Assembly: GCF_003967175.1 (NCBI RefSeq)
Contig: NZ_AP018553.1
Location: 806,001 to 870,000 of the forward strand
Direction of reading: 5' to 3'
DNA length: 64,000 nt
Source of the DNA: Sulfodiicoccus acidiphilus
GTDB lineage: Archaea > Thermoproteota > Thermoprotei_A > Sulfolobales > Sulfolobaceae
Both the position numbers and the translations under genes were made by a program. The notes under the pieces are model-generated. The model did not search any database. It saw only the letters and a program-made list of their open reading frames with translations, and had not been told where the DNA came from. This document shows positions 1 to 64,000 of the stretch, piece after piece. Position 1 is the stretch's first letter, and every line of letters starts with the position of its first letter.

Positions 1-1423
1 CCCCCATCCTAGGTTCGTCTGGAGTTTCAGAAGAGTACTTGTTCATTAGGTCCACCAAGACGGTAAAGGTAGTCAGTCTCCTCAACTCCTCGCTTTTCAG
101 GAGAGAGAGGTCTACAACATTAATCCCATCCCCTATGGCATCTACGATAGAGCCCCCCACCTCAAGAAATTTAACTGAATCAACGACCTTCCTGATGTAA
201 GCGGTGTATCGCACGTCGTTCGACATTACTTTATCCATGACGTGATCCCAGCTAGTTCTATCCGCTTGGGATTCCCTCAAAACGTGAAGAACAGCTTCAT
301 AAATGATGGAAGAGGTATATTTGTCCAATCTGAACGAGTTTGCCAGAATCCCTTCCACCTGCTGGGCCCTTACTTCGAGAGGGACCCCTTTTACCTCAAG
401 TAGCCCCAAGCCATTGACTAGCGGGGAAATAACCCTGTGTTGAATCCCGTTCCTCCTGAGCCGCCTCCTCACGTCTCCCTTTACGTCGATAGCCAAGATT
501 GGGAGTCCGCTTACGACGTTGAGTTTAAAGGAAGTCCACAAGAGGAATTCGGTCTTTCCACTCCCAGTTGGGCCCAAAACCAAGAGGTGAGGATTCTGGG
601 ACGCGTCGATGTTCCAGAACACCGGAGTCCCATGTTCCATCTCAGTCCCTAGGTAGATACCATTGAGTCTCAGCTCCGCTCTCGGGGTCTTGGGGAAAGA
701 GAACGGAGCGAGGAAAGGTAATTGAGAGGGTAGGGCGGGCTTACTTCCCCCTTTGAGGTTCATTCCTATCAGCCTGCTAACTTCGTCGGAGGTCGCATTT
801 CCCAGCCTCATCCCAATTGAACTTAACGCCGATCTTACAACGGAGGAGACGGACCTGACTTCCTCCGCACTCTTCCCGTGTATGACTACGTAAAACTCGA
901 ACTTGAACGGGGCCTCCCCTTCGTTCAACTTATCGATCATTTTCTGAATTATGTCCAGCTTCCTTCTGGCCTGTTGGTTAGATGGATCTGCCTCGACCGT
1001 TATTCTCAGGTTCTGTGCAGTGTGGAGAAGCTCCTTGAGGTATTCCGACTTATCAACGTGAGTTCTTCTCATCACAAGAGTCACATCGTTCTCCACATTG
1101 ATAGACCTGTAAAACATGTTCACCTTGTCCCTTAGGGCATCTCCCCCCATGTCCCTGTAGTCGAAGGGAACGTCAGTCACCTTCAACACAGCGATGGCAC
1201 CCTTGGGAAATACGGCAAGCCCATCCTCTAGTCTTAATGGACCGTCTGCTCTGGTTATCTTTAGTTTTGACCTTATCCAAGGCCATCCAAGGAAACCCAA
1301 AAGGGCCAAGGCTAGAGCAACGAAGAGCGGGTTTTTTGTTATAACATAGAGGAAAGCCAATGGTAACAGGATAGGTAAGAGGTTCCTCTTCCACTCGTCC
1401 ACGTATGGATGGAGTCCCAACAA
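1..1423 (-). CDS. cedB: HerA/VirB4-family membrane ATPase, candidate CedB (3' end outside window)
   Basis: Open frame on the minus strand running off the left edge. It begins at TTG 1423 (TTG 1420 is the alternative) after an in-frame TAG. The first ~50 residues hold two hydrophobic segments, followed by a soluble domain and a Walker A motif GPTGSGKTE near residue 283; Walker B lies outside the window. The family is that of HerA/VirB4 DNA-pumping ATPases. In Sulfolobales the membrane-anchored member CedB powers DNA import in the crenarchaeal exchange system after UV damage. The assignment to CedB rests on the N-terminal membrane segments plus my recollection that cedB lies beside the lys cluster in Saccharolobus; it could be another HerA paralogue. 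It starts 30 nt after truD and probably shares its transcript. Confidence 0.6.
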   Translation of the reverse strand, partial: MLGLHPYVDEWKRNLLPILLPLAFLYVITKNPLFVALALALLGFLGWPWIRSKLKITRADGPLRLEDGLAVFPKGAIAVLKVTDVPFDYRDMGGDALRDKVNMFYRSINVENDVTLVMRRTHVDKSEYLKELLHTAQNLRITVEADPSNQQARRKLDIIQKMIDKLNEGEAPFKFEFYVVIHGKSAEEVRSVSSVVRSALSSIGMRLGNATSDEVSRLIGMNLKGGSKPALPSQLPFLAPFSFPKTPRAELRLNGIYLGTEMEHGTPVFWNIDASQNPHLLVLGPTGSGKTEFLLWTSFKLNVVSGLPILAIDVKGDVRRRLRRNGIQHRVISPLVNGLGLLEVKGVPLEVRAQQVEGILANSFRLDKYTSSIIYEAVLHVLRESQADRTSWDHVMDKVMSNDVRYTAYIRKVVDSVKFLEVGGSIVDAIGDGINVVDLSLLKSEELRRLTTFTVLVDLMNKYSSETPDEPRMG

Positions 1424-1452
1424 ACAGGGGGTGAAGACCGAATCTAACTACC

Positions 1453-2547
1453 CTAGGTGTAGAGCCTAGGATCTCCCCGCAAAATTTCCCTCAATACCAC
1501 GGAAGCATACATTCCCCTCTCCAAGGAGAACATGAGGACGTTTCCGATGACCTCCAAATCCCTAACTTCCATGAATGCTCTCCTAACGATTGGCCTGAGT
1601 GACACCTTGAGCTCCTTCACTCTAAATGAGTCCTTCTCGATGCCTTCCTCTAAATATATCTCCCTGCAGTCCTCATCACATTCGTTGAAGTTGGTAGATA
1701 ACCTTAGCGAGGTATCTCTTTTCGATTTATGAATGACTCTCGAGAGATACCTATTAAAGAGGTAACTCTGATAAGCTTCAACGAAGAAAGCGGGAGGAAC
1801 TAAGGATGCCTTGAGGGCCTCTAAACAATTACTGGTTTTCGTGTACCTAGAGAGGACAACCCTTTCCTGCTTGAAGTATGAAGGGATCAGCTCTAGAGCC
1901 TTCTCAAGTTCCCCCCGTTGAACCGCCTCTCTGAAAGCCCTGCCCTGAGGACCTTCTCCCAGGAACGGGCGAGAAACGAGGAAACTCAGAGCTCCACACC
2001 AGTCACGCTGAGAAATCAGTTTCCCGATGACGTGAGTCACGGGTCTCCGAGTTCCAAACCGTTGATACCCTATGAAAGCTGGAAGGATACGTAAAGCAGA
2101 TATCTCATTTGCCCTCCTATGCAATTCACCTGTGTCCTCTATGTCCAGTGTGATGTTGAACCTGTTACCGTAATGCGAGGGCCTCACGTTTGTCCTTCCA
2201 ACCAATCTAGCGACGAAACCCCTTCCCTCCACCACCTGCGGCAGATTAGGCATGTTAGGCACTGTAAGGAGCTGCAACGTTACAGCATCGGCGTCCTTTA
2301 TGCCCATGTAACTTGGCTTGGCCCTCAATACAGAAGCGAGTTCTCTTACTACAGAGAAGTGATCTCTCCCCTCCTTCCAGAGAAGGTAAACGGCCAACTT
2401 CCCATCTTCTCCACCTTTCCAGCTGGAAACGTCCGTTCCTCCATCTACTAGCTCTCGTACCTTAAATCCCTCCGGTCTTACCACTTTCCCGAGTAGGGGA
2501 GGCCACGAGTTGATGAAGTAGGTTTCCATTCCGACGACGAGGTCCAC
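1453..2547 (-). CDS. truD: tRNA pseudouridine synthase TruD/Pus7 family
   Basis: 364 residues, in the normal range for archaeal TruD. The catalytic motif GIKDAD places the nucleophilic Asp at about residue 85, and the family signature GYQRFGTRRPVTH follows near residue 160. It isomerises uridine 13 in tRNA (the archaeal enzymes have wider targets such as U35 of tRNA-Tyr). It sits 8 nt downstream of pth2 and upstream of the HerA-like ATPase on the same strand, so a three-gene operon is likely. No unusual features. Confidence 0.9.
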   Translation of the reverse strand: MDLVVGMETYFINSWPPLLGKVVRPEGFKVRELVDGGTDVSSWKGGEDGKLAVYLLWKEGRDHFSVVRELASVLRAKPSYMGIKDADAVTLQLLTVPNMPNLPQVVEGRGFVARLVGRTNVRPSHYGNRFNITLDIEDTGELHRRANEISALRILPAFIGYQRFGTRRPVTHVIGKLISQRDWCGALSFLVSRPFLGEGPQGRAFREAVQRGELEKALELIPSYFKQERVVLSRYTKTSNCLEALKASLVPPAFFVEAYQSYLFNRYLSRVIHKSKRDTSLRLSTNFNECDEDCREIYLEEGIEKDSFRVKELKVSLRPIVRRAFMEVRDLEVIGNVLMFSLERGMYASVVLREILRGDPRLYT

Positions 2548-2555
2548 AGGATGGA

Positions 2556-2903
2556 CTACAGTAACTTCAGGTCACCTGTTACAACGTCGATTAACTCGTT
2601 GGGACCTGGACCGACGGCCGCGCACGTTAAAGTGCCCGGCTCCACTTGAGTCCTCCCAGCGTCTCTTATTTCGGAGCAGATTAGTCCCAACGATCTCGCC
2701 TTCCAGCACCTCTCAACTAGCTCGGTCTCAGAGGGAACTTTGACGACGACCTTAGGCTGTCCCTCGGAAAGCCAAGAGTCTAACCACTCTTTCCAACCTC
2801 TTTTCTCCATCGCTTCGAGGACAGCTGACACTGCAGCGTGGGCGACCTGTGCGGCGATCTTTCCCTTCCCAAGTTGCAAATCTGTCCTTACCATCACCAC
2901 CAT
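2556..2903 (-). CDS. pth2: peptidyl-tRNA hydrolase, Pth2 type
   Basis: 115 residues from ATG 2903 with the Pth2 signature [19 protein letters not shown] right after the start. An upstream extension to 3035 is open but runs into the divergent gene and is not conserved in the family, so I reject it. It releases peptides from drop-off peptidyl-tRNA in the cytoplasm. A TATA-like TTTATA about 26 nt upstream suggests a leaderless transcript, and a back-to-back promoter serves the zinc-ribbon gene on the other strand. Confidence 0.92.
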
Positions 2904-2960
2904 CTTCACGGCCTTGAGGCGAGGTATAAACTTAAAAACGTATCCAGAGATGCCTCCTTC
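2904..2960. promoter_or_regulatory. divergent promoter pth2 / zinc-ribbon gene
   Basis: The 57-bp gap holds an A/T block (2924-2940) that reads as a TATA box in both directions, each about 25 nt from an ATG (2903 minus, 2961 plus). This is the usual spacing for leaderless crenarchaeal transcripts. Confidence 0.5.
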
Positions 2961-3161
2961 ATGGCAGTTCCAAGTCTGAGCATAAAGGACGAGGTGTTGT
3001 CGCCAATATGCTCCAGTTGCGGTAAATTGATCCACCCGAGGGAGAAAGCGGTGGCGTTCCTATGCCCAAACTGTGGGGAAGTGTTGATATGGAGGGACTA
3101 TCACTGCAGGAAGCAGGGGATACCGTACACTTGCCCCAAATGTGGATTCGAAGGCCCGTAG
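2961..3161 (+). CDS. small zinc-ribbon protein (archaeal HVO_2753-like)
   Basis: 66 residues starting at ATG 2961, chosen because upstream in-frame codons lie inside divergent pth2. Two CxxC pairs (CSSCGK, CPNCGE) and a final CPKCG give four zinc knuckles typical of the archaeal RNA-binding zinc-ribbon proteins encoded beside aEF-1beta. It ends 9 nt before the aEF-1beta start. Exact function is unknown; a translation-related role is inferred only from its neighbour. Confidence 0.8.
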
Positions 3162-3170
3162 GTGAGACAT

Positions 3171-3446
3171 GTGACCGATATAATGGCAGTAGTTAAGGTG
3201 TTCCCAGAGGGGGACGAAGTAAACTTAGACAAGTTAACTGAAGAAATCAGGGACAAACTACCCCAGGGCTACAGGCTAGTAAGGACGGACAAGGAGCCCA
3301 TAGCCTATGGGCTGAACGCCCTGGTGTTGTTCATAACTCTTCCGGAGCAAACAGAAGGTGGGACGAATCCTCTGGAGGACACGATAGGAACAATCCAGGG
3401 AGTTAGCCACGTTGAGGTCGTCAACGTCACTAGGCTGGGGTTCTAA
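3171..3446 (+). CDS. ef1b: translation elongation factor aEF-1 beta
   Basis: 91 residues, the standard archaeal length, with the family ending ...VEVVNVTRLGF and an acidic KVFPEGDEVNLD start. It is the nucleotide-exchange factor that recharges EF-1alpha with GTP. GTG 3171 is preferred over GTG 3162 because GGTGAG (3161-3166) provides a ribosome-binding site at 4-5 nt and the shorter form matches the family N-terminus. It converges on the hypothetical gene ending at 3448. Confidence 0.9.
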   Translation: MTDIMAVVKVFPEGDEVNLDKLTEEIRDKLPQGYRLVRTDKEPIAYGLNALVLFITLPEQTEGGTNPLEDTIGTIQGVSHVEVVNVTRLGF

Positions 3447-3447
3447 A

Positions 3448-3873
3448 TCAACGAGGCAGCATTTCTAGTATGGCGGCAATCCCAGACTTGAGCTTGGAGT
3501 ACGTCAGGTCGTCGTTGATGTTCTTGAGGACAACTTCCCTTAACGAATCCCCCTCTGTTGAAACCTCGTACTCTACCTTGCTCAAGTTCTTCTCGCTCTC
3601 CAGAAGCCTGTGAAGGGCGTTAAAGTAGGCCTGGGGAATTTGTAACTTCCGCTTTATTGTCACTCGCACGAGGGGGGGAGTGTAGAATACCTCCGCCAAT
3701 ACTTCCCCCTTGGAGCTCTTGATGTACTCGACAGTTCCTTTGCTACTTCTTAACCCCTGGACTCCTCCAGCCTCGATCACGCTGAGGAGGTATTCGTATA
3801 CCTCAACTTCTTTTTTCAGGGACGCGATCTTGGATTCCAGAAACCTCTTTAGGTCCTCAACGTCTATCTCCAT
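3448..3873 (-). CDS. conserved hypothetical protein with N-terminal coiled coil
   Basis: 141 residues from ATG 3873 (a TTG one codon upstream is also open). Residues ~5-40 are heptad-rich (DLKRFLESKIASLKKEVEVYEYLLSVIE), followed by a mixed alpha/beta region. I do not recognise a family with a known role. It is divergent from lysY and convergent with aEF-1beta, so context gives no function. Confidence 0.65.
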   Translation of the reverse strand: MEIDVEDLKRFLESKIASLKKEVEVYEYLLSVIEAGGVQGLRSSKGTVEYIKSSKGEVLAEVFYTPPLVRVTIKRKLQIPQAYFNALHRLLESEKNLSKVEYEVSTEGDSLREVVLKNINDDLTYSKLKSGIAAILEMLPR

Positions 3874-3889
3874 CAAATGAAATACTCAT

Positions 3890-3924
3890 TAACCTATATA
3901 TAATCTCCATATGACTGATGGACG
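3890..3924 (+). promoter_or_regulatory. lysYZM promoter (TATA box)
   Basis: TATATATAA at 3895-3903 lies about 25 nt before the lysY ATG (3925), so transcription would start at or next to the start codon (leaderless). Confidence 0.6.
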
Positions 3925-4971
3925 ATGATAAGAGTAGCAGTGGTGGGAGCGTCAGGCTACACCGGCGGAGAACTGTTGAGGTTGTTGGCGGTGCACCCGC
4001 AAGTGGAAGTTACAGTCGCCACTTCCAGGGAGTACGCTGGGAAGCCGGTGGGCATGGTACACCCTAATCTGAGAGGGGTTTACTCCATCAACTTCACCCA
4101 GTTCACGGTAGATAAGGTGTCTGAGAAATCCGACACGGTCTTCCTAGCACTACCTCACGGAGTCTCAATGAACTACGTTCCTGAGTTGCTTCAGGTGGGA
4201 GTTCAAGTGGTCGACTTGAGCGCTGACTACAGGTTGAAGGATCCCTCTCTGTACAAAACGTGGTATGGAGTAGAACATCCTCATCCGGATCTCCTCGGAA
4301 GGGCTGTGTACGGACTCCCAGAGCTTCACGGAGAGGAACTGAAAGGTTCAAAGCTAATAGCCTCGCCAGGTTGTAACGCTACAGCCACGATCTTGGCTCT
4401 AGCCCCCGTAGTTGGTTGGGAGCCCCTAGGAAATAGCTTTCTGTCCGACGTAAAGGTGGGAAGTAGCGAAGGTGGAGCTAAACCATCGGAGGGAAGTCAC
4501 CACCCTGAGAGGCAGAACGCCATAAGGCCTTACGAGGCTGAAGGACATAGACACGAGGCCGAGGCTGAACAGGAATTGTCGAGGTTGTCGAGGGGGCAAG
4601 TTAGGGTGAGCATAATACCCCACGCGGTCAGTAGCGTCAGAGGTGTCCTGGCTTCAGCACATGCGTGGAGTTCTTCTGATGTGGAGGAGACTGAGATGTG
4701 GCGAAGGTTCGCCGAGTTCTACAGGGGTAAGTCGTTCATCAGGATAGTGAGGAGGGGAATTCATCCGTATCCAGACCCTAAGTACGTGATTGGGAGTAAT
4801 TTCGCGGACCTAGGTTTCGCGGTAGATAGGAGAGTGAGGAGAGTAACCACCTTCGCAGCCATAGACAACATGATGAAGGGAGCAGCAGGGCAGGCTGTCC
4901 AGGCATTCAACGTCTCCAGGGGATTTCAAGAGAACGAAGGGCTTAGAATACCTCCCATGAGGCCTGTCTAA
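3925..4971 (+). CDS. lysY: LysW-aminoadipyl/glutamyl-phosphate reductase
   Basis: 348 residues. The N-terminal NADP-binding motif GASGYTGGELLRLL and catalytic Cys150 in SPGCNATA mark the ArgC/LysY family, with a conserved HRHEAEAE segment near residue 205. It reduces the acyl phosphate on the LysW-bound substrate. In Sulfolobales one LysY serves both lysine (aminoadipate) and arginine/ornithine (glutamate) routes. It overlaps lysZ by one base. Confidence 0.92.
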   Translation: MIRVAVVGASGYTGGELLRLLAVHPQVEVTVATSREYAGKPVGMVHPNLRGVYSINFTQFTVDKVSEKSDTVFLALPHGVSMNYVPELLQVGVQVVDLSADYRLKDPSLYKTWYGVEHPHPDLLGRAVYGLPELHGEELKGSKLIASPGCNATATILALAPVVGWEPLGNSFLSDVKVGSSEGGAKPSEGSHHPERQNAIRPYEAEGHRHEAEAEQELSRLSRGQVRVSIIPHAVSSVRGVLASAHAWSSSDVEETEMWRRFAEFYRGKSFIRIVRRGIHPYPDPKYVIGSNFADLGFAVDRRVRRVTTFAAIDNMMKGAAGQAVQAFNVSRGFQENEGLRIPPMRPV

Positions 4972-5759
4972 TGATAGTGGTAAAAGCTGGAGGCCGTGTA
5001 ATAAAGCAAGCCAGAGAAAGAGTGGTCGAGAGTGTCGCCAAGGCCCAATCCAAAGTGCTCCTCGTCCACGGAGGAGGAGACCAAGTGACGGAAACCAGCA
5101 AGAGAATGGGGATTGAACCAGTCTTCGTAACTTCACCGAGCGGGATAAGAAGTCGCTATACCTCAATGGACGAGCTCCAAGTCTACGTCATGGTAATGGG
5201 GATGATTAACAAGTTCATTACGGCCTCCCTGTTTAAGGCGGGGAGGAGAGCAGTAGGAATAACTGGAATAGATGGTCCCACGATATTGGCCGAACGGAAG
5301 AAAAGGATAGTAATAATTGATGAAAGAGGTAAGAAGAGAATAATAGACGGCGGGTATACCGGAAAGGTGGTGGAGGTGCGAACAGAATTCGTAACGTCAG
5401 TCATGGAGAGAGTGGACGTCGTAGTAGCCTCTCCTTTGGCAATAGATAGAGAAGAAGGGGTCCCCCTCAACATAGATGGAGATCAAGCCGCGTTCTCCCT
5501 GGCCTCAGCGCTTAAGGCGAATGTTCTGGTGCTCCTCACAGACGTTGAAGGGGTGCTACAGGACGGCAAGGTGGTGCCGAAGTTGACAATACAAGAGGCT
5601 GCCGAGCTCTCCAACAAGATAGGGCCTGGCATGAACAGGAAACTGATGATGGCGGCTGAGGCCGTCAAAGCTGGAGTTACCAAAGTCATCATATCCTCGG
5701 GTTTAGTTGAGGATCCTGTGGGAAATGCCCTAGAGGGAAAGGGAACGGTGATATCTTGA
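4971..5759 (+). CDS. lysZ: LysW-aminoadipate/glutamate kinase
   Basis: 262 residues of the amino-acid kinase fold: VKAGGR at the N-terminus, VHGGGDQVTE near residue 35, NIDGDQAAFSLA near 165 and LLTDVEGVL near 190. It phosphorylates the side-chain carboxylate of the LysW-linked amino acid, which is then passed to LysY. The start overlaps the lysY stop, and the stop overlaps lysM by 4 nt (TTGA), indicating translational coupling. Confidence 0.92.
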   Translation: MIVVKAGGRVIKQARERVVESVAKAQSKVLLVHGGGDQVTETSKRMGIEPVFVTSPSGIRSRYTSMDELQVYVMVMGMINKFITASLFKAGRRAVGITGIDGPTILAERKKRIVIIDERGKKRIIDGGYTGKVVEVRTEFVTSVMERVDVVVASPLAIDREEGVPLNIDGDQAAFSLASALKANVLVLLTDVEGVLQDGKVVPKLTIQEAAELSNKIGPGMNRKLMMAAEAVKAGVTKVIISSGLVEDPVGNALEGKGTVIS

Positions 5760-6178
5760 GGGAAATAGACGACAACGACATTAAGATACTCGAGATACTG
5801 AAGAAGAACGCCCGAACGCCTTACACTACAATAGCGAAGGACCTCAAGGTTAGCGAGGCTGCAGTAAGGAAGAGGTTGGAGAAGTTAGCCAAAATGGGAG
5901 TGATCAAGAGGTACACAATAGAGTATGAGTTAGAGAACGAGGTGAGAGCAGTCGTTATGGTTAAGACTGCGCCACCTACGCCTTCTCCTGAAATCTCTAA
6001 GAAGATAATAAAGGTTCAAGGGGTAGAGGTGGCCTACGAGACCACCGGTGACTACGACATAATGGTCGTACTAAGGGGTCCTAACATCGCCGCTGTGAAT
6101 AAGAGCATAGACGAAATAAGGAGCATTCAAGGAGTTGCTGGTACAACTAGCTCCATAGTTCTAAGAGTGTGGTTCTAG
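5756..6178 (+). CDS. lysM: Lrp/AsnC-family regulator LysM
   Basis: 140 residues from TTG 5756, with the TTGA overlap supporting that start. An N-terminal AsnC-type helix-turn-helix (DDNDIKILEILKKNARTPYTTI) is followed by a RAM ligand-binding domain (residues ~65-140). The Saccharolobus orthologue LysM binds the lysW promoter and activates lysine synthesis when lysine is scarce. Its position between lysYZ and lysW, and an inverted repeat just downstream at the lysW promoter, fit that role. Confidence 0.88.
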   Translation: MREIDDNDIKILEILKKNARTPYTTIAKDLKVSEAAVRKRLEKLAKMGVIKRYTIEYELENEVRAVVMVKTAPPTPSPEISKKIIKVQGVEVAYETTGDYDIMVVLRGPNIAAVNKSIDEIRSIQGVAGTTSSIVLRVWF

Positions 6179-6186
6179 GGGCTCAA

Positions 6187-6222
6187 TGGTTCTAGATTCG
6201 AACCAAGTCATTATGCTTATAC
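6187..6222 (+). promoter_or_regulatory. lysW promoter with candidate LysM operator
   Basis: Inverted repeat TGGTTC-7 nt-GAACCA (6187-6205) abuts a TATA-like TTATGCTTATAC (6211-6222). The repeat is directly upstream of the TATA box, the place expected for an activating Lrp-type dimer. No binding evidence is available from sequence alone. Confidence 0.55.
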
Positions 6223-6264
6223 TTTTTCTACCACGTACCAGTTACGTTCACTAGGATGATAAGA

Positions 6265-6435
6265 ATGATGCAGCTGAAGTGTCCAATCTGTGGAGGTCAG
6301 GTGGTCGTCTCGGACGACGCCTTACCTGGAGAGATAGTAGAACACGAGTGTGGGGCCCAACTGGAAGTGTTCAAGAAGAACAACTCGCTTTCCCTTAGGT
6401 TGGCGGAGGAGGTAGGAGAGGACTGGGGAGAGTGA
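6265..6435 (+). CDS. lysW: amino-group carrier protein LysW
   Basis: 56 residues, below common gene-finder cut-offs. An N-terminal CPICGG zinc knuckle, the conserved [14 protein letters not shown] segment and the C-terminal EDWGE are diagnostic. The side chain of the terminal glutamate is the attachment point for aminoadipate or glutamate during lysine/ornithine synthesis. ATG 6265 matches family length (6256 and 6268 also possible). The stop TGA overlaps the GTG start of lysX. Confidence 0.93.
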
Positions 6436-7295
6436 GGCTAGCTTTAGCGTATGACATTCTGAGGTGGGAGGAGAGGGACATCCTCGAGAAGGGAAGACGG
6501 GTTGGAATTGACGTTAGACCCGTTCACCTCGACGAGGTGTTCTTCTCCATGGACAAGGAGGGAGTAAGGGTGCCCTCTATAGGAGAGGCGGACGCGGTGC
6601 TACAGAGGAGCATAAGCCACACCAGAGCTTACCTTACCTCAGCTCTCATGGAGGGAGCAGGCTATTGCGTGTTCAACAGCTCTTTTACTATAGAGAGGGC
6701 GGGTAACAAGGCGATCGCCTCTTCTCTATTGGCCAGGCGGGGAATTCCAACTCCTAGAACGGTAGTAGGATTCCATAGAGAGGTGGCCATTAAGGCTGCG
6801 GCACCCATTGGGTTTCCGCTCGTTATAAAGCCTGTCGAGGGTTCGTGGGGAAGAATGACAGCCAAGGCAGAGAACGAGGACTCGCTGTTGAGCCTCATGG
6901 AGTACCAAGAAGGTACTTCCATGAAGTACAAGAGCGTGTTCTATCTTCAGCAGTTCGTTAGGAAGCCTGGAAGGGATCTAAGGATATTCGTGATAGGAGA
7001 CGACGTTCCAGTGGGAATATATAGGATAAATGACTCAAATTGGAGAACAAACACCGCCCTAGGAGCTAAGGCGGAGCCCGTCGACATTAACGGTGAGCTT
7101 AGGGAATTGGCACTCAAGACGAAGGATGTCTTCGGCGGAGTTTTCCTCGGTGTAGACGTCTTTGAGGATCCCTCTGAGGGCTACCTGGTGAATGAAGTTA
7201 ACACAGTCCCAGAGTACAAGAACACTGCAAGGGTGACCGGGTACGATATTACTTCGGCCATCCTAGGTAAGTTGAAGGAGGAAATTAAGAAGTGA
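6432..7295 (+). CDS. lysX: LysW-aminoadipate ligase (ATP-grasp)
   Basis: 287 residues of the RimK-like ATP-grasp fold, with [14 protein letters not shown] (ATP-binding) near residue 132 and metal ligands in FLGVDVFED and [10 protein letters not shown] near the C-terminus. It joins alpha-aminoadipate to the C-terminal Glu of LysW. The arginine-specific paralogue ArgX is usually elsewhere in Sulfolobales, and placement beside lysW and lysJ argues for LysX. The GTG start overlaps the lysW stop, and the stop overlaps lysJ by 4 nt (GTGA). Confidence 0.88.
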
Positions 7296-8449
7296 GACTA
7301 CTCAGTTTCTACCAAGAGCGATCTCTCAGGGTGGTGAGGGCTCAAGGTCAGTACGTGTGGGACGAGCACGGCAGAAGGTACTTGGACCTTCACATAGGTC
7401 ACGGCGTGGCTTTCCTCGGGCACCGGCACCCGAAGGTAGTCGAGGCACTAAAGAACCAAATGGACGAGATAATGACGCTCAGTACCGCCTTTCAAACCAG
7501 AGCTAGGGAAGAGATGTTGAAGGAACTGGAGAACGTGAGGCCTGAGGGGATGGAGAACGTGTTTCTCCTCAACAGTGGAACCGAGGCTGTAGAGCTCTCG
7601 CTAAAGGTAGCAAGGAAGGTGACTGGGAGAAGGAAGTTCGTAGCTTTTAGGAACTCCTTCCACGGAAGGACGGTGGGAGCCCTCTCAGTCACTTGGAACA
7701 GAAAGTATCGAGAGCCGTTCGAGCCCCTGCTGGAGCCGGTGGAATTTCTTCCGTTCAACAATGTTGATGCACTTAAGGCTATAGATGAGACTGTGGCTGC
7801 TGTTATAGTTGAACCGGTTCAGGGCGAGGGAGGCGTAGTACCAGCGACAGATGAGTTCATGAAGACCCTGAGGGAGGTGACCAGGAGTAAGGGGGCCCTC
7901 CTCATAGCTGACGAAGTTCAGACCGGGTGGAGGACTGGGAAGATATGGGCGCACCAACACTTCAACGTCAACCCCGATATGGTAACTGCTGGGAAAGCAA
8001 TAGGAGGTGGGTTCCCAGTCAGTGCAGTGTTTCTTCCAGACTGGATAAGGGAACGGTTGGATGAGGGTGACCACGGAACGACTTACGGAGGTAACCCCTT
8101 AGCGGCAGCAGCTGTGGCTGCGTCGTGCAGGGTGCTCAAAGAAGAGGGTGTTGTAGAGAAAGCGGAATTAATGGGACGTGAGTTCCTCAGGGCCCTATCC
8201 CCCTTAAAGGAAAGGAGGATAGTCAGGGAAGTGAGGGGTCTAGGCCTCATGGTGGGAATAGATCTCAAAGTCAACCCAGGCCCCGCGATAAAAACCATGC
8301 AAGACGAGGGAGTTCTGGCGTTGAAGGCTGGAACTACCGTGGTTAGATTCCTTCCACCATACGTGATAACGAAGGAGGACGTGGAGTTTGCAGTGGCTAC
8401 GACCAACAAGGGAATCTCTACGGCTGAATCTAAAGTATCTGCTAACTGA
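7292..8449 (+). CDS. lysJ: LysW-aminoadipate semialdehyde/glutamate semialdehyde aminotransferase
   Basis: 385 residues, class III PLP aminotransferase. NSGTEAVE (phosphate cup) near residue 95, IADEVQTG near 205 and the Schiff-base Lys235 in TAGKAIGGG are all present. It converts the LysW-bound semialdehyde to the amine in both lysine and ornithine pathways. GTG 7292 overlaps the lysX stop. The last ~20 residues overlap lysK by 62 nt, longer than the other junctions in this operon. Confidence 0.9.
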
Positions 8450-9431
8450 GCTCGTCTCCACATACACCCCGTCTGGAGAGGAGTGGAGGGCAGCCAAGTT
8501 TTTCGAGAGATTCTCCGCCACAGCTGGCTTACCGTTGAGGGTCACCAAGACTAATTCGTACATTCTTGGTGAAGGGAGAGTGCTCTTAGCATCGCACATA
8601 GATACCATCCCTGGACAGTTACCTACAAAGACGGAAGAGGAATGGATAGAGGGAAGGGGAGCAGTAGATGCTAAGGGACCCCTTGTTTCCATGATGGCGG
8701 CAGCAGCTATGGCTTGGGCCGAGGGTAAGAAGGTGGCGGTGGCGGCACTATCTGACGAGGAGAACAAGAGTGCTGGAGCGAAGGAGCTCATAGAATTAGG
8801 AGGTTCTTACTCTCACATAATAGTTGGGGAACCAACCAATACGAATGGTGTCGCTATAGAATATAGGGGGCTCCTTCACATAGACATCAATTGTGCCGCG
8901 CCCGCAGAACACGCTTCGTCGGCTACCTTTAACTTAATCGCCAAGACCTGTGAAAGGATCCTGAAGGTTTACTCCTTCCCTAGATCGTTCGAGGGACCGG
9001 TGATTACTCCCACGATCATAAGGGGAGGAGAGTACATGAACGTTTCTCCCACGAGGGTCTTAGTTCACTTCGACGTCAGATTCAGTAAGGAAGTTAGCCA
9101 AGAGAAGGTCATGTCGATACTCGGTGAGACCTTTGAGGATTGTGAAGTTAAGGTTGTGGAAAGCGTGCCTCCTGTAGCTGTGAGTCCCAACTCGGAGGCG
9201 GTGAAGACAGTGATGAGAGGCCTCCTGACTCAGGGAATAAGGCCCAAGTTAATCAAGAAGGCTGGCACAAGCGACATGAACCTCTTGGTCCAGCTAACGA
9301 AGAGCATAGCGACTTACGGGCCCGGAGACCCGCATATGGAACACAGTGGATTGGAACGAGTCAATTTGGAGGAACTATATATAGCCACGAACACCTACAA
9401 GTACGCCGTAGATAACCTGTGTCGAGAGTGA
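8388..9431 (+). CDS. lysK: LysW-lysine/ornithine hydrolase
   Basis: 347 residues of the M20 metallopeptidase family: SHIDTIPG (metal ligand), [21 protein letters not shown] and a C-terminal [11 protein letters not shown]. It releases lysine or ornithine from LysW. TTG 8388 is the only start codon ahead of the conserved TYTPSGEE segment, which gives a ~25-residue leader as in Saccharolobus LysK. It overlaps uppS by 13 nt. Confidence 0.88.
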
Positions 9432-10201
9432 GCGATCTACTGCTAGCACCAGTTTACAAGCTGTACGAAAGACGCCTCTGGAACGAGATAAAGGATGGCC
9501 CTCTTCCAAACCACGTGGGGATAATACCAGACGGAAATAGAAGATGGGCCAGAGACAGGAGGGAGCCCCTGAGTTCCGCCTACTACCAAGGCTACAGGAA
9601 ATTGAGAGAGGTACTCATTTGGCTCCTAGAAATGGGAGTTAAGAACGTCACAGTCTTCGCTCTATCTTCCGAGAACTGTTCCAGGAGATCTAGGGAGGAG
9701 TTAGATACTGTAATGAGCTACATAAAACTGGGGCTTGAGGAATTACTTAGCGGCGGATTTGTAGATAAATACAAAGTGAAAGTGAGGTCGATCGGCAAAG
9801 TAGAATGTCTTAGCGACGACCTTAGAGACGCCATAAGAAAGGTAACGGAACATACGTCAAATTACGATGAACGGAAGCTAAACATCGCGATATGCTATGG
9901 GGGGAGGCAGGAGATCCTCGACGCAGTGAAGAAATTAATGTCGTCTGTAGACTTAAGGAACTTCGACCCAGATAAACTGAATGAGGAGCTGTTCAGATCG
10001 TACTTCTACTTACCTGACATAGATGACATGGATCTAGTTATAAGGACGTCAGGAGAGATAAGGATAAGTAACTTCCTCCTCTGGCACATCGCATATTCGG
10101 AACTGTTCTTCTGCGAAGTGTACTGGCCAGAGTTCAGAAGGATAGACCTATGGAGGGCAATAAGGTCCTTTCAGAAGAGGAAGAGAAACTTCGGGGCTTA
10201 G
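9419..10201 (+). CDS. uppS: cis-prenyltransferase (undecaprenyl-type diphosphate synthase)
   Basis: 260 residues from GTG 9419. The signature [13 protein letters not shown] places the catalytic Asp at residue 38, and the C-terminal DLVIRTSGE...[15 protein letters not shown] motif binds diphosphate. In Sulfolobales the product is the C45-C55 polyprenyl (dolichyl-type) lipid that carries N-glycans for S-layer proteins. It overlaps lysK and is probably co-transcribed with it. It converges on aspS with a 4-nt overlap. Confidence 0.9.
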
Positions 10202-11490
10202 GGAGTGAGTCTTTTCTTATCTCTCGGGAAAGCAACTACGTCCTTTACACTACTAAGACCTGTTAGCATTAGCATAACCCTAGATAGACCCATACCGAAG
10301 CCAGCGTGAGGAGGCATGCCATAATCGAACCACCTCAGGAAGAACTCGAAGCTCTGTGGATTGAGCCCGCGCTGTTTAAGCGCTTCCTCCAACACTTCCC
10401 TACTACTGTTCCTAGTACTTCCCGACACTATCTCTAGGGACTTATATATCAAGTCGAAACTCTCTGAGACCGTGGGATCGTCCGACCTGGCCTTAGTGTA
10501 GAACGGCCTAGCACTGGAGGGCCAGTCAGTTATGAAGTAGAGGTCCTTCCTTAACGCTTTGTTGAGTACCCTGAGGTAAGGGGTACTGAGATCATCGCCG
10601 AACTTGACGTCCTCTCCCTCCTTCCTGAGGATCTCTATACTCTCCCTGTAAGTTATCCTAGGTATAGGAAATTCGAATTTAGGTAGTTCGTAGTTTAGTT
10701 GTTTCAAACACTCTGAGCACTCACTCCCCACTCCGTCTAACATTCCCTTGATTAGATCCTCCAATAGCTCCATAACGTCGTTATAGTCAAAGAAGGCCGC
10801 CTCCACGTCCATACTCACGAACTCCGAGAGGTGGTAGGGGGTATCTGACTCCTCCGCTCTCCATGCAGGGGCGACTTCGAACACTCTCTCTACGCTTCCC
10901 GCCAACAGCTCCTTATAGAGCTGAGGACTTTGGGCTAGGAAAGCCTCCCTTCCAAAGTAGATCACAGGGAAAAGCGCGGCTCCTCCCTCTGTGGCCGAGG
11001 CTATTATCTTCGGAGTAAATACCTCTAGGAACCCCCTAGCGTAGAGCTTCTGCCTAAAGGCCTTAACGGCGGCGGACTGAATCTTCATCACCGCCTGCAT
11101 TTCCAACCTCCTGAGGTCCAGGACTCTTTCCCTCAGGCGAGTGTCTATATCTGCGCTCACCTTATCGGAGACGTCCAAAGGCAGGGGGGCCTTCGCCTTA
11201 GATAGGATGGAAAGTTCAGAAACCTTAACTTCGATCCCTCGAGGTGCCCTCTTGTCTACCTTCACGGTGCCCTTAACTCTCACCACAGACTCCTGAGTCA
11301 ACTCTTGAGCTGAGTGAAAGGCTTGGTCTCCCTTCTCGACAACTAACTGCACGATGCCAGTTCCATCCCTTAAAACTATGAACTTCTTTCCTCCTAGATC
11401 CCTTAGTGTATGAACCCACCCTGCTAAAAAAATGTCCTTGCCTTCGAGGCTCTCGTTCACTTCCCTCGCGGTGTGCGTCTTGAACATCAT
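10198..11490 (-). CDS. aspS: aspartyl-tRNA synthetase, archaeal, probably non-discriminating
   Basis: 430 residues (429 from ATG 11487). OB-fold anticodon domain first ([15 protein letters not shown]), then the class II core with [11 protein letters not shown] (motif 3) at the C-terminus. Counting from ATG 11487, the specificity positions read His26 and Pro82, the combination I associate with non-discriminating archaeal AspRS, which also charge tRNA-Asn for transamidation. That sub-type call is inference. The upstream KH-domain gene overlaps it by ATGA. Confidence 0.88.
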
Positions 11491-11999
11491 TCGACCCTTA
11501 TCTTGACTGTGGTGGAATATAACTTAGAGAGGGCCCTCTCCAGTTCCAACGTCCCACTAGGGAGATACCTTCTTTCGTTTTTCGATACCCTTACCACATA
11601 CTGCACTGTCCCGTCAGGTAACCATAGGGTGTTGACTCCAAGAACTCTGGCGGGAGAGAGTAACTGGGATGCGCTGGCCTTTAGGTCGTTGACTTTCTCG
11701 ACTATCCTGACAGTTTTCACCTTCAACTTCTCTTGGAGCGCTTTGGAAACCTTAACCCACCTGCTCTGTGTCATGTTTGGGCCGCTGGTGACAACGAGAA
11801 CTAATAAGTGGCCTATCCTTATAGCTCTATGATATACCGAGTCCTTCAGTTCCCTAAATTGAGACTCCTCGAGTTCTAGAAGAACTCTCATTATCTCAAC
11901 CTCCCCCGAGTCTACATCGCCCGAGTCAACTAGGCCCTGACATCGGTCGCAAAGAAGCCCGCTCCTGACGCACACTGAGTCCAGAGGAATCTTCATCAC
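11487..11999 (-). CDS. archaeal zinc-finger/KH-domain protein, probable transcription elongation factor (NusA-like)
   Basis: 170 residues. An N-terminal [20 protein letters not shown] zinc motif (two or three Cys visible) precedes a KH-like RNA-binding domain and a C-terminal region with [10 protein letters not shown]. Crenarchaeal proteins of this layout are annotated as predicted transcription elongation factors; a direct function is not established here. Translationally coupled to aspS. Confidence 0.7.
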
Positions 12000-12061
12000 A
12001 CTCTCACTTCCTTACCACAACACTTTTGAACTCCTCCCTAAATAATTTAGCTAGGTCCGTC

Positions 12062-12232
12062 ATGCCACTAACCGATCCAGCGCAAGTCCAAATTGTTTAC
12101 AACAGGGTGTTCGCGAAGAAAGTATGCAGAGAGTGTGGAGCCCTGAACTCTATCAGGGCGGTGAAGTGTAGGAGGTGTCATAGCTACAACCTCAGACCAA
12201 AGAAGAAGGAGATAGCGAGCAAGAAGTCCTAA
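12062..12232 (+). CDS. rpl40e: large ribosomal subunit protein eL40
   Basis: 56 residues from ATG 12062. Zinc-binding [19 protein letters not shown] with four Cys and a basic tail identify L40e. An in-frame upstream codon at 12026 would add 12 non-conserved residues and is rejected. It stops one base before the convergent nucleotidyltransferase-like gene. Confidence 0.93.
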
Positions 12233-12787
12233 TCACACCCTCAGACCTAAGCCACTCAATCTTTCCCTAATACTCTTCGAGTTCTCTTCGAAAAGTTCCA
12301 CATGTGAGGACAGATACCCTCTATCAAGTTTTATCTTACCGTCTGCCACGTAGATTAGGAGGGACTTGAGTTCCTCCTCGTCCTCCTCTCTGAACGCGTT
12401 CAACTTGAGCAGGAAGTAGTCCTCTATTCTGACACCCTTGAACTCCCTCTTCCCCAACCTTACGACTTCTGCCGACTCCAGCACCTTGGGGGGGACGAAA
12501 AAGTCCTGCAAGTTATCGTAGAAGTCGACTTGGAGCTGCTGTTCCTCAACGTCCACGATCAACCTAGGCGTATCTATGGGAGTTCTACCCAACTCCCACC
12601 CATTTTCTTCAGAGAGCACTATTATGGGTCCCTCATCTAGTAACAACCCGTTCACGAACAAGTCCACATCACTCTCTGTACCCTTCCTCCCTAGCGCCAC
12701 ATCTACCACTGTATCTCCTATCACAACAAATTCGACCCTTTCCCCTATCTTCGCGAGGATGTCGCCGACCTTATCGAACTTAATCAT
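12233..12787 (-). CDS. nucleotidyltransferase-fold protein
   Basis: 184 residues. GDTVVDVALGRKGTESDVDLFV resembles the Gx(n)SDxD metal-binding site of minimal nucleotidyltransferases, and a third acidic residue may be in VDFYD near residue 90. Substrate unknown; the C-terminal helical part resembles domains that position tRNA or protein targets. Convergent with eL40. The family call is moderate and no role is inferred. Confidence 0.55.
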   Translation of the reverse strand: MIKFDKVGDILAKIGERVEFVVIGDTVVDVALGRKGTESDVDLFVNGLLLDEGPIIVLSEENGWELGRTPIDTPRLIVDVEEQQLQVDFYDNLQDFFVPPKVLESAEVVRLGKREFKGVRIEDYFLLKLNAFREEDEEELKSLLIYVADGKIKLDRGYLSSHVELFEENSKSIRERLSGLGLRV

Positions 12788-12854
12788 TTGGGTTCGCTAT
12801 CCCTTCTGTGACGTATGTTAAAACATTTTTACTCCCGCTGGCACCTTAAGGTGC

Positions 12855-12964
12855 GCCGGGGTGGCCGAGCGGTCAAAGGCGACACCGCCCAAGGGCGGCG
12901 CTAAGGGCTGCAGAGAATGCCGAAGAGACCCGTTAAATCGCGGGTTCGAATCCCGCCCCCGGCT
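12855..12964 (+). tRNA. tRNA-Cys (GCA) with two introns
   Basis: Acceptor GCCGGGG/CCCCGGC, three-pair D stem, T arm GCGGG-TTCGAAT-CCCGC and discriminator U73, a Cys identity element. The anticodon stem ACGGG/CCCGT forms only after removing 12884-12904 (21 nt, between positions 28 and 29) and 12914-12927 (14 nt, between 37 and 38). The first intron has a textbook bulge-helix-bulge: bulge AC|A, 4-bp helix GGCG/CGCT, bulge AA|G, inner hairpin CCGCC-CAAG-GGCGG. The second has the same plan with one G/A mismatch in the central helix. Anticodon GCA is at 12910-12912. Confidence 0.88.
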
Positions 12965-13250
12965 TTTCCACATTCTCCTTTAAGAATCAGGAGTAAGTTG
13001 AGGAAACCCAATCTGATTGGCCTCAGAGCTGCAGAGATAAAAGTCTTCACCTTTCAGACCGCCCATCGCACATCACAGGCCAGCTGAGGTAATGATTGAA
13101 ATATATACGTCAGTAGTCATAAGATTTAACTTCCTTGCACTTTCGATCATAGGCTCAACTTTGAAGTACACACAGCGCAACCAACCTAGGATTGGAGCTC
13201 TTTCGGAAAAACACCAAAGACTTTAAACTACTGATGTCTAGTAATTCCAT

Positions 13251-14125
<875 letters not shown>

Positions 14126-14764
14126 TTAATCTACGAAACCACTAGAACGCTCAGAAACCAAGAGGTAAGCGATTTCCATCAACTGAATAGGCACGTCTAG
14201 GGGTCCTTCCGCTGAGTAAGAATATAATCTCTCGTCGAAGGGAACTACCCCACACACCGACACTTCAAGTTCTTCACAGAGTCTCCTGAATTTAGAGGAA
14301 TTGGCTAACTCCTCCGGAACTGGCGGAACCATATTAACTACTAATCCAGCATTTACGGCATGCGTGTGACCTCTAAGGAAGCTCGCCAATGCTATAGTGC
14401 TTTTAACGCTAGAAATCGACGAGTCAGTGACGTAGACTCTCTTAGCTACCTCTCCTCCAAAAAGGGGTTCTGTTTTCACCTTCCACCTCGTTATTGGGGG
14501 CGGATCCAATACACAGACCTCCTGATTTCTCAACTTGATCAACTCGACCGCGGGACCCTCACCTCTCACTTTGATGCTATTTACTCTCCCTTCTAGACTT
14601 CTCCCATTTCCTATCAGTCTCTCAAGGACGTAGGAGGACCAATTAAGAGGATCCATGTCTAGGAGCAGAACTTCCCTCCCCTGCTTGGCCAACTGAAGTG
14701 CTAAAGTTGCCGCTACTGTGGACTTCCCCACCCCACCCTTAGCTCCCAGCACTAGGAGGAACAT
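14126..14764 (-). CDS. ParA/MinD-family P-loop ATPase
   Basis: 212 residues. The deviant Walker A GAKGGVGKST begins at residue 8, LLLDMDP (A' motif) follows near residue 35, and CVLDPPP is the Walker B-like strand. Such ATPases act in partitioning, surface-appendage positioning or metal-cluster assembly. With no CxxC motif or partner gene nearby the role is open. Divergent from the FAD oxidoreductase. Confidence 0.8.
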   Translation of the reverse strand: MFLLVLGAKGGVGKSTVAATLALQLAKQGREVLLLDMDPLNWSSYVLERLIGNGRSLEGRVNSIKVRGEGPAVELIKLRNQEVCVLDPPPITRWKVKTEPLFGGEVAKRVYVTDSSISSVKSTIALASFLRGHTHAVNAGLVVNMVPPVPEELANSSKFRRLCEELEVSVCGVVPFDERLYSYSAEGPLDVPIQLMEIAYLLVSERSSGFVD

Positions 14765-14887
14765 CGATTGAAACTACTAAGCCGTCTTAATAAGGTGTGT
14801 AAGAATTCTCCTCGAAGATTTCTAACAGAAATGTTCTATTTTCTGACTCGAGTTGCAGATTTAGACCCTGAGGTGTTAGACTGACAG

Positions 14888-16146
14888 ATGAGAGTCTGCG
14901 TAATAGGTGGAGGACACAACGGATTGGTGGCAGCCAACGTTCTAGCCGAGGCAGGTGTGGAAGTGGAGGTCTTCGAAGCTAGGAACGTCCCTGGAGGTCT
15001 GGCAGACTCTAGAGAGTTCAAGGGAGTGAAAGTCAGTAGGGCCTCCTACGTACTGGGACTCATGCCTTCTTCACTAGTGAAGAAGTTTGGGATACCTACC
15101 ATAAAACAGGATCCTTTTCAGACCCTCTTCGTGGACGGTAAGGTCTACCCGTTCTGGAGGGAGCCAGAGAAGAGGAGGAAAGAGCTTCTGACTAGAGGAC
15201 TAGAGCTCTTCCCCGAGTTCGATCGTAAACTGTTGGAGTTCAAGAAAATGATTGATGAGGAGTTCACCTTCCTTGATTCTCCACCTTCCATGGAGGACGT
15301 TAAGGAGGAGGCCAAGCGAAGAGGAGTTGAAGAGATCATGGAACTCTCTTCAGGGAAGTTTTTAGAGCGATACCTCCCTAAAGAACTTCACAGAGCCTTC
15401 ATTTACCCAGGCATGTACGACTCCCCTGCCTATTTAGTCGCATACTTCTACAGTCCGCAATGGTCGGTGGTCCCTGGAGGTATGGGAACAATTGGAAAGA
15501 TTTTGGCGCAAAGAGCGCAATCCCTTGGTGCTAAGCTCAGACTAGGCAACTTAGTTTCTAGGATAGAAGCTGAAGGTGGTAGGATTAAGTGGATTGAGTC
15601 TGGAAGAAAGAAGTTTCAATTTGACGCAGTGATTTCCGCTACAAGTCCACTAGTGACTTGGAAGCTGATAGGTGAGGCACCGAAGGTTCAATCGATGCGG
15701 CCTCATTGGGTGAAGTATAACATGGTCTTTAGGGAGATTCCAAAGCTGCCGGAGGCCCTGAAACCATTCTATGCTTCCATATTGGACATAGAAGCAGGTG
15801 AACTACTGTTCCATTCTGCCTCAGACGATTCTCTGGGGGAATAGTAGCCAGCTTCATGGGAAGTTTGGAGGAACTATACGAGCTAATTCCAGATATAAAG
15901 GAGAAGATCATAGGGATAGACTTGCTAGATTCAAAGGAGGCCGAGACTGAGTACTACTTACCTGGTGGAGACCTCAATCACCTTCCTATGAAGGTGCCGT
16001 ACCTTTTTGACGGCAGGCCTGGATACAGAACTGAGTTTCAGGGTCTGTACATGGGAAGTGCAGGGAGTTACCCAGGTGGACAGGTGACTGGGATACCAGG
16101 ATTTAACGCTGCACAAGCTCTCTTGAAGGACATGGGAATAAAGTAG
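14888..16146 (+). CDS. FAD-dependent oxidoreductase, CrtI/phytoene-desaturase-like, one frame break
   Basis: N-terminal dinucleotide motif VIGGGHNGLVAANVLAEAG followed by VEVFEARNVPGG; C-terminal FAD contact GSAGSYPGGQVTGIPGFNAAQALL. The frame breaks at GGGGG 15835-15839: as given it stops at TAG (15842-15844), while one extra G reads on as SLGGIVASFMGSLEEL into the second half (ATG 15856). Both halves are intact and family-like, so recent damage, recoding or a base-call error are all possible. Substrate unknown; flavoenzymes of this type desaturate isoprenoids or oxidise amines. Confidence 0.75.
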
Positions 16147-16261
16147 TCGACTTAGGAGTGGAGCTGAGGTGTGGACCACTTACGAAAACTCCTTTCACTT
16201 CTATACTTTGCTCAAGGTAATTGTGCCTCTGAGAGCGGGGAACCATGTTACACATCGGTGG

Positions 16262-16320
16262 AATCGTTTACATAAGAAGGGGTTAAGGGGGCGGAAAGCC
16301 TCTCGCGGACGGCCTCTCCT
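16262..16320 (+). mobile_element. IS right-end fragment (GGGGGCGGAAAGCCTC type)
   Basis: Contains GGGGTTAAGGGGGCGGAAAGCCTC, the same end sequence as found (often inverted) at 17097, 19138, 25220, 31420, 38240 and 46730. It is the terminal stem of a TnpB-type insertion sequence with no gene attached. Confidence 0.5.
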
Positions 16321-16349
16321 TTAAATTCAGTTTTTTAGTATATGAGCGA

Positions 16350-16588
16350 CACTGAGGACCTCCCCAGCTCTACTGAGAGCTTAATGGTACTGAGGGAGGG
16401 TCGACTACTATCTCTCACTCTCGTTCGTGGGATCCGGAGGTAACTCGACGAGGATCCACCTTTTCGTGGGGAGACTCCGGAGCCCCGACTGCCCACCAAA
16501 CTAGAGATGTCGTCATGAACTGACGGTGGGAACTGTGAAACCCTTGGAGGGGAACCCTTCTAGGGGGGAAGTCAGCTCTTCACTACTC
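16350..16588 (+). mobile_element. MITE-like TnpB-derived element, copy 2
   Basis: Starts with a stretch resembling a TnpB N-terminal coding end (CTCCCCAGCTC...CTGAGGGAGGG), skips the rest, and continues with CGACTGCCCACCAAAC, GGTGGGAACTGTGAAACCC and GGGGGGAAGTCAGCTC. It aligns block by block with 25309-25557. Confidence 0.65.
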
Positions 16589-16639
16589 CAGTGAATTTAG
16601 CACTGGACTTTGGGGTTTGAGCTTCTTAGAATTTTCATG

Positions 16640-17112
16640 AATTTGTATCTAATCCTCAGCCCTTGGGCATCACCAGAGTCTCGGGTTAACCTGCTCATAC
16701 CCCCCTTTAGCGCGATGACCCCGTTCCACTCCGTGGTATTTCACCCACGGGGGAACCAGCGCGTCTTGAGGTAGATATTCGAAGACGTGTTCAACTGCCT
16801 ATCGAGGGTGAACCCACACCTCCTGCACTTGAAAGTCCTGCCAACCTTTCGAAAACCCATTCACGTCTGGAACGGGACTTAGACGTAAGACATGGGCGCC
16901 TCCTTCACAAAAGAACCGTAAAGAGGAGCCTGATATTTCAAGATACGGTGGATAGTCTCCCAAAAAGTTCTTGAAACCTTCTCAGAAAGAGAATTATTAG
17001 CGTCCTGGAACATTGATTGTTTACCCAACTTCTCAACGGCCCATAATAACAGGGGATACGTCTCCACTGACTTTCTCCCCGCCACTAACGGCGAGGCCTT
17101 CCGCCCCCTCAA
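16640..17112 (-). pseudogene. tnpB: decayed TnpB (C-terminal third), relic 1
   Basis: The minus strand reads AVEKLGKQSMFQDANNSLSE...TFWETIHRILKYQAPLYGSFVKEAPMSYV, then after stops and a shift MGFRKVGRTFKCRRCGFTLD, a TnpB zinc ribbon with the DRQLN segment. The front part of the gene is missing and is replaced by an unrelated IS right end at 17085-17135. Several stops remove any coding capacity. Confidence 0.75.
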
Positions 17113-17135
17113 TCCCCTATTCTGTAAGCGGTTTA
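17085..17135 (-). mobile_element. IS right-end hairpin fragment
   Basis: GGCGAGGCCTTCCGCCCCC and TCAATCCCCTATTCTGTAA, the same terminal sequence seen at 19138-19180. It lies at the broken edge of TnpB relic 1, so one element probably inserted into the other. Confidence 0.45.
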
Positions 17136-17569
17136 CAAATTTGTTAACAATCTCTAACGGGGTTCCTGTCGCGGTGAGAATACTTCTTCAATAACTCATT
17201 ACCATTCCTACTGTGTTTTGAAGCGAAGGACTGTATTTTACTCTAAGAACAAGTTAAACCCTGATTTTTGCGAAAATTCTTCGTAGTAAACCCACGCTAC
17301 GAACTGGCACTTCGCGATCCGCTTTAATCTGTGGATAAGGGGATGTGGAGCGAACTTAGGAGATAGCCAACGCTCGAGGCCGTCTAGACCCTCGCACAGG
17401 TGACTCGGTGACGTTAACCCATCGTTGAGTAATCGATTATGCTCCGAGGAAACTTCCCGTAAACTTAAGGGGCGTGGGTCTCAGATGGCGAAGTTTTCGA
17501 TTCCTTGAGGTAAAGGAGCTTACACAGATCGGGTAAACCTTTTATTAGAGGTTGTAAGTAGCGTTTATC

Positions 17570-17656
17570 GGGCCCGTAGCTTAGCATGGTAGAGCGCTCG
17601 GCTGATAAGTGACCTCAGACACCGAGAGGCCGAGGGTTCAAATCCCTCCGGGCCCA
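17570..17656 (+). tRNA. tRNA-Ile (GAU) with intron
   Basis: Acceptor GGGCCCG/CGGGCCC, T arm GAGGG-TTCAAAT-CCCTC, A73. The anticodon stem CTCGG/CCGAG is interrupted by a 13-nt intron at 17608-17620 between positions 37 and 38. Its bulge-helix-bulge is canonical: 4-bp helix CTGA/TCAG flanked by bulges TA|A and AC|A. Anticodon GAT at 17604-17606. A TATA-like CTTTTATTA lies about 30 nt upstream. The opposite-strand DUF131 gene ends inside its 3' acceptor/T-arm region. Confidence 0.93.
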
Positions 17657-17952
17657 CTTCTTCTTCCCTTCAAAAACAATGCTATCGAAACCAAGTAGAG
17701 TGCTACAAGAATCACAGAGATGGTGGCGAATACCCATAGAAATGGACCGAAAAGTTCCTTGGTGCCTGAACCGAAGATTATGGGGAAAGGTCCAATGAAT
17801 ATCGCCCCTGCCAAACTAGAGGGTACTTGAGATGAAGTGGAGAGTAAAGCGCCCAACAGAACTAGAACAAAGCCCACAAAAGTCACTAAAAAGCCAAGTG
17901 CAACTAGCTTCATAGAAAAAGACTCTACGAGGGGCAAATTAATCTTTACCAT
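17638..17952 (-). CDS. small membrane protein, DUF131/TIGR00304 family
   Basis: 104 residues from ATG 17952 (ATG 17913 also possible). There are two or three membrane segments ([22 protein letters not shown], then a Pro/Gly-rich [13 protein letters not shown], then [27 protein letters not shown]), matching the archaeal DUF131 pattern with its GPIPIIFG-like loop. The C-terminus reads into the 3' end of tRNA-Ile on the other strand. Function unknown. Confidence 0.65.
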
Positions 17953-17959
17953 TATACTG

Positions 17960-19157
17960 GTTCCCTCGGAAATGCCTACAAACCGACTTCTCGCCAAAGG
18001 GCGAAGGTTCCCCCCATCGATTCGGGGTTGCATCTCCCATTAGGGGTAGTCGAGAAGATCGGAGACCCCTCCCATTGAGGTCAATTATCGCAATAACGTC
18101 ACGGTCATTCTCGTAACCGCAAGAGTGACAACGAAAGAACCTATAGCTGACTTCTTTCATTTTCCTCCCGCACCTTGGACAAAATAATGAAGACTTGGGT
18201 TAACATATTCGACAAATAGCCGGTGCTTCTTTGTTTGCCTCTCAACCCAATATCGAATTCTACGGTACTACATCAAGTGTAGCTTATCGTGAAAACTCCT
18301 CGGTAGTTTATCTACATTCTAAATTAGGTTTCTGAGAGTCTCTAACTTAATAAATCCCATAAAGGATTCTCCTATTCTCTTTCCACCTCCTAGGATACTT
18401 CTTTTGAAGGTTCCCAGCTAACGACTTCCAGTGGTGGACCTCGTGAAGGTGTGTAGGAATTCTAACGTGGTGTACATTTTCCTACAACTACTTCAGCCAC
18501 GTTAATGTCGACGGCGATGCTCGATTTCGGCTCCATATGGTTTTTAGAACGCGACTTTCAGGAAAGCCTTATCGCCCTTTACCACTAGCCTCCTTCACCT
18601 TCCATGCTAAATACTCCTTCAAGTTCCTAGGGTAGCCCAGGATTTGAAGCCTTACCAACACTTGCTATACGACCGTTTTGTCTAAGTCTAGATTATAACT
18701 TTAGGTGTTAGCCATACACCTGGCTTATATACGCATCTATCCTCTTTGGGATTATACCATCCCTATAAATTGTTAGGGCATCCCTATAACAATCTTCCGC
18801 GATCTTTGATAGCAGGTTAAACTCCTCTCTCGGTTTAGAGTATAAATCCTCGTGGGCTTTCGCTAAAACGCTCTCTCTTGTGAGCTTTGGATGTTCTCCT
18901 AATAAATCCTCGTGGGCTTTCGCTAAAACGCTCTCTCTTGTGAGCTTTGGATGTTCTCCTACAACTAGAACGCGACGAAACGTAAGGCTTTCGCGTAGTT
19001 GTTCACGAGGGCTGAGAGGGGGATCTGATAGGGGGATCTTCATCGAAGCTGTGGCTCTGATCGCTTTAACCCTCCTAGCCATTAAAGGAATTAGGAAAAA
19101 GAAGAACCTAAGTGTAAGGGGTCTTCCGTCCACACCAGAGGCTTTCCGCCCCCTCAA
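17960..19157 (-). pseudogene. tnpB: decayed full-length TnpB, relic 2
   Basis: C-terminal zinc ribbon [27 protein letters not shown] (18090-18150 region), a degraded core at 18190-18700 that parallels relic 3 at 26570-27200 almost block for block, and an N-terminal part at 18710-19157 ending in ARRVKAIRATASMKI. Stops, shifts and an internal deletion of roughly 170 bp relative to relic 3 make it non-functional. The N-terminal section carries a 60-bp tandem duplication. Its right end (17983-18060) matches that of relic 3. Confidence 0.8.
18843..18960. repeat. near-perfect 60-bp tandem duplication
   Basis: 18841-18900 and 18901-18960 are identical apart from the first one or two bases (taaatcctcgtgggctttcg... 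twice). In the minus-strand frame it duplicates GEHPKLTRESVLAKAHEDL. A duplication this clean inside a decayed gene must be recent or constrained. Confidence 0.95.
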
Positions 19158-19180
19158 CCCCCTATTCTGTAAACTACACC
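19125..19180 (-). mobile_element. IS right-end hairpin fragment
   Basis: AGAGGCTTTCCGCCCCCTCAACCCCCTATTCTGTAA, nearly identical to 17097-17133 and related to 38228-38275 and 46726-46755. No gene of its own. Confidence 0.5.
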
Positions 19181-19316
19181 CACCCTTACGGACGTGGTCT
19201 CCGCGGGCAAGAAACGATGTTGGTTATCTATCCTTTTAGCTCTAAAGACTTTCTAAACCAAAGCTATTTGCTGGAGCGAACCACCCACGCTACGAACTGG
19301 CACTTCGCGATCCGCC

Positions 19317-20929
19317 TTAAAGGACGATACTCTTGTAGTCGTGGGACAGCTTAACCTGCACTACCTTTACTCCCTTACTAGTGTTCCCGAAGGTCTCCCT
19401 TAACTCCTTCTCATCGCGTACCTCGATGGCTCCCAACTTGGTCTTTAAGTCGACCTTTGTCTCCACCTGAGTTCTACCAATAGAAGGAAGGTCCGATTTG
19501 GTTAATTCCAAGTAGGAGGTGTTCTCGTCGTCCAACACTAAGATAGTAGACATTGCCCCATTAGAAGCAAGGATCATGTCCATATATCTGAGTACGCCAG
19601 TGAGGTCAGTTATCCCTACCGTTCCCTCAGAACCATCCTCCAAGGCTCCAGCCACTGCTACTCCCCTTTCTAGTAAGGTCTCGCTAGTCACCCAAGTGTA
19701 TGGCTTCTCGATGGGCAGCCTTATGGCATCTATGGTTGGGGCAGTTATATCCAAGAAGATCTTGGAGTAGCCACTCTCTCTCAAGACGTTAAACACATCT
19801 ACTGGCCACAATCCCTCGTGCTGAGGAATATTCTCCTCGTCTCTAAGCTTCCTCAACAGATCAGCACTTCCTCTGTTCACCTTCTCCTTGAACTTCTGTC
19901 TTAAGGCGTTCAGGAGTTCCTTGAGGAAAAGTCCTGTGTCAGCCACCGCTGGAAGTTGGGGTAAGTAGGACTTTCCTACATCTTCTCCGTCAACGTTATT
20001 GTGAATCAAAAGGCCCTTATACTGGAAGGACCACCCTCCTGTACTTAATTGAGGGAAGCTAGTCCCTAAGGCCAGTATGACGTCGGCCTCCGTGCTCAAC
20101 TGAGAACTGGCCCTCGTCCCCATGAGTCCTAGGCCCTCCCCGGCGAAGAGCGGATGAGATGCGGGTATCGATCCCTTGCCCTTTATCGTGGTGACCACAG
20201 GTGCGTCTAAGAGTTCCGCTAGTTCCTGAAGGAGCTGAGCTGCCCCGCTAGTTAGGACGCCGTATCCAGCTACTATTAGGGGTTTCTTAGAGTTACCTAG
20301 AAGCTCCGCGGCCTTAAGTACAGTGTTCTTGTCTGGAGTCTTCTTCTCAGGTCTCTGTTCGCTTCCAGCTAACGGATAGGCCTTAAGTTTGAAGAGGTCC
20401 TCCGCTACTTCCACGTAACCTGGCCTCGGCCTATTGCTCATAACCTCCTTGTAGGTCTTTTCCACCCCTACCGTGATCTCCTCAATGCTAGTTACCCTCT
20501 CCCTACTCTTGGTAATAGGGGATAGTATACCCATAACATCGTCTATAGTCCTCAACTCTCCTATCCTACCCCTTCCATTGTCCCTGTACGACCTTACTGT
20601 GGAGACCAAGAGGAGAGGAACTGAGTCGACGAATGCTTGTGCAATCACATTTACAGCATCCAACAAGGGAGTACCAGGGATCTGAAGGACTACGCCGGCC
20701 TCATTAGTTCGTGAGGCAAATGTGTAGGCCATCAGCACAGTTCCTTTTGGTGTTGGAGAGAACGAGACCTGCATATCATATTCCTTGAGCCTATCCAAGA
20801 TGTAATCAGGTAGCGCGGGAGTTGTGAACACTTTCTTAGTTCCAATTTCCTTCAAAACGTAAGCGAGGGCTTCATCCCCCTCATCTCCTTCCCCACCGTT
20901 TCTTCCTTCCTTTTCAGTCCTTGGCTCAT
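19317..20929 (-). CDS. ThDP-enzyme-fold protein (acetolactate-synthase-like), N-terminal frame break, key residues missing
   Basis: Three-domain pyruvate-oxidase/AHAS layout. However, the activating Glu of the first domain is not visible (it reads SFSPTPKGTVLMAYTFA where HE...G is expected), and the ThDP GDG...NN motif has become VGITDLTG...DDENT. From TTG 20855 the frame is complete, but a better N-terminus (MSQGLKRKEETVGKEMRGDEALAYVL) starts at ATG 20929 if CCCCC at 20876-20880 had one more C. TTTATAAA about 35 nt upstream of ATG 20929 supports that start. It may be a non-catalytic or differently acting ThDP homologue. Confidence 0.75.
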
Positions 20930-21045
20930 GTCAACTCGTTAAGGATCTCCCCTGACAGTTTATAAAGATGGGGGAACTTATCTGGGATTGTTTAAAGATC
21001 TTCACATAAATTTAATTGTGTTGTGAATGGCTCGCTACTTCCAAT

Positions 21046-21561
21046 TCACTTCACAAACTTCGGCAACGTCACTCCCCTCTGTCCCTGGTACTTTCCGCTG
21101 TAGGGTCGCTCTATGGGAGTCAAGGTCTTCGCGAACACCAAGTGGAGGAATCTCGTTCCTGCTCGTAGTTCCACTGGAAAAGCTGAACCCACCACTTCTA
21201 TTGTGAGCTCGCCTTTGAAACCGGCATCAACTATGGTGGGAGGGATGAAGAGCCCCAGCCTAGCGAACGAGGAACGAAGGTTCACGAAAGCCATAACATC
21301 GGTCGGAAGTTCTAAATACTCCTGTGTGGTCAGGAGGACGTGTTCGCTTGGGTTAATCACGAACTCTTCCCCATCTTCAACCTTAAAGAAATTCGAAACG
21401 TCCTCGCCTAGCCTTAATACTCCAGCGTTTACCATCCTCGCTATCTGCTTCCCCACCCTCAAGTCCAGGCCGTTCTCACGTACAGTGTCTTCCGAGAAGG
21501 GTTCGACCTTGATCAGTCCTCGGTCTATGAAGTACTTGAGGTCTCTGTCTCCTAGGATCAT
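21046..21561 (-). CDS. dcd: dCTP deaminase
   Basis: 171 residues from ATG 21561, since the family begins [12 protein letters not shown]; an extension to 21570 is discarded. [10 protein letters not shown] and [13 protein letters not shown] carry the catalytic and substrate-binding residues. It makes dUTP from dCTP for thymidylate synthesis. Complementary to tmk at 35.3 kb, but the two genes are not linked. Confidence 0.93.
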
Positions 21562-21745
21562 TACGGCCAATTTTTACGGCTCAAAGTTTTAAAGTCGTAC
21601 CACACGATATTTCATTGAAGATTATAGCCAAGTGAACGGGTTGAGTGTGACGACTGGTGTGGTGCATCCAAACCCTTGGGAACACTTTTCGTGGCTCAGA
21701 AACTACCAAAAGTTTTTACCGGAAGTGCACGAACATAGTTAAATC

Positions 21746-23605
21746 ATGCACCCAGGCTTAGACCCCACTGGTAAGATAGACGAAAGGACGTTGGTCATGG
21801 GAGTGGACATAGAGCCTGGGTCAAGCCCAAACTCTGTTAGAGAGGCCAAATACTCCGTGGCAATTATAGACGGGAAGGAGCGGGTGGTAACTAAGCTCGA
21901 GGGAGTCCCTACTCCTCGTCTCGTTAGACTAATCTGGGACTACAGGCCGCGCGTCCTAGCCCTGGACAACGTTTTCGAACTTGGAGGAGACGAAAGGGGC
22001 TTCAGGAAAGTAATGGAAATGCTCCCAGACAACTTACAGGTAGTCCAGGTCACATACGTTGACGGGGAATTTCTCGATATTAGGGAAATCGCTAGACGAA
22101 CGGGCATAGAGGTGAGGGGGAAAACTGACCCCTTGGAGACTGCCGTGATAGCTGCCAGGTTGGCCTTAAGGAACGTAGGAACTGGAGTGAAGGTTGTAGA
22201 GAACAGGACCAAGATAATAATTTCAAAATCGAGGAAGTACGGCCCTGGAGGAATGAGTCAAAACAGATTCAAAAGGAGAATAAGAGGGCTCCTACTTCAG
22301 GCTACTAGAGACATAAAGTCGAAGTTAGACGCTCACGGTTTCGACTACGACGTCTTCATCAGGAGATCCAAGTCGGGACTTGAAGGGGCCATGTTCGTTG
22401 TCTATTCTCCACGGGAGGCACTCTATGGTATAGTAAAGAAGGTGAGGACCCACGACCTATCGGTAGACGTGAGACCTGTCTACACAACTAGAGTTAAGTT
22501 CTCTGGGAATAGGAGGAAGAGCGACCGTCCGCTAGTAGTAGGAGTTGATCCTGGGTTGGAGGTGGGAATCTCCGTATTAGACTTACAAGGGGCTCCTGTT
22601 CTTCTCACAACTAAGAGGGCAATAGACAGGGAGGAGATCCTCAGCATTATCTCTCAATATGGCGTTCCAATTTTGGTGGCAACTGACGTTAATCCCGTTC
22701 CAGACGCGGTTAAGAAGATCGCAGCCCAGGTTGGGGCCAGAATTTTCGTCCCTGAGAAATCCATGAGTGTCGAGGAGAAGCAGGAACTGGTGAGCTCCCT
22801 ATGTTCAAGATTCGGACTGAAGGTAGACGATCCTCACGTCAGGGATTCCTTAGCCTGTGCCTTGAGGGCCTACAACGAGATGGAGCACAAGCTGAGGCAA
22901 GTTGAGGGTTACCTCAATAGGCTCGAGCTTGACGTAGATCACGACAGAGTACTGATGTGTGTAGCGATGGGAAATCCGACCATGGAGTGTGTAGAAAGGG
23001 AAATAGAGTCCATGTTAAGCCCCAGCGAAAAGGAGGAGGTAAGGGCTAAGACCGAATCGAAATCCCAGAGGCCCGGCGAGCAGAGGCCTCCCGAGCAAGT
23101 GAGCGAGATGCGAAAGGAGGTCGAACAACTCAGGAAGAGATTGAGAGAAGTCCTTAGGGAGAAGGAGGAGGTCGAATATAGACTAGAAGAGGAAAGAATA
23201 ATGCGGAACAAAGAACTCATGAACGATAGGAGGATTTACAGACTAGCTGGCGAACTCACCATAAGAAACAAAATCGTTACTGAACTCAAAGAAGAGCTGA
23301 ACCAACGAGCCGCGGAAATCCAGCGACTAAAAGAAGTAGTGGATATGTTAGTGAGCGGTAGAGGGAAGATCGTAAGATGCGAGGGTAAAGTACAGTTCTG
23401 TGAGGGTTCGCTGAGGATATTAGGAGATCCTGTGTCGTATAAGGTAGCCGTGTTTGTTGGAGAGGACTACGCCATAGTGGACGAAGGAACCCTTAAGGAT
23501 GCAGAAGTATTAGCGAAGGAGAGGGAGATCGAGGAAGGAAGAAAGATAGACTTAGTCAAGCTCATACTTGACTACAGAAGGGAAAGAAACGAGTCTAAAA
23601 CATAG
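21746..23605 (+). CDS. DUF460 protein: RuvC/RNase H-like domains plus coiled coil
   Basis: 619 residues. An N-terminal RNase H-like module ([23 protein letters not shown]), a second one with [18 protein letters not shown] and acidic residues typical of RuvC/YqgF, a ~100-residue coiled coil (450-550, [27 protein letters not shown]) and a small C-terminal domain. Archaeal DUF460 proteins are predicted nucleases; the substrate is unknown. The TATA-like AGTTTTTACC is near the start. Its last 11 nt overlap the convergent AdoMet synthetase. Confidence 0.82.
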
Positions 23606-24809
23606 GGGCGTTTCTCTCCAATATGGTATCGGTCAGCCTCTGGAAGTCGCTTAAAGCTTCATCTACCACGCCTCGTATCTCATTCTTCATGTCCTGTGTG
23701 AGCTTGCCGTCAACCGCAACCGTATCGACGTTCACTATCATGGGGTCATCTATCGGTCTACCAATTTGCCCAAGTACCTCTATCTGAACGGACTTAACTC
23801 CCTTCACCTGTTCAACTATGCGCTTGGCCGCCATATTAGCCAATACGTTGTAGAGCTTTCCAACGTGATTAACTGGATTCTTTCCAGCAGTGGCTTCTAG
23901 AGACATAGGCCTCATAGGCGTTATGAGGCCCGTCGCCCTATTTCCTCTACCGGTCATTCCATCGTCTCCATGTTCGGCGGAGGTACCGGTTACTGTTAGG
24001 TAAAATATACCCTTCTCTGGCCTGTCTCCAGCGTTGATGTGAACCCTCACCGTGTGGTTGGGGGCCAACTGGGATGCTAAGTCTAGAACTTTCTGCTTAA
24101 CCTCCTCCTTAACTGCCATATAGTGGTTAGGGTCTCCAACGAGGGAGGAGATGACGGCCATAGCCACTGTTATATCTATCTCATTACCCTTCCGAAGACC
24201 CATCACTTTCACGTCCTCTCCCACCTCTGGCACCTTTGCCTTGAATTCCTTGCTGTTCAGGATCCTTTCGGTTGTGAAGACCAATCTCTCCAATGTTGAA
24301 AAAGGAGCAAAACCTACACCGAAACTTGTATCGTTTGAGAGAGGAGCGGCTTTCCTGTTGTTAAATATGCCGACCAAATCGGCAGAGCCCTTCCCAATCT
24401 TGTAGTCTATTATCACGTGTTTCTCTGAATCAAGATACCTGAAGTTCTCCTTTAGCCAGTTTCTGACGCTCTCGATCACAATCCTACCTATGGGAACGCT
24501 CTCTGTACCTTCCTGTGTCTTAACTTCGGTAGTGGCCCTGCCAGAGACCACTATATATATTGGGTGGATGACGTCTCCACCTCCGAACCTTGGAGCTGCT
24601 TGTCCCCCGACTAATAGCGTTTTGTCTAAATTGTGATGAAGAATAGTTCCGAACCTCTTAAGGTAGTATAGGGAGAGTTCCCTGCTGGCCTCCTCGGAGG
24701 CCGAGTCAGCGACGTAGTCTGGATGACCAATTCCCTTACGCTCGACTAGCTCTACCTCGAGAGCATCCACATCCTGGCGCCGACTCTCTTGCACGTTAAT
24801 GTTCTTCAT
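23595..24809 (-). CDS. mat: S-adenosylmethionine synthetase, archaeal type
   Basis: 404 residues, the standard archaeal length. Key stretches are [52 protein letters not shown] and [17 protein letters not shown]. It makes AdoMet from methionine and ATP. Convergent with the DUF460 gene; the LSm gene lies 31 nt upstream on the same strand. Confidence 0.95.
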
Positions 24810-24840
24810 GGTGATTCACGAGGATCCGTACTATCGCTTT

Positions 24841-25116
24841 TTATAGTTTGCTTCCTTCTTTCCCAGCGACTGTTTCATAATCTATGCTCACGAATAATAT
24901 GTTACTACCTCTTATTAAGACGTGCCCGTACTTCGTGACTACCTCGTTACTGTTCTCCCTCACTTCGCTACAGTCCTTAAGTACTAAGTTCATCGTCCCA
25001 TCACTCTGATCGAGTCTGCCTACGTACTCTGAGCCGTCCTTGAGCTTCACCAAGACTAACTTGTTAGTGGCCATCTTAAGGCTCTTTAACGGATTCTCCA
25101 CCTTCGCCTGCAACAT
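24841..25116 (-). CDS. Sm-like archaeal protein (LSm/SmAP)
   Basis: 91 residues with both Sm motifs: [29 protein letters not shown] and [12 protein letters not shown]. LSm rings bind U-rich RNA; in Sulfolobales they associate with tRNA precursors and small RNAs. Probably cotranscribed with mat. Confidence 0.92.
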
Positions 25117-25154
25117 GTATCAGCCTTTACGAAGTTAACCTATCGTTCTACCCC

Positions 25155-25285
25155 TATTTAACTTTGTGGGAACTGACTTCCTCCCCGCCCTGAAAGAGTG
25201 AGGGTTTACAAAGTCGGGAGTTGAGGGGGCGTAAAGCCTCGCCCTTCACGGCGGGGACGGATAGCCCCCTCATATTTATACTTCT
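25155..25285. mobile_element. composite of two IS right ends
   Basis: Begins with CTGACTTCCTCCCCGCCCTGAAAG (end type A) and continues into GTTGAGGGGGCGTAAAGCCTCGCCCTTCACGGCGGGGA (end type B, opposite sense). The strong hairpin CCTCGCC...GGCGGGG is typical of TnpB-element right ends. No coding capacity. Confidence 0.5.
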
Positions 25286-25308
25286 TTGTGAAATTTCTCT
25301 TAGTGGTA

Positions 25309-25557
25309 CTAACGACGCTCCTCCCCAGCTCGATCGAGTGCTTGACGAAACTGAGGGAGGAGCAAGCAGCGGCTTCAATTTCCTTTAAGGGACTAGACGT
25401 AATGGGTGAAAGTCCCCTCCTCTTCAAATGGGAGTGGATCTCTGATCCACTCGACTGCCCACCAAACGAGACATGTAAACCCGAATCAATGGTGGGAACG
25501 ATGAACCCTCTGGGAGGGAACCCTCGTCCCTTCCAGGGCGGGGAGGAAGTCAGCTCC
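25309..25557 (+). mobile_element. MITE-like TnpB-derived element, copy 3
   Basis: Best preserved copy. It runs CTCCTCCCCAGCTCGATCGAG...CTGAGGGAGGAG, GACTGCCCACCAAACGAG, GTAAACCCGAATC, GGTGGGAACGATGAACCC, CCTTCCAGGGCGGGGAGGAAGTCAGCTC. The last ~45 bp match the right end of relic 3 (25969-26030, inverted), which identifies the parent family. Confidence 0.7.
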
Positions 25558-25559
25558 TA

Positions 25560-25750
25560 GAACGCCCATCTTGAATAAGTCCTTATGCCGCTTCCCCATT
25601 TGGGTTTTTAATCTCTTTTCCTTAAATAGCCAGAAAAGGACGAAACGTAAAGCTTTCGCGCAGTCATTTAATAAGGCTAGGAGGAGATCTGATAGGGCCA
25701 TCTTCATGGAACATTAGTTCTGATCGCTTCAATTCTTATAACTATTAATT
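25560..25750 (-). pseudogene. tnpB: TnpB N-terminal fragment
   Basis: The minus-strand frame MKMALSDLLLALLNDCAKALRF...WLFKEKRLKTQ resembles the N-terminal end of the same TnpB family, and its nucleotide sequence matches 18960-19090 (GAAACGTAAAGCTTTCGCG...GGAGATCTGATAGGG). Nothing downstream of it survives. Confidence 0.6.
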
Positions 25751-25963
25751 GAATTTTAGAAAAAAGAATATTTAAATCTATAAGAGAGGCCATCTCCTTC
25801 TCAAAGAGGCTAGACTCTTTGCTCCCCCTTCTCGTCCCGAAGAGTTCTTTTATAGGAGAGTTCTTGTCTCCCTCTAAGTCCTTGCTTACGTCAGGACGGC
25901 TGAAGAACTGACCTCCATCTCACCCTAAACGGTAGATCAAAGCACATTATTTCATAACTGACC

Positions 25964-27360
<1,397 letters not shown>

Positions 27361-27400
27361 AGTCTTCTTTTTGAGGCTTTTGAACTCTAACAGAGTGCTC

Positions 27401-27679
27401 ATGGAACTGATAGTGACAGATCCGGAAGGGATATACAGAACGTCTTATGCGTTAGCCTCCATGACTAGAATAAACATTGTGAAAATGGTGAGTTTGAGGC
27501 CGATGAGCGTCACTGAAATAAGTGAAGCCCTCAGGCTTACTAAGGGGAACGTTAGTAATCAGATCGCATCTTTGGAGGAAGCTGGATTACTGCAAGCTTC
27601 GTTCGAGAATGGCGTCAAAGGTGTCAGGAAGTTACTTAAAAATAGGTACGAGAAGATAGTTCTCGTTCTCACCGAATGA
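27401..27679 (+). CDS. winged-helix (ArsR-like) transcriptional regulator
   Basis: 92 residues from ATG 27401, since the upstream in-frame part overlaps TnpB relic 3. Winged HTH: SVTEISEALRLTKGNVSNQIASLEEAGLLQASFENGVKGVRKLLK. No Cys pair for metal sensing. The first ~25 residues resemble single-domain archaeal ArsR proteins. The target is unknown and no neighbour is cotranscribed. Confidence 0.75.
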   Translation: MELIVTDPEGIYRTSYALASMTRINIVKMVSLRPMSVTEISEALRLTKGNVSNQIASLEEAGLLQASFENGVKGVRKLLKNRYEKIVLVLTE

Positions 27680-27699
27680 GTTGCACGCGCTAGAGGGAG

Positions 27700-27845
27700 G
27701 AGTTCCAATGACCCCTTCCTGTGAGCTAGAATCTACCTCGGTCGACCCATCTTGACACTAGCTAGGAAGCATCTAGGAGCGCCTAAGCGGCGGCACACTC
27801 CACACTCACACCTAGGAGCCCTCTCTAGCCGAAGGGGTCACCTCA
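27700..27845 (-). ncRNA. candidate structured RNA or bidirectional terminator structure
   Basis: The convergent gap between the HTH gene and pyrG contains a long hairpin: arms GACCCCTTC (27710-27718)/GAAGGGGTC (27831-27839) and GCTAGA (27725-27730)/TCTAGC (27824-27829) enclose about 90 nt, within which CGCC-TAAGC-GGCG and GGAG/CTCC can pair. A/T boxes around 27851-27868 would place a minus-strand start near 27840. No known RNA family recognised. Confidence 0.4.
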
Positions 27846-27988
27846 ACGTCCATAAAGCCTCCATATTTACAATAAAGCTAGAAACTTAGCCAACTGAGTA
27901 CTCCACCGTTGTGAAGAGGGTGTTTATAGCGAGGAAAACGGCCTCGTTAAATCACGAAGGGCCAACCGTCCTTTGAAACTCTGGGTAT

Positions 27989-29623
27989 CTAGGGAAGGGT
28001 AGTAATTGGAACCGCTTGTGCACTAACCTCCAAACCGGCGGCTGCCGCTAGAAACGCCATATAAATAGGAGAAGGCCTGAGAGGCCTGCTCTTGTACTCT
28101 GGATGAGGCTGAGTTCCCACAAAGAACCTGTGTCCCTTGAGCTCGACGAATTCCACAAGTCCCTCGTCGCTCACTCCAGATACAACTAACCCAGCCTTCT
28201 CTAACGCATCCACATACTCTGGGTTGACTTCATACCTGTGCCTATGTCTCTCGTCGACGACGCTAGTCCCATAAATTGCACGCATCAACGTACCATCCTT
28301 AATGTAAATTTTCTGCCCTCCTAACCTCATGGTTCCACCCATTCCTCTAGTTGGCTTATGACCCTCTAGTACGGTCACCACTGGATGTGGTGTGTTTGGG
28401 TCCACTTCAGTGGTGTGAGCCCCTTTAAGTCCTAAAACGTCTCTAGCGAACTCGACAACAGCGAGCTGGAAGCCGTAACATATTCCTAGAAAGGGAATAT
28501 TGTTCTCTCTAGCGAATCTTACAGCTCTTATCTTCCCCTCCACTCCTCGGGAACCAAAGCCTGGTAGAACCATTAAACCTTCCGAGTTCTCCAGTAGCGA
28601 GAGTTTTTCCTCTCCCCCCTCCAACTCCTCGGCCTCCACCCACTTTATCTTGGGCTTGACGTTTAGGGCTACTCCAGCGTGGTAGAGCGCTTCCCTTATG
28701 CTTATATAACTGTCCTTGAGCTTGACATATTTACCCACCAAGGTGAGATCGACTTCCCTTGATGAGTTCTTCATCCTTTTTACAAAATCCTCGAGCGGGT
28801 TACTTCCCTCCTTCCTGGGGCTTATCCCAAGTCTGGAGAGGACTCCCTTATGAAGTCCTTGTTGCTGGAGTATAGAGGGGACCTCGTAGGCCGTGTCCAC
28901 GTCGTAACTGGAGAAGACTAGCTCAGGTCTAACGTTAGTGAAAAGAGCTATCTTCCTTCTACTTTCCTCGTCAAGCGGAACCTCTGCCCTAGCCACAACT
29001 ATATCAGGTTGTATCCCTATCCTACGGAGTTCCTGCACGCTGTGTTGAAGAGGCTTAGTCTTCAATTCTCCCGTAGCCTTCAGATGTTCGACTAGCGCAA
29101 CATGGACGAAGACTACGCCCCCCTCGTCCTCAAGCTTCATCTGTCTCACTGCTTCGAGGAAGGGAAGGCTCTCTATATCGCCTACCGTACCTCCTATCTC
29201 CACTATGGTAACTTCCGCGTCGGCCATCTCAGCAGCCCTGTGTATCATCGACTTTATCTCATCAGTGACGTGAGGAATTATCTGGACCGTCTGACCGAGA
29301 TACTTACCTTCCCTCTCCTTTCTTATAACCTCGAAGTACACCTTTCCGGCCGTGACGTTGTTGTACTTCGACATGTCTATTCCGACGAACCTCTCGTAGT
29401 GTCCCAGATCTAGATCGGTCTCAGCGCCGTCTTCTGTGACGAAGACTTCGCCGTGCATGTAGGGATTCATGGTCCCAGCGTCTACGTTTATGTAAGGATC
29501 AACCTTAACGAGAGATACCTTCAAACCCATCTCCTTAAGAAGTAGACCTAGTGATGCTGAAACCGTCCCCTTCCCCACGCTCGATAGCACTCCACCAGTG
29601 ACCACTATGTACTTACCTCTCAC
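27989..29623 (-). CDS. pyrG: CTP synthase
   Basis: 544 residues from GTG 29623. Synthetase domain with [20 protein letters not shown], then a class I glutamine amidotransferase with the nucleophile in [11 protein letters not shown] and [18 protein letters not shown] toward the end. It converts UTP to CTP. A perfect inverted repeat overlaps its probable transcription start. Confidence 0.95.
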
Positions 29624-29632
29624 CTATAGGCT

Positions 29633-29670
29633 CACAGTAACAGAATTACTGTGTGTGCCATTAAAAAGTC
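29633..29670 (-). promoter_or_regulatory. pyrG promoter with perfect palindrome
   Basis: CACAGTAA-CAGAA-TTACTGTG (29633-29653) lies just upstream of the pyrG GTG, with a TATA-like CTTTTTAATGG farther out near 29660-29670. A repressor bound there would cover the start site. No regulator is identified. Confidence 0.5.
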
Positions 29671-30388
29671 TAGCTAGGTGAGTAAGACGTTTACGCCACT
29701 AGAGAGCTACATAGGTCTGACAAGCATTGTTAGCACGTTTTGAAACCATGAGAATATTTTTATATCAGTTTCTGGATTTACACAGCCAGTTTTCACCATC
29801 CCCACTCAAAGATAGGGGTGGAGGTACGAATCCCACCCCGTCGGGCTCCAGATATCCTGCAATTTAGTCACAATTAAGGCGATCAAGCCTTATATGGATG
29901 TGAAGCGGGATTGAATTCTTCTTAATGAAACTACTTTTACTGCCCTCGCCACCCTCTGGCTCTACACGGTGCTTAAAGAGGCTGAGTAGCAGGATCGATT
30001 TCCCTACTACGGTCTAAGGCTCCTCTAGGGTGGTTCCCACCGTATGTCCGAGGTTACGTTCAGATGGGAGGAACGAATGGGGAGAACCTCCACTTGAAAG
30101 GTAAGAAGTGGAGTCCCAGGGGGGTTCCTCCGGACTCCTGAGGTGCTCGAGTTACTTCGCCAGTTCCTCCGTGGAGTTGGTGGAGAGATGGCGCCGAGGG
30201 AAAATGGCCGGAAAGTAGTTCAAACTTCACAGTAAGGGTTAGTCCCTGTCGGAGGAGTTTCACGGCCTTTGAATCTCTCTGTTTTTAACACATTGCGGCA
30301 CTTGACACGACGAGGCCTCCTCCACCCACACGTGGAGTCCCGCTCCATCAAGACGATTCGATCTCCCTGGGATTATCTAAGGTATGTG
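29671..30388. other. gene-free stretch with hairpins
   Basis: No coding frame I believe. Visible: TATA-like TTTTTATATC at 29757-29766; hairpin GGGGTGG-11 nt-CCACCCC at about 29814-29839; hairpin GGTGG-TTC-CCACC near 30030; and CTCCACTT-10 nt-AAGTGGAG near 30090. The later part may be the right end of an unidentified insertion sequence. Confidence 0.45.
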
Positions 30389-31051
30389 CTACTCGAGAAG
30401 GAGAATCCACCTATGTTTGGTAGAGTCAAATATTGCGACAGCATAGTTCTTCAGCTTCTCGAACAACTTATACTCGTTTGGTCTGAGTTTCTTCTGAGCC
30501 TCCTCCATGTCTTCAGTGGTGATCGTGGACAACTTCTCCTTGAACTCCCTTAGGAACTCTTGATCTATTGCTATCCTTTCCGTTTCTGTAGTTATTATCT
30601 TGGCTCCTTCCTTATCTAATTTACTAAAGAAAGCATCAGGACTCCTCAACCTAAGTTCGCTCTCGAAGAGTACTCCTCTCTCTTTCAATATATCCATCGC
30701 TGTCTTACGTTGATCTTCCTGTCTCTGCTGCTGTTGGGTCCTAGTCTCCTGTTGTTTTTGAGGCTTCTGCTCTTCTGACCCCGCTACCCTCTCCTCTAAT
30801 GCTGTCACCCTCCTAGCTAGGTCGTCTATCTTTCCGGTGAAGGGGTTGAGGACGTCTTGTAGCTTTCTTTCTAGTCTTTGAGCTATAGCATTACTGATGG
30901 CGTTAATGTCAACTCCCTTCTCCGTCTGCTCTTGTCTTCCAAATAATGCTGTTCTGACGTAGTCAGAAACTAGAGCATATCCCTCTGATCTCGCCCTCTC
31001 CTCCAACTCCTTATATTCGTCTTCTGTAAGTTTCAGCGTCAGGTACTTCAA
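30389..31051 (-). CDS. ribbon-helix-helix/coiled-coil protein
   Basis: 220 residues from TTG 31051, where the conserved-looking KYLTLKLTEDEYKELEERARSEGYALVSDYVRTAL (CopG-like fold) begins; an open extension to 31105 looks non-native. Then a coiled coil (GKIDDLARRVTALEERVA), a Gln-rich linker of ~20 residues and a C-terminal alpha/beta or winged domain. Probably a DNA-binding architectural or regulatory protein of Sulfolobales; function unknown. Confidence 0.7.
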   Translation of the reverse strand: MKYLTLKLTEDEYKELEERARSEGYALVSDYVRTALFGRQEQTEKGVDINAISNAIAQRLERKLQDVLNPFTGKIDDLARRVTALEERVAGSEEQKPQKQQETRTQQQQRQEDQRKTAMDILKERGVLFESELRLRSPDAFFSKLDKEGAKIITTETERIAIDQEFLREFKEKLSTITTEDMEEAQKKLRPNEYKLFEKLKNYAVAIFDSTKHRWILLLE

Positions 31052-31117
31052 GAGCTCCCACTTTACATTAATATTCCCCAGTTTTAAGCATGGAGGAAGA
31101 GCCACGTCGCTGGAGGT

Positions 31118-31440
31118 CTATAATAGAAGGGAGAAGGGTCTAAGTGAACTACCCCGCCCTCGCGGACGGGGCATCTCCCGGTGGGGATTTCCTGCTTCCC
31201 GGAGGGACCTAGATCCCCTTACGTAGCGGAGGTTCGGTGGAACCTTTCTGTGAACAGTACGGAAGGGGGGTCGCGGAGGGTTTCCTCTCCACGGGCGTGA
31301 GTTCCCCCAGTCCAGAGGGTGCGACCCAGCTCTCACAGTAGAGGTCGTAGAAATAGTATTTTGACAACCGTAAAGAGGTTTACATAAGGGGGCTGTCCGT
31401 CCCCACGGAAGGGGACTTTCGCCCCCTCAACCTCCGTTAA
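31118..31440 (-). mobile_element. TnpB C-terminal remnant and IS right end
   Basis: The minus strand near 31340-31140 reads YCESWVAPSGLGELTPVERKPS then, in broken frames, PPGSRKSPPGDAPSARAG, a typical tail of a different TnpB lineage. The hairpin CCCCGCCCTCGCGGACGGGGC is at about 31151. A type B right end (GACTTTCGCCCCCTCAACC) follows at 31405-31430. This accounts for the gap between the RHH and PDO genes. Confidence 0.55.
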
Positions 31441-31500
31441 GTTAATTTGACCCATAAACCAACGTAACCTAAAACTCGAAAACATGATCTTTACGTGTGA

Positions 31501-32190
31501 TCAGGTAGCCTTCTGTTTCTCCAGTATGCTATTGATTAAGTTCTCCTCAGTAGGAACCCCTATGAACTCCACTGAACCGTTTATCGCCATTGTTGGAACT
31601 GACATTACTTGATACTTCTCGGCCACGTCCTGGTTCTCGTAGGCTTCTATCGCATCAGACACCACGTTACTCCTGCCAGCTTTGAAGGCCTCGTAGGCCA
31701 CCATGTGGCCCATCAAGGCCGCATATGGACAGTATGGGCAAGCGTGAGTGACTATGGTCTCTATTCTCACTTTCCCCTTAACTGACTCCCTGACCGTCTT
31801 AGCGACTTCGGGACTGAGTCCACTATCTCCAACTGAGAGTCTCACTATAGTCTCTACTAGAGCCCTCAATTCCTCTCCTATTGGGGCGCCAGTCCACCTA
31901 ACTATACCGTCTAAGAAGGCCACTGTTGGGACTCTCTCTACCATGAACTTCCTGAATACATCATCGTCCTGTCCCTGATTGAAGACGTGGACCTTGAGTA
32001 GTCCCTTACCATTAGGCCTGGGCGTTGCCTCCCCTATGAATTTCATCAACTTCACGGTGAGATCGCAGTACTGGCAATCGGCGTCATTAGACGTGAAAAC
32101 ATATACGTCGACTTCTTCTTTCATATCCTTCAACGCGTCCTTCAACGCTTCCTTCACTTCGTCATTGAAGAGTTCTACATACTCCTCCAC
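31501..32190 (-). CDS. pdo: protein disulfide oxidoreductase (two thioredoxin folds)
   Basis: 229 residues with two active sites, CQYC in the N-terminal unit (~residue 40) and CPYC in the C-terminal unit (~150), each followed by a cis-Pro segment (RVPTVAFLDG, SVPTMAING). Archaeal PDOs form and shuffle disulfides in cytosolic proteins of hyperthermophiles. Stand-alone transcription unit. Confidence 0.92.
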   Translation of the reverse strand: MEEYVELFNDEVKEALKDALKDMKEEVDVYVFTSNDADCQYCDLTVKLMKFIGEATPRPNGKGLLKVHVFNQGQDDDVFRKFMVERVPTVAFLDGIVRWTGAPIGEELRALVETIVRLSVGDSGLSPEVAKTVRESVKGKVRIETIVTHACPYCPYAALMGHMVAYEAFKAGRSNVVSDAIEAYENQDVAEKYQVMSVPTMAINGSVEFIGVPTEENLINSILEKQKAT

Positions 32191-32253
32191 GGTTATGCAC
32201 CTAATAGAACCCTTGAACCATACATTTTAAAGGTTTCTTTATTCCAATTTAGC

Positions 32254-32910
32254 TTAAATATTTGAGACTTTCGCTACGAAGTTCCTTGGCTCTACTTGGA
32301 CTACCTCTCCACGAGGACTTCTCTCTCTGAATATTACAGCAGTAAACACACTCACCTTGGTCCGCTTGTCTAGCCAACAATCGGGGGACATTCCGGCCTT
32401 AAGACATCCCTCTGCGAGGAAAGTTTGAGAATCCCACCCGTTCTCGGGCGCCACCTGGGGTAGGAGGACCCCATTGTACCACGGTTCCCGCTCCACTACA
32501 ATGCCGTGTATACCAATCTCCACCTTACCTGGAATCTCCCACCTGTTCTCGACGACCAGTAGTGAGGGGGGAGAAAGAACAGTCACCTCTATGACGATCG
32601 ACTCCAGTTCACTCTTTCTCAAAGGTGGAAAACGGGGATCACTAAATGCTGCCCCCAGGGCTGCCTGAGCGATCACCTTCCATATCTCCGCGACCGGTCT
32701 CAGGTAACCTATGCAGCCTCTTAACTCTGTTGTGTCCCCGTATAGAGTCTCTAGAGTCACGAACCCCATCCCCCTTTTCTGGAGAACTGGGTTTTTCACT
32801 TCCAGCTCTCCCTTCCTTCCCCAGAGCTTTCTTTCTATCGATTCCCTGGCTATCATCACGAGTTCCTTCCCCGACTCCAGGTTCAGCTCCCGCGGGTCTA
32901 GAAGTTCCAT
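32254..32910 (-). CDS. AMMECR1-domain protein
   Basis: 218 residues with the family signature ELRGCIGYLRPVAEIWKVIAQAALGAAFSDPRFPPL. The domain is conserved from archaea to humans with unknown biochemistry. The upstream Mut7-C gene, on the same strand, runs 269 nt into it in another frame as the sequence stands. Confidence 0.9.
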   Translation of the reverse strand: MELLDPRELNLESGKELVMIARESIERKLWGRKGELEVKNPVLQKRGMGFVTLETLYGDTTELRGCIGYLRPVAEIWKVIAQAALGAAFSDPRFPPLRKSELESIVIEVTVLSPPSLLVVENRWEIPGKVEIGIHGIVVEREPWYNGVLLPQVAPENGWDSQTFLAEGCLKAGMSPDCWLDKRTKVSVFTAVIFRERSPRGEVVQVEPRNFVAKVSNI

Positions 32911-33343
32911 CTTGTTGCACTAAACGTTCTAATCTTATAAGCGTCGTCCTCATCGTCCTCCAGTGAGAACCCTTCCAATAAGACTTGCCACATTTACTGC
33001 ACTTCCATTTTCCTGGGGACGTAAGTTGAAGAGTGCCGTTGCACTCAACACATCTGCTACCGTTGAGATCCACGTCGATAGCAAGGTCGTAGGCCCTAGC
33101 TAAGTAGGCTAGCGCCTCTATGGTATCGGACCCCGGCTGGACGAAGAAACAGGGAAGCCCATTCTTCTTGGCCCTGTGATAAAGGCCTCTATCTCTAGTC
33201 ACTATCACTCGCCCCTCGGTTGAGGCTACTTTCAATATTTTCCAGTCCTCCATTTCCTTGTCGTATAGGGTATCGTAGCCTAGGAGTCTGAGCCACCTGG
33301 CTGTACTGCCCAACATCGCATCGACAACGAACTTCCAAGTCAT
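32642..33343 (-). CDS. Mut7-C RNase-domain protein (C-terminal limit doubtful)
   Basis: Residues 1-140 are a typical Mut7-C protein: PIN-like part (FVVDAMLGSTARWLRLLGYDT, VIVTRDRGLYHRA) and a zinc ribbon (CVECNG...CSKCGKSYWKGSHW). The family normally ends shortly after this zinc ribbon. Here the frame continues for ~95 low-complexity residues antiphase to AMMECR1. A one-base change near 32925 would restore a stop (TAG) just before the AMMECR1 ATG, so the extension is suspect. Confidence 0.75.
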   Translation of the reverse strand: MTWKFVVDAMLGSTARWLRLLGYDTLYDKEMEDWKILKVASTEGRVIVTRDRGLYHRAKKNGLPCFFVQPGSDTIEALAYLARAYDLAIDVDLNGSRCVECNGTLQLTSPGKWKCSKCGKSYWKGSHWRTMRTTLIRLERLVQQDGTSRPAGAEPGVGEGTRDDSQGIDRKKALGKEGRAGSEKPSSPEKGDGVRDSRDSIRGHNRVKRLHRLPETGRGDMEGDRSGSPGGSI

Positions 33344-33589
33344 TCACTGCACCAGCAGTATCCATAGTAGAAGCCAAGATATTATGAATGTAGATACACC
33401 CTTCCCTAGAACTATCCATCTACCGCTCCCCGGGTATCTACTTCTCACGACTAAGACAGAAATCACGTAGAAGGTCAGCGGAAGCGCAAATGTGTAATAG
33501 AGCAGGTGACTGTAAGTCAGAAAGGAGAGCACGCCAGTCGCAGCACCCATAAGGCCCCTAAGAATAATTACTTCGTCCCCCTTATCCAT
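33344..33589 (-). CDS. small three-segment membrane protein, possibly EMC6-like
   Basis: 81 residues with hydrophobic segments at ~8-27, 30-49 and 58-80. The GKGVSTFIISWLLLWILL end recalls the C-terminal helix of EMC6-type insertase subunits known in archaea; that resemblance is by eye only. It stops directly before the Mut7-C start, so the two are likely cotranscribed with AMMECR1. Confidence 0.5.
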   Translation of the reverse strand: MDKGDEVIILRGLMGAATGVLSFLTYSHLLYYTFALPLTFYVISVLVVRSRYPGSGRWIVLGKGVSTFIISWLLLWILLVQ

Positions 33590-33622
33590 GTTCGAGACTC
33601 ACCATAAGGGAGGTAATAACGG

Positions 33623-35350
33623 TTGCACACCAAGACGTCTATGAGCTACGTGGACCTAGCAGCTTGGCTCACCGAGTGGAGAGACAAGTTGACAGGGAGC
33701 GTAATAGAGAATGTCTACAGAGCGTGGGGAAGTGAGGCGTTCCTGTTCAAACTCCACGGTAGAGACGGGGACAATGTTCTACTTCTGGAGCCGGGCAAGA
33801 GAGTGCACTTGACGAGGGTGGAGAGGAGGAAGGAGGCTGATGGTAGCGTAATTAGGTTGAGGGAGCTAGTCAGATCCGCCCACATTAGATCCATAGGTAC
33901 AGTTAACGAGGAAAGGGTAATGAGAGCGGAGCTGTCAAACGGAAACTGGCTCATAGTGGAATTGCTTCCCAGAGGGGTCCTAACAGTGACTGATGGTGAA
34001 GGAAAGATACTCTATGTCTCCGAAAGGAGAAAATTCAAGGACAGGGTGTTAGAACCTGGGGCGTACTACGCTCCGCCTCCACCGTCTCCTTTCAGGGTTC
34101 CTCGAGACATCTCTGAGGCACTAGGTGAAGTTAGCGAGAACAAGTGGAGGGAAATTGTTGAGAAGGTATCAGGTGGATTGATTGCTCCGTGTTTAAAGAA
34201 GGGGTTCACCGTTCTTCCGGTGGAGTTCCCAGGGTGCGAAAGGAGAGAGAATTTTAACGACGCCCTAGAGGAGTTCTTTAACGAACTAGAGCAGAAGACA
34301 GCCACCGAGAAGGCAAGGGAGAGAATAGAGGCGGAAAGGGCCAAGATAGGAGCTTCCTTAAAGCAAGTTGAGGAAGCGGAGAGAAGCTACTTTGAAGAGG
34401 CGGAGAAGTTAGTGTCCTTGGCTAATCGTATTCTGGTCGAGTACGCACGGTTGGAGGAGCTATTAAGCAGGGCTAGGAGAGAAGGAAAGACGAAGTTGGA
34501 GGTGGAACTGGGCGGAACGAAAGTAGAGCTTGACTCCACTGTTTCGGTACAAAGGAACGCCTCGTACTATTTCGACAAAGCAAAAGAGCTGAGAAATAAG
34601 GCTAAGAAGGCTGCAGAAACCGCAGAGGAACTACGAAGGAGGCTAGCTGAGCTAGGGGAGAGCGCAGAGGATGCGGCGGAAATGGTCAAGTTGAGCGTGA
34701 GGACCAAACAGTGGTACGAAAGGTATAGGTGGACCTTGACGAGAAGGGGGTTCCTAGTGATAGCGGGAAAGGACGCGGACCAAAACGAAAGCGTGGTGAA
34801 GAGGTACTTGGGGGAAAAAGACATATATCTACACGCGGACCTCACGGGTGCCCCCTCTACCGTCCTACTCACCCAAGGTAGACAGCCTACAGAAGAGGAC
34901 ATCTACGACGCCGCTGTCCTCGCTGCCTGCTATTCTAGGGCGTGGAAGGTTGGACTCGCGGCGGCTGACGTGTTTTGGGTTTTTGGATCCCAGGTGAGCA
35001 AAACCCCTCCATCGGGGGAGTATATCTCCAAGGGCTCCTTCATGGTCTACGGAAAGAAGAATTACATCAAGGGAGTGAAACTAGAGTTAACCTTAGGTTT
35101 GGAAGGAAAGGAGAGGAAACCGATAGTAGGAAGCGAGGAGGCGGTCTCCTCTAGGACGGACGTCTACGTGGTTCTCAGGCCTGGAGATGAGTTGGAGAAG
35201 CTCGCGGATAGGGTAGTGAGGATATTCTCGAAGAGAGGGGAAATTAAAGGAATCGGGGCCCTAAAGGACGAACTACTAAAGCTTCTACCTGGTAAGTCGT
35301 CCATAACTAGGGTCTCTAAGACACTTCTTGGGACCGGCCGAGTAAGTTGA
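33623..35350 (+). CDS. rqcH: NEMF/Tae2/RqcH-family ribosome-associated protein
   Basis: 575 residues: NFACT-N domain (YVDLAAWLTEWRDKLTGSVIENVYRAWG), two coiled-coil stretches (220-330) and NFACT-R (HADLTGAPSTVLLTQGR, ...SGEYISKGSFMVYGKKNYIKG). It binds the large subunit with stalled peptidyl-tRNA and adds C-terminal tails in quality control. TTG 33623 is favoured over ATG 33641 by a strong GGAGGT site (33609-33614) 8 nt upstream and because the family keeps a few residues before MS. It overlaps tmk tail to tail by 35 nt. Confidence 0.88.
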   Translation: MHTKTSMSYVDLAAWLTEWRDKLTGSVIENVYRAWGSEAFLFKLHGRDGDNVLLLEPGKRVHLTRVERRKEADGSVIRLRELVRSAHIRSIGTVNEERVMRAELSNGNWLIVELLPRGVLTVTDGEGKILYVSERRKFKDRVLEPGAYYAPPPPSPFRVPRDISEALGEVSENKWREIVEKVSGGLIAPCLKKGFTVLPVEFPGCERRENFNDALEEFFNELEQKTATEKARERIEAERAKIGASLKQVEEAERSYFEEAEKLVSLANRILVEYARLEELLSRARREGKTKLEVELGGTKVELDSTVSVQRNASYYFDKAKELRNKAKKAAETAEELRRRLAELGESAEDAAEMVKLSVRTKQWYERYRWTLTRRGFLVIAGKDADQNESVVKRYLGEKDIYLHADLTGAPSTVLLTQGRQPTEEDIYDAAVLAACYSRAWKVGLAAADVFWVFGSQVSKTPPSGEYISKGSFMVYGKKNYIKGVKLELTLGLEGKERKPIVGSEEAVSSRTDVYVVLRPGDELEKLADRVVRIFSKRGEIKGIGALKDELLKLLPGKSSITRVSKTLLGTGRVS

Positions 35351-35888
35351 GGATGTGTGGCAAAACCGCGTTGAGCACCTCCTCCTGGGGCTTAGAAGCG
35401 TCCACTACCAAGAAGCCAAACTTACTCGCTAACTCCAAATACCTTTTCCTCACGTTTGGGAGCGAGTCCCACTTCCTCCTAAAGTCGTAGGTATCTCGCT
35501 TTAGCCTAGACCTTGCTACGCTCGGATCCAAGTCTAAAAGGACGGTTAAGTCGGGTTTAGGGAAATAGCTGTTGACTTCTGCTATCCATTCCTGATCAAT
35601 TCCTAGAGACGATTGGTATGCCATGGAGGAGTAGAAGTAACGGTCGGTCAGAATTAAGTCAGCGTTCTGGGCCCTCATCCAATTGACGTGGATCGCCCTG
35701 TCGGCCGCGAAAAGTAACGTCAAGAGTATTCCATCCTCCCAACCACTTCTGGCTATCAAGGAGGAGATCTGGACGTCGAAGGGCTCGGAGGTCACTATAA
35801 CTTTGTAACCTACCAATTTGGGCCTTAGAGAATTCGCGAGGGTGGTCTTCCCGGCCCCGTCTATCCCTTCTATTGCTACTAACTTCAT
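35316..35888 (-). CDS. tmk: thymidylate kinase
   Basis: 190 residues: P-loop EGIDGAGKTT, then TSEPFD and the LILTDRYFYSSMAYQ segment (DRY) of the TMK family. It phosphorylates dTMP. Convergent overlap with the NEMF gene. No partner gene nearby. Confidence 0.92.
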   Translation of the reverse strand: MKLVAIEGIDGAGKTTLANSLRPKLVGYKVIVTSEPFDVQISSLIARSGWEDGILLTLLFAADRAIHVNWMRAQNADLILTDRYFYSSMAYQSSLGIDQEWIAEVNSYFPKPDLTVLLDLDPSVARSRLKRDTYDFRRKWDSLPNVRKRYLELASKFGFLVVDASKPQEEVLNAVLPHILNLLGRSQEVS

Positions 35889-35942
35889 CTGACCGAGTGC
35901 CGAGGTTCTACCATAAATTAACTTCGGTCAAGGGGGGATGTT

Positions 35943-37331
35943 TCACCTCCGTAATAGCAGTACCAGGGCGATCGCTATCACTACTACCACTATCACTACT
36001 AGAACTAGGGTCAAATTGATCTCTCCCTTTTCGGGAGTCGGAGAGGTGATCGAGGTTCTGTTGGAGGTTGTGGAGGTGTTAGTAACATGAACGCTGGGAT
36101 GAGAGACTTGAGAGGTGGTGATCGGACCGCTTAACGTGAGGTTGGAGCTCTCCCTCTGTCCGTAGGGCTGGGCAGAAAACGCATAAACAGCTACTGAGTA
36201 GTTCCCCACCGACGTTGGCGTGAACTGAACTTCTTCCTCATCGCTTCCGTTGACGGGGAGGGTCAGGTTGAAGGACTTATCTACTGTGGTTTGTCCATTT
36301 ACTTTAACTACTATAGTAACATCAATAGGGCCCGAAACATTCCCCATGTTCTCGATACTGACCTGGACGTAGTAAGTAGAGTTGGCCCTTAACGTAATTA
36401 ATCCGACTGAGGTAGCATTACTTAATTTGGCTGTGACAGCGGGCTCCACGAGGAGTGGTAAGAACAATACGCCAACAGTTGCTCCCGTGCTTTTTACGGT
36501 GAGTGAGCCGTTGGGGTATAAATCGTCGAAGAAGCTGGGGTTGTGCACGACGTAGGTGTAAGTCCCGTTGTGCACGTGGAAGGTTATCTCCGTGGTGTTG
36601 GTGCTCAGGGTGGTGCCGTTGAGGGTAACGGACCAGCTGGTGCCGGCCGGTAGGCCGTGCTCCACGAAGGTGACCGTAACTAGGGGCGAAACACCAACGT
36701 AGACTAAGTAGGTTGAGGTGACCGCTGATTGCATCCCCGTGGCCGTGACTGTTAAGTTATATATTCCATTAGATTGTGGAGTCCAGAGGAAAGCACCGAA
36801 GCTGGTCTGGCCTGGAGACAAAGACAATACTATCGTCTCGTTCTGCACCACAATGGATCCCTTCGTCAAGACTAGGTTCTCTAGAACAACGGTCTGTTCG
36901 TTTCCTTGATTAGATATGAGAGCCCCAAGTTGATAGGTTTGACCCGTTTGGAGTAAGGAAACAGGAGCCCCAGAGGCGGTACTGACGGCCCTCTCCCCTT
37001 CAAGTACTAACTTGACGTAGGGAGGGGCGTAAGTCACGTTAACCACGGTATAATTGAAGGCGTAGAGTGTGCCGAAGGATGGGGTAGGAACCAGCCCGTG
37101 GACGGGAGAGATGTTGTACTGCAGTTCACCTGGTTGAACATGGAAGGTTATCTCCGTGGTGTTGGTGCTCAGGGTGGTGCCGTTGAGGGTAACGGACCAG
37201 CTGGTGCCGGCCGGTAGGCCGTGCTCCACGAAGGTGACCGTAACGAGCTGGGTTGACTGGGCAAACTCTGGGAATGAAAGAAACGGTAAACATAGAACGC
37301 TTAGAAGGACTAAGACTAGATATCTATTCAC
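35943..37331 (-). CDS. secreted, membrane-anchored surface glycoprotein with duplicated module
   Basis: 462 residues. Signal peptide (RYLVLVLLSVLCLPFLSF), a VTVTFVEHGLPAGTSWSVTLNG module at ~30-70 and again at ~218-258, CARDB-like adhesion domains, a Ser/Thr-rich stalk (~395-425) and a C-terminal helix LVLVVIVVVVIAIALVLLL with LRR end. Many NxS/T sites suggest dense N-glycosylation. The two modules are identical at DNA level over 104 bp. An outer-surface protein, possibly a binding protein or pilin-associated; substrate unknown. Confidence 0.75.
   Translation of the reverse strand: MNRYLVLVLLSVLCLPFLSFPEFAQSTQLVTVTFVEHGLPAGTSWSVTLNGTTLSTNTTEITFHVQPGELQYNISPVHGLVPTPSFGTLYAFNYTVVNVTYAPPYVKLVLEGERAVSTASGAPVSLLQTGQTYQLGALISNQGNEQTVVLENLVLTKGSIVVQNETIVLSLSPGQTSFGAFLWTPQSNGIYNLTVTATGMQSAVTSTYLVYVGVSPLVTVTFVEHGLPAGTSWSVTLNGTTLSTNTTEITFHVHNGTYTYVVHNPSFFDDLYPNGSLTVKSTGATVGVLFLPLLVEPAVTAKLSNATSVGLITLRANSTYYVQVSIENMGNVSGPIDVTIVVKVNGQTTVDKSFNLTLPVNGSDEEEVQFTPTSVGNYSVAVYAFSAQPYGQRESSNLTLSGPITTSQVSHPSVHVTNTSTTSNRTSITSPTPEKGEINLTLVLVVIVVVVIAIALVLLLRR
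36577..36680 (-). repeat. 104-bp exact direct repeat, copy A
   Basis: Base-for-base identical to 37141-37244 inside the surface-protein gene, while flanking sequences are unrelated. Confidence 0.97.
37141..37244 (-). repeat. 104-bp exact direct repeat, copy B
   Basis: Encodes the first VEHGLPAGTSWSVTLNG module; exact partner of 36577-36680. Confidence 0.97.
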
Positions 37332-37977
37332 GAGGGCCGTCCGTGGAGGACAGTATTTAACATTTTTCTAAACCTAGATGAGAGGGCTCAGAGAATGGAC
37401 GTCTTGATCTTAACAGAGGGTTTGAGGGGTGGAAGACCCCTCCCGTGGAGAAGTCTCCTCATTTAGATGCCACTTCCGAGAAACTACATCGACGACAGTT
37501 ACAGACAGAGTGATCAATGAGACGCTTCTGTCGAAGCGAGGGTGGATAAGGTACGCCTGCCCTCAGACCGACGGCCCTACGCGGGCGACGATCGATTCCG
37601 CACGGAGATAGGACGACCCTCAGTCCCCTGTAGCTTTACCCTCCACCGTTAGGTGAGTTGTACGATGAAGTGGAAGGCCCATCGGGGCCAGCTCTCCATT
37701 GACCTTGAAGTAGAAAACCAATCGCTCCCTATGTTTAAGCGCTTCCTTAAGAAAGAATTTAGCCGTTGTCAGCAGTTTCCGATAAGCCATAAAGTTCATA
37801 TCATTTGATGTCATTTGACAGTTCTAGCCCTCTCAATGCTATTAAGTAAGCTGAGGCTGTATGTCTATCAAATCCCTTCTCCCTCATCACCTTATCATGC
37901 CCTTCAGAGTTGGTAGTACCCTTAGGGTTAACCTATGAAAGTCCGACCCCTATCCAGAATACTTACTACTATGACTG
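37332..37977. other. gene-free stretch
   Basis: A 64-codon minus-strand frame (37620-37814) shows no recognisable family and no ribosome-binding site, so I do not call it. Around 37420-37460 GAGGGGTGGAAGACCCCTCCC forms a hairpin like those at IS ends. Otherwise nothing seen. Confidence 0.4.
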
Positions 37978-38280
37978 ACTTCCTCCTCGCCCTAGGAGGG
38001 TTCCCCTTCGAGAGGGTTCATCGTTCCCACCATCGATTTGAGACTTCATATCCAAATTTGGTGGGCAGTCGAATGGACCAGTGATCTCCACATCTTATAT
38101 TCGCTCCCATATGGAAAGATAGGGACTATCATGCGTGACGTCTGATCCTATGTAGATAAGGAAAGGAAGATCTTAGTTGCCCCTCCCTCAGTCCCATTAA
38201 GCCCCCAATTGAGTTAAAGAGCTATCAACTCCCGCCTCAGAGAGGCTTTCCGCCACCTCAACCCTAAATTTTGTAATTAT
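37978..38280 (-). mobile_element. MITE-like TnpB-derived element, copy 4, plus IS end
   Basis: GACTTCCTCCTCGCCCTAGGAGGG, GTTCATCGTTCCCACCATCGATT, AAATTTGGTGGGCAGTCG and CCTCCCTCAGTCCCATTAAGC match copy 3 in inverse order. Directly after it, 38226-38275 has the type B end GAGGCTTTCCGCCACCTCAACCC. The tRNA-Val gene begins 16 bp beyond, so insertion beside a tRNA gene is possible. Confidence 0.65.
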
Positions 38281-38290
38281 CTTCTATAAA

Positions 38291-38366
<76 letters not shown>

Positions 38367-38517
38367 GTGCTCTAACCTCATGCACCCTATAAAAATCTAA
38401 TTTCGAAGTGGCCGACGTCGCCCGTAACGGCCAGCTAAGGATATGAACGACGGAATGCCCCTTAGTGACTGGATACTGAGTCAAGGTTATTACGTGGCTA
38501 CCTGAAAGTTAAACCTA

Positions 38518-39402
38518 ATGAGTTCAAACAATCCGTTCAGGATAGACGGTAACGTCAAGAGACCACCTAGAGATCTCAGGAAAGTAGCTCCACAAGTACC
38601 AGCAGTAGACCTGCAGATCCAACAGCGAATGAGTAAGGTTAAGCATAAGGTAGCTGTAATAAGTGGGAAGGGAGGAGTAGGAAAATCTTTCGTATCCTCC
38701 AACTTGGCCATGGCCCTCGCAGCACAAGGTAAGAGCGTGGGCTTAGTTGACGTGGACTTCCACGGTCCATCGGCGCCTAAAATGCTGGGAGTGAGAGGAC
38801 AGGCACTTGTCGCGGACGAAAACGGCATAGTTCCTGTTCAGGGGCCATTCGGAGTCAAGGTAGTCTCGATAGACTTCCTCCTCCCCAAGGATGACACGCC
38901 TGTGGTGTGGAGGGGTGCTATAAAACACACTGCCATAAAACAATTCCTCGGGGACGTAAACTGGGGAGAGCTGGATTATCTCATTGTAGACATGCCCCCA
39001 GGCACCGGCGACGAAGCCCTATCAGTAGCTCAGCTGGTCCCTAACATTACTGGGTTCGTTGTAGTTACTATACCGTCAGAGGTTTCAACGTTGGCAGTTA
39101 GGAGATCTATAACTTTCGCTAGGACAGTCAACGTGAAAATTCTAGGCGTAATAGAGAACATGAGCTACTTCATGTGTCCAACTGACGGCTCTACTCACTA
39201 CATATTCGGCGAAAACAAGGGGAGAAGGATGGCCGAGGAGATGGGAGTGCAGCTCCTGGGACAGATACCCATAGACCCTGAGATCTCCGCGGCCAACGAT
39301 GTGGGTGAGCCGTTCTTCTCGAAGCATCCTACCAGTTCCACCTCTAAAGTCTTCCTCTCCATAGCAGAGGGATTAATAAAAGCCGTTGAAGGTAAACCTT
39401 AG
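38518..39402 (+). CDS. apbC: Mrp/Nbp35-family P-loop ATPase (Fe-S carrier) with altered CxxC
   Basis: 294 residues: deviant Walker A SGKGGVGKSF, DVDFHGPS switch and VDMPPGTGDEAL. The cluster-binding motif expected in ENMSYFxCPxC reads SYFMCPTDG: the first Cys is kept and the second is replaced. Homologues bridge a [4Fe-4S] cluster between two such motifs in a dimer. Loss of one Cys per subunit may change or abolish cluster carriage. ATG 38518 overlaps no neighbour. Confidence 0.85.
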   Translation: MSSNNPFRIDGNVKRPPRDLRKVAPQVPAVDLQIQQRMSKVKHKVAVISGKGGVGKSFVSSNLAMALAAQGKSVGLVDVDFHGPSAPKMLGVRGQALVADENGIVPVQGPFGVKVVSIDFLLPKDDTPVVWRGAIKHTAIKQFLGDVNWGELDYLIVDMPPGTGDEALSVAQLVPNITGFVVVTIPSEVSTLAVRRSITFARTVNVKILGVIENMSYFMCPTDGSTHYIFGENKGRRMAEEMGVQLLGQIPIDPEISAANDVGEPFFSKHPTSSTSKVFLSIAEGLIKAVEGKP

Positions 39403-39447
39403 TGTAATCATGAAACGAATTTAAAGTAGTTCTTCGAAAGTTAGCCC

Positions 39448-39893
39448 ATGACGGTTACTGGAGAACAACAGATAAGGGAGATGTACGAATCTGGACTTTC
39501 CATAAGGGAAATAGCGAAGAGAGTAGGGAGCAACTACAGTGCGGTCAGGAGGGCCTTGATAAGAGCTAATGTGAAGTTTAGGGAAGGGTAGATTCCTCAA
39601 TCGAAGAGACGATAGTGAGGATGGGGAAGGAAGGTGCTAGCGCCAATAGGATAAGCAAGGAGTTGGGGCTTAATTTCAATACGGTGTCGAGAGTCCTCAA
39701 GAAGCACGGACTTGGAAGGACGAGAAGAAAGCTGACCAGAGAACAGATAGAGGAAATCAGGAAGTCGAGGCAGAGGGGGGAAAGCATTTACTCCATAGCA
39801 AAGCGCTTGAACATATCTACGAACTTAGTTTCCTACCACCTCAAGCGCTCCGGCCAAGTCAGACGCTCAGGCCGTGGACAGTCTCCCACATAA
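39448..39893 (+). CDS. tandem helix-turn-helix protein(s), split by a possible frame break
   Basis: A 47-residue frame (39448-39591) with one HTH (QQIREMYESGLSIREIAKRVGSNYSAVRRAL) ends in TAG. Directly after it another frame (open from 39591, GTG 39615) has two more HTH units (IVRMGKEGASANRISKELGLNFNTVSRVL and IEEIRKSRQRGESIYSIAKRLNISTNLVSYHL). An extra G in GGG 39586-39588 would fuse them as one three-HTH protein of about 148 residues. As written they are two small proteins. The end overlaps trpS tail to tail. Confidence 0.65.
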
Positions 39894-41010
39894 CAGTAGC
39901 CAACTTACCCCGCCTCATATATACTTCTATCATGTCCTTCGAAGCCTCCTTCCTTTCCCTGTGTCTCTCGAGGAACTCGTTGATCTTCTCTATCAAGATC
40001 TCCTTTAACTCTCCTGTAAGCAATTTGCCCGACCTGTAGTCTCTCTCGATCGCAGTTATGACCTGATCATTTGGTTCGAAGAAATAGTAGAGCCACTGGA
40101 AGGGGACGTCTATCTCTGGGTTACCTCCCAATTTCCTGTGAAGTTCGACGGTAGGTTGCCCCCCAGAGAAAGCGTATCTATTCACCTTTAGCCTGACGGT
40201 CTTTGGATCATCAGTTAGGTATATCGCTGTTTCTGGCTGTGAAGCACTCATCTTCCCTTCGGTCCCAGTCAGTGGGGGCATGAATTTGCTGTGTATAGCG
40301 GCAACCTTGTAGAACCCTAAGCTCTCAGCTATGTCCCTCTGCAACCTCCAGTACGGGTCTTGATCTATTCCAGCTGGAATAAGACACCTTCTTCTTTCGA
40401 ACATGGTGGGGACGATCTGCAGGGACGGATAGAAAAGCATCCCAACGTTTGTAGACTCGGTGAATCCGAAGGTTGCTCTCACCTCGGAGAAAGTTAATTT
40501 CTTGGCTACCCTCACCGCTAAGGGGTACATGTTCCTGACATACTCTATGTCTGTAAAGATGAACGTTCTGTCCGGATCGAATCCTACTGCTGCTATGTCT
40601 TGTATATTCGAATATGCCCACTTCCTAGTTTCCTCTAGGTCCAACTCGTTCTTCTGCATGAACTTCTCGTCGTCGGTAACCTCGATATACAGGTTTACTC
40701 TGAACTTATCCTGAAGCCACTTGGTGAAAATGAAAGGAATAAGATGTCCTATGTGCATTTCCTTGGAGGGTCCTCTTCCCGTGTAGAGGAAGAATCCCTT
40801 CCCACTCACGTAGTCGTTCAAAATAAGGTCCAGGTCCCTATGAGAGAAAAAGACTTCCCTCCTGAGCATGGGGTGCAGTTCTCCAACTACGGACTCGAAT
40901 CTCTCCTTCAGGTCTCGGGTAATTCTCTGAGTTCCGAATCTCTCAATCAGCTTGTCGTAGTCTACCTTTCCCTTAACGTCCCATGGGTTTACCTCAAAGT
41001 CCTCAGGCAC
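39859..41010 (-). CDS. trpS: tryptophanyl-tRNA synthetase
   Basis: 383 residues, archaeal/eukaryal type. HIGH-like KEMHIGHLIPF near residue 83, ASQP-preceded KMSAS (GTEGKMSASQPETAI) near 252 and the AGIDQDPYWRLQRD segment. Charges tRNA-Trp. Confidence 0.95.
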   Translation of the reverse strand: MPEDFEVNPWDVKGKVDYDKLIERFGTQRITRDLKERFESVVGELHPMLRREVFFSHRDLDLILNDYVSGKGFFLYTGRGPSKEMHIGHLIPFIFTKWLQDKFRVNLYIEVTDDEKFMQKNELDLEETRKWAYSNIQDIAAVGFDPDRTFIFTDIEYVRNMYPLAVRVAKKLTFSEVRATFGFTESTNVGMLFYPSLQIVPTMFERRRCLIPAGIDQDPYWRLQRDIAESLGFYKVAAIHSKFMPPLTGTEGKMSASQPETAIYLTDDPKTVRLKVNRYAFSGGQPTVELHRKLGGNPEIDVPFQWLYYFFEPNDQVITAIERDYRSGKLLTGELKEILIEKINEFLERHRERKEASKDMIEVYMRRGKLATVMWETVHGLSV

Positions 41011-41180
41011 AGGTGCTTCAACACCAATGGATAAATAAGTTGACCGCCCTGTATACCTGACTACTGACTATCCTGCGACTTTTCCTTCAGTCTATTGAAC
41101 ATCACGTACTACTGTGTCGTAAACGCGTCAATAGTTAAGGGGTCATCTGAATTTTTAACACAAGAAGTAAATGGTTACCT

Positions 41181-41375
41181 ATGGCACAGAGCACCAAGAA
41201 AAGGAGGGTAAACCTCTACTTGGACGAGGACGTTTACTACGTCTTCAAGACTATGGCAGCTGTAGAGAAAAGGAGACTTAACGATCTCTTCTCAGAGGCT
41301 ATAATGGAGTACGCTAAACGAAAAGGAGAAGAAATAAAGAAAATGATGGATGCGGTATCTAAGATCGTGTCTTGA
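41181..41375 (+). CDS. ribbon-helix-helix (CopG-like) small protein
   Basis: 64 residues: RRVNLYLDEDVYYVFKTMAAVEKRRLNDLFSEAIMEYAK is a compact RHH fold. TATA-like ATTTTTAAC at 41151-41159 gives a leaderless start. No toxin partner is beside it; the wHTH gene converges on its end (17-nt overlap). Confidence 0.8.
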   Translation: MAQSTKKRRVNLYLDEDVYYVFKTMAAVEKRRLNDLFSEAIMEYAKRKGEEIKKMMDAVSKIVS

Positions 41376-41610
41376 GCCTAAACAGGAACTTCCTTTTTTC
41401 GTAGTCCGGTACTTTTTCGATCTCGCCAACTCTAACCATGTCGGATAACACTTGTCTAAGTGTCATGGGATCTACCACGTCTATGAGGCGGTCACGCAGT
41501 TGCTCTGAAGTTAAAGGTGCTTCACTAAGTTGCTTCAATATCATTTCTCTCACTTCGCTCTCCTTCAAGCTCAATCCCTTATTGTCTCCAACGTAGAAAC
41601 GATGTTCCAT
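41359..41610 (-). CDS. small winged-helix protein
   Basis: 83 residues with a winged-helix-like pattern ([49 protein letters not shown]). Overlaps the UPF0147 gene upstream by 40 nt and the RHH gene at its end. Function unknown. Confidence 0.7.
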
Positions 41611-41852
41611 ATGGATATTCTGGTGTGTGAAGGTATGTTAGGATCTTGATTTATCTCCTCCAATACTCCTATGGCATTGGCAGCCCTCACTGCTGGACTC
41701 AGGGAAGCGTCCTGGAGTTGCTTTATGGCTTCAGTGGCAGCCCTCCTTATGTTCCTAGGTACACTAGTGTCGTTAACTATCTTAGTGAGCACTGTAACAG
41801 CCTGTCTTATCTTACTTTCGTTATCGTAGAATGCCTCGGCCAATGTCACCAC
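41571..41852 (-). CDS. UPF0147 family protein
   Basis: 93 residues matching UPF0147: all-helical, with [18 protein letters not shown] and [16 protein letters not shown]. Widespread in archaea, role unknown. Probably cotranscribed with the wHTH gene that overlaps its 3' end. Confidence 0.88.
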
Positions 41853-41905
41853 CTGTCCCTTCGTTATGCTTATTATGTGATATTAAGCTATTCCTATGAG
41901 GGCCG

Positions 41906-42241
41906 TTGTCTCAAGATCCTGTGAAGAAGGCCGCTGAGCTACTAAGGCAGGGGGCGACCATGCTTGGAGACGCCTGCCCGGAATGTGGCTCCCCTCTTTT
42001 CAAATTAAAGAGCGGCGACGTAGTTTGCCCTCAACACGGCAAGGTGGTGATTGTTAAGGACGATCAAGAGGAGCTTAAGGTGAAGTCTGAGGTCCTCCTT
42101 TCCCAGGTGGAAGAGCGTCTTATTCAGGGACTAGAAAGGGCCTCAGGTAAGATACGGGAGGCTCCAGAGGACCCAGATGTTGTCAACCAAGTGATAAGGT
42201 ATTTGGAGGCGCTAGAGAGGGTGAGAAGGATCAGAAAGTAA
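41906..42241 (+). CDS. UPF0148/ZNRD2-like zinc protein
   Basis: 111 residues from TTG 41906. The zinc pair [23 protein letters not shown] and the following acidic helix are typical of the Sjogren/scleroderma autoantigen 1 family. Role in archaea unknown. DUF1028 follows 32 nt downstream. Confidence 0.82.
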
Positions 42242-42273
42242 GTTTTATTCTTTATCGCTTTCTAAAGTTACGT

Positions 42274-43092
42274 GTGACATACTCGGTAGTGGCCTACGAT
42301 CCTGAATTAAAGGCTTGGGGAGTGGGAGTAGCGAGTAAGTTCCTCGCCGTAGGCGCTGTAGTTCCTTGGTTGAAGGTTGGGGTGGGGGCGCTGGCTACCC
42401 AAGCTTTCGCCAACGTAAGGTATGGAGAGAAGGGATTGGAACTCCTTCGTAAGATGAATGCCGAGTCTGTGGTAAAGTCCCTCACGGCCGACGATCCCAT
42501 GAGAGAAAGAAGACAGCTAGGCGTGGTGGACTCAAAAGGAAAGGCCTTCGCCTTCACTGGAAAGGAGTGTCACACCTATGCTGGACACATAGTTGGGGAA
42601 GGATTCGCGGTTCAAGGAAACATCTTGGTGGGGTCTGAGGTGTTGGAGGTCATGGCTAGGCGAATGGAGAGAAGGGGGAAGTTTCACCGGAAGATCTTAG
42701 AGGCGTTAGAGGCAGCAGAAAGTAAGGGCGGAGACAGGAGAGGTAAACAGAGCGCCGCTCTGAAGGTCGTGGCAGAGGGAACCGGTAACTTCCTAATAGA
42801 GGCCGGCATATATGTGGACATTAGAGTAGACGATTCCACAGATCCCCTGCCCGAGCTCAGGAGAGTTCTCGAGTTGTGGGAAGCTACATTCCTAGAGGAC
42901 GAGATGGTAGACCTCAGCGCATATCAACAGGAGATAGCCGAGGGGTTGAAGAAATTGGGAGTACGGGACTTCAGGACGTGGATCGAGATGAACAACTTCG
43001 AGGCAAAATACGATGGAAGGAAGGTTGGAAAGACGGTGTTAAAGGTATTCCTAAGGAGTTGTTGTGGCAAAGAGTTAAACGAATCACCTTAG
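42274..43092 (+). CDS. DUF1028 Ntn-hydrolase-like protein
   Basis: 272 residues from GTG 42274. The DUF1028 core is easily seen: TYSVVAYDPELKAWGVGVASKFLAVGAVVPWLKVGVGALATQAFANVRYG; Thr2 could be the processed N-terminal nucleophile. The C-terminal ~60 residues resemble the small accessory domain of long family members. Enzymatic activity not known. Confidence 0.85.
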   Translation: MTYSVVAYDPELKAWGVGVASKFLAVGAVVPWLKVGVGALATQAFANVRYGEKGLELLRKMNAESVVKSLTADDPMRERRQLGVVDSKGKAFAFTGKECHTYAGHIVGEGFAVQGNILVGSEVLEVMARRMERRGKFHRKILEALEAAESKGGDRRGKQSAALKVVAEGTGNFLIEAGIYVDIRVDDSTDPLPELRRVLELWEATFLEDEMVDLSAYQQEIAEGLKKLGVRDFRTWIEMNNFEAKYDGRKVGKTVLKVFLRSCCGKELNESP

Positions 43093-43570
43093 AACTCCTT
43101 AATCACAACAATCGGTCTTTGGGCCTCACCGAAGCCGCAGGGAAGGTTAGTGCACCTTAGTGGGACAACCTGCTATCTCGCGAGACGTATAAATATGTGG
43201 ATCTACTCGTCCTGAACCGAAGCTTCTCCGCCAAAAATAAGCCCTGTAGGGTGACCTCCGCCATCGGTTCGGAGCTACGTCTCTAGTTTGGTGAGCTAGC
43301 AAGGAGAGCCAGAACTCTTCTATCTGAAGGGTAGGTATCCGTAGATGAACGCATACTCACCCCGTGAGAGATGAACGCGTTGACCCTTCTTCCTTCAGTC
43401 GGGTTCCACAATCGCACTGGAGAGAACCACATTATTGTCGAAAAATATTTTCTAAAGATGTATTCAAATTTCTACATTTCTATAAAGAGCCGTCTGCCTC
43501 GCATCTTAGAAGGAGGAGACTTCACATTCTTCCCTGGTCAACCTACGTATACCCAACAATTCGTTTCGAG
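43093..43570. other. gene-free stretch with degenerate MITE copy
   Basis: 43228-43310 resembles the MITE-like element (CTCCGCCATCGGTTCGGAGCTACGTCTCTAGTTTGGTGAGC), strongly decayed. A TATA-like TTTCTATAAAG at about 43477-43487 faces the structured block downstream. The frames crossing the stretch are not protein-like. Confidence 0.45.
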
Positions 43571-43594
43571 AGGACGACTTTCGAGCCGGAGGGC

Positions 43595-44031
43595 GCCACG
43601 AAGGTGAGGGGACTCGACCACCTCCCCGACGAGGGATCCCCAACTAACTTCGACGGGAAGTGTCGAACCCCCGAGTCCACTCGGCTAGCGGAGTCCGTCG
43701 CACCCGGCCGGAACCCGGGGAAGCGGGCGGTGGGAGAGGTCAGGCAGGTGGAGGGAGCAAATCCCCGGTGGAGGACGAGAGCGGCCTCGCCTAGACCGGG
43801 TGGTACGTCCTCTCCCGGGGGTGCCCCCGCCGTCGACGACGAGGTGCTATGTGTCCAATGGACTGAGGGGACGTCACCCCCTGAGGGAAGCGGTGGAGGC
43901 CTCCTGTCGGTCTGAGCGCGAGCTGAGACCGACGAACTCTCCCCGGAACAGCGTAGACGCTCAGGTGGGCCCCTTCGTCGCCCACGAGCCGCCTCGGCGG
44001 GGGGAGAGGAATTGTTTGACGGATTCGTCAA
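43595..44031. ncRNA. candidate large GC-rich structured RNA of unknown family
   Basis: Visibly GC-rich against a moderate-GC genome and densely self-complementary. Perfect stems: 43610-43616/43672-43678, 43649-43654/43662-43667, 43771-43777/43806-43812, 43816-43829, 43867-43880, 43906-43913/43926-43933 with inner AGC-GCGA-GCT (GNRA loop), and 43937-43944/44001-44008 enclosing three hairpins (43950-43961, 43965-43985, 43989-44000). A final hairpin TTGACG-GATT-CGTCAA is at 44016-44031. TATA boxes exist on both sides; the GNRA loop favours the plus strand, the 44033-44042 TATA the minus. RNase P CR-I/CR-V and SRP helix 8 motifs are not found. Confidence 0.6.
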
Positions 44032-44066
44032 CCTATTATAAATACATGTAATCTCAACTCCCTTAT
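44032..44066 (+). promoter_or_regulatory. TATA box of the phosphohexomutase gene (bidirectional)
   Basis: TATTATAAATA at 44034-44044 is about 25 nt before ATG 44067 (leaderless). Its reverse complement is equally good and would point a transcript into the structured block at about 44010. Confidence 0.5.
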
Positions 44067-45419
44067 ATGGGAAAACTTTTCGGAACTGCGGGAGTGAGAG
44101 GATTAACTAACAAGGACCTGACACCAGAGTTCGTATCGAAGTTTGCGAGGGCGGTGGGAACTTTCTTCGGCTCAGGCTCTACTATACTCACTGGGAGAGA
44201 CGTCAGGGCAGGAGGAGACATGGTACTAAGAGCCCTCCACTCTGGGCTGCTCAGCTCGGGAGTGAAGGTCTTCGATGGGGGGATGGCCCCTACGCCGGCC
44301 GTGCAGTACGCAGTAAGGGAATTAGGTTACGATGGTGGAGTCATAGTCACTGCGAGCCACAATCCGGCCGAGTTCAACGGTATAAAGGTGCTTTCCAGGG
44401 ATGGATCCGAGATATATAGAGATAAAGAAGAGATAGTCGAACAGATTTTCTTCGAGGGCAAATTGTTCACAGAGGATTGGAGAGGATTGACAAATGACGT
44501 GAAGAGGGAAGACAGGGTACTAGACACTTACGTGAGAGGAGTCCTGAACAAGGTCGATATCGAGAGAGTGCGCTCCAGAAACTTCAGAGTTCTAATCGAC
44601 GGGGCCAACAGCGTAGGTTCTCTTACAAGTCCGATTATAGCTAGAGAGCTTGGGTGTAAGGTTTATACGTTGAATTGCAATATCGATCCGACTTTCCCAG
44701 CGCGGGAGCCCGAACCCGGCTTCGACACTTTGGTGGAGACGGCAGCGGCCGCTAAGGCCATAGGAGTGGACCTAGCGGTGGCCCACGACGGCGATGCAGA
44801 CAGAGCCATCTTTATGGACTCAAAGGGCAGGATACAGTGGGGAGACAGAAGTGGTACGCTGCTATCTAAGTGGGTAGTGAGGAAACACCCAGAATCTCCG
44901 AAGAGGGTAGTGACTGCTGTCTCCAGTTCGATTCTCGTAGAAGAGTTTCTTCGGCCAGAGGGAATAGAAGTGGAATGGACTAAGGTAGGCATAATTAATA
45001 TAGCACATGCCATAAGGAGCCACGGCGCAGCGGCCGGCTTCGAGGAGAACGGTGGATTCCTGTATCCCAAACACCAGTTCGATAAGGACGGCGGCATGAC
45101 TTTCGCTTTAATGTTAGAAGCTCTAGCGAATGAGAAGATAAGCTCGGCCGATCTCTTCGATTCTCTTCCACAATACTACACCATAAAGACCAAGGTTCCA
45201 GCGAGAGGTGAGCCCAACGATATCTACGAGAGGGTGAAGAGATCCTATAGTTATAGGGGAAGATTGATAGACATTGACGGAGTGAAAGTAGTGGGAAACG
45301 ATTACTGGTTCTTAGTAAGGAGAAGTGGGACCGAACCGGTGGTCAGGATACAGGTTGAGGCCAAGTCTAAGGAGCAGGCTGAGACATTAGCGAAAGAATT
45401 GATGGGTGTAGTTAAGTGA
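44067..45419 (+). CDS. glmM: phosphoglucosamine/phosphomannomutase
   Basis: 450 residues, alpha-D-phosphohexomutase family: [14 protein letters not shown] with the phosphoserine, [11 protein letters not shown] metal loop, ENGGFLYP sugar loop and [11 protein letters not shown] phosphate loop. Substrate choice (GlcN-P, Man-P or Glc-P) cannot be read from motifs. Archaeal members are often bifunctional. GTGA overlap with the Trm112-like gene. Confidence 0.9.
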
Positions 45420-45817
45420 AGTACATGCTTATGGACCTCTTGGCCTGTCCGGAGTGTAGACACTTTCCCCTGAAGCTCATCGTGTTCGAACAAGAAGAGG
45501 TGGAGAGGACTCCTGAGAGAGAGAGACCACTCTGTGAGCTATACTGCGCATACTTAGGAAAGGAAGTGAAACGCGAAGACAACTACCCCTGCGAAGAATG
45601 TTACAAGAAAGAGGTAAGGGAAGGACTTCTAACCTGCGACTCCTGTGGAAGATGGTTTCCCATAATAGACGAAATACCAAGGATGCTACCCGATTCCCTA
45701 CGCCTAAAGAGGGAGAGGAGGAACGAGCTAGACTTCCTCAAGAGTAACTCTCACAGGGTGCCCAAGTCAGTGCTCGAGGATGGGAAGCCCTACAATCTGA
45801 GAAACCAAGAAGTTTAA
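45416..45817 (+). CDS. trm112: Trm112-family zinc protein
   Basis: 133 residues from GTG 45416. Begins [21 protein letters not shown], with a second zinc pair [35 protein letters not shown]. Trm112 activates several methyltransferases acting on tRNA, rRNA and release factor. Translationally coupled to the phosphohexomutase. Confidence 0.88.
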
Positions 45818-45864
45818 TGCGAGTTTATTAACGTAGAATGAGACTCTTCTAAGAGGGTATCAGA

Positions 45865-46278
45865 GTGGAAGGTTCCTTTGTTAATAACTTGGACGAATGG
45901 ATAAAGATGCAGAAGAATCTGCTAAGTACGCTCAGGGAATTAGAGAAGAAGTCTGAGTCCGAGGAGGACAGGCTGAATCTCATATTGGAGGCCAGGACGG
46001 CCTTCCAGCATATGATGAGAACTCTGAAAGCGTTCGATCAGTGGCTGCAAGATCCGATGGTCATAAGACATATGCCCAAGGAGATGTTGGAGGACGTCAA
46101 GAGGACCAGTTGGCAGCTCCTAGAACAACTTGTGGAGCTAGACATAAGACACACGAGCGAATTCAGGGACGTCATTCTAAAGCTTGGTAAGGAGGGTAAG
46201 TTAGATCCGTTGATATGGGTTAGGCCACCGCAGGAAGAACAACAGCAGGGAGGCAGGCGCTCCTTCACCACTATGTGA
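45865..46278 (+). CDS. DUF2153 family protein
   Basis: 137 residues from GTG 45865, all-helical ([47 protein letters not shown]), matching the Sulfolobales DUF2153 family. Function unknown; downstream of the glmM-trm112 pair, possibly in the same transcript. Confidence 0.75.
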
Positions 46279-46520
46279 TTTTTACGAGAAATTCACGCAG
46301 GAAAATATTCTCGACCAGTTATTTTACCTTTTTATTATTGATGACTGTTGGACTAACGGGAAGCGTTATGCAGGTCAGTGTTAAGATCTAGGTCCCTCAA
46401 ACAGAAGGAGGGCTAGTTGTTAAACCGGAGGTCATATCCACCCTCTCAAACTCTCAATTCCGTAACCACGATCGGTTTCTTCACGAGTAGATTCAGATCG
46501 CTAACATGTCAGATCTCGAG
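46279..46520. other. short gene-free stretch
   Basis: TTTTTATTATT at 46329-46339 resembles a promoter followed by TGATGA (C-box-like), but no partner D box CTGA was found. Nothing else seen. Confidence 0.3.
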
Positions 46521-46605
46521 TGCGGGGGGTGGGACTTGAACCCACGCAGGCCTACGCCATCGGGTCCTGAGCCCGACCCCTTTGACCATGCTCGGGCACC
46601 CCCGC
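46521..46605 (-). tRNA. tRNA-Leu (CAG)
   Basis: 85-nt class II tRNA: acceptor GCGGGGG/CCCCCGC, anticodon loop CTCAGGA, long variable arm (TGGCGTAGGCCTGC), T arm GTGGG-TTCAAGT-CCCAC, A73. No intron. Confidence 0.95.
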
Positions 46606-46694
46606 GCCGCTCGAGGTTGGTGTTTAGAGGCGCTAAGCTTTACTTATGTGTTTCGGTTCGGCGCAGAAGGAAAAGGGCCTGAGAGTTAGCATCT

Positions 46695-46756
46695 GCTGAC
46701 TTCCTCCCCGCCCTGGAGGCCGAGGCTTTCCGCCACCTCAACCCCCAATTTTATAA
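46695..46756 (-). mobile_element. IS right-end fragment
   Basis: GCTGACTTCCTCCCCGCCCTGGAGGCCGAGGCTTTCCGCCACCTCAACCCCCAATTTTATAAG: end types A and B fused in a short hairpin fragment, directly between the tRNA-Leu and the next gene. The same arrangement is seen beside tRNA-Val at 38226-38275. Confidence 0.55.
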
Positions 46757-46764
46757 GAGACTTT

Positions 46765-47241
46765 TCACCTCCTATTTCTCCTTCTTTCTGCTCTCATCTT
46801 AAGGTTCAGCTCCTGATCTATTGCCTGTACTTTCGGCCTCAGCTCGTCTATAGCTGGAAGCACCTTAGACTTGAACTCGTCGTCAATAGCGATAGTAGCT
46901 ATCGTGTCTTCTCCTTGGCTGGAGAGCTTTAACCTCTTGTCTCTCGGGTCACTTTCCAGCAGCTCCAGATATAGGAGTGAAGTGAGATCCTCCTTAAACT
47001 GTGGACTTATCAACGAACCATTGGGAAGGGTGGTGAATTGATACTCCACGTCTATTCCTTTCTCCTTTAGAAGACTCAGAAGACTGAGTAACCCCTTCTC
47101 CGAAACTGGAGCGATCTGTTTTATTACAAACAAGAGCCTAGCTTTTCTGCGGTCCTCATTTACTACAGTGGGATTTATGACCTGTTTCTTCACTATCTTC
47201 AATTCCTTTGACTTTGAAGCGCCCGGTTGTGCGGAAGACAA
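46765..47241 (-). CDS. conserved archaeal protein, winged-helix-like
   Basis: 158 residues. A basic N-terminal tail, then helices and a beta hairpin (GLLSLLSLLKEKGIDVEYQFTTLPNGSLISPQFKEDLTSLLYLELLES) suggest a winged helix; the acidic helical C-terminus ends in RAERRRNRR. No family with known function recognised. It lies 19 nt downstream of the hexulose-phosphate synthase on the same strand. Confidence 0.65.
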   Translation of the reverse strand: MSSAQPGASKSKELKIVKKQVINPTVVNEDRRKARLLFVIKQIAPVSEKGLLSLLSLLKEKGIDVEYQFTTLPNGSLISPQFKEDLTSLLYLELLESDPRDKRLKLSSQGEDTIATIAIDDEFKSKVLPAIDELRPKVQAIDQELNLKMRAERRRNRR

Positions 47242-47259
47242 GCTCTAACCCCTTGATCT

Positions 47260-47934
47260 CTATATCCTCCCACTTATTACGTTAACGATCTCCCGAGTTG
47301 CAGTCTCAGGATCTCTGGCACGAGTAATTGCCGACCCAACGACGTAAATGTTGATCGGTAAATCCAAGAGCTGCTGCACAGAGGACCTGTTTAATCCACC
47401 AGCAACTGAGACTAATAGTCCCATTTCACCTATCTTCCTTATTTCGCTAGACATTACACTGGCGTCGACTTTACGACTCTTCTGGACGTCTATACCCACA
47501 TGAATCCCAACGATATCCACCTCCAGTTCCTTAAGTCTCCTGGCTCTGGCCACGGGATCGGGAACGTTAATCAGGTCCGCCTGTACCAGGATACCTATCT
47601 GCTTGGCCTTCCTGACCGCTCCCTGTATTGTGGAATCGTCCATAGCTGCCAAGACTGTCATTACGTTAGCTTGACCCATCCGCGCTATTTCTACTTCTAC
47701 TTCTCCCGCATCTGCTGTCTTGGTATCGGCTACCACCGGCCTCTCTCCTGCCAGTTTTTTGATTTCCCTTACGGCCCTTACCCCTTCCGCCTTAAGTAGG
47801 GGAGTTCCCACTTCTAGCAAGTGAACACCACCACTAATGGAGGCTTCCGCGACCTTCAAAGCGTCCTCGAGTTTCAGGAAATCAAGTGCGACCTGCAAGT
47901 TTCTCCTGGAGCTTAACCTCTCCTTCACGTCCAT
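47260..47934 (-). CDS. hps: 3-hexulose-6-phosphate synthase (OMPDC superfamily)
   Basis: 224 residues of the KGPDC/HPS branch: QVALDFLKLEDALKVAE, LLEVGTPLLKAEG, VVADTKTADAGEVE (metal ligands) and HVGIDVQKSR. In archaea HPS with its isomerase runs the ribulose-monophosphate route backwards to make ribulose 5-phosphate, replacing the oxidative pentose phosphate pathway. The isomerase gene is not in the window. Confidence 0.88.
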   Translation of the reverse strand: MDVKERLSSRRNLQVALDFLKLEDALKVAEASISGGVHLLEVGTPLLKAEGVRAVREIKKLAGERPVVADTKTADAGEVEVEIARMGQANVMTVLAAMDDSTIQGAVRKAKQIGILVQADLINVPDPVARARRLKELEVDIVGIHVGIDVQKSRKVDASVMSSEIRKIGEMGLLVSVAGGLNRSSVQQLLDLPINIYVVGSAITRARDPETATREIVNVISGRI

Positions 47935-48038
47935 GAAGTCTGAACGAAGTATTCGCTTATAACGGTTGGGGGTAGAAGCGCGTTACACATGAATTTCGTT
48001 TGGATTTCGTTATAATGATGTCACTTCTCTAGACCAAA

Positions 48039-48100
48039 GGTGGGCTCAGCGTAACTCTGTTAGCTCACCAATCGCTCTTATTCTCACATCAAAGCCCACC
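48039..48100 (-). ncRNA. candidate C/D-box-like small RNA
   Basis: Terminal stem GGTGGGCT/AGCCCACC (48039-48046/48093-48100). Inside it on the minus strand are TGATGTG (imperfect C box, 48085-48091) and CTGA (D box, 48046-48049), spaced as in an archaeal C/D guide RNA. A TTAAATTTC box at 48120-48128 would start transcription near 48100. D' and C' boxes are poor, so this is tentative. Confidence 0.35.
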
Positions 48101-48130
48101 CTTAAGTATGGGGAATGAGAAATTTAATAC

Positions 48131-49924
48131 ATGAAGTTCGGGATGGTGGCGGAGTACTTCGCAAAGCTCGAAGACATTTCATCAAGACTGCAGCTTAGCG
48201 CCACTCTAGCGGAGTTGTTCAGGTCCGCCGACAAGGCCGTACTAGATAAGGTAGTGTACTTAATCCAGGGAAAACTGTGGCCTGACTTCCTTGGGATGCC
48301 GGAAATCGGGGTTGGGGAGAAACTGTTGATAAAGGCGGTTGCACTAGGTACAGGAAGAAATGAAGGAGAGGTGGAATCTGTCCTCAGAAAAATGGGAGAC
48401 TTGGGAGAGGTCGCGGCCAGCCTCAAGGGAGGCAATAAGATGGATAGTCTGACTGCTTTCCTAGGGACTAGAGACGAAGGTGAGCTCACAGTTGAAGAAG
48501 TCCACGAGAAATTGGCCAAAGTGGCACTTGCTAGCGGAGAAAGAAGCAGGGACATCAAGGTGAGGACATTAGCTGGACTAGTAAAAAGGGCCACCCCGAT
48601 CGAGGCCAAGTATATTGTGCGGTTCGTTGATGGAAAGCTAAGGCTAGGGATAGGAGACGCCACCATCTTGGACGCTCTGTCTCAGGCATTCGGCGGGTCT
48701 AAAGCCGACGTGGAGAGGGCCTATAACTTGAGGGCGGACCTTGGGCAGATAGCTAAGTTGTTGGCCGAAGGTGGAGCGGAGGCCATCTCGTCGGTAAGAG
48801 TAACGGTAGGTATTCCAGTTCGTGTGATGCTTGCAGAGAGACTCTCGGAAGCAGGGGAGATAATGGAAAAGGTGGGAGGTAAAGCGTTAGTGGACTACAA
48901 GTACGACGGTGAACGAGCGCAAATACACAGAAAGGGACAAACTGTCACCGTTTTCTCAAGGAGGATGGAAAACATCACTTCGCAATACCCAGACGTGGTG
49001 CAGTGGGTCAGGGACTACCTTAAAGCAGAGGAACTGATATGTGAGGGAGAAATCGTGGCTGTAGATCCAGCCACAGGCGACATGAGACCCTTCCAAGAAC
49101 TCATGCATAGGAAGAGGAAGGCGGATGTGTTGGAGGCTACTAAGGAATACCCTGTCAACCTCTTCTTGTTCGATCTCCTCTACCTCGAAGGGGAAGACTT
49201 CACTACTAAGAACCAGCTAGAGAGGAGAAGGAAGTTGGAGGAGTTAGTGTCGCAGGAACAAGACAAGGTCAAGGTAGCTCAGAGTATGATCGTGGAAGAT
49301 AGGGCTAAGTTGGAGGAGTTCTTCTTCAGGGCCATATCAGATGGCGCGGAGGGAGTCATGGTTAAGTCCATTTCTCCAGACTCAATTTATCAGGCGGGGG
49401 CGAGGGGTTGGCTCTGGATAAAGCTGAAGAGAGATTACAAGAGTGAGATGGCTGACACTGTCGACTTAGTAGTGGTGGGAGCGATTTACGGAAGAGGTAA
49501 GAGGGGAGGAAAATTCAGCTCGCTCCTACTCGCGGCCTACGACGAGGAAACCGATACTTTCAAGACGGTATGCAAGGTCGCCTCAGGATTTTCCGACCAA
49601 GAACTGGACCAAATGCAGGAGTTGGTGAGAAAACATGCGATCCCCCATAGACACCCCAGGGTCGAGTCGTCAATTGAGGCAGACGTATGGGTTGAGCCTT
49701 CCCTGGTTATGGAAGTGAGAGGAGCTGAGTTGACGCTCTCCCCACTGCACACTTGCTGTCTTAACTCGTATAGGGAAGGGATGGGGATCTCAATCAGGTT
49801 CCCTAGGTTCATAAGGTGGAGGGAAGACAAGTCCCCAGACGACGCAACTACTTCGAAGGAAATACTGGAAATGTACAGGAACAGATTGAAGAAGGTCGAG
49901 GTCGAGGGAGACGAGTCGGTTTGA
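48131..49924 (+). CDS. lig: ATP-dependent DNA ligase
   Basis: 597 residues. The N-terminal DNA-binding domain is followed by the nucleotidyltransferase motif [11 protein letters not shown] with catalytic Lys257, then [28 protein letters not shown] and WIKLKRDY (motifs III-V), and an OB domain. It is the replicative/repair ligase of Sulfolobales. A nuclease of the MBL fold follows immediately, a known pairing. Confidence 0.95.
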
Positions 49925-49929
49925 GGTGA

Positions 49930-50922
49930 GAGAGGACGAAGGTCTCGATTCAGAGGAATGGCGCTGTCCTCCTCGGCGAGAACTTCGTTGCCGACGGCCA
50001 CTATGGCAGACCTTTTCGGATAGTCACCCACTTCCATACGGATCACGTCGGAGAGATCGGAAACAGTGTTAGAGTTTGCCTAGGAGTGATAGGTACACCA
50101 ACTACGATCAGATTTCTGAATGTCTTGGGATACCGAGTCCCAGAAGCTAAGGCCCTCCCTCTGGACTACGGCAGGTGGATAGAGGTCGATGGAGAGAAGT
50201 TAAGACTGGAGAGGGCAGAACATGTAATGGGTGCTGCACAAGTCTTCGTGGAGACTAAGGACGGTTCCTCCATAGTCTATACTGGGGACTTCAAGACCCC
50301 AGGCAAGGGTACCCCGATATTGAGCGGAGACGTCCTTGTCATAGAAGCAACCTATGGACACCCTAACATGAGAAGACCCTTTAAAGAGCAAGTGAAACAG
50401 GAATTCCTAGATAGGGTAAACGACGCATTGGCCTTAGGACCAGTGAGGGTGTTCGGTTACCACGGCAAGCTACAGGAAGCTATGAGTATGCTGCGGAAAG
50501 CAGGAGTCGAAGCCCCGTTCGTAGTGGGTGGAAAGGTGGCGGAATTCACTAGAGTGGCAATGGAAGAGGGCCTCGAGCCTGGAACGGTCTTGACGGAAGA
50601 CGTTCCTGACTCGTTTGAGGTCATAAAGACTGGATGGTATGTGAGGTTCTCCCACTTCAATGAGTTCAGGAAGAGGACAAACCGTCACACTAACTTCCTG
50701 CTCAGCGGTTGGGAGTTCCACACGCCGGTTAAGAAGACAGACAGAAACTCTTACATCGTTGCCCTTAGCGACCACGCAGATTTCGAGGATCTAGTAGAAT
50801 ACGTTTCGGCCTCTAGACCGAATTTAGTGGTGACTGACGGAAGTAGAAGTAAGTACGCTAAGGACCTCGCCAACTACATCAGACGAAATTTAGGAATAAG
50901 GGCGGTTCCCATGCCTATCTAA
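49930..50922 (+). CDS. MBL-fold nuclease of the ligase-associated/beta-CASP-like type, start unclear
   Basis: From GTG 50086 the protein would lack its active site: the metal motif THFHTDHVGEIG is encoded upstream at about 50029-50064, preceded by VLLGENFVADGHYGRPFRIV. That frame is open from 49930 but has no ATG, GTG or TTG. GTG 49926, which follows the ligase stop, lies one frame off, and removing one base in 49929-49935 would join it. Later motifs EATYGHPNMRRPF and ALSDHADFEDL complete the metal site. Likely a DNA or RNA exonuclease working with the ligase. Confidence 0.75.
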   Translation, partial: ERTKVSIQRNGAVLLGENFVADGHYGRPFRIVTHFHTDHVGEIGNSVRVCLGVIGTPTTIRFLNVLGYRVPEAKALPLDYGRWIEVDGEKLRLERAEHVMGAAQVFVETKDGSSIVYTGDFKTPGKGTPILSGDVLVIEATYGHPNMRRPFKEQVKQEFLDRVNDALALGPVRVFGYHGKLQEAMSMLRKAGVEAPFVVGGKVAEFTRVAMEEGLEPGTVLTEDVPDSFEVIKTGWYVRFSHFNEFRKRTNRHTNFLLSGWEFHTPVKKTDRNSYIVALSDHADFEDLVEYVSASRPNLVVTDGSRSKYAKDLANYIRRNLGIRAVPMPI

Positions 50923-50923
50923 C

Positions 50924-52027
50924 TCAGATGACCATGTTTTCCTCAAGGAGTTTGTGAGTCCTGAACCTCTCTGGAGTGAAAGGTTGGGCGAGGCCATCGA
51001 TCTTCCCGTCTACTATCATCTTTGCCATTATCTCCCCCGAGAGAGGTGACATCATCATTCCGTGTCCACTGTAACCCGCGTCTATGAACAGTCCCTCTGG
51101 CCACTGAGGATCGAAGCCCATCACGTGGGACCTATCGGGAGTCATTTCGTAGAAACCACTCCATCCCCTCATCAAACCTATTCCTTCTATGCCCCTCACC
51201 AGATGTCTCAGTCTCTTCAAGTAGGCAAGCATGTTATCCAAGGAGATCGAGAACTCAACGAAACCTTGAACTCCCCTATCTATTCCTCCTATGATCTCAC
51301 CTTTTAATGTGTGAGAGAAGTAAACTCCAGTCGCAAGGTCTATGACCAGTGGCTTTACTTTAAACTTTACGTCTTCGGTTATGTAGGCCTCCTTCCTCTC
51401 TGGGACGATTGGAATGGATAATCCTAGAGAGGATAGGAGCCTAGAAGTCCAGGCTCCAGCCGTTATGAGCACCGTGTCCGCTTGAACTTGGCGTCCTTCA
51501 ACAACTACGCCCTTCACTTTACCCCCCGATGAAAGCAACTGGGTCACCTCTCCACTTAGGAAGGTGTGAACTTTCCTAACCTCCTCATAGTAGCTGAGTG
51601 TGAGGTAATCGTGGTGGAAGGATCCCGCCAACGGACCAAAGTAACACTCTCCCAAACCTTCCTTGAGGAAATTGAAATTGTTACAATCCAGATATTTTCC
51701 TCCCAAACCTTCTGAGTCCCATAGGTTGGTGCTCCTCCTGAAGCCCTCAGTGGGGCCCTCTCCGAGGATCCACAGATAACCAGTCCTCATGAACATTGTG
51801 TTGAACTTCAACTCTTTACTCTCTTTCGAGAAGAACTCCATCGCTTTCCTAGCGAACTCGACGTTCTTTTTGTCGTTAAAGTAAACCCTGTACCTCGAGA
51901 TGTTCCTGCTGCTAGAACCGTAACCTACACGTTTTGCCTCGATAATCACAACGTTCTTCACCCCCCTCTTCAGGAGGTGATAGGCCGCGCTCAGCCCGTG
52001 TCCGCCAGCTCCAACTATCACGATCAC
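50924..52027 (-). CDS. FAD amino-acid oxidase/dehydrogenase, sarcosine-oxidase beta-like
   Basis: 367 residues from GTG 52027, whose GTGA overlaps the preceding stop; the longer frame to 52108 is discarded. IVIVGAGGHGLSAAYHLLKRG binds FAD, and the C-terminal DAGYSGHGMMMSPLSGEIMAKMIVDG is the DAO-family ending. Together with the alpha-like protein upstream it would form a heteromeric dehydrogenase for sarcosine, proline, glycine or another secondary amine; the substrate is unknown. Confidence 0.82.
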   Translation of the reverse strand: MIVIVGAGGHGLSAAYHLLKRGVKNVVIIEAKRVGYGSSSRNISRYRVYFNDKKNVEFARKAMEFFSKESKELKFNTMFMRTGYLWILGEGPTEGFRRSTNLWDSEGLGGKYLDCNNFNFLKEGLGECYFGPLAGSFHHDYLTLSYYEEVRKVHTFLSGEVTQLLSSGGKVKGVVVEGRQVQADTVLITAGAWTSRLLSSLGLSIPIVPERKEAYITEDVKFKVKPLVIDLATGVYFSHTLKGEIIGGIDRGVQGFVEFSISLDNMLAYLKRLRHLVRGIEGIGLMRGWSGFYEMTPDRSHVMGFDPQWPEGLFIDAGYSGHGMMMSPLSGEIMAKMIVDGKIDGLAQPFTPERFRTHKLLEENMVI

Positions 52028-53415
52028 GGTATCACCAACGGGGTTAGTGGACTCCTGAAGGTTATGAGAGACTTGCTCCCCATTACGCTCCCCAATAGGA
52101 AGGCGCACTGCTTACCTTGACAGCTTCCAGTGCACACTCCTAACGCCCTCTTGACGAACTCGACATCTGAGTCGGCCCGCATGTACTCAGCCACATCCTC
52201 ATACGTCAAGTCCTCACACTCGCAGATGTATCCTCGTACACCGAAGATGTAAGGAGAAGGGCTGCTCTCCCAATTTCCTCTGTAGTAGTCCAATAGATAC
52301 GACTCGGTCTCTCTCAACGACTCGACAAACTGATCTATATCTCCCATCGCCGCATGGGCACTAAGTGCAGAGGTTATGGGGTCTGAAATCCCCCTAGCCC
52401 CTCCAAGTAACAGCGAATTCCCATTCCTTCCCACTAGATCGTGATTAGGCAAGTAGACGTGAGTCTTAGAGTAGAACGTGTAGGAAAGTCCGAAGTTGGC
52501 TGGAGCCTCCAAGCGAGGTTGTCTGACGACTCCGTAAATTAAGGAGTCCGCTTTAAACTTAACACCATCAACCTCCACAGAACTAACTCTGGTCCTGCCT
52601 AACGCTCGGAGCGATTGTGCCGGTATTATCTCTACCCCAACTGTCTGGGCCTCCTCTAGGACCCTCCTGGAGAAGAACGCCGCCCCCCTTCTGTGAATTA
52701 CCTTACCTCCTACTAGAGAGGCCGCCCTCAACACGTCGTCTGAAGAGCCTACGAAGAGCGGGTTCTTGAACCATTCTTTAGCCTTCAAGTACAACCTTAC
52801 CGAAGCAACTCCAGGAAGATCGTTCCCAGGGAAGAGAGGTGGGACGAACCTAGAACCATTGGCAAAGGCAACGTTCTTGGCCCTCACTACAATCGTTGCT
52901 GACCCAGACTGCACCACGAGCCCCTCGTCGAACCTACCCTTGTACTCCCCCATGATTATGTGCTCCGAAAACTGTTTGACTACGCCTTTCAGCTCCTCCA
53001 GCAATGGCTTCCCCACCCAAGGAAGAGCTGCCTCTCCTAGTACGTCTCTGGCGACCAATACTCCCCCGACTCTCTTCAATAGAGAAAGACCAGCAGTTCC
53101 ACCTCCAATCACTAACCAGTCGACGTCGAGCTTACGCACTTCATGCTCTCCATCAAGTCTCGAATAGTGGGACGGAACGTTGAAACTTAGAGAGTATCTC
53201 TCTAAAATTGAGGGGAAGAACCTGAGTGTCCTCCAATGGAGGACCTTCCTCCTCATCCTCAGCCTGAGAATAGGCCTTGATGATCTTACCCCCTCCCTAC
53301 ATAGGTTCACCCTACGGCCCTCCATCACCTCTTCAGTGTAAGGAAGTCCAGGTTCGCAGTCCCTAACACTCCTAGGCCTTCCGTGAACCTTACTATAAAC
53401 TACTGGAAGGGGCAT
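52024..53415 (-). CDS. sarcosine-oxidase alpha-like/cyanide-synthase-like FAD + [2Fe-2S] protein
   Basis: 463 residues. An N-terminal stretch (~1-75) resembles the loose N-terminal part of SoxA-type subunits, then WLVIGGGTAGLSLLKR (FAD site) near residue 100, a second dinucleotide half (PLFVGSSDDVLRAASLVGG), and a C-terminal ICECEDLTYEDV...CTGSCQGKQC with four Cys fitting a BFD-like [2Fe-2S] cluster. Electrons from the beta subunit would pass through it. Coupled to the next gene by GTGA. Confidence 0.78.
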   Translation of the reverse strand: MPLPVVYSKVHGRPRSVRDCEPGLPYTEEVMEGRRVNLCREGVRSSRPILRLRMRRKVLHWRTLRFFPSILERYSLSFNVPSHYSRLDGEHEVRKLDVDWLVIGGGTAGLSLLKRVGGVLVARDVLGEAALPWVGKPLLEELKGVVKQFSEHIIMGEYKGRFDEGLVVQSGSATIVVRAKNVAFANGSRFVPPLFPGNDLPGVASVRLYLKAKEWFKNPLFVGSSDDVLRAASLVGGKVIHRRGAAFFSRRVLEEAQTVGVEIIPAQSLRALGRTRVSSVEVDGVKFKADSLIYGVVRQPRLEAPANFGLSYTFYSKTHVYLPNHDLVGRNGNSLLLGGARGISDPITSALSAHAAMGDIDQFVESLRETESYLLDYYRGNWESSPSPYIFGVRGYICECEDLTYEDVAEYMRADSDVEFVKRALGVCTGSCQGKQCAFLLGSVMGSKSLITFRSPLTPLVIP

Positions 53416-53431
53416 GGGGGAACCAGCGCTA

Positions 53432-55030
53432 TCAGGTTAATAGGACTTCCATAAGGACCCTTCCATCAGATCTATTATTGTTCACCCCAAGTACACGGCA
53501 GATGGTCGGAGCGACGTCGACTATCTTAGCGTCTTTAACTCTAACTCCCTTCCTAATCTTGTCTCCCATGGTCAGGAACACACCGTACATGTCCTCTCCC
53601 CTATAATAACCGTGGTCTCCTGTTATAGTCCTGTAGGGCTTCACAGATTCCAAACCTTCCTCCCTAAGCGTGCTAGAGATCGAATACCCCTCTCCCACCG
53701 TCAGAAACACGTCTGCTCCCCTGTCTTCAGCCGGAACCTCTGTCGACACTATGCTCACAAACACCTTCTCACCGGTCTCTGGATCCCTGAGGGCATCGAG
53801 ATGCTTCACGATGTAACGTACCAGCTTGGGGAACTCAGTTTTACTTACTACACCGTCCTCCTCTCTACCCTTTAGGTTGATCCTTAATACTCCACCTCCG
53901 CCGTAATACGCCTTAGTTCTACTCCAATCTATTCCCCTTTCTCCCGTCTTGAGGACGTTGATATCCCTCAGCAACGAATTGACATTAACCCTCTTCCTGA
54001 CCTTAACAACACCGTGGTCGGAGACCACGAAGATAACGTCGGCTAAGCCCAACTGGGACCCCACGAATCTGTCGGCCATGCGATAGGCCTCGACAACTAA
54101 TGTGAAGGCGTCATCAACGCCATATAGTAGATGTTGCACGTTGTCAATAGTAGGGAGGTAAGTGGAGGCGAAGTCCCACTCACTTCTCCTCAAGACGTAA
54201 GAGGTGTAGGAAAGGAAGAAGTTGAAGGAGAGTCTAACTGTCTCCAAGTATTCCTCGAAGCTTATAAGGCCCTTCTCCAACGACTTGTAGTCACCGTCTA
54301 ACAACATACCCTGCTTGCGGGACACCTCTTCCCATACTGCCGAAGCCAAGTCGGGATCGTTGCTCCACTCGCCCGTGGTGAAGGACGCTGGGGAAAAATA
54401 AACGTCCTCGGCCCTCGCGTGCAGGAACGTGATTCCCTCCACTTTCGATTTCCTGTATGTAGCTGAGAAGGCGATAGGGGAGGACCACTGCCCATTCTCT
54501 AGCTCCACCGTTCCTTTACCGTCTCCACTAGGGAAAGAGATCGTGAACTTCCCTCCTTCCTTAGAGACCTCCCAAGTTACCCCCGCGGCTTGGTTGGAGC
54601 CCACCTTGAGCACAGTCCCCTCGCTGAGCTCCTTCGGCCTGGCCCTGTAAGGATCCATCAAGGTGAGGCCTGGCAACTTCCACTTATCGGGCAGGGCCTG
54701 TGGAGCAGAGGTTATGAGTACCTTCAGCCCCCTCTTTGACAAAGTCGCCCAGATGGGATCCACCTTGAGCGACTCGCTGGAGAACGCAGACACTGCCCTT
54801 TGAATTCGCCTTCCCTTGACGAATATCTTAGGAGAGATCACGCCGTGAACCTCTGGACCGAATCCCGTGAACAGGGAGGCCAACGCGACAGGGGTGAGGG
54901 AAGGGGTGCTACTAGTCAAAGGTCCATAGGCTCCTTCCTCGATCATCCTACTGAACGTGGGTAACTCGCTCCTCAGCCTCTCCATGACGTGAAAGGAGGC
55001 ACCGTCGAGCACTACCATGAGTGCCTTCAA
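53432..55030 (-). CDS. alkaline-phosphatase-superfamily phosphodiesterase
   Basis: 532 residues: MVVLDGASFHVMERLR (metal Asp), nucleophile in SSTPSLTPVALASLFTG near residue 45, TYLPTIDNVQHLLYG, VVSDHGVVKVR and TGDHGYY near the C-terminus. Members are nucleotide pyrophosphatases, phosphoglycerate mutases or phospholipases; no transmembrane segment or signal peptide is visible, so a cytosolic role is likely. The small gene at 55037 lies directly upstream. Confidence 0.85.
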   Translation of the reverse strand: MKALMVVLDGASFHVMERLRSELPTFSRMIEEGAYGPLTSSTPSLTPVALASLFTGFGPEVHGVISPKIFVKGRRIQRAVSAFSSESLKVDPIWATLSKRGLKVLITSAPQALPDKWKLPGLTLMDPYRARPKELSEGTVLKVGSNQAAGVTWEVSKEGGKFTISFPSGDGKGTVELENGQWSSPIAFSATYRKSKVEGITFLHARAEDVYFSPASFTTGEWSNDPDLASAVWEEVSRKQGMLLDGDYKSLEKGLISFEEYLETVRLSFNFFLSYTSYVLRRSEWDFASTYLPTIDNVQHLLYGVDDAFTLVVEAYRMADRFVGSQLGLADVIFVVSDHGVVKVRKRVNVNSLLRDINVLKTGERGIDWSRTKAYYGGGGVLRINLKGREEDGVVSKTEFPKLVRYIVKHLDALRDPETGEKVFVSIVSTEVPAEDRGADVFLTVGEGYSISSTLREEGLESVKPYRTITGDHGYYRGEDMYGVFLTMGDKIRKGVRVKDAKIVDVAPTICRVLGVNNNRSDGRVLMEVLLT

Positions 55031-55036
55031 GGGAAG

Positions 55037-55297
55037 TCAGCCCTGCCTCATCTTCCTCTCCACATCCTCGAACACTCCCTTAGTAGAGATCAAGTTCGTG
55101 TGGCTCCTCTTAATCTTCCCCTTGTCGTCGAAGCTCACCGCGAATTCGTACAGTCCCCAAGGCGTCCTATACCTACCAAAGCAGTCGTGTCTCTCCTTTC
55201 TTCCTTGGTAGAACATTATCTCGACAGTCTCTGGAATCACGTCCGGTTCTATGTCCCTCAGCACCTTGAGTAATAATGCCTTCACCCTGTCCTCCAT
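55037..55297 (-). CDS. conserved hypothetical protein
   Basis: 86 residues, alpha then antiparallel beta (FGRYRTPWGLYEFAVSFDDKGKIKRSHTNL). I do not recognise the family. It overlaps hemD by 16 nt and precedes the phosphodiesterase by 6 nt, so it is part of the same transcript. Confidence 0.65.
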   Translation of the reverse strand: MEDRVKALLLKVLRDIEPDVIPETVEIMFYQGRKERHDCFGRYRTPWGLYEFAVSFDDKGKIKRSHTNLISTKGVFEDVERKMRQG

Positions 55298-55947
55298 TTC
55301 CTCATCTCCTCCAGTACCCTCCTCAATCCTTGCACGTCGTGTTCCTTAGCCTCTAAGAATGTCAACCCCCTCGACGTGAGGACCTTGGAGGTCTCCGGCC
55401 CTATTGAGATTACCGCAGTTCCATTGGGAATTGAATCCGCTACAAGGGAGGCAATAGTGGAGCTAGTTAACACAACCGCATCGACTTCTCCGGAAGCCAA
55501 CACCCTCTTAGCCGCCTCGACGCCCTCGCTCAGCACGACAACCGTGTAGTTCTTGACCTCCACGTAATTAACCTTACCGGCTAGCTCTCTGACAAGTGAG
55601 TCCGAGGCGGTGGAGCTTCTAAAGGCAATCAGGCTCCTAACTCCGTCGGACACGGCCGTCCTGACCATCGCCAGAGTAGTGTACTCGGAGGGGACTCTGA
55701 CGCTATCCATCCCCAATTCTTTCGCAGTGGCCGGTCCTACGGCGTAAATCCTTTTCCCTTGAAGGAGGGATCTATCTCTGAAACAACGAACTGCGTTGAC
55801 GCTAGTGAAGGCCACAGCCTCGAAATAGCTCAGTTCTGAGGCTGAGTATGGAAGGCAACGCAGTTCTATGACCGGTAGGCTGATGGCTTCGATCCCGTCG
55901 ATAGATGGGATCTCCCTTCCCTCAGGCCTCAGCCAAAGCACCTTCAC
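55282..55947 (-). CDS. hemD: uroporphyrinogen-III synthase
   Basis: 221 residues from GTG 55947. Two Rossmann-like halves with the family's weak pattern: FTSVNAVRCF, YAVGPATAKEL, VLTSSTIASLVADS, ISIGPETSKVL. It closes hydroxymethylbilane to uroporphyrinogen III. 26-nt overlap with hemC. Confidence 0.85.
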   Translation of the reverse strand: MKVLWLRPEGREIPSIDGIEAISLPVIELRCLPYSASELSYFEAVAFTSVNAVRCFRDRSLLQGKRIYAVGPATAKELGMDSVRVPSEYTTLAMVRTAVSDGVRSLIAFRSSTASDSLVRELAGKVNYVEVKNYTVVVLSEGVEAAKRVLASGEVDAVVLTSSTIASLVADSIPNGTAVISIGPETSKVLTSRGLTFLEAKEHDVQGLRRVLEEMRKWRTG

Positions 55948-56803
55948 TTCTCATAGCCTCCAATAACTTCCTACCAAGTTCCCTCCCCGCGTAGGTTGGA
56001 TCTGCCCTGAAGGTACCCTGTACTGACACTTTCAGGTATGGGGTAATGTAAGTGGCCACTCCCCAGAGCGAGTTTCCCTCAACCCTGAACAACACGCCCA
56101 CAGGGAAACTACATCCCCCTCCCACTATTCTCAACACCTCCCTCTCTGCCTTCACCTCAGTCCAACTCTCATCGTCCAATACGGTCTTGATCTCTTCCGC
56201 ACCACTCCAATTTGACCTGCCCACCACTGCGATCGCCCCTTGATTCGCCTCTGGAGCTAGCTCCGTGGGATCTATGACGAAGTAGTTAACGTGCTCTCCC
56301 AACCTAGCCAGAGAGGCCTCCGCCAAGATTAAGGAATCCACCTCCCCCTCTCTGTACTTTCTGAGTCGAGTGTCGACGTTCCCCCTAATGGGTACCACTC
56401 TGAGGTCAGGTCTCAGGAAACGAACGAAGTTGGCCCTGCGTTCACTACCTGTGCCTACCCGAAAACCACCCTCGACATCCCTCAAGGAACGGGGTGAGAC
56501 GAAGACGTCGAAAGGAGTGTCCCTCTTTAGTACGCCTAGTACAGTTAGCCTTGGGTCGATCTCGGTAGGTAGGTCCTTCATGCTGTGCACTGCCAGGTCA
56601 GCTTCCCCCCTAATCACCGCAGAGTTGACTTCGGCCTCGAAGGCCCCTCGACCTAAGGACCTCAAAGGTGTATCCGGTGCTAGGTCTGCCCGGGACTTCA
56701 CAGGCACGAACTCCACATCCAACCCAAGAGATCGCAAGGCCTCGGAGACTTTCTCGACCTGGATCCTGCTCAATATGCTGCTCCTAGCGGCCAATCTAAC
56801 CAA
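55922..56803 (-). CDS. hemC: hydroxymethylbilane synthase
   Basis: 293 residues from TTG 56803. [16 protein letters not shown] at the start, [27 protein letters not shown] and the cofactor-binding Cys in [12 protein letters not shown]. It polymerises four porphobilinogens. 8-nt overlap with hemL. Confidence 0.93.
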
Positions 56804-58049
56804 CTGACCTCACCGCGTTCCTCAGGGCCCTCACGACGAAATCAACGACATCCTGATCGTGTGCGGCAGAAGTGAAGAGTGCCTCGAATTGGCTAGGAGG
56901 AATGAAGACCCCTTCTCTTAACAGGCTGGAGTGAAGTCTCAGGTAGGCTTCTCTGTCCGCTTTTCTTGCCTGAGAGGCGTTTCTGACCTCGGAGACTCCT
57001 AGGAATACCTGGAACATGCTCCCTACTCTGTTAACCACGTGGGTCAGCTTAAGCGAGTCATCCAAGGAATCGACGAAGGCTTTGGCCGCCCTCTCTGCGA
57101 CAACATGGTGGTTGCCGTTCTCAAGTTGCTCTATGACTGCAACACCTGCAGCCATTGAAAGTGGATGGGCATTGAAAGTTCCCGCGTTGAATACAGGCCC
57201 AGATGGAGTCAGTTGATCCATTATCTCTTTCCTCCCTCCCACCACCCCGATGGGGAAGCCCCCTCCCACTATCTTGCCCAAGGTAGTTATGTCTGGGTTC
57301 ACTCCGAAGAGCCCTTGGGCACCTGAGATAGAGAGCCTGAAACCTGTGATCACTTCGTCAAAGATCAGTAGGGTTCCAGTACTTGAACAAATCTCCCTCA
57401 ATCCGCTCAGGAACCCCTTAGAGGGCGGAATGACGCCCATGTTGCCCATCACAGGTTCCACGATAACTGCTGCGTGGTCTTCCTTCGATAGAATCTTCTG
57501 GACGCAACTGAGGTCGTTGTAGGGACATACTGAAACTGTCCTCGTCACTTCCTCAGGAACGCCGGCCGACGTTGGAACACCGTACTCGGAGGCTGCGCTT
57601 CCCGCATCGATCAATACGTAATCGTGGGCCCCGTGATAATTGCCATCGAACTTAAGCACTTTAGTCCTACCTGTGTACCCTCGAGCGAGCCTCAGGGCGA
57701 CCATGGTAGCCTCGGTACCGCTATTGACGAACCTCATTTTCTCCATTGACGGGACGTGTCGCCTTATCTTTCTCGCTAACTCCACCTCTGCCCTGCTGGG
57801 TGTTCCGAAGAGCCAACCCCTCTCCAATTGTCTTTCCACTGCCCTCCTCACGTAGGGAGGATTGTGGCCCAAGAAGAGGGGGCCGTACCCTAATACGAAG
57901 TCTACCAACGCTTTGCCTTCCTCAGTGAAGATGTAGGGACCTTGACCTCCCCTCACGTAGAATGGATAGGGCTGGACCTTGGCCCTTACTGGGCTATTCA
58001 CCCCTCCCGGAAAGAGACTTTTGGCCACCTCCCAGAGTTCACCGCTCAA
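56796..58049 (-). CDS. hemL: glutamate-1-semialdehyde aminotransferase
   Basis: 417 residues from TTG 58049, whose TTGA overlaps the hemB stop; the longer frame to 58172 runs antiphase through hemB and is dropped. [36 protein letters not shown] and PLP Lys in [11 protein letters not shown] are present. Makes 5-aminolevulinate. Confidence 0.94.
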
Positions 58050-59053
58050 AATGGGACACCCTCTCTGAGCCACTTGGCCAACTGTTCCGCGTAGTAGGTG
58101 ATTATCAAGTCCGCTCCTGCCCTCCTTATCGCCGTGGTGACTTCTAGAACTGCAGACTTCTCGTCTATCCACCCGTTAAGGGCCGCCGCCTTGAGTAGGC
58201 TGTACTCCCCGCTGACATGATAGGCCGCCAGAGGGTACTCTGGAAAGCTCTCCTTTACTCTCCTGAGCACGTCGAGGTAGGTGTGGGCCGGCTTCACCAT
58301 GACAATGTCAGCTCCCTCCTCAATGTCTAGCTCCACCTCTCTCAGAGCCTCTGAGCTGTTGCGGGGATCCATCTGATAGGACCTCCTGTCTCCGAAGGCT
58401 GGCCTAGAGAAGGCAGCGTCCCTGAAGGGAGAGTAGAAAGAAGAGGCGTACTTTGCGCTGTAGGCCATGATCAAGGTCTCTTGGAACCCGTTCTCGTCTA
58501 GGGCCTTCCTTATGGCCCCAACCACCCCGTCCATCATACTAGAGGGAGCTACCACGTCGGCCCCAGCTTCAGCCTGGCTCAGGGCTATGGTGGCGTGCAC
58601 CTTTAGGCTCTCGTCGTTGTCCACCCTGTAGCCCTTCTCTTGTCGCTTAACTATCCCGCAGTGACCGTGGGAGGTGTACTCGTCAGTGCACTCGTCAGCG
58701 TAGAGTAGCACACTTTCTCCGAAGGTCTCCTTCAAGAGCCTTAGGGACCTTTGTATAACTCCGTCCCTGGCGTAGGCCGAGCTAGCTATGTCGTCCTTAT
58801 AGGAAGGTACTCCGAAGAGGATGAACTGCTTGAGACCCAGCTCCACGTGTGACTGCACCACCTTGGGCAGATACTCCACCGGGAACCTGACGACACCCGG
58901 CATACTCGAAATGGGCTCAGGCTCGGATATTCCATCCCTTACGAAGAGTGGAACTATGAAGTCGTCAATGGACAGGTTCGTCTCCGCCACAGCGTCCCTT
59001 ACTAACTTACTACTTCTGAGCCTCCTTGGCCTTTGCGTTGGAAACGTCGCCAT
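58046..59053 (-). CDS. hemB: porphobilinogen synthase
   Basis: 335 residues: metal site [13 protein letters not shown], first active-site Lys in [18 protein letters not shown] and second in [12 protein letters not shown]. The start at ATG 59053 overlaps hemA by 44 nt, longer than the other joints but common for this gene pair. Confidence 0.94.
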
Positions 59054-60251
59054 TGGTTAGAGTGTCCACGAGAAAGTTAATGTAGTTTTCCTGGTTCTCC
59101 TTGACCAACTGGGAAATCCTGCTGAAGACCGGCTCCATGGACTTCCTAGCAATGGAGTTAGACATGGCCTCCAACACCTCGACCACTTCGGGGGTGACTT
59201 GAATGGCCTTAGAAAGCTCATGAATGGCCCTCTTGACCTCCCTCCTCCTTATGTCCTCAACCCTCCTCATCACCTTCGACACGTACACCTTGGCCTTGTA
59301 ACTTTGGTACTGTCTGGCGAAGTCGCCAATCTCCTCTTCTATTATGGACTTCGCCTTCTCTATCTCCCCCTCCCTCTGTTCGGCCACCTCCCTAGACACC
59401 TCCCTGAGGTCGTCCATGGTGATAACGTTATCCCCAGAGAAGATTGGGGGAACAGAAAGATCCACCACTAGCCTAGCGTGGGGCGCTGTGAGAGAGGGAC
59501 CAGTGGATGGGTTGGTGACTGCGGCGAAGACCAGTTGATTACCGTCAGTCAAGGCACTTAGAGAGGACCAGTGGACCCCGAGCTTACTCGCCAGTTCCTT
59601 GGCCCTCTCTTCCGTTCTGCTGACAACAGTTAACTGCCCCACACCCTCATCCCTCAACATCTTGGCCAACTTGGATCCGACTACGCCTGCACCCACAACG
59701 GCGACCCTCAGGTCCTTTAGATCACCGAGCCTCCTCCTAGCGTAATCGACGGCGAGGGAGTAGACCCCGACCTTCCCCCTGGAGATCATCGTCTCCACCC
59801 TCACTCTCCTCCCCACTCTTAGGGCCCTCTCCACTAGCATGTGGACCCCGTAGTCGCTAGCTCCTAGGGAACGGCTGTCCTCTAGGCTCTGCCTCACCTG
59901 CCTCAGGACGTCGTATTCCCCCACAGCCAAGGAATCCACGCCCGAGCTTACCTCGAAAAGGTGCCTAACTGCTTCCACCCCATACAACACTTTGCCCTCG
60001 TTAGATACGTCCCTGGAGTGAACAGCCCTCAGGAAGTCTACCGCGTTTCTCAACTTCGACTCAGGCGATTCGTGGAAGTAGAGCTCGACCCTATTGCAGG
60101 TCTGAAGGACTAGGACTCCTCTCCCCACTGCCTTCACAAGTGCCCTCTCCTCGCTGGGCTTAAGGTAGTGGGCGGGAAGTGACTTGAGCCCAACCGTTCT
60201 GTAAGTGAAGAGGAGGGCCCCGTAGTTCCTCAGCTCATCCTCAACTCCCAC
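59010..60251 (-). CDS. hemA: glutamyl-tRNA reductase
   Basis: 413 residues from GTG 60251. The catalytic Cys is in LQTCNRVELYF near residue 53, AVGEYDVLRQVRQSLED follows, and the NADP fold VAVVGAGVVGSKLAKML is near 190. First committed step of heme synthesis. 11-nt overlap with the precorrin-2 dehydrogenase gene. Confidence 0.94.
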   Translation of the reverse strand: MGVEDELRNYGALLFTYRTVGLKSLPAHYLKPSEERALVKAVGRGVLVLQTCNRVELYFHESPESKLRNAVDFLRAVHSRDVSNEGKVLYGVEAVRHLFEVSSGVDSLAVGEYDVLRQVRQSLEDSRSLGASDYGVHMLVERALRVGRRVRVETMISRGKVGVYSLAVDYARRRLGDLKDLRVAVVGAGVVGSKLAKMLRDEGVGQLTVVSRTEERAKELASKLGVHWSSLSALTDGNQLVFAAVTNPSTGPSLTAPHARLVVDLSVPPIFSGDNVITMDDLREVSREVAEQREGEIEKAKSIIEEEIGDFARQYQSYKAKVYVSKVMRRVEDIRRREVKRAIHELSKAIQVTPEVVEVLEAMSNSIARKSMEPVFSRISQLVKENQENYINFLVDTLTNGDVSNAKAKEAQK

Positions 60252-60894
60252 GTTCGACCACCTCCTCAGCCCTCTTTAGGGCCCCCGAGACGTCACCCTT
60301 AGCCACCCTTTCCTGAAAGATGGAGTCAGAGAATATGGATGAGTAGAGCTTAAACCTCTTAGATGGGTCACTCACCTTGGACTTCAACATCTTCTTCACC
60401 TCGTACATAGCGTCGACCCTGGCCCTCACGTCACTTCCATCTACGACATCCTTCACTAGGTCTAACAGGTACTTGGAACTGAGACTTGACCTACCGTAAG
60501 TCGTCACGGCCACCGCAAGCGTTCCGTCGTCGAAGTATATGGGGACTATGAAGTTGGAGTCGGGAGGGGAGGTGGGATCGTTGCACAGCTTCCTCATGGA
60601 CTTAGCCATAGAACAAACCTTCCTATTGATCTCCTGGTCGTTTGTGGCAGTCACCACGACGTCGAAGTGAGATAAGAACTCCTCGTCCAATTCCCTAGCA
60701 TCCCCCCTCACTTTGTTCACTTTCATGGACTCGAGTTCAGGAGAGAACTCTAGGCTGTATACCGTGACCTGTGCGCCTAGCTCCGAGAACTTGGAAGCCC
60801 TCTTAGTCCCCACCTTCCCTCCACCTACAACCAGCACCCTCATGTCCTTGACGTCAACGAACAGGGGCAGCAACTCCACCAACGCATCACCCAT
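60241..60894 (-). CDS. precorrin-2 dehydrogenase-like protein (siroheme branch)
   Basis: 217 residues, Met8/CysG N-terminal type: MRVLVVGGGKVGTKRASKFSELGAQVTVYS and NFIVPIYFDDGTLAVAVTTYGRSSLSSK. It oxidises precorrin-2 to sirohydrochlorin, the precursor for siroheme and for the archaeal siroheme-dependent (Ahb) heme route. First gene of the operon. Confidence 0.88.
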   Translation of the reverse strand: MGDALVELLPLFVDVKDMRVLVVGGGKVGTKRASKFSELGAQVTVYSLEFSPELESMKVNKVRGDARELDEEFLSHFDVVVTATNDQEINRKVCSMAKSMRKLCNDPTSPPDSNFIVPIYFDDGTLAVAVTTYGRSSLSSKYLLDLVKDVVDGSDVRARVDAMYEVKKMLKSKVSDPSKRFKLYSSIFSDSIFQERVAKGDVSGALKRAEEVVERGS

Positions 60895-60904
60895 GTTGGG
60901 GGAC

Positions 60905-60922
60905 TAGACTTTATATAGATTT
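60905..60922 (-). promoter_or_regulatory. promoter of the heme operon
   Basis: Minus strand CTATATAAAG (plus strand TTTATATAG at 60910-60918), 20-25 nt before ATG 60894, indicating a leaderless operon transcript. Confidence 0.55.
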
Positions 60923-60943
60923 TCTAAAAACTGCAAAGCCGAG

Positions 60944-61999
60944 TTAAAACCACTTATCCAACCCAGATTGCTTGGAGGATCCCTTTAGTTCGCTCATCGC
61001 CCTCTCCATTCTCGACAGGGCGCTGGCAACCCTCTCCTCGTTAAAGTCGTGTTCCTCTACTAACAACCTCAACACTGACTCCCTATCCACCTCCCCTAGG
61101 TTCAGTTCGCCCTCTACATCCTCCACCCGAGGATTCAAGAAGGCGTCCCTGAGCTCCCTCAGGTCCACCCCGAGATCGCTCAGGTCAAGTTCCCCCGCTC
61201 TTGCCGCCGCCTCAAGCGAGCCGTACTTCTTCACCAGGGAGTAGGCCCTCTTGGGGCCGAAGCCTCGCACCCCCTCTGGGTCGTAGTCCGTGCCAACGAG
61301 GAGGGCCACGTCTATCAGCTGCTCCCTGGTGATCCCGAGCTCCCTTAGCATATTACTCAGCTCCAAGATCTCAGGTTTGATCTCCACGTAGACTTCCTTG
61401 TTAGGCAACTTCCTCCTTCCAGTTACGGTGAGGTTCCTAATCAACCTCTCAGCACCGAAGAGGAGGGAGTCGTAGTCCTGACTGCCAACCGCCCAACTCT
61501 TTCCTTGGATGTGAATGTGAGCAGCCTCGGCCTCCCCTTCAGCGGGGGCCTGAACGTGAGGAACTCCCATAGCCTTCAGAAGCTCCTTGGACTGCCTAAC
61601 CATCTCGTCGGTGAGGTAGGCCGAGGCCGCTGCGTATTTCCGCTGGGATTGAACGTCCCCCCTCTCCTTGGCTTTCTCGTACTTTAGCTTGGCCTCCTCC
61701 TTCACTTGCCTCCTCCTCTCCAACTCCCCTCGCTTCATCTCGGGTGGCTTGCCGTCAAAGACGTAGATGGGAGTAACCCCCTCCTCCAGCAGGTTCACTG
61801 TCCTATAGAACAGCCCACTGAGGTGACTTGTGACCCTTCCCTTCGAGTCGACTAGCGGAGTCCCGTCAGGTTGCCTGATGGCTGCCAGGAATTGGTAAAT
61901 CGCGTTATACGCGTCGATGGAGATCTTCTTGCCCTTCAATTCCCTGAGGGAGATCTCCTTCCTTACTCCCTCAGCTAGATCCCCTAAGTCTACTCCTAT
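60944..61999 (-). CDS. fen1: flap endonuclease 1; canonical start codon missing
   Basis: 352 residues if counted from ATA 61999, where the invariant N-terminus GVDLGDL begins; the frame then runs through LKGKKISIDAYNAIYQF, EGEAEAAHI, GTDYDPEGVRGFGPKRA and the PCNA-binding tail (KQSGLDKWF). The only usual start, TTG 61939, would remove ~20 residues including the N-terminal glycine and first metal Asp. An ATG in place of ATA would also delay the stop of the upstream gene by two codons. Fen1 cuts 5' flaps in replication and repair. Confidence 0.88.
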   Translation of the reverse strand: MGVDLGDLAEGVRKEISLRELKGKKISIDAYNAIYQFLAAIRQPDGTPLVDSKGRVTSHLSGLFYRTVNLLEEGVTPIYVFDGKPPEMKRGELERRRQVKEEAKLKYEKAKERGDVQSQRKYAAASAYLTDEMVRQSKELLKAMGVPHVQAPAEGEAEAAHIHIQGKSWAVGSQDYDSLLFGAERLIRNLTVTGRRKLPNKEVYVEIKPEILELSNMLRELGITREQLIDVALLVGTDYDPEGVRGFGPKRAYSLVKKYGSLEAAARAGELDLSDLGVDLRELRDAFLNPRVEDVEGELNLGEVDRESVLRLLVEEHDFNEERVASALSRMERAMSELKGSSKQSGLDKWF

Positions 62000-62226
62000 T
62001 CCTTATCCCCCAATAGGGAGATCATGCGCACGTCCTCCTTTATGAGGGTTACTGATATGAAGCCCCTTATCTCCAAGCTCATGAGAGCTCTTAAGAAATC
62101 GGAGAAGGAAACTTGCGTAGTGGAGCTCTTCACTACGTCGGCATAGAGGTCCTGATCCCTCACTGATGTTCCCATCTTCCTCAGTCTTTCGAGGACCAAG
62201 TAATGAAGCGGGACTTCCCTCCACAT
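61996..62226 (-). CDS. small winged-helix-like conserved protein
   Basis: 76 residues (PLHYLVLERLRKMGTSVRDQDLYADVVKSSTTQVSFSDFLRALMSLEIRGFISV), wHTH-like. It lies 4 nt after cdc48 and overlaps the presumptive fen1 start, so the three genes form one unit. Function unknown. Confidence 0.7.
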   Translation of the reverse strand: MWREVPLHYLVLERLRKMGTSVRDQDLYADVVKSSTTQVSFSDFLRALMSLEIRGFISVTLIKEDVRMISLLGDKE

Positions 62227-62230
62227 GCTC

Positions 62231-64000
62231 TCACGCGAAGGTGCTCGGCTTCACTACCTGCTTGGGGAGTTGCTGCCTAGCCCTTTCGAACCACGAGGCG
62301 TAGAACTGCGTCATCTCCTGAGTTATTGAGGGCTTCACCTTCCTCATGGCCTCCATGAAGTGAGTCCAGTTTACCTTTAAGTCCTCAGCCCTTATCCCCT
62401 TTCTGAGGCCTTCCCTTAGAGCCACTAGCCCAGCCTCTCTAACTAGGGCAGCTATGTCAGCTCCAGTGTAGCCCTCGGTCTTCGCTCCCAAGTCGCTTAA
62501 ATCTACGTCGTTGGCCAGGGGCACTTTGCTGGTGTGGACCTTCAATATCTCCGTCCTAGCATCCCTATCGGGAGGTGGCACAAGTATCATCTTCTCGAAC
62601 CTCCCTGGCCTGAGGAGCGCTGGGTCAACTATGTCAGGCCTGTTAGTTGCAGCTATGACAGCAACGTGCTGCATCTCTTCTATTCCGTCCATCTCAGCCA
62701 GCAACTGGTTCACCACCCTCTCAGTCACTCCCGAGTCGTAGCCCGCTCCCCTCATTGGAGTTATGGCATCTATCTCATCGAAGAATATCACAGCTGGAGC
62801 GTACTGCCTTGCCTTCCTGAATATTTCCCTTATGGCCTTCTCGCTCTCCCCAACCCACTTCGACAGTATCTCGGGGCCCCTGACGGCTATGAAGTTGGCC
62901 CCACTCTCCGTGGCCACCGCCTTGGCCAACATGGTCTTACCCGTCCCAGGTGGACCGAAGAGGAGGATGCCCCGGGGCGGCTCTATGCCCACCTTCTCGT
63001 AGTAGTCTGGGAACTTCAGGGGATACTCCACTATCTCCCTCAGCTCCTGCTTGGCCTCCTCCAGTCCACCTATGTCGGACCACTTGACCTCGGGGACCTC
63101 TATATATATCTCCCTGAGTCCACTCGGCACTATCTCCTTCATGGCCTTCATGAAGTCGTCCATCCTCACCTCCATCTTCTCGAGGATCTCGGGCGGGATC
63201 TTGTCTTGGGAGAGATCTATTTCTGGGAGGTACCTCCTCAACGTATTCATGGCTGCCTCCCTCACTAAGGCCGACAGATCGGCACCAGTGTAACCGTGAG
63301 TTATGTCGGCCATCTTCTCTAGGTCGACGTCCTTGGAAAGCGGCATGTTCCTAGTGTGGATCTGTAGTATCTCTAACCTCCCCTGCTTGTCGGGGAGGGG
63401 TATCTCTATCTCTCTATCGAACCTCCCAGGCCTCCTCAGGGCTGGGTCCACCGCCCCCGCCCTGTTGGTGGCTGCTATAACTATGACGTTACCCCTACTC
63501 TCAAGGCCGTCCATGAGAGTAAGGAGCTGAGCCACAACTCTCCTCTCGACCTCCCCTATCACTTCGTCCCTCTTGGGAGCTATCGCGTCTATCTCGTCTA
63601 TGAATATGATGGCGGGAGCGTGTTTCTTGGCGTCCTCAAATATCTCCCTGAGCCTCTGTTCGCTCTCACCGTAGAACTTGCTCATTATCTCGGGGCCGTT
63701 TATGGAGGTGAAGTAAGCCTCAGTCTCGTTGGCCACCGCTTTCGCCAATAAGGTCTTCCCTACTCCTGGAGGACCTATGAGCAGGATCCCCTTGGGTGGC
63801 TCTATGCCCAACCTCTTGAAGAGTTCGGGGTGCCTCAGGGGGAGCTCCACCATCTCCCTGACTTTGTCTATTATGTTCTTCATGCCCCTATGTCCTCATA
63901 GGTTATCCTAGGGAGCCTAGTCTGCTCTATCGGCTTCTCGGATATGGTTATACTAGTCTCGTCGTTAGCTATCACCACTCCGACCGGCTTAACCTGTATT
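62231..64000 (-). CDS. cdc48: Cdc48/VCP AAA+ ATPase, N-terminal domain cut by window, one frame break
   Basis: D1 with [13 protein letters not shown] and [15 protein letters not shown]2 with [13 protein letters not shown] and [15 protein letters not shown], plus arginine fingers in [10 protein letters not shown] and LRPGRFEK. From ATG 63883 the frame is clean, but the conserved linker ...YEDIGG is read in the other frame up to 64000. One extra G at CCCC 63885-63888 joins them (DIGGMKNII). It unfolds ubiquitin-like-tagged or complexed proteins and is essential, so the break is probably not a natural loss. Confidence 0.93.

Follow-up and report, generated by a model that had tools for sequence, protein, structure and literature searches.

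Is the short stretch at 12855-12964 in this DNA of Sulfodiicoccus acidiphilus, an archaeon of hot springs, a true tRNA-Cys gene, how could two introns lying so close together be removed from it, and what is their history? We analysed this locus within its window (the whole stretch of 64,000 nucleotides) and compared it with relatives from the same family and order. The features are collected in Table 1.

Identity of the tRNA-Cys gene

In a cmscan search with the Rfam tRNA model RF00005, the match coincided exactly with 12855-12964 on the plus strand (41.7 bits, E 1.9e-5). Its raw score was the lowest among the window's five tRNAs, and ARAGORN made no tRNA call at this place when run on the 64-kb window. 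Removal of 12884-12904 (21 nt) and 12914-12927 (14 nt) leaves a 75-nt tRNA-Cys(gca) in which all stems are complete, including the anticodon stem ACGGG/CCCGT. ARAGORN called the joined exons tRNA-Cys(gca). The unspliced 110-mer with both introns was wrongly read as tRNA-Leu; with intron 1 alone taken out, the program still recognized tRNA-Cys with a 14-nt intron, and with intron 2 alone taken out the gene was misread. The spliced product has the GCA anticodon, U73 and the cloverleaf of a tRNA-Cys, and its layout is the same as that of the intronless tRNA-Cys of other Thermoproteota (L071, 75 nt; L100). The ends of the RF00005 match and the spliced product bear out the gene call of the preliminary description, which had also assembled the anticodon stem from three exons, just as it appears after splicing. 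That description had named a second intact tRNA-Cys gene as one of the points to look for, and none was found among the 46 tRNA matches of the S. acidiphilus genome (2,353,189 bp, one contig). The locus is the sole tRNA-Cys(GCA) gene of this organism, cut into three exons by two introns, and is presumably essential. Directly 5' of it, at window positions 12841-12854, lies a perfect 14-base palindrome, GCACCTTAAGGTGC, which was not seen in the congener.

Table 1. Features of the S. acidiphilus tRNA-Cys locus (window coordinates) and candidate sRNAs of two relatives
Feature	Coordinates	Strand	Basis
tRNA-Cys(GCA) gene, unspliced	12855..12964	+	RF00005, 41.7 bits; related tRNA-Cys genes across the order
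Exon 1 (positions 1-28)	12855..12883	+	Sequence; tRNA-Cys fold of the spliced product
D-loop GCGGUC, predicted partner of 12906-12911 (GGCUGC) in the precursor	12869..12874	+	Base-pair probability
GGCG (positions 23-26), 5' strand of the intron 1 central helix; partner CGCU at 12899-12902	12878..12881	+	
Bulge ACA on the 5' side of intron 1; predicted cut follows 12883	12882..12884	+	Sequence
Intron 1, 21 nt, at 28/29	12884..12904	+	Missing at the same bond in relatives; core conserved in six genera
Inner hairpin of intron 1, CCGCC-CAAG-GGCGG	12885..12898	+	Compensatory changes across genera
Bulge AAG on the 3' side of intron 1; predicted cut follows 12904	12903..12905	+	Sequence
Exon 2 (positions 29-37), GGGCUGCAG	12905..12913	+	Sequence
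Anticodon GCA	12910..12912	+	Spliced-product call
Intron 2 (37/38, 14 nt); relaxed motif, G34-A mismatch in helix CUGC/GAAG, inner helix nearly absent	12914..12927	+	Sequence; order-wide position
Exon 3 (positions 38-73): T-arm, acceptor, U73 discriminator	12928..12964	+	Spliced-product call
Box C/D-like sRNA, G056	L376:15421-15475 = G056:C1:1435421-1435475		Complementarity of each guide to the tRNA-Cys precursor of that genome
Box C/D-like sRNA, G032	G032:C1:798203 onward (L422)		Complementarity of each guide to the tRNA-Cys precursor of that genome

Structure of the two introns

The core of intron 1 reads GGCG-ACA-(CCGCC CAAG GGCGG)-CGCU-AAG. It has a 4-bp central helix, two 3-nt bulges and a 5-bp inner helix, and the predicted cuts (12883/12884 and 12904/12905) fall between the second and third residues of each bulge. 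Positions 23-25 of the central helix also serve as the 3' strand of the mature D-stem. Intron 1 does not have the strict hBHBh' form, with helices directly on either side of the core: the inner helix is there, but no outer helix adjoins the 3' bulge. Since the nearest outer helix in the predicted fold sits behind a 3x3 internal loop, the motif of intron 1 is a relaxed bulge-helix-bulge (BHB). It had been described as perfect; the four pairs and the two bulges hold, but one of the pairs is G-U and the outer helix is missing at the 3' bulge. Outside this core, folding predicts the D-loop helix listed in Table 1 (6 bp, two of them G-U) with a pair probability of about 0.9 or more at both 37 and 65 C.

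Intron 2 sits at 37/38, and its outer helix is supplied by the anticodon stem (G29-31/C39-41). Its central helix is not fully paired owing to the G34-A mismatch, which makes it a relaxed form as well. The coordinates, the common site and the helix mismatch that had been ascribed to this intron were all found again.

Distribution and history of the introns

When 214 genomes of the order were searched with a sequence pattern and follow-up searches were added, intron 1 was found at the same bond in 20 genomes belonging to six family genera (g1, g3, g5, g6, g7 and g10), in agreement with its original assignment to 12884-12904 and position 28/29. It is missing in g4, g8, g9 and g11 and in all 72 non-family genomes matched by the pattern; g2 and G019, whose genomes are incomplete, stand outside this count. 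Because the intron-free site reads GGCGGCGGGCYGCAG or nearly so, the insertion point is 28/29. All 15 distinct intron 1 sequences share the central helix GGCG/CGCY. In the inner helix, both partners of pairs 2, 3 and 4 vary with pairing kept (C-G to U-A; A-U to G-C; C-G to U-A or A-U). As 20 genomes of six genera keep the same bond and the inner helix shows compensatory changes, these comparisons exclude chance and indicate that intron 1 is real and old. The position had been called rare; this may hold for archaea generally, but not for this family, six genera of which share the intron. The tRNA-Cys at one locus (L243, G003:C1:2152166-2152205) carries an additional G, either as the last letter of intron 1 or as the first of exon 2, so that its cut or its bulge must be displaced by one nucleotide.

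The history of intron 1 was read from an RpoB tree instead of a family 16S tree, full 16S genes coming from too few genomes. On the unrooted tree, presence or absence of the intron amounts to one change (support 95/95). When nine outgroups were added, the intron-bearing g7 and g1 branched first, and the four intronless genera formed one inner clade (88/97). The simplest reading of this tree is that intron 1 was probably gained once on the family stem and lost once. The rpoB gene of S. acidiphilus itself lies in two reading frames (G000:C1:30031-31142; L294, L295) and is whole in the listed relatives, which reflects either a sequencing error or a true split.

The 37/38 intron is found in nearly all relatives read, throughout the order, and the CUGC/GAAG helix with its G34-A mismatch occurs also in the congener G001. 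Judging by this distribution, intron 2 is an old, order-wide intron.

These data bear on two other readings of the locus. Exon 2 is just 9 nt long, so that a single composite excision of 12884-12927 might be proposed instead of two introns, and AGA is repeated at the edges of intron 2, which leaves its exact bond ambiguous by a base or two and could fit another splice register. Both are very improbable, as exon 2 and intron 2 are kept in relatives without intron 1, and a composite excision would take out the anticodon. Even less can be said for a pseudogene or another tRNA with introns arising by chance, to which the missing ARAGORN call and the low raw score would be suited; orthologues throughout the order, conserved introns and the single copy of the gene rule it out. 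We assign a probability of about 0.93 to the reading as a single tRNA-Cys(GCA) gene with two short archaeal introns that would be spliced by the endonuclease, the first of them gained on the family stem and lost once.

In Sulfolobales, tRNA-Cys has been reported to carry C33 and G27-U43 (PMC7668247). The S. acidiphilus gene has U33 (window 12909) together with A27-U43 (12882/12933), and U33 is also present in g7 and most of g10. It was considered that C33 could be an outcome of intron 1, with G18-C33 strengthening the long-range D-loop helix. This is unproven and was set aside: C33 also occurs without intron 1, and U33 in most of g10.

Splicing endonuclease and probable order of splicing

The preliminary description had linked such introns to a heteromeric endonuclease, and both subunits turned out to be encoded in S. 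acidiphilus. Two genes belong to the endonuclease family: the alpha subunit (G000:C1:166298-166525) is closely related to the S. tokodaii EndA structure 2cv8 (E 7e-61), and the beta subunit (G000:C1:83305-83544) is weakly related to the second chain of the A. pernix enzyme, 3p1z_A (E 1.3e-6). The 2cv8-like subunit retains Tyr, His and Lys, which we take to be the residues expected of the catalytic alpha subunit. The motifs of both introns in S. acidiphilus are relaxed forms, and for crenarchaeal EndA cleavage of BHB-like variants has been reported (PMC4307357). In S. tokodaii, spliced and unspliced tRNA-Cys(GCA) cDNAs have been cloned (PMC4307357); since the S. tokodaii gene has no intron 1, these cDNAs back intron 2 only.

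When the unspliced RNA was folded, the intron-1 motif prevailed in the free ensemble, its pairs reaching 0.82-0.99 at 65 C, and the D-stem and anticodon stem were nearly absent. In this fold the D-loop (12869-12874) forms a long-range helix with exon 2 (12906-12911), which sequesters the anticodon and ties up positions 30-35. The stability of the precursor fold is modestly above that of shuffles (z -2.0), with folding parameters that are uncalibrated for an acidophilic thermophile. Because the intron-1 motif dominates the ensemble and sequesters the anticodon, the model makes it likelier that intron 1 is removed first and intron 2 second.

It had been proposed that the outer helix of intron 2 needs the prior removal of intron 1. 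This is correct for pairs 27-43 and 28-42 only; intron 2 is bordered directly by G29-G31 and C39-C41, so that three of the five outer-helix pairs can form beforehand. The three-pair outer helix and the intron-1 core together cost little (-51.6 vs -52.1 kcal/mol). Even so, the order of splicing may matter, given the modelled dominance of the intron-1 motif.

From the sequence and the modelled folds we infer the splicing itself and its order, which could proceed as follows. The precursor would fold first into the intron-1 motif, with the D-stem broken and the D-loop paired with the anticodon. The heteromeric (alpha-beta)2 endonuclease would cut each relaxed BHB between the second and third bulge residues. 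Removal of intron 1 would free the cloverleaf and complete the anticodon stem for intron 2, and a ligase would join the exons after cutting. Coupled neighbouring introns are a situation of a known kind, since tRNAscan-SE 2.0 already handles them by iterative removal (PMC8450103).

Relation to known multi-intron tRNAs

Among crenarchaea, tRNA genes that carry several BHB introns, or BHB introns at noncanonical sites, are prominent in Thermoproteales (PMC4033280). The S. acidiphilus tRNA-Cys shares with crenarchaeal multi-intron tRNAs the short BHB introns, two per gene, the coupled formation of the motifs and the alpha-beta endonuclease; it differs from them in the family-specific 28/29 intron. 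The gene is thus a crenarchaeal multi-intron tRNA, with a building plan already known for archaeal tRNAs. A 28/29 intron in tRNA-Cys is not mentioned in the literature compared, a set that does not include the main intron catalogues (Marck and Grosjean 2003; Sugahara 2007, 2008). The orthologous tRNA-Cys(GCA) of Sulfurisphaera (Sulfolobus) tokodaii (PMC4307357) likewise has the 37/38 intron, but it has no intron 1 and carries C33 and G27-U43 in place of the U33 and A27-U43 of S. acidiphilus.

Introns as possible docking sites for guide sRNAs

The element CCCATCG occurs in 23 of 67 non-family intron 2 sequences, against a shuffle mean of 0.07. Within the family it was found in 6 of 15 distinct intron 1 sequences (genera g3, g5 and g6) and in 0 of 21 intron 2 sequences. 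Neither intron of the S. acidiphilus tRNA-Cys contains it. As a guide against rRNA the element was rejected, there being no complementary site in the 16S or 23S of G056.

In G056, whose genome was read whole, the complement CGATGGGC occurs four times, and one copy forms the D' guide of a box C/D-like candidate sRNA, CCGATGA-GGGTCGATGGGCAGT-CTGA-TAGG-TGGTGA-GATATTGCAGAA-CTGA, with boxes GAUGA, CUGA, UGGUGA and CUGA and a terminal stem. The D' guide makes 9 Watson-Crick pairs with UGCCCAUCG. The D guide makes 8 bp with CUGCAG/UA, where UA are the first two letters of the intron, and the fifth nucleotide upstream of box D stands opposite G34. G032 belongs to another family, has a different intron sequence and was read over 61% of its genome. 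Its best candidate has a D' guide of 11 bp (one G-U) with CCGCCUAUCGA and a D guide again in register for G34; UUGA replaces CUGA in both D boxes. Shuffled introns yielded such double matches at 0.005 and 0 per scan.

In G056 the introns of a tRNA-CAU and of tRNA-Thr(CGU) contain CCGAAATCG, to which the D' guide of another box C/D-like sRNA (G056:C1:1120716 onward) is matched. The D guide of this sRNA stands in register with nucleotide 34 in both tRNAs and also in tRNA-Val. In all, three of six hand-parsed G056 precursors show double pairing, against 0.01 in shuffles.

These data suggest an addition to the splicing account that does not replace it. The introns of the order's pre-tRNA-Cys may carry a site on which a double-guide box C/D sRNA docks with one guide, the other guide directing 2'-O-methylation of the wobble G34. 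This second guide would span the anticodon/intron junction, methylation would precede splicing, and the site would lie in intron 1 in several family genera. We give this idea an even chance. It is favored by the frequency of CCCATCG far above shuffles in both intron sets, by the paired guides on the element and the G34 junction in two divergent relatives with almost no such doubles in shuffled introns, and by the same double pattern for a tRNA-CAU and a tRNA-Thr(CGU). On the other side, the S. acidiphilus introns are without the element, the exact element is absent from most non-family introns, and the sRNA evidence comes from the non-family genomes G056 and G032, the latter with UUGA where CUGA boxes are expected. 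The best Rfam score of the G056 sRNA (sR47, 21.2 bits) is below the gathering value of 40 and the G032 candidate scored with no Rfam family, which is weak evidence against, the models being single-family. The lead was also reached by following one motif, though the shuffled controls support it. No Cys-directed sRNA was found in the S. acidiphilus window and scattered loci, about a tenth of the genome.

A related case is the pre-tRNA-Trp intron, which encodes a box C/D guide for Cm34 and Um39 (reviewed in PMC7994747). As is proposed for the candidate sRNAs of the relatives, that guide pairs with the unspliced precursor and directs methylation at position 34. In contrast to it, the candidate sRNA has a gene of its own, and the intron would serve as the target of one guide and not as the guide itself. 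The same review states that the second guide of tRNA-directed sRNAs has no target (PMC7994747); under the docking idea, the intron in the same precursor would provide one.

A broader proposal, which we regard as tentative and on balance doubtful, is that crenarchaeal tRNA introns are second-site targets of trans-acting double-guide C/D sRNAs, with nucleotide 34 methylated before splicing, that intron 1 of Sulfolobaceae took the docking site over from intron 2 in several genera, and that S. acidiphilus lost it or never had it. The shift of the site from intron 2 to intron 1, suggested by the distribution of the element, is unproven.

Significance

The tRNA-Cys gene offers a clear example of an intron gained and lost in a lineage-specific way. 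The site is unusual, the gene is single-copy, and the precursor fold seems to favor a splicing order. Its own interest is modest, and the docking-site lead is the more surprising of the two. In its broader form that lead, if true, could explain the reported targetless second guides of many tRNA-directed sRNAs and the persistence of such introns. Should methylation guides dock on tRNA introns, the question of why archaea retain these introns would in part become directly testable.
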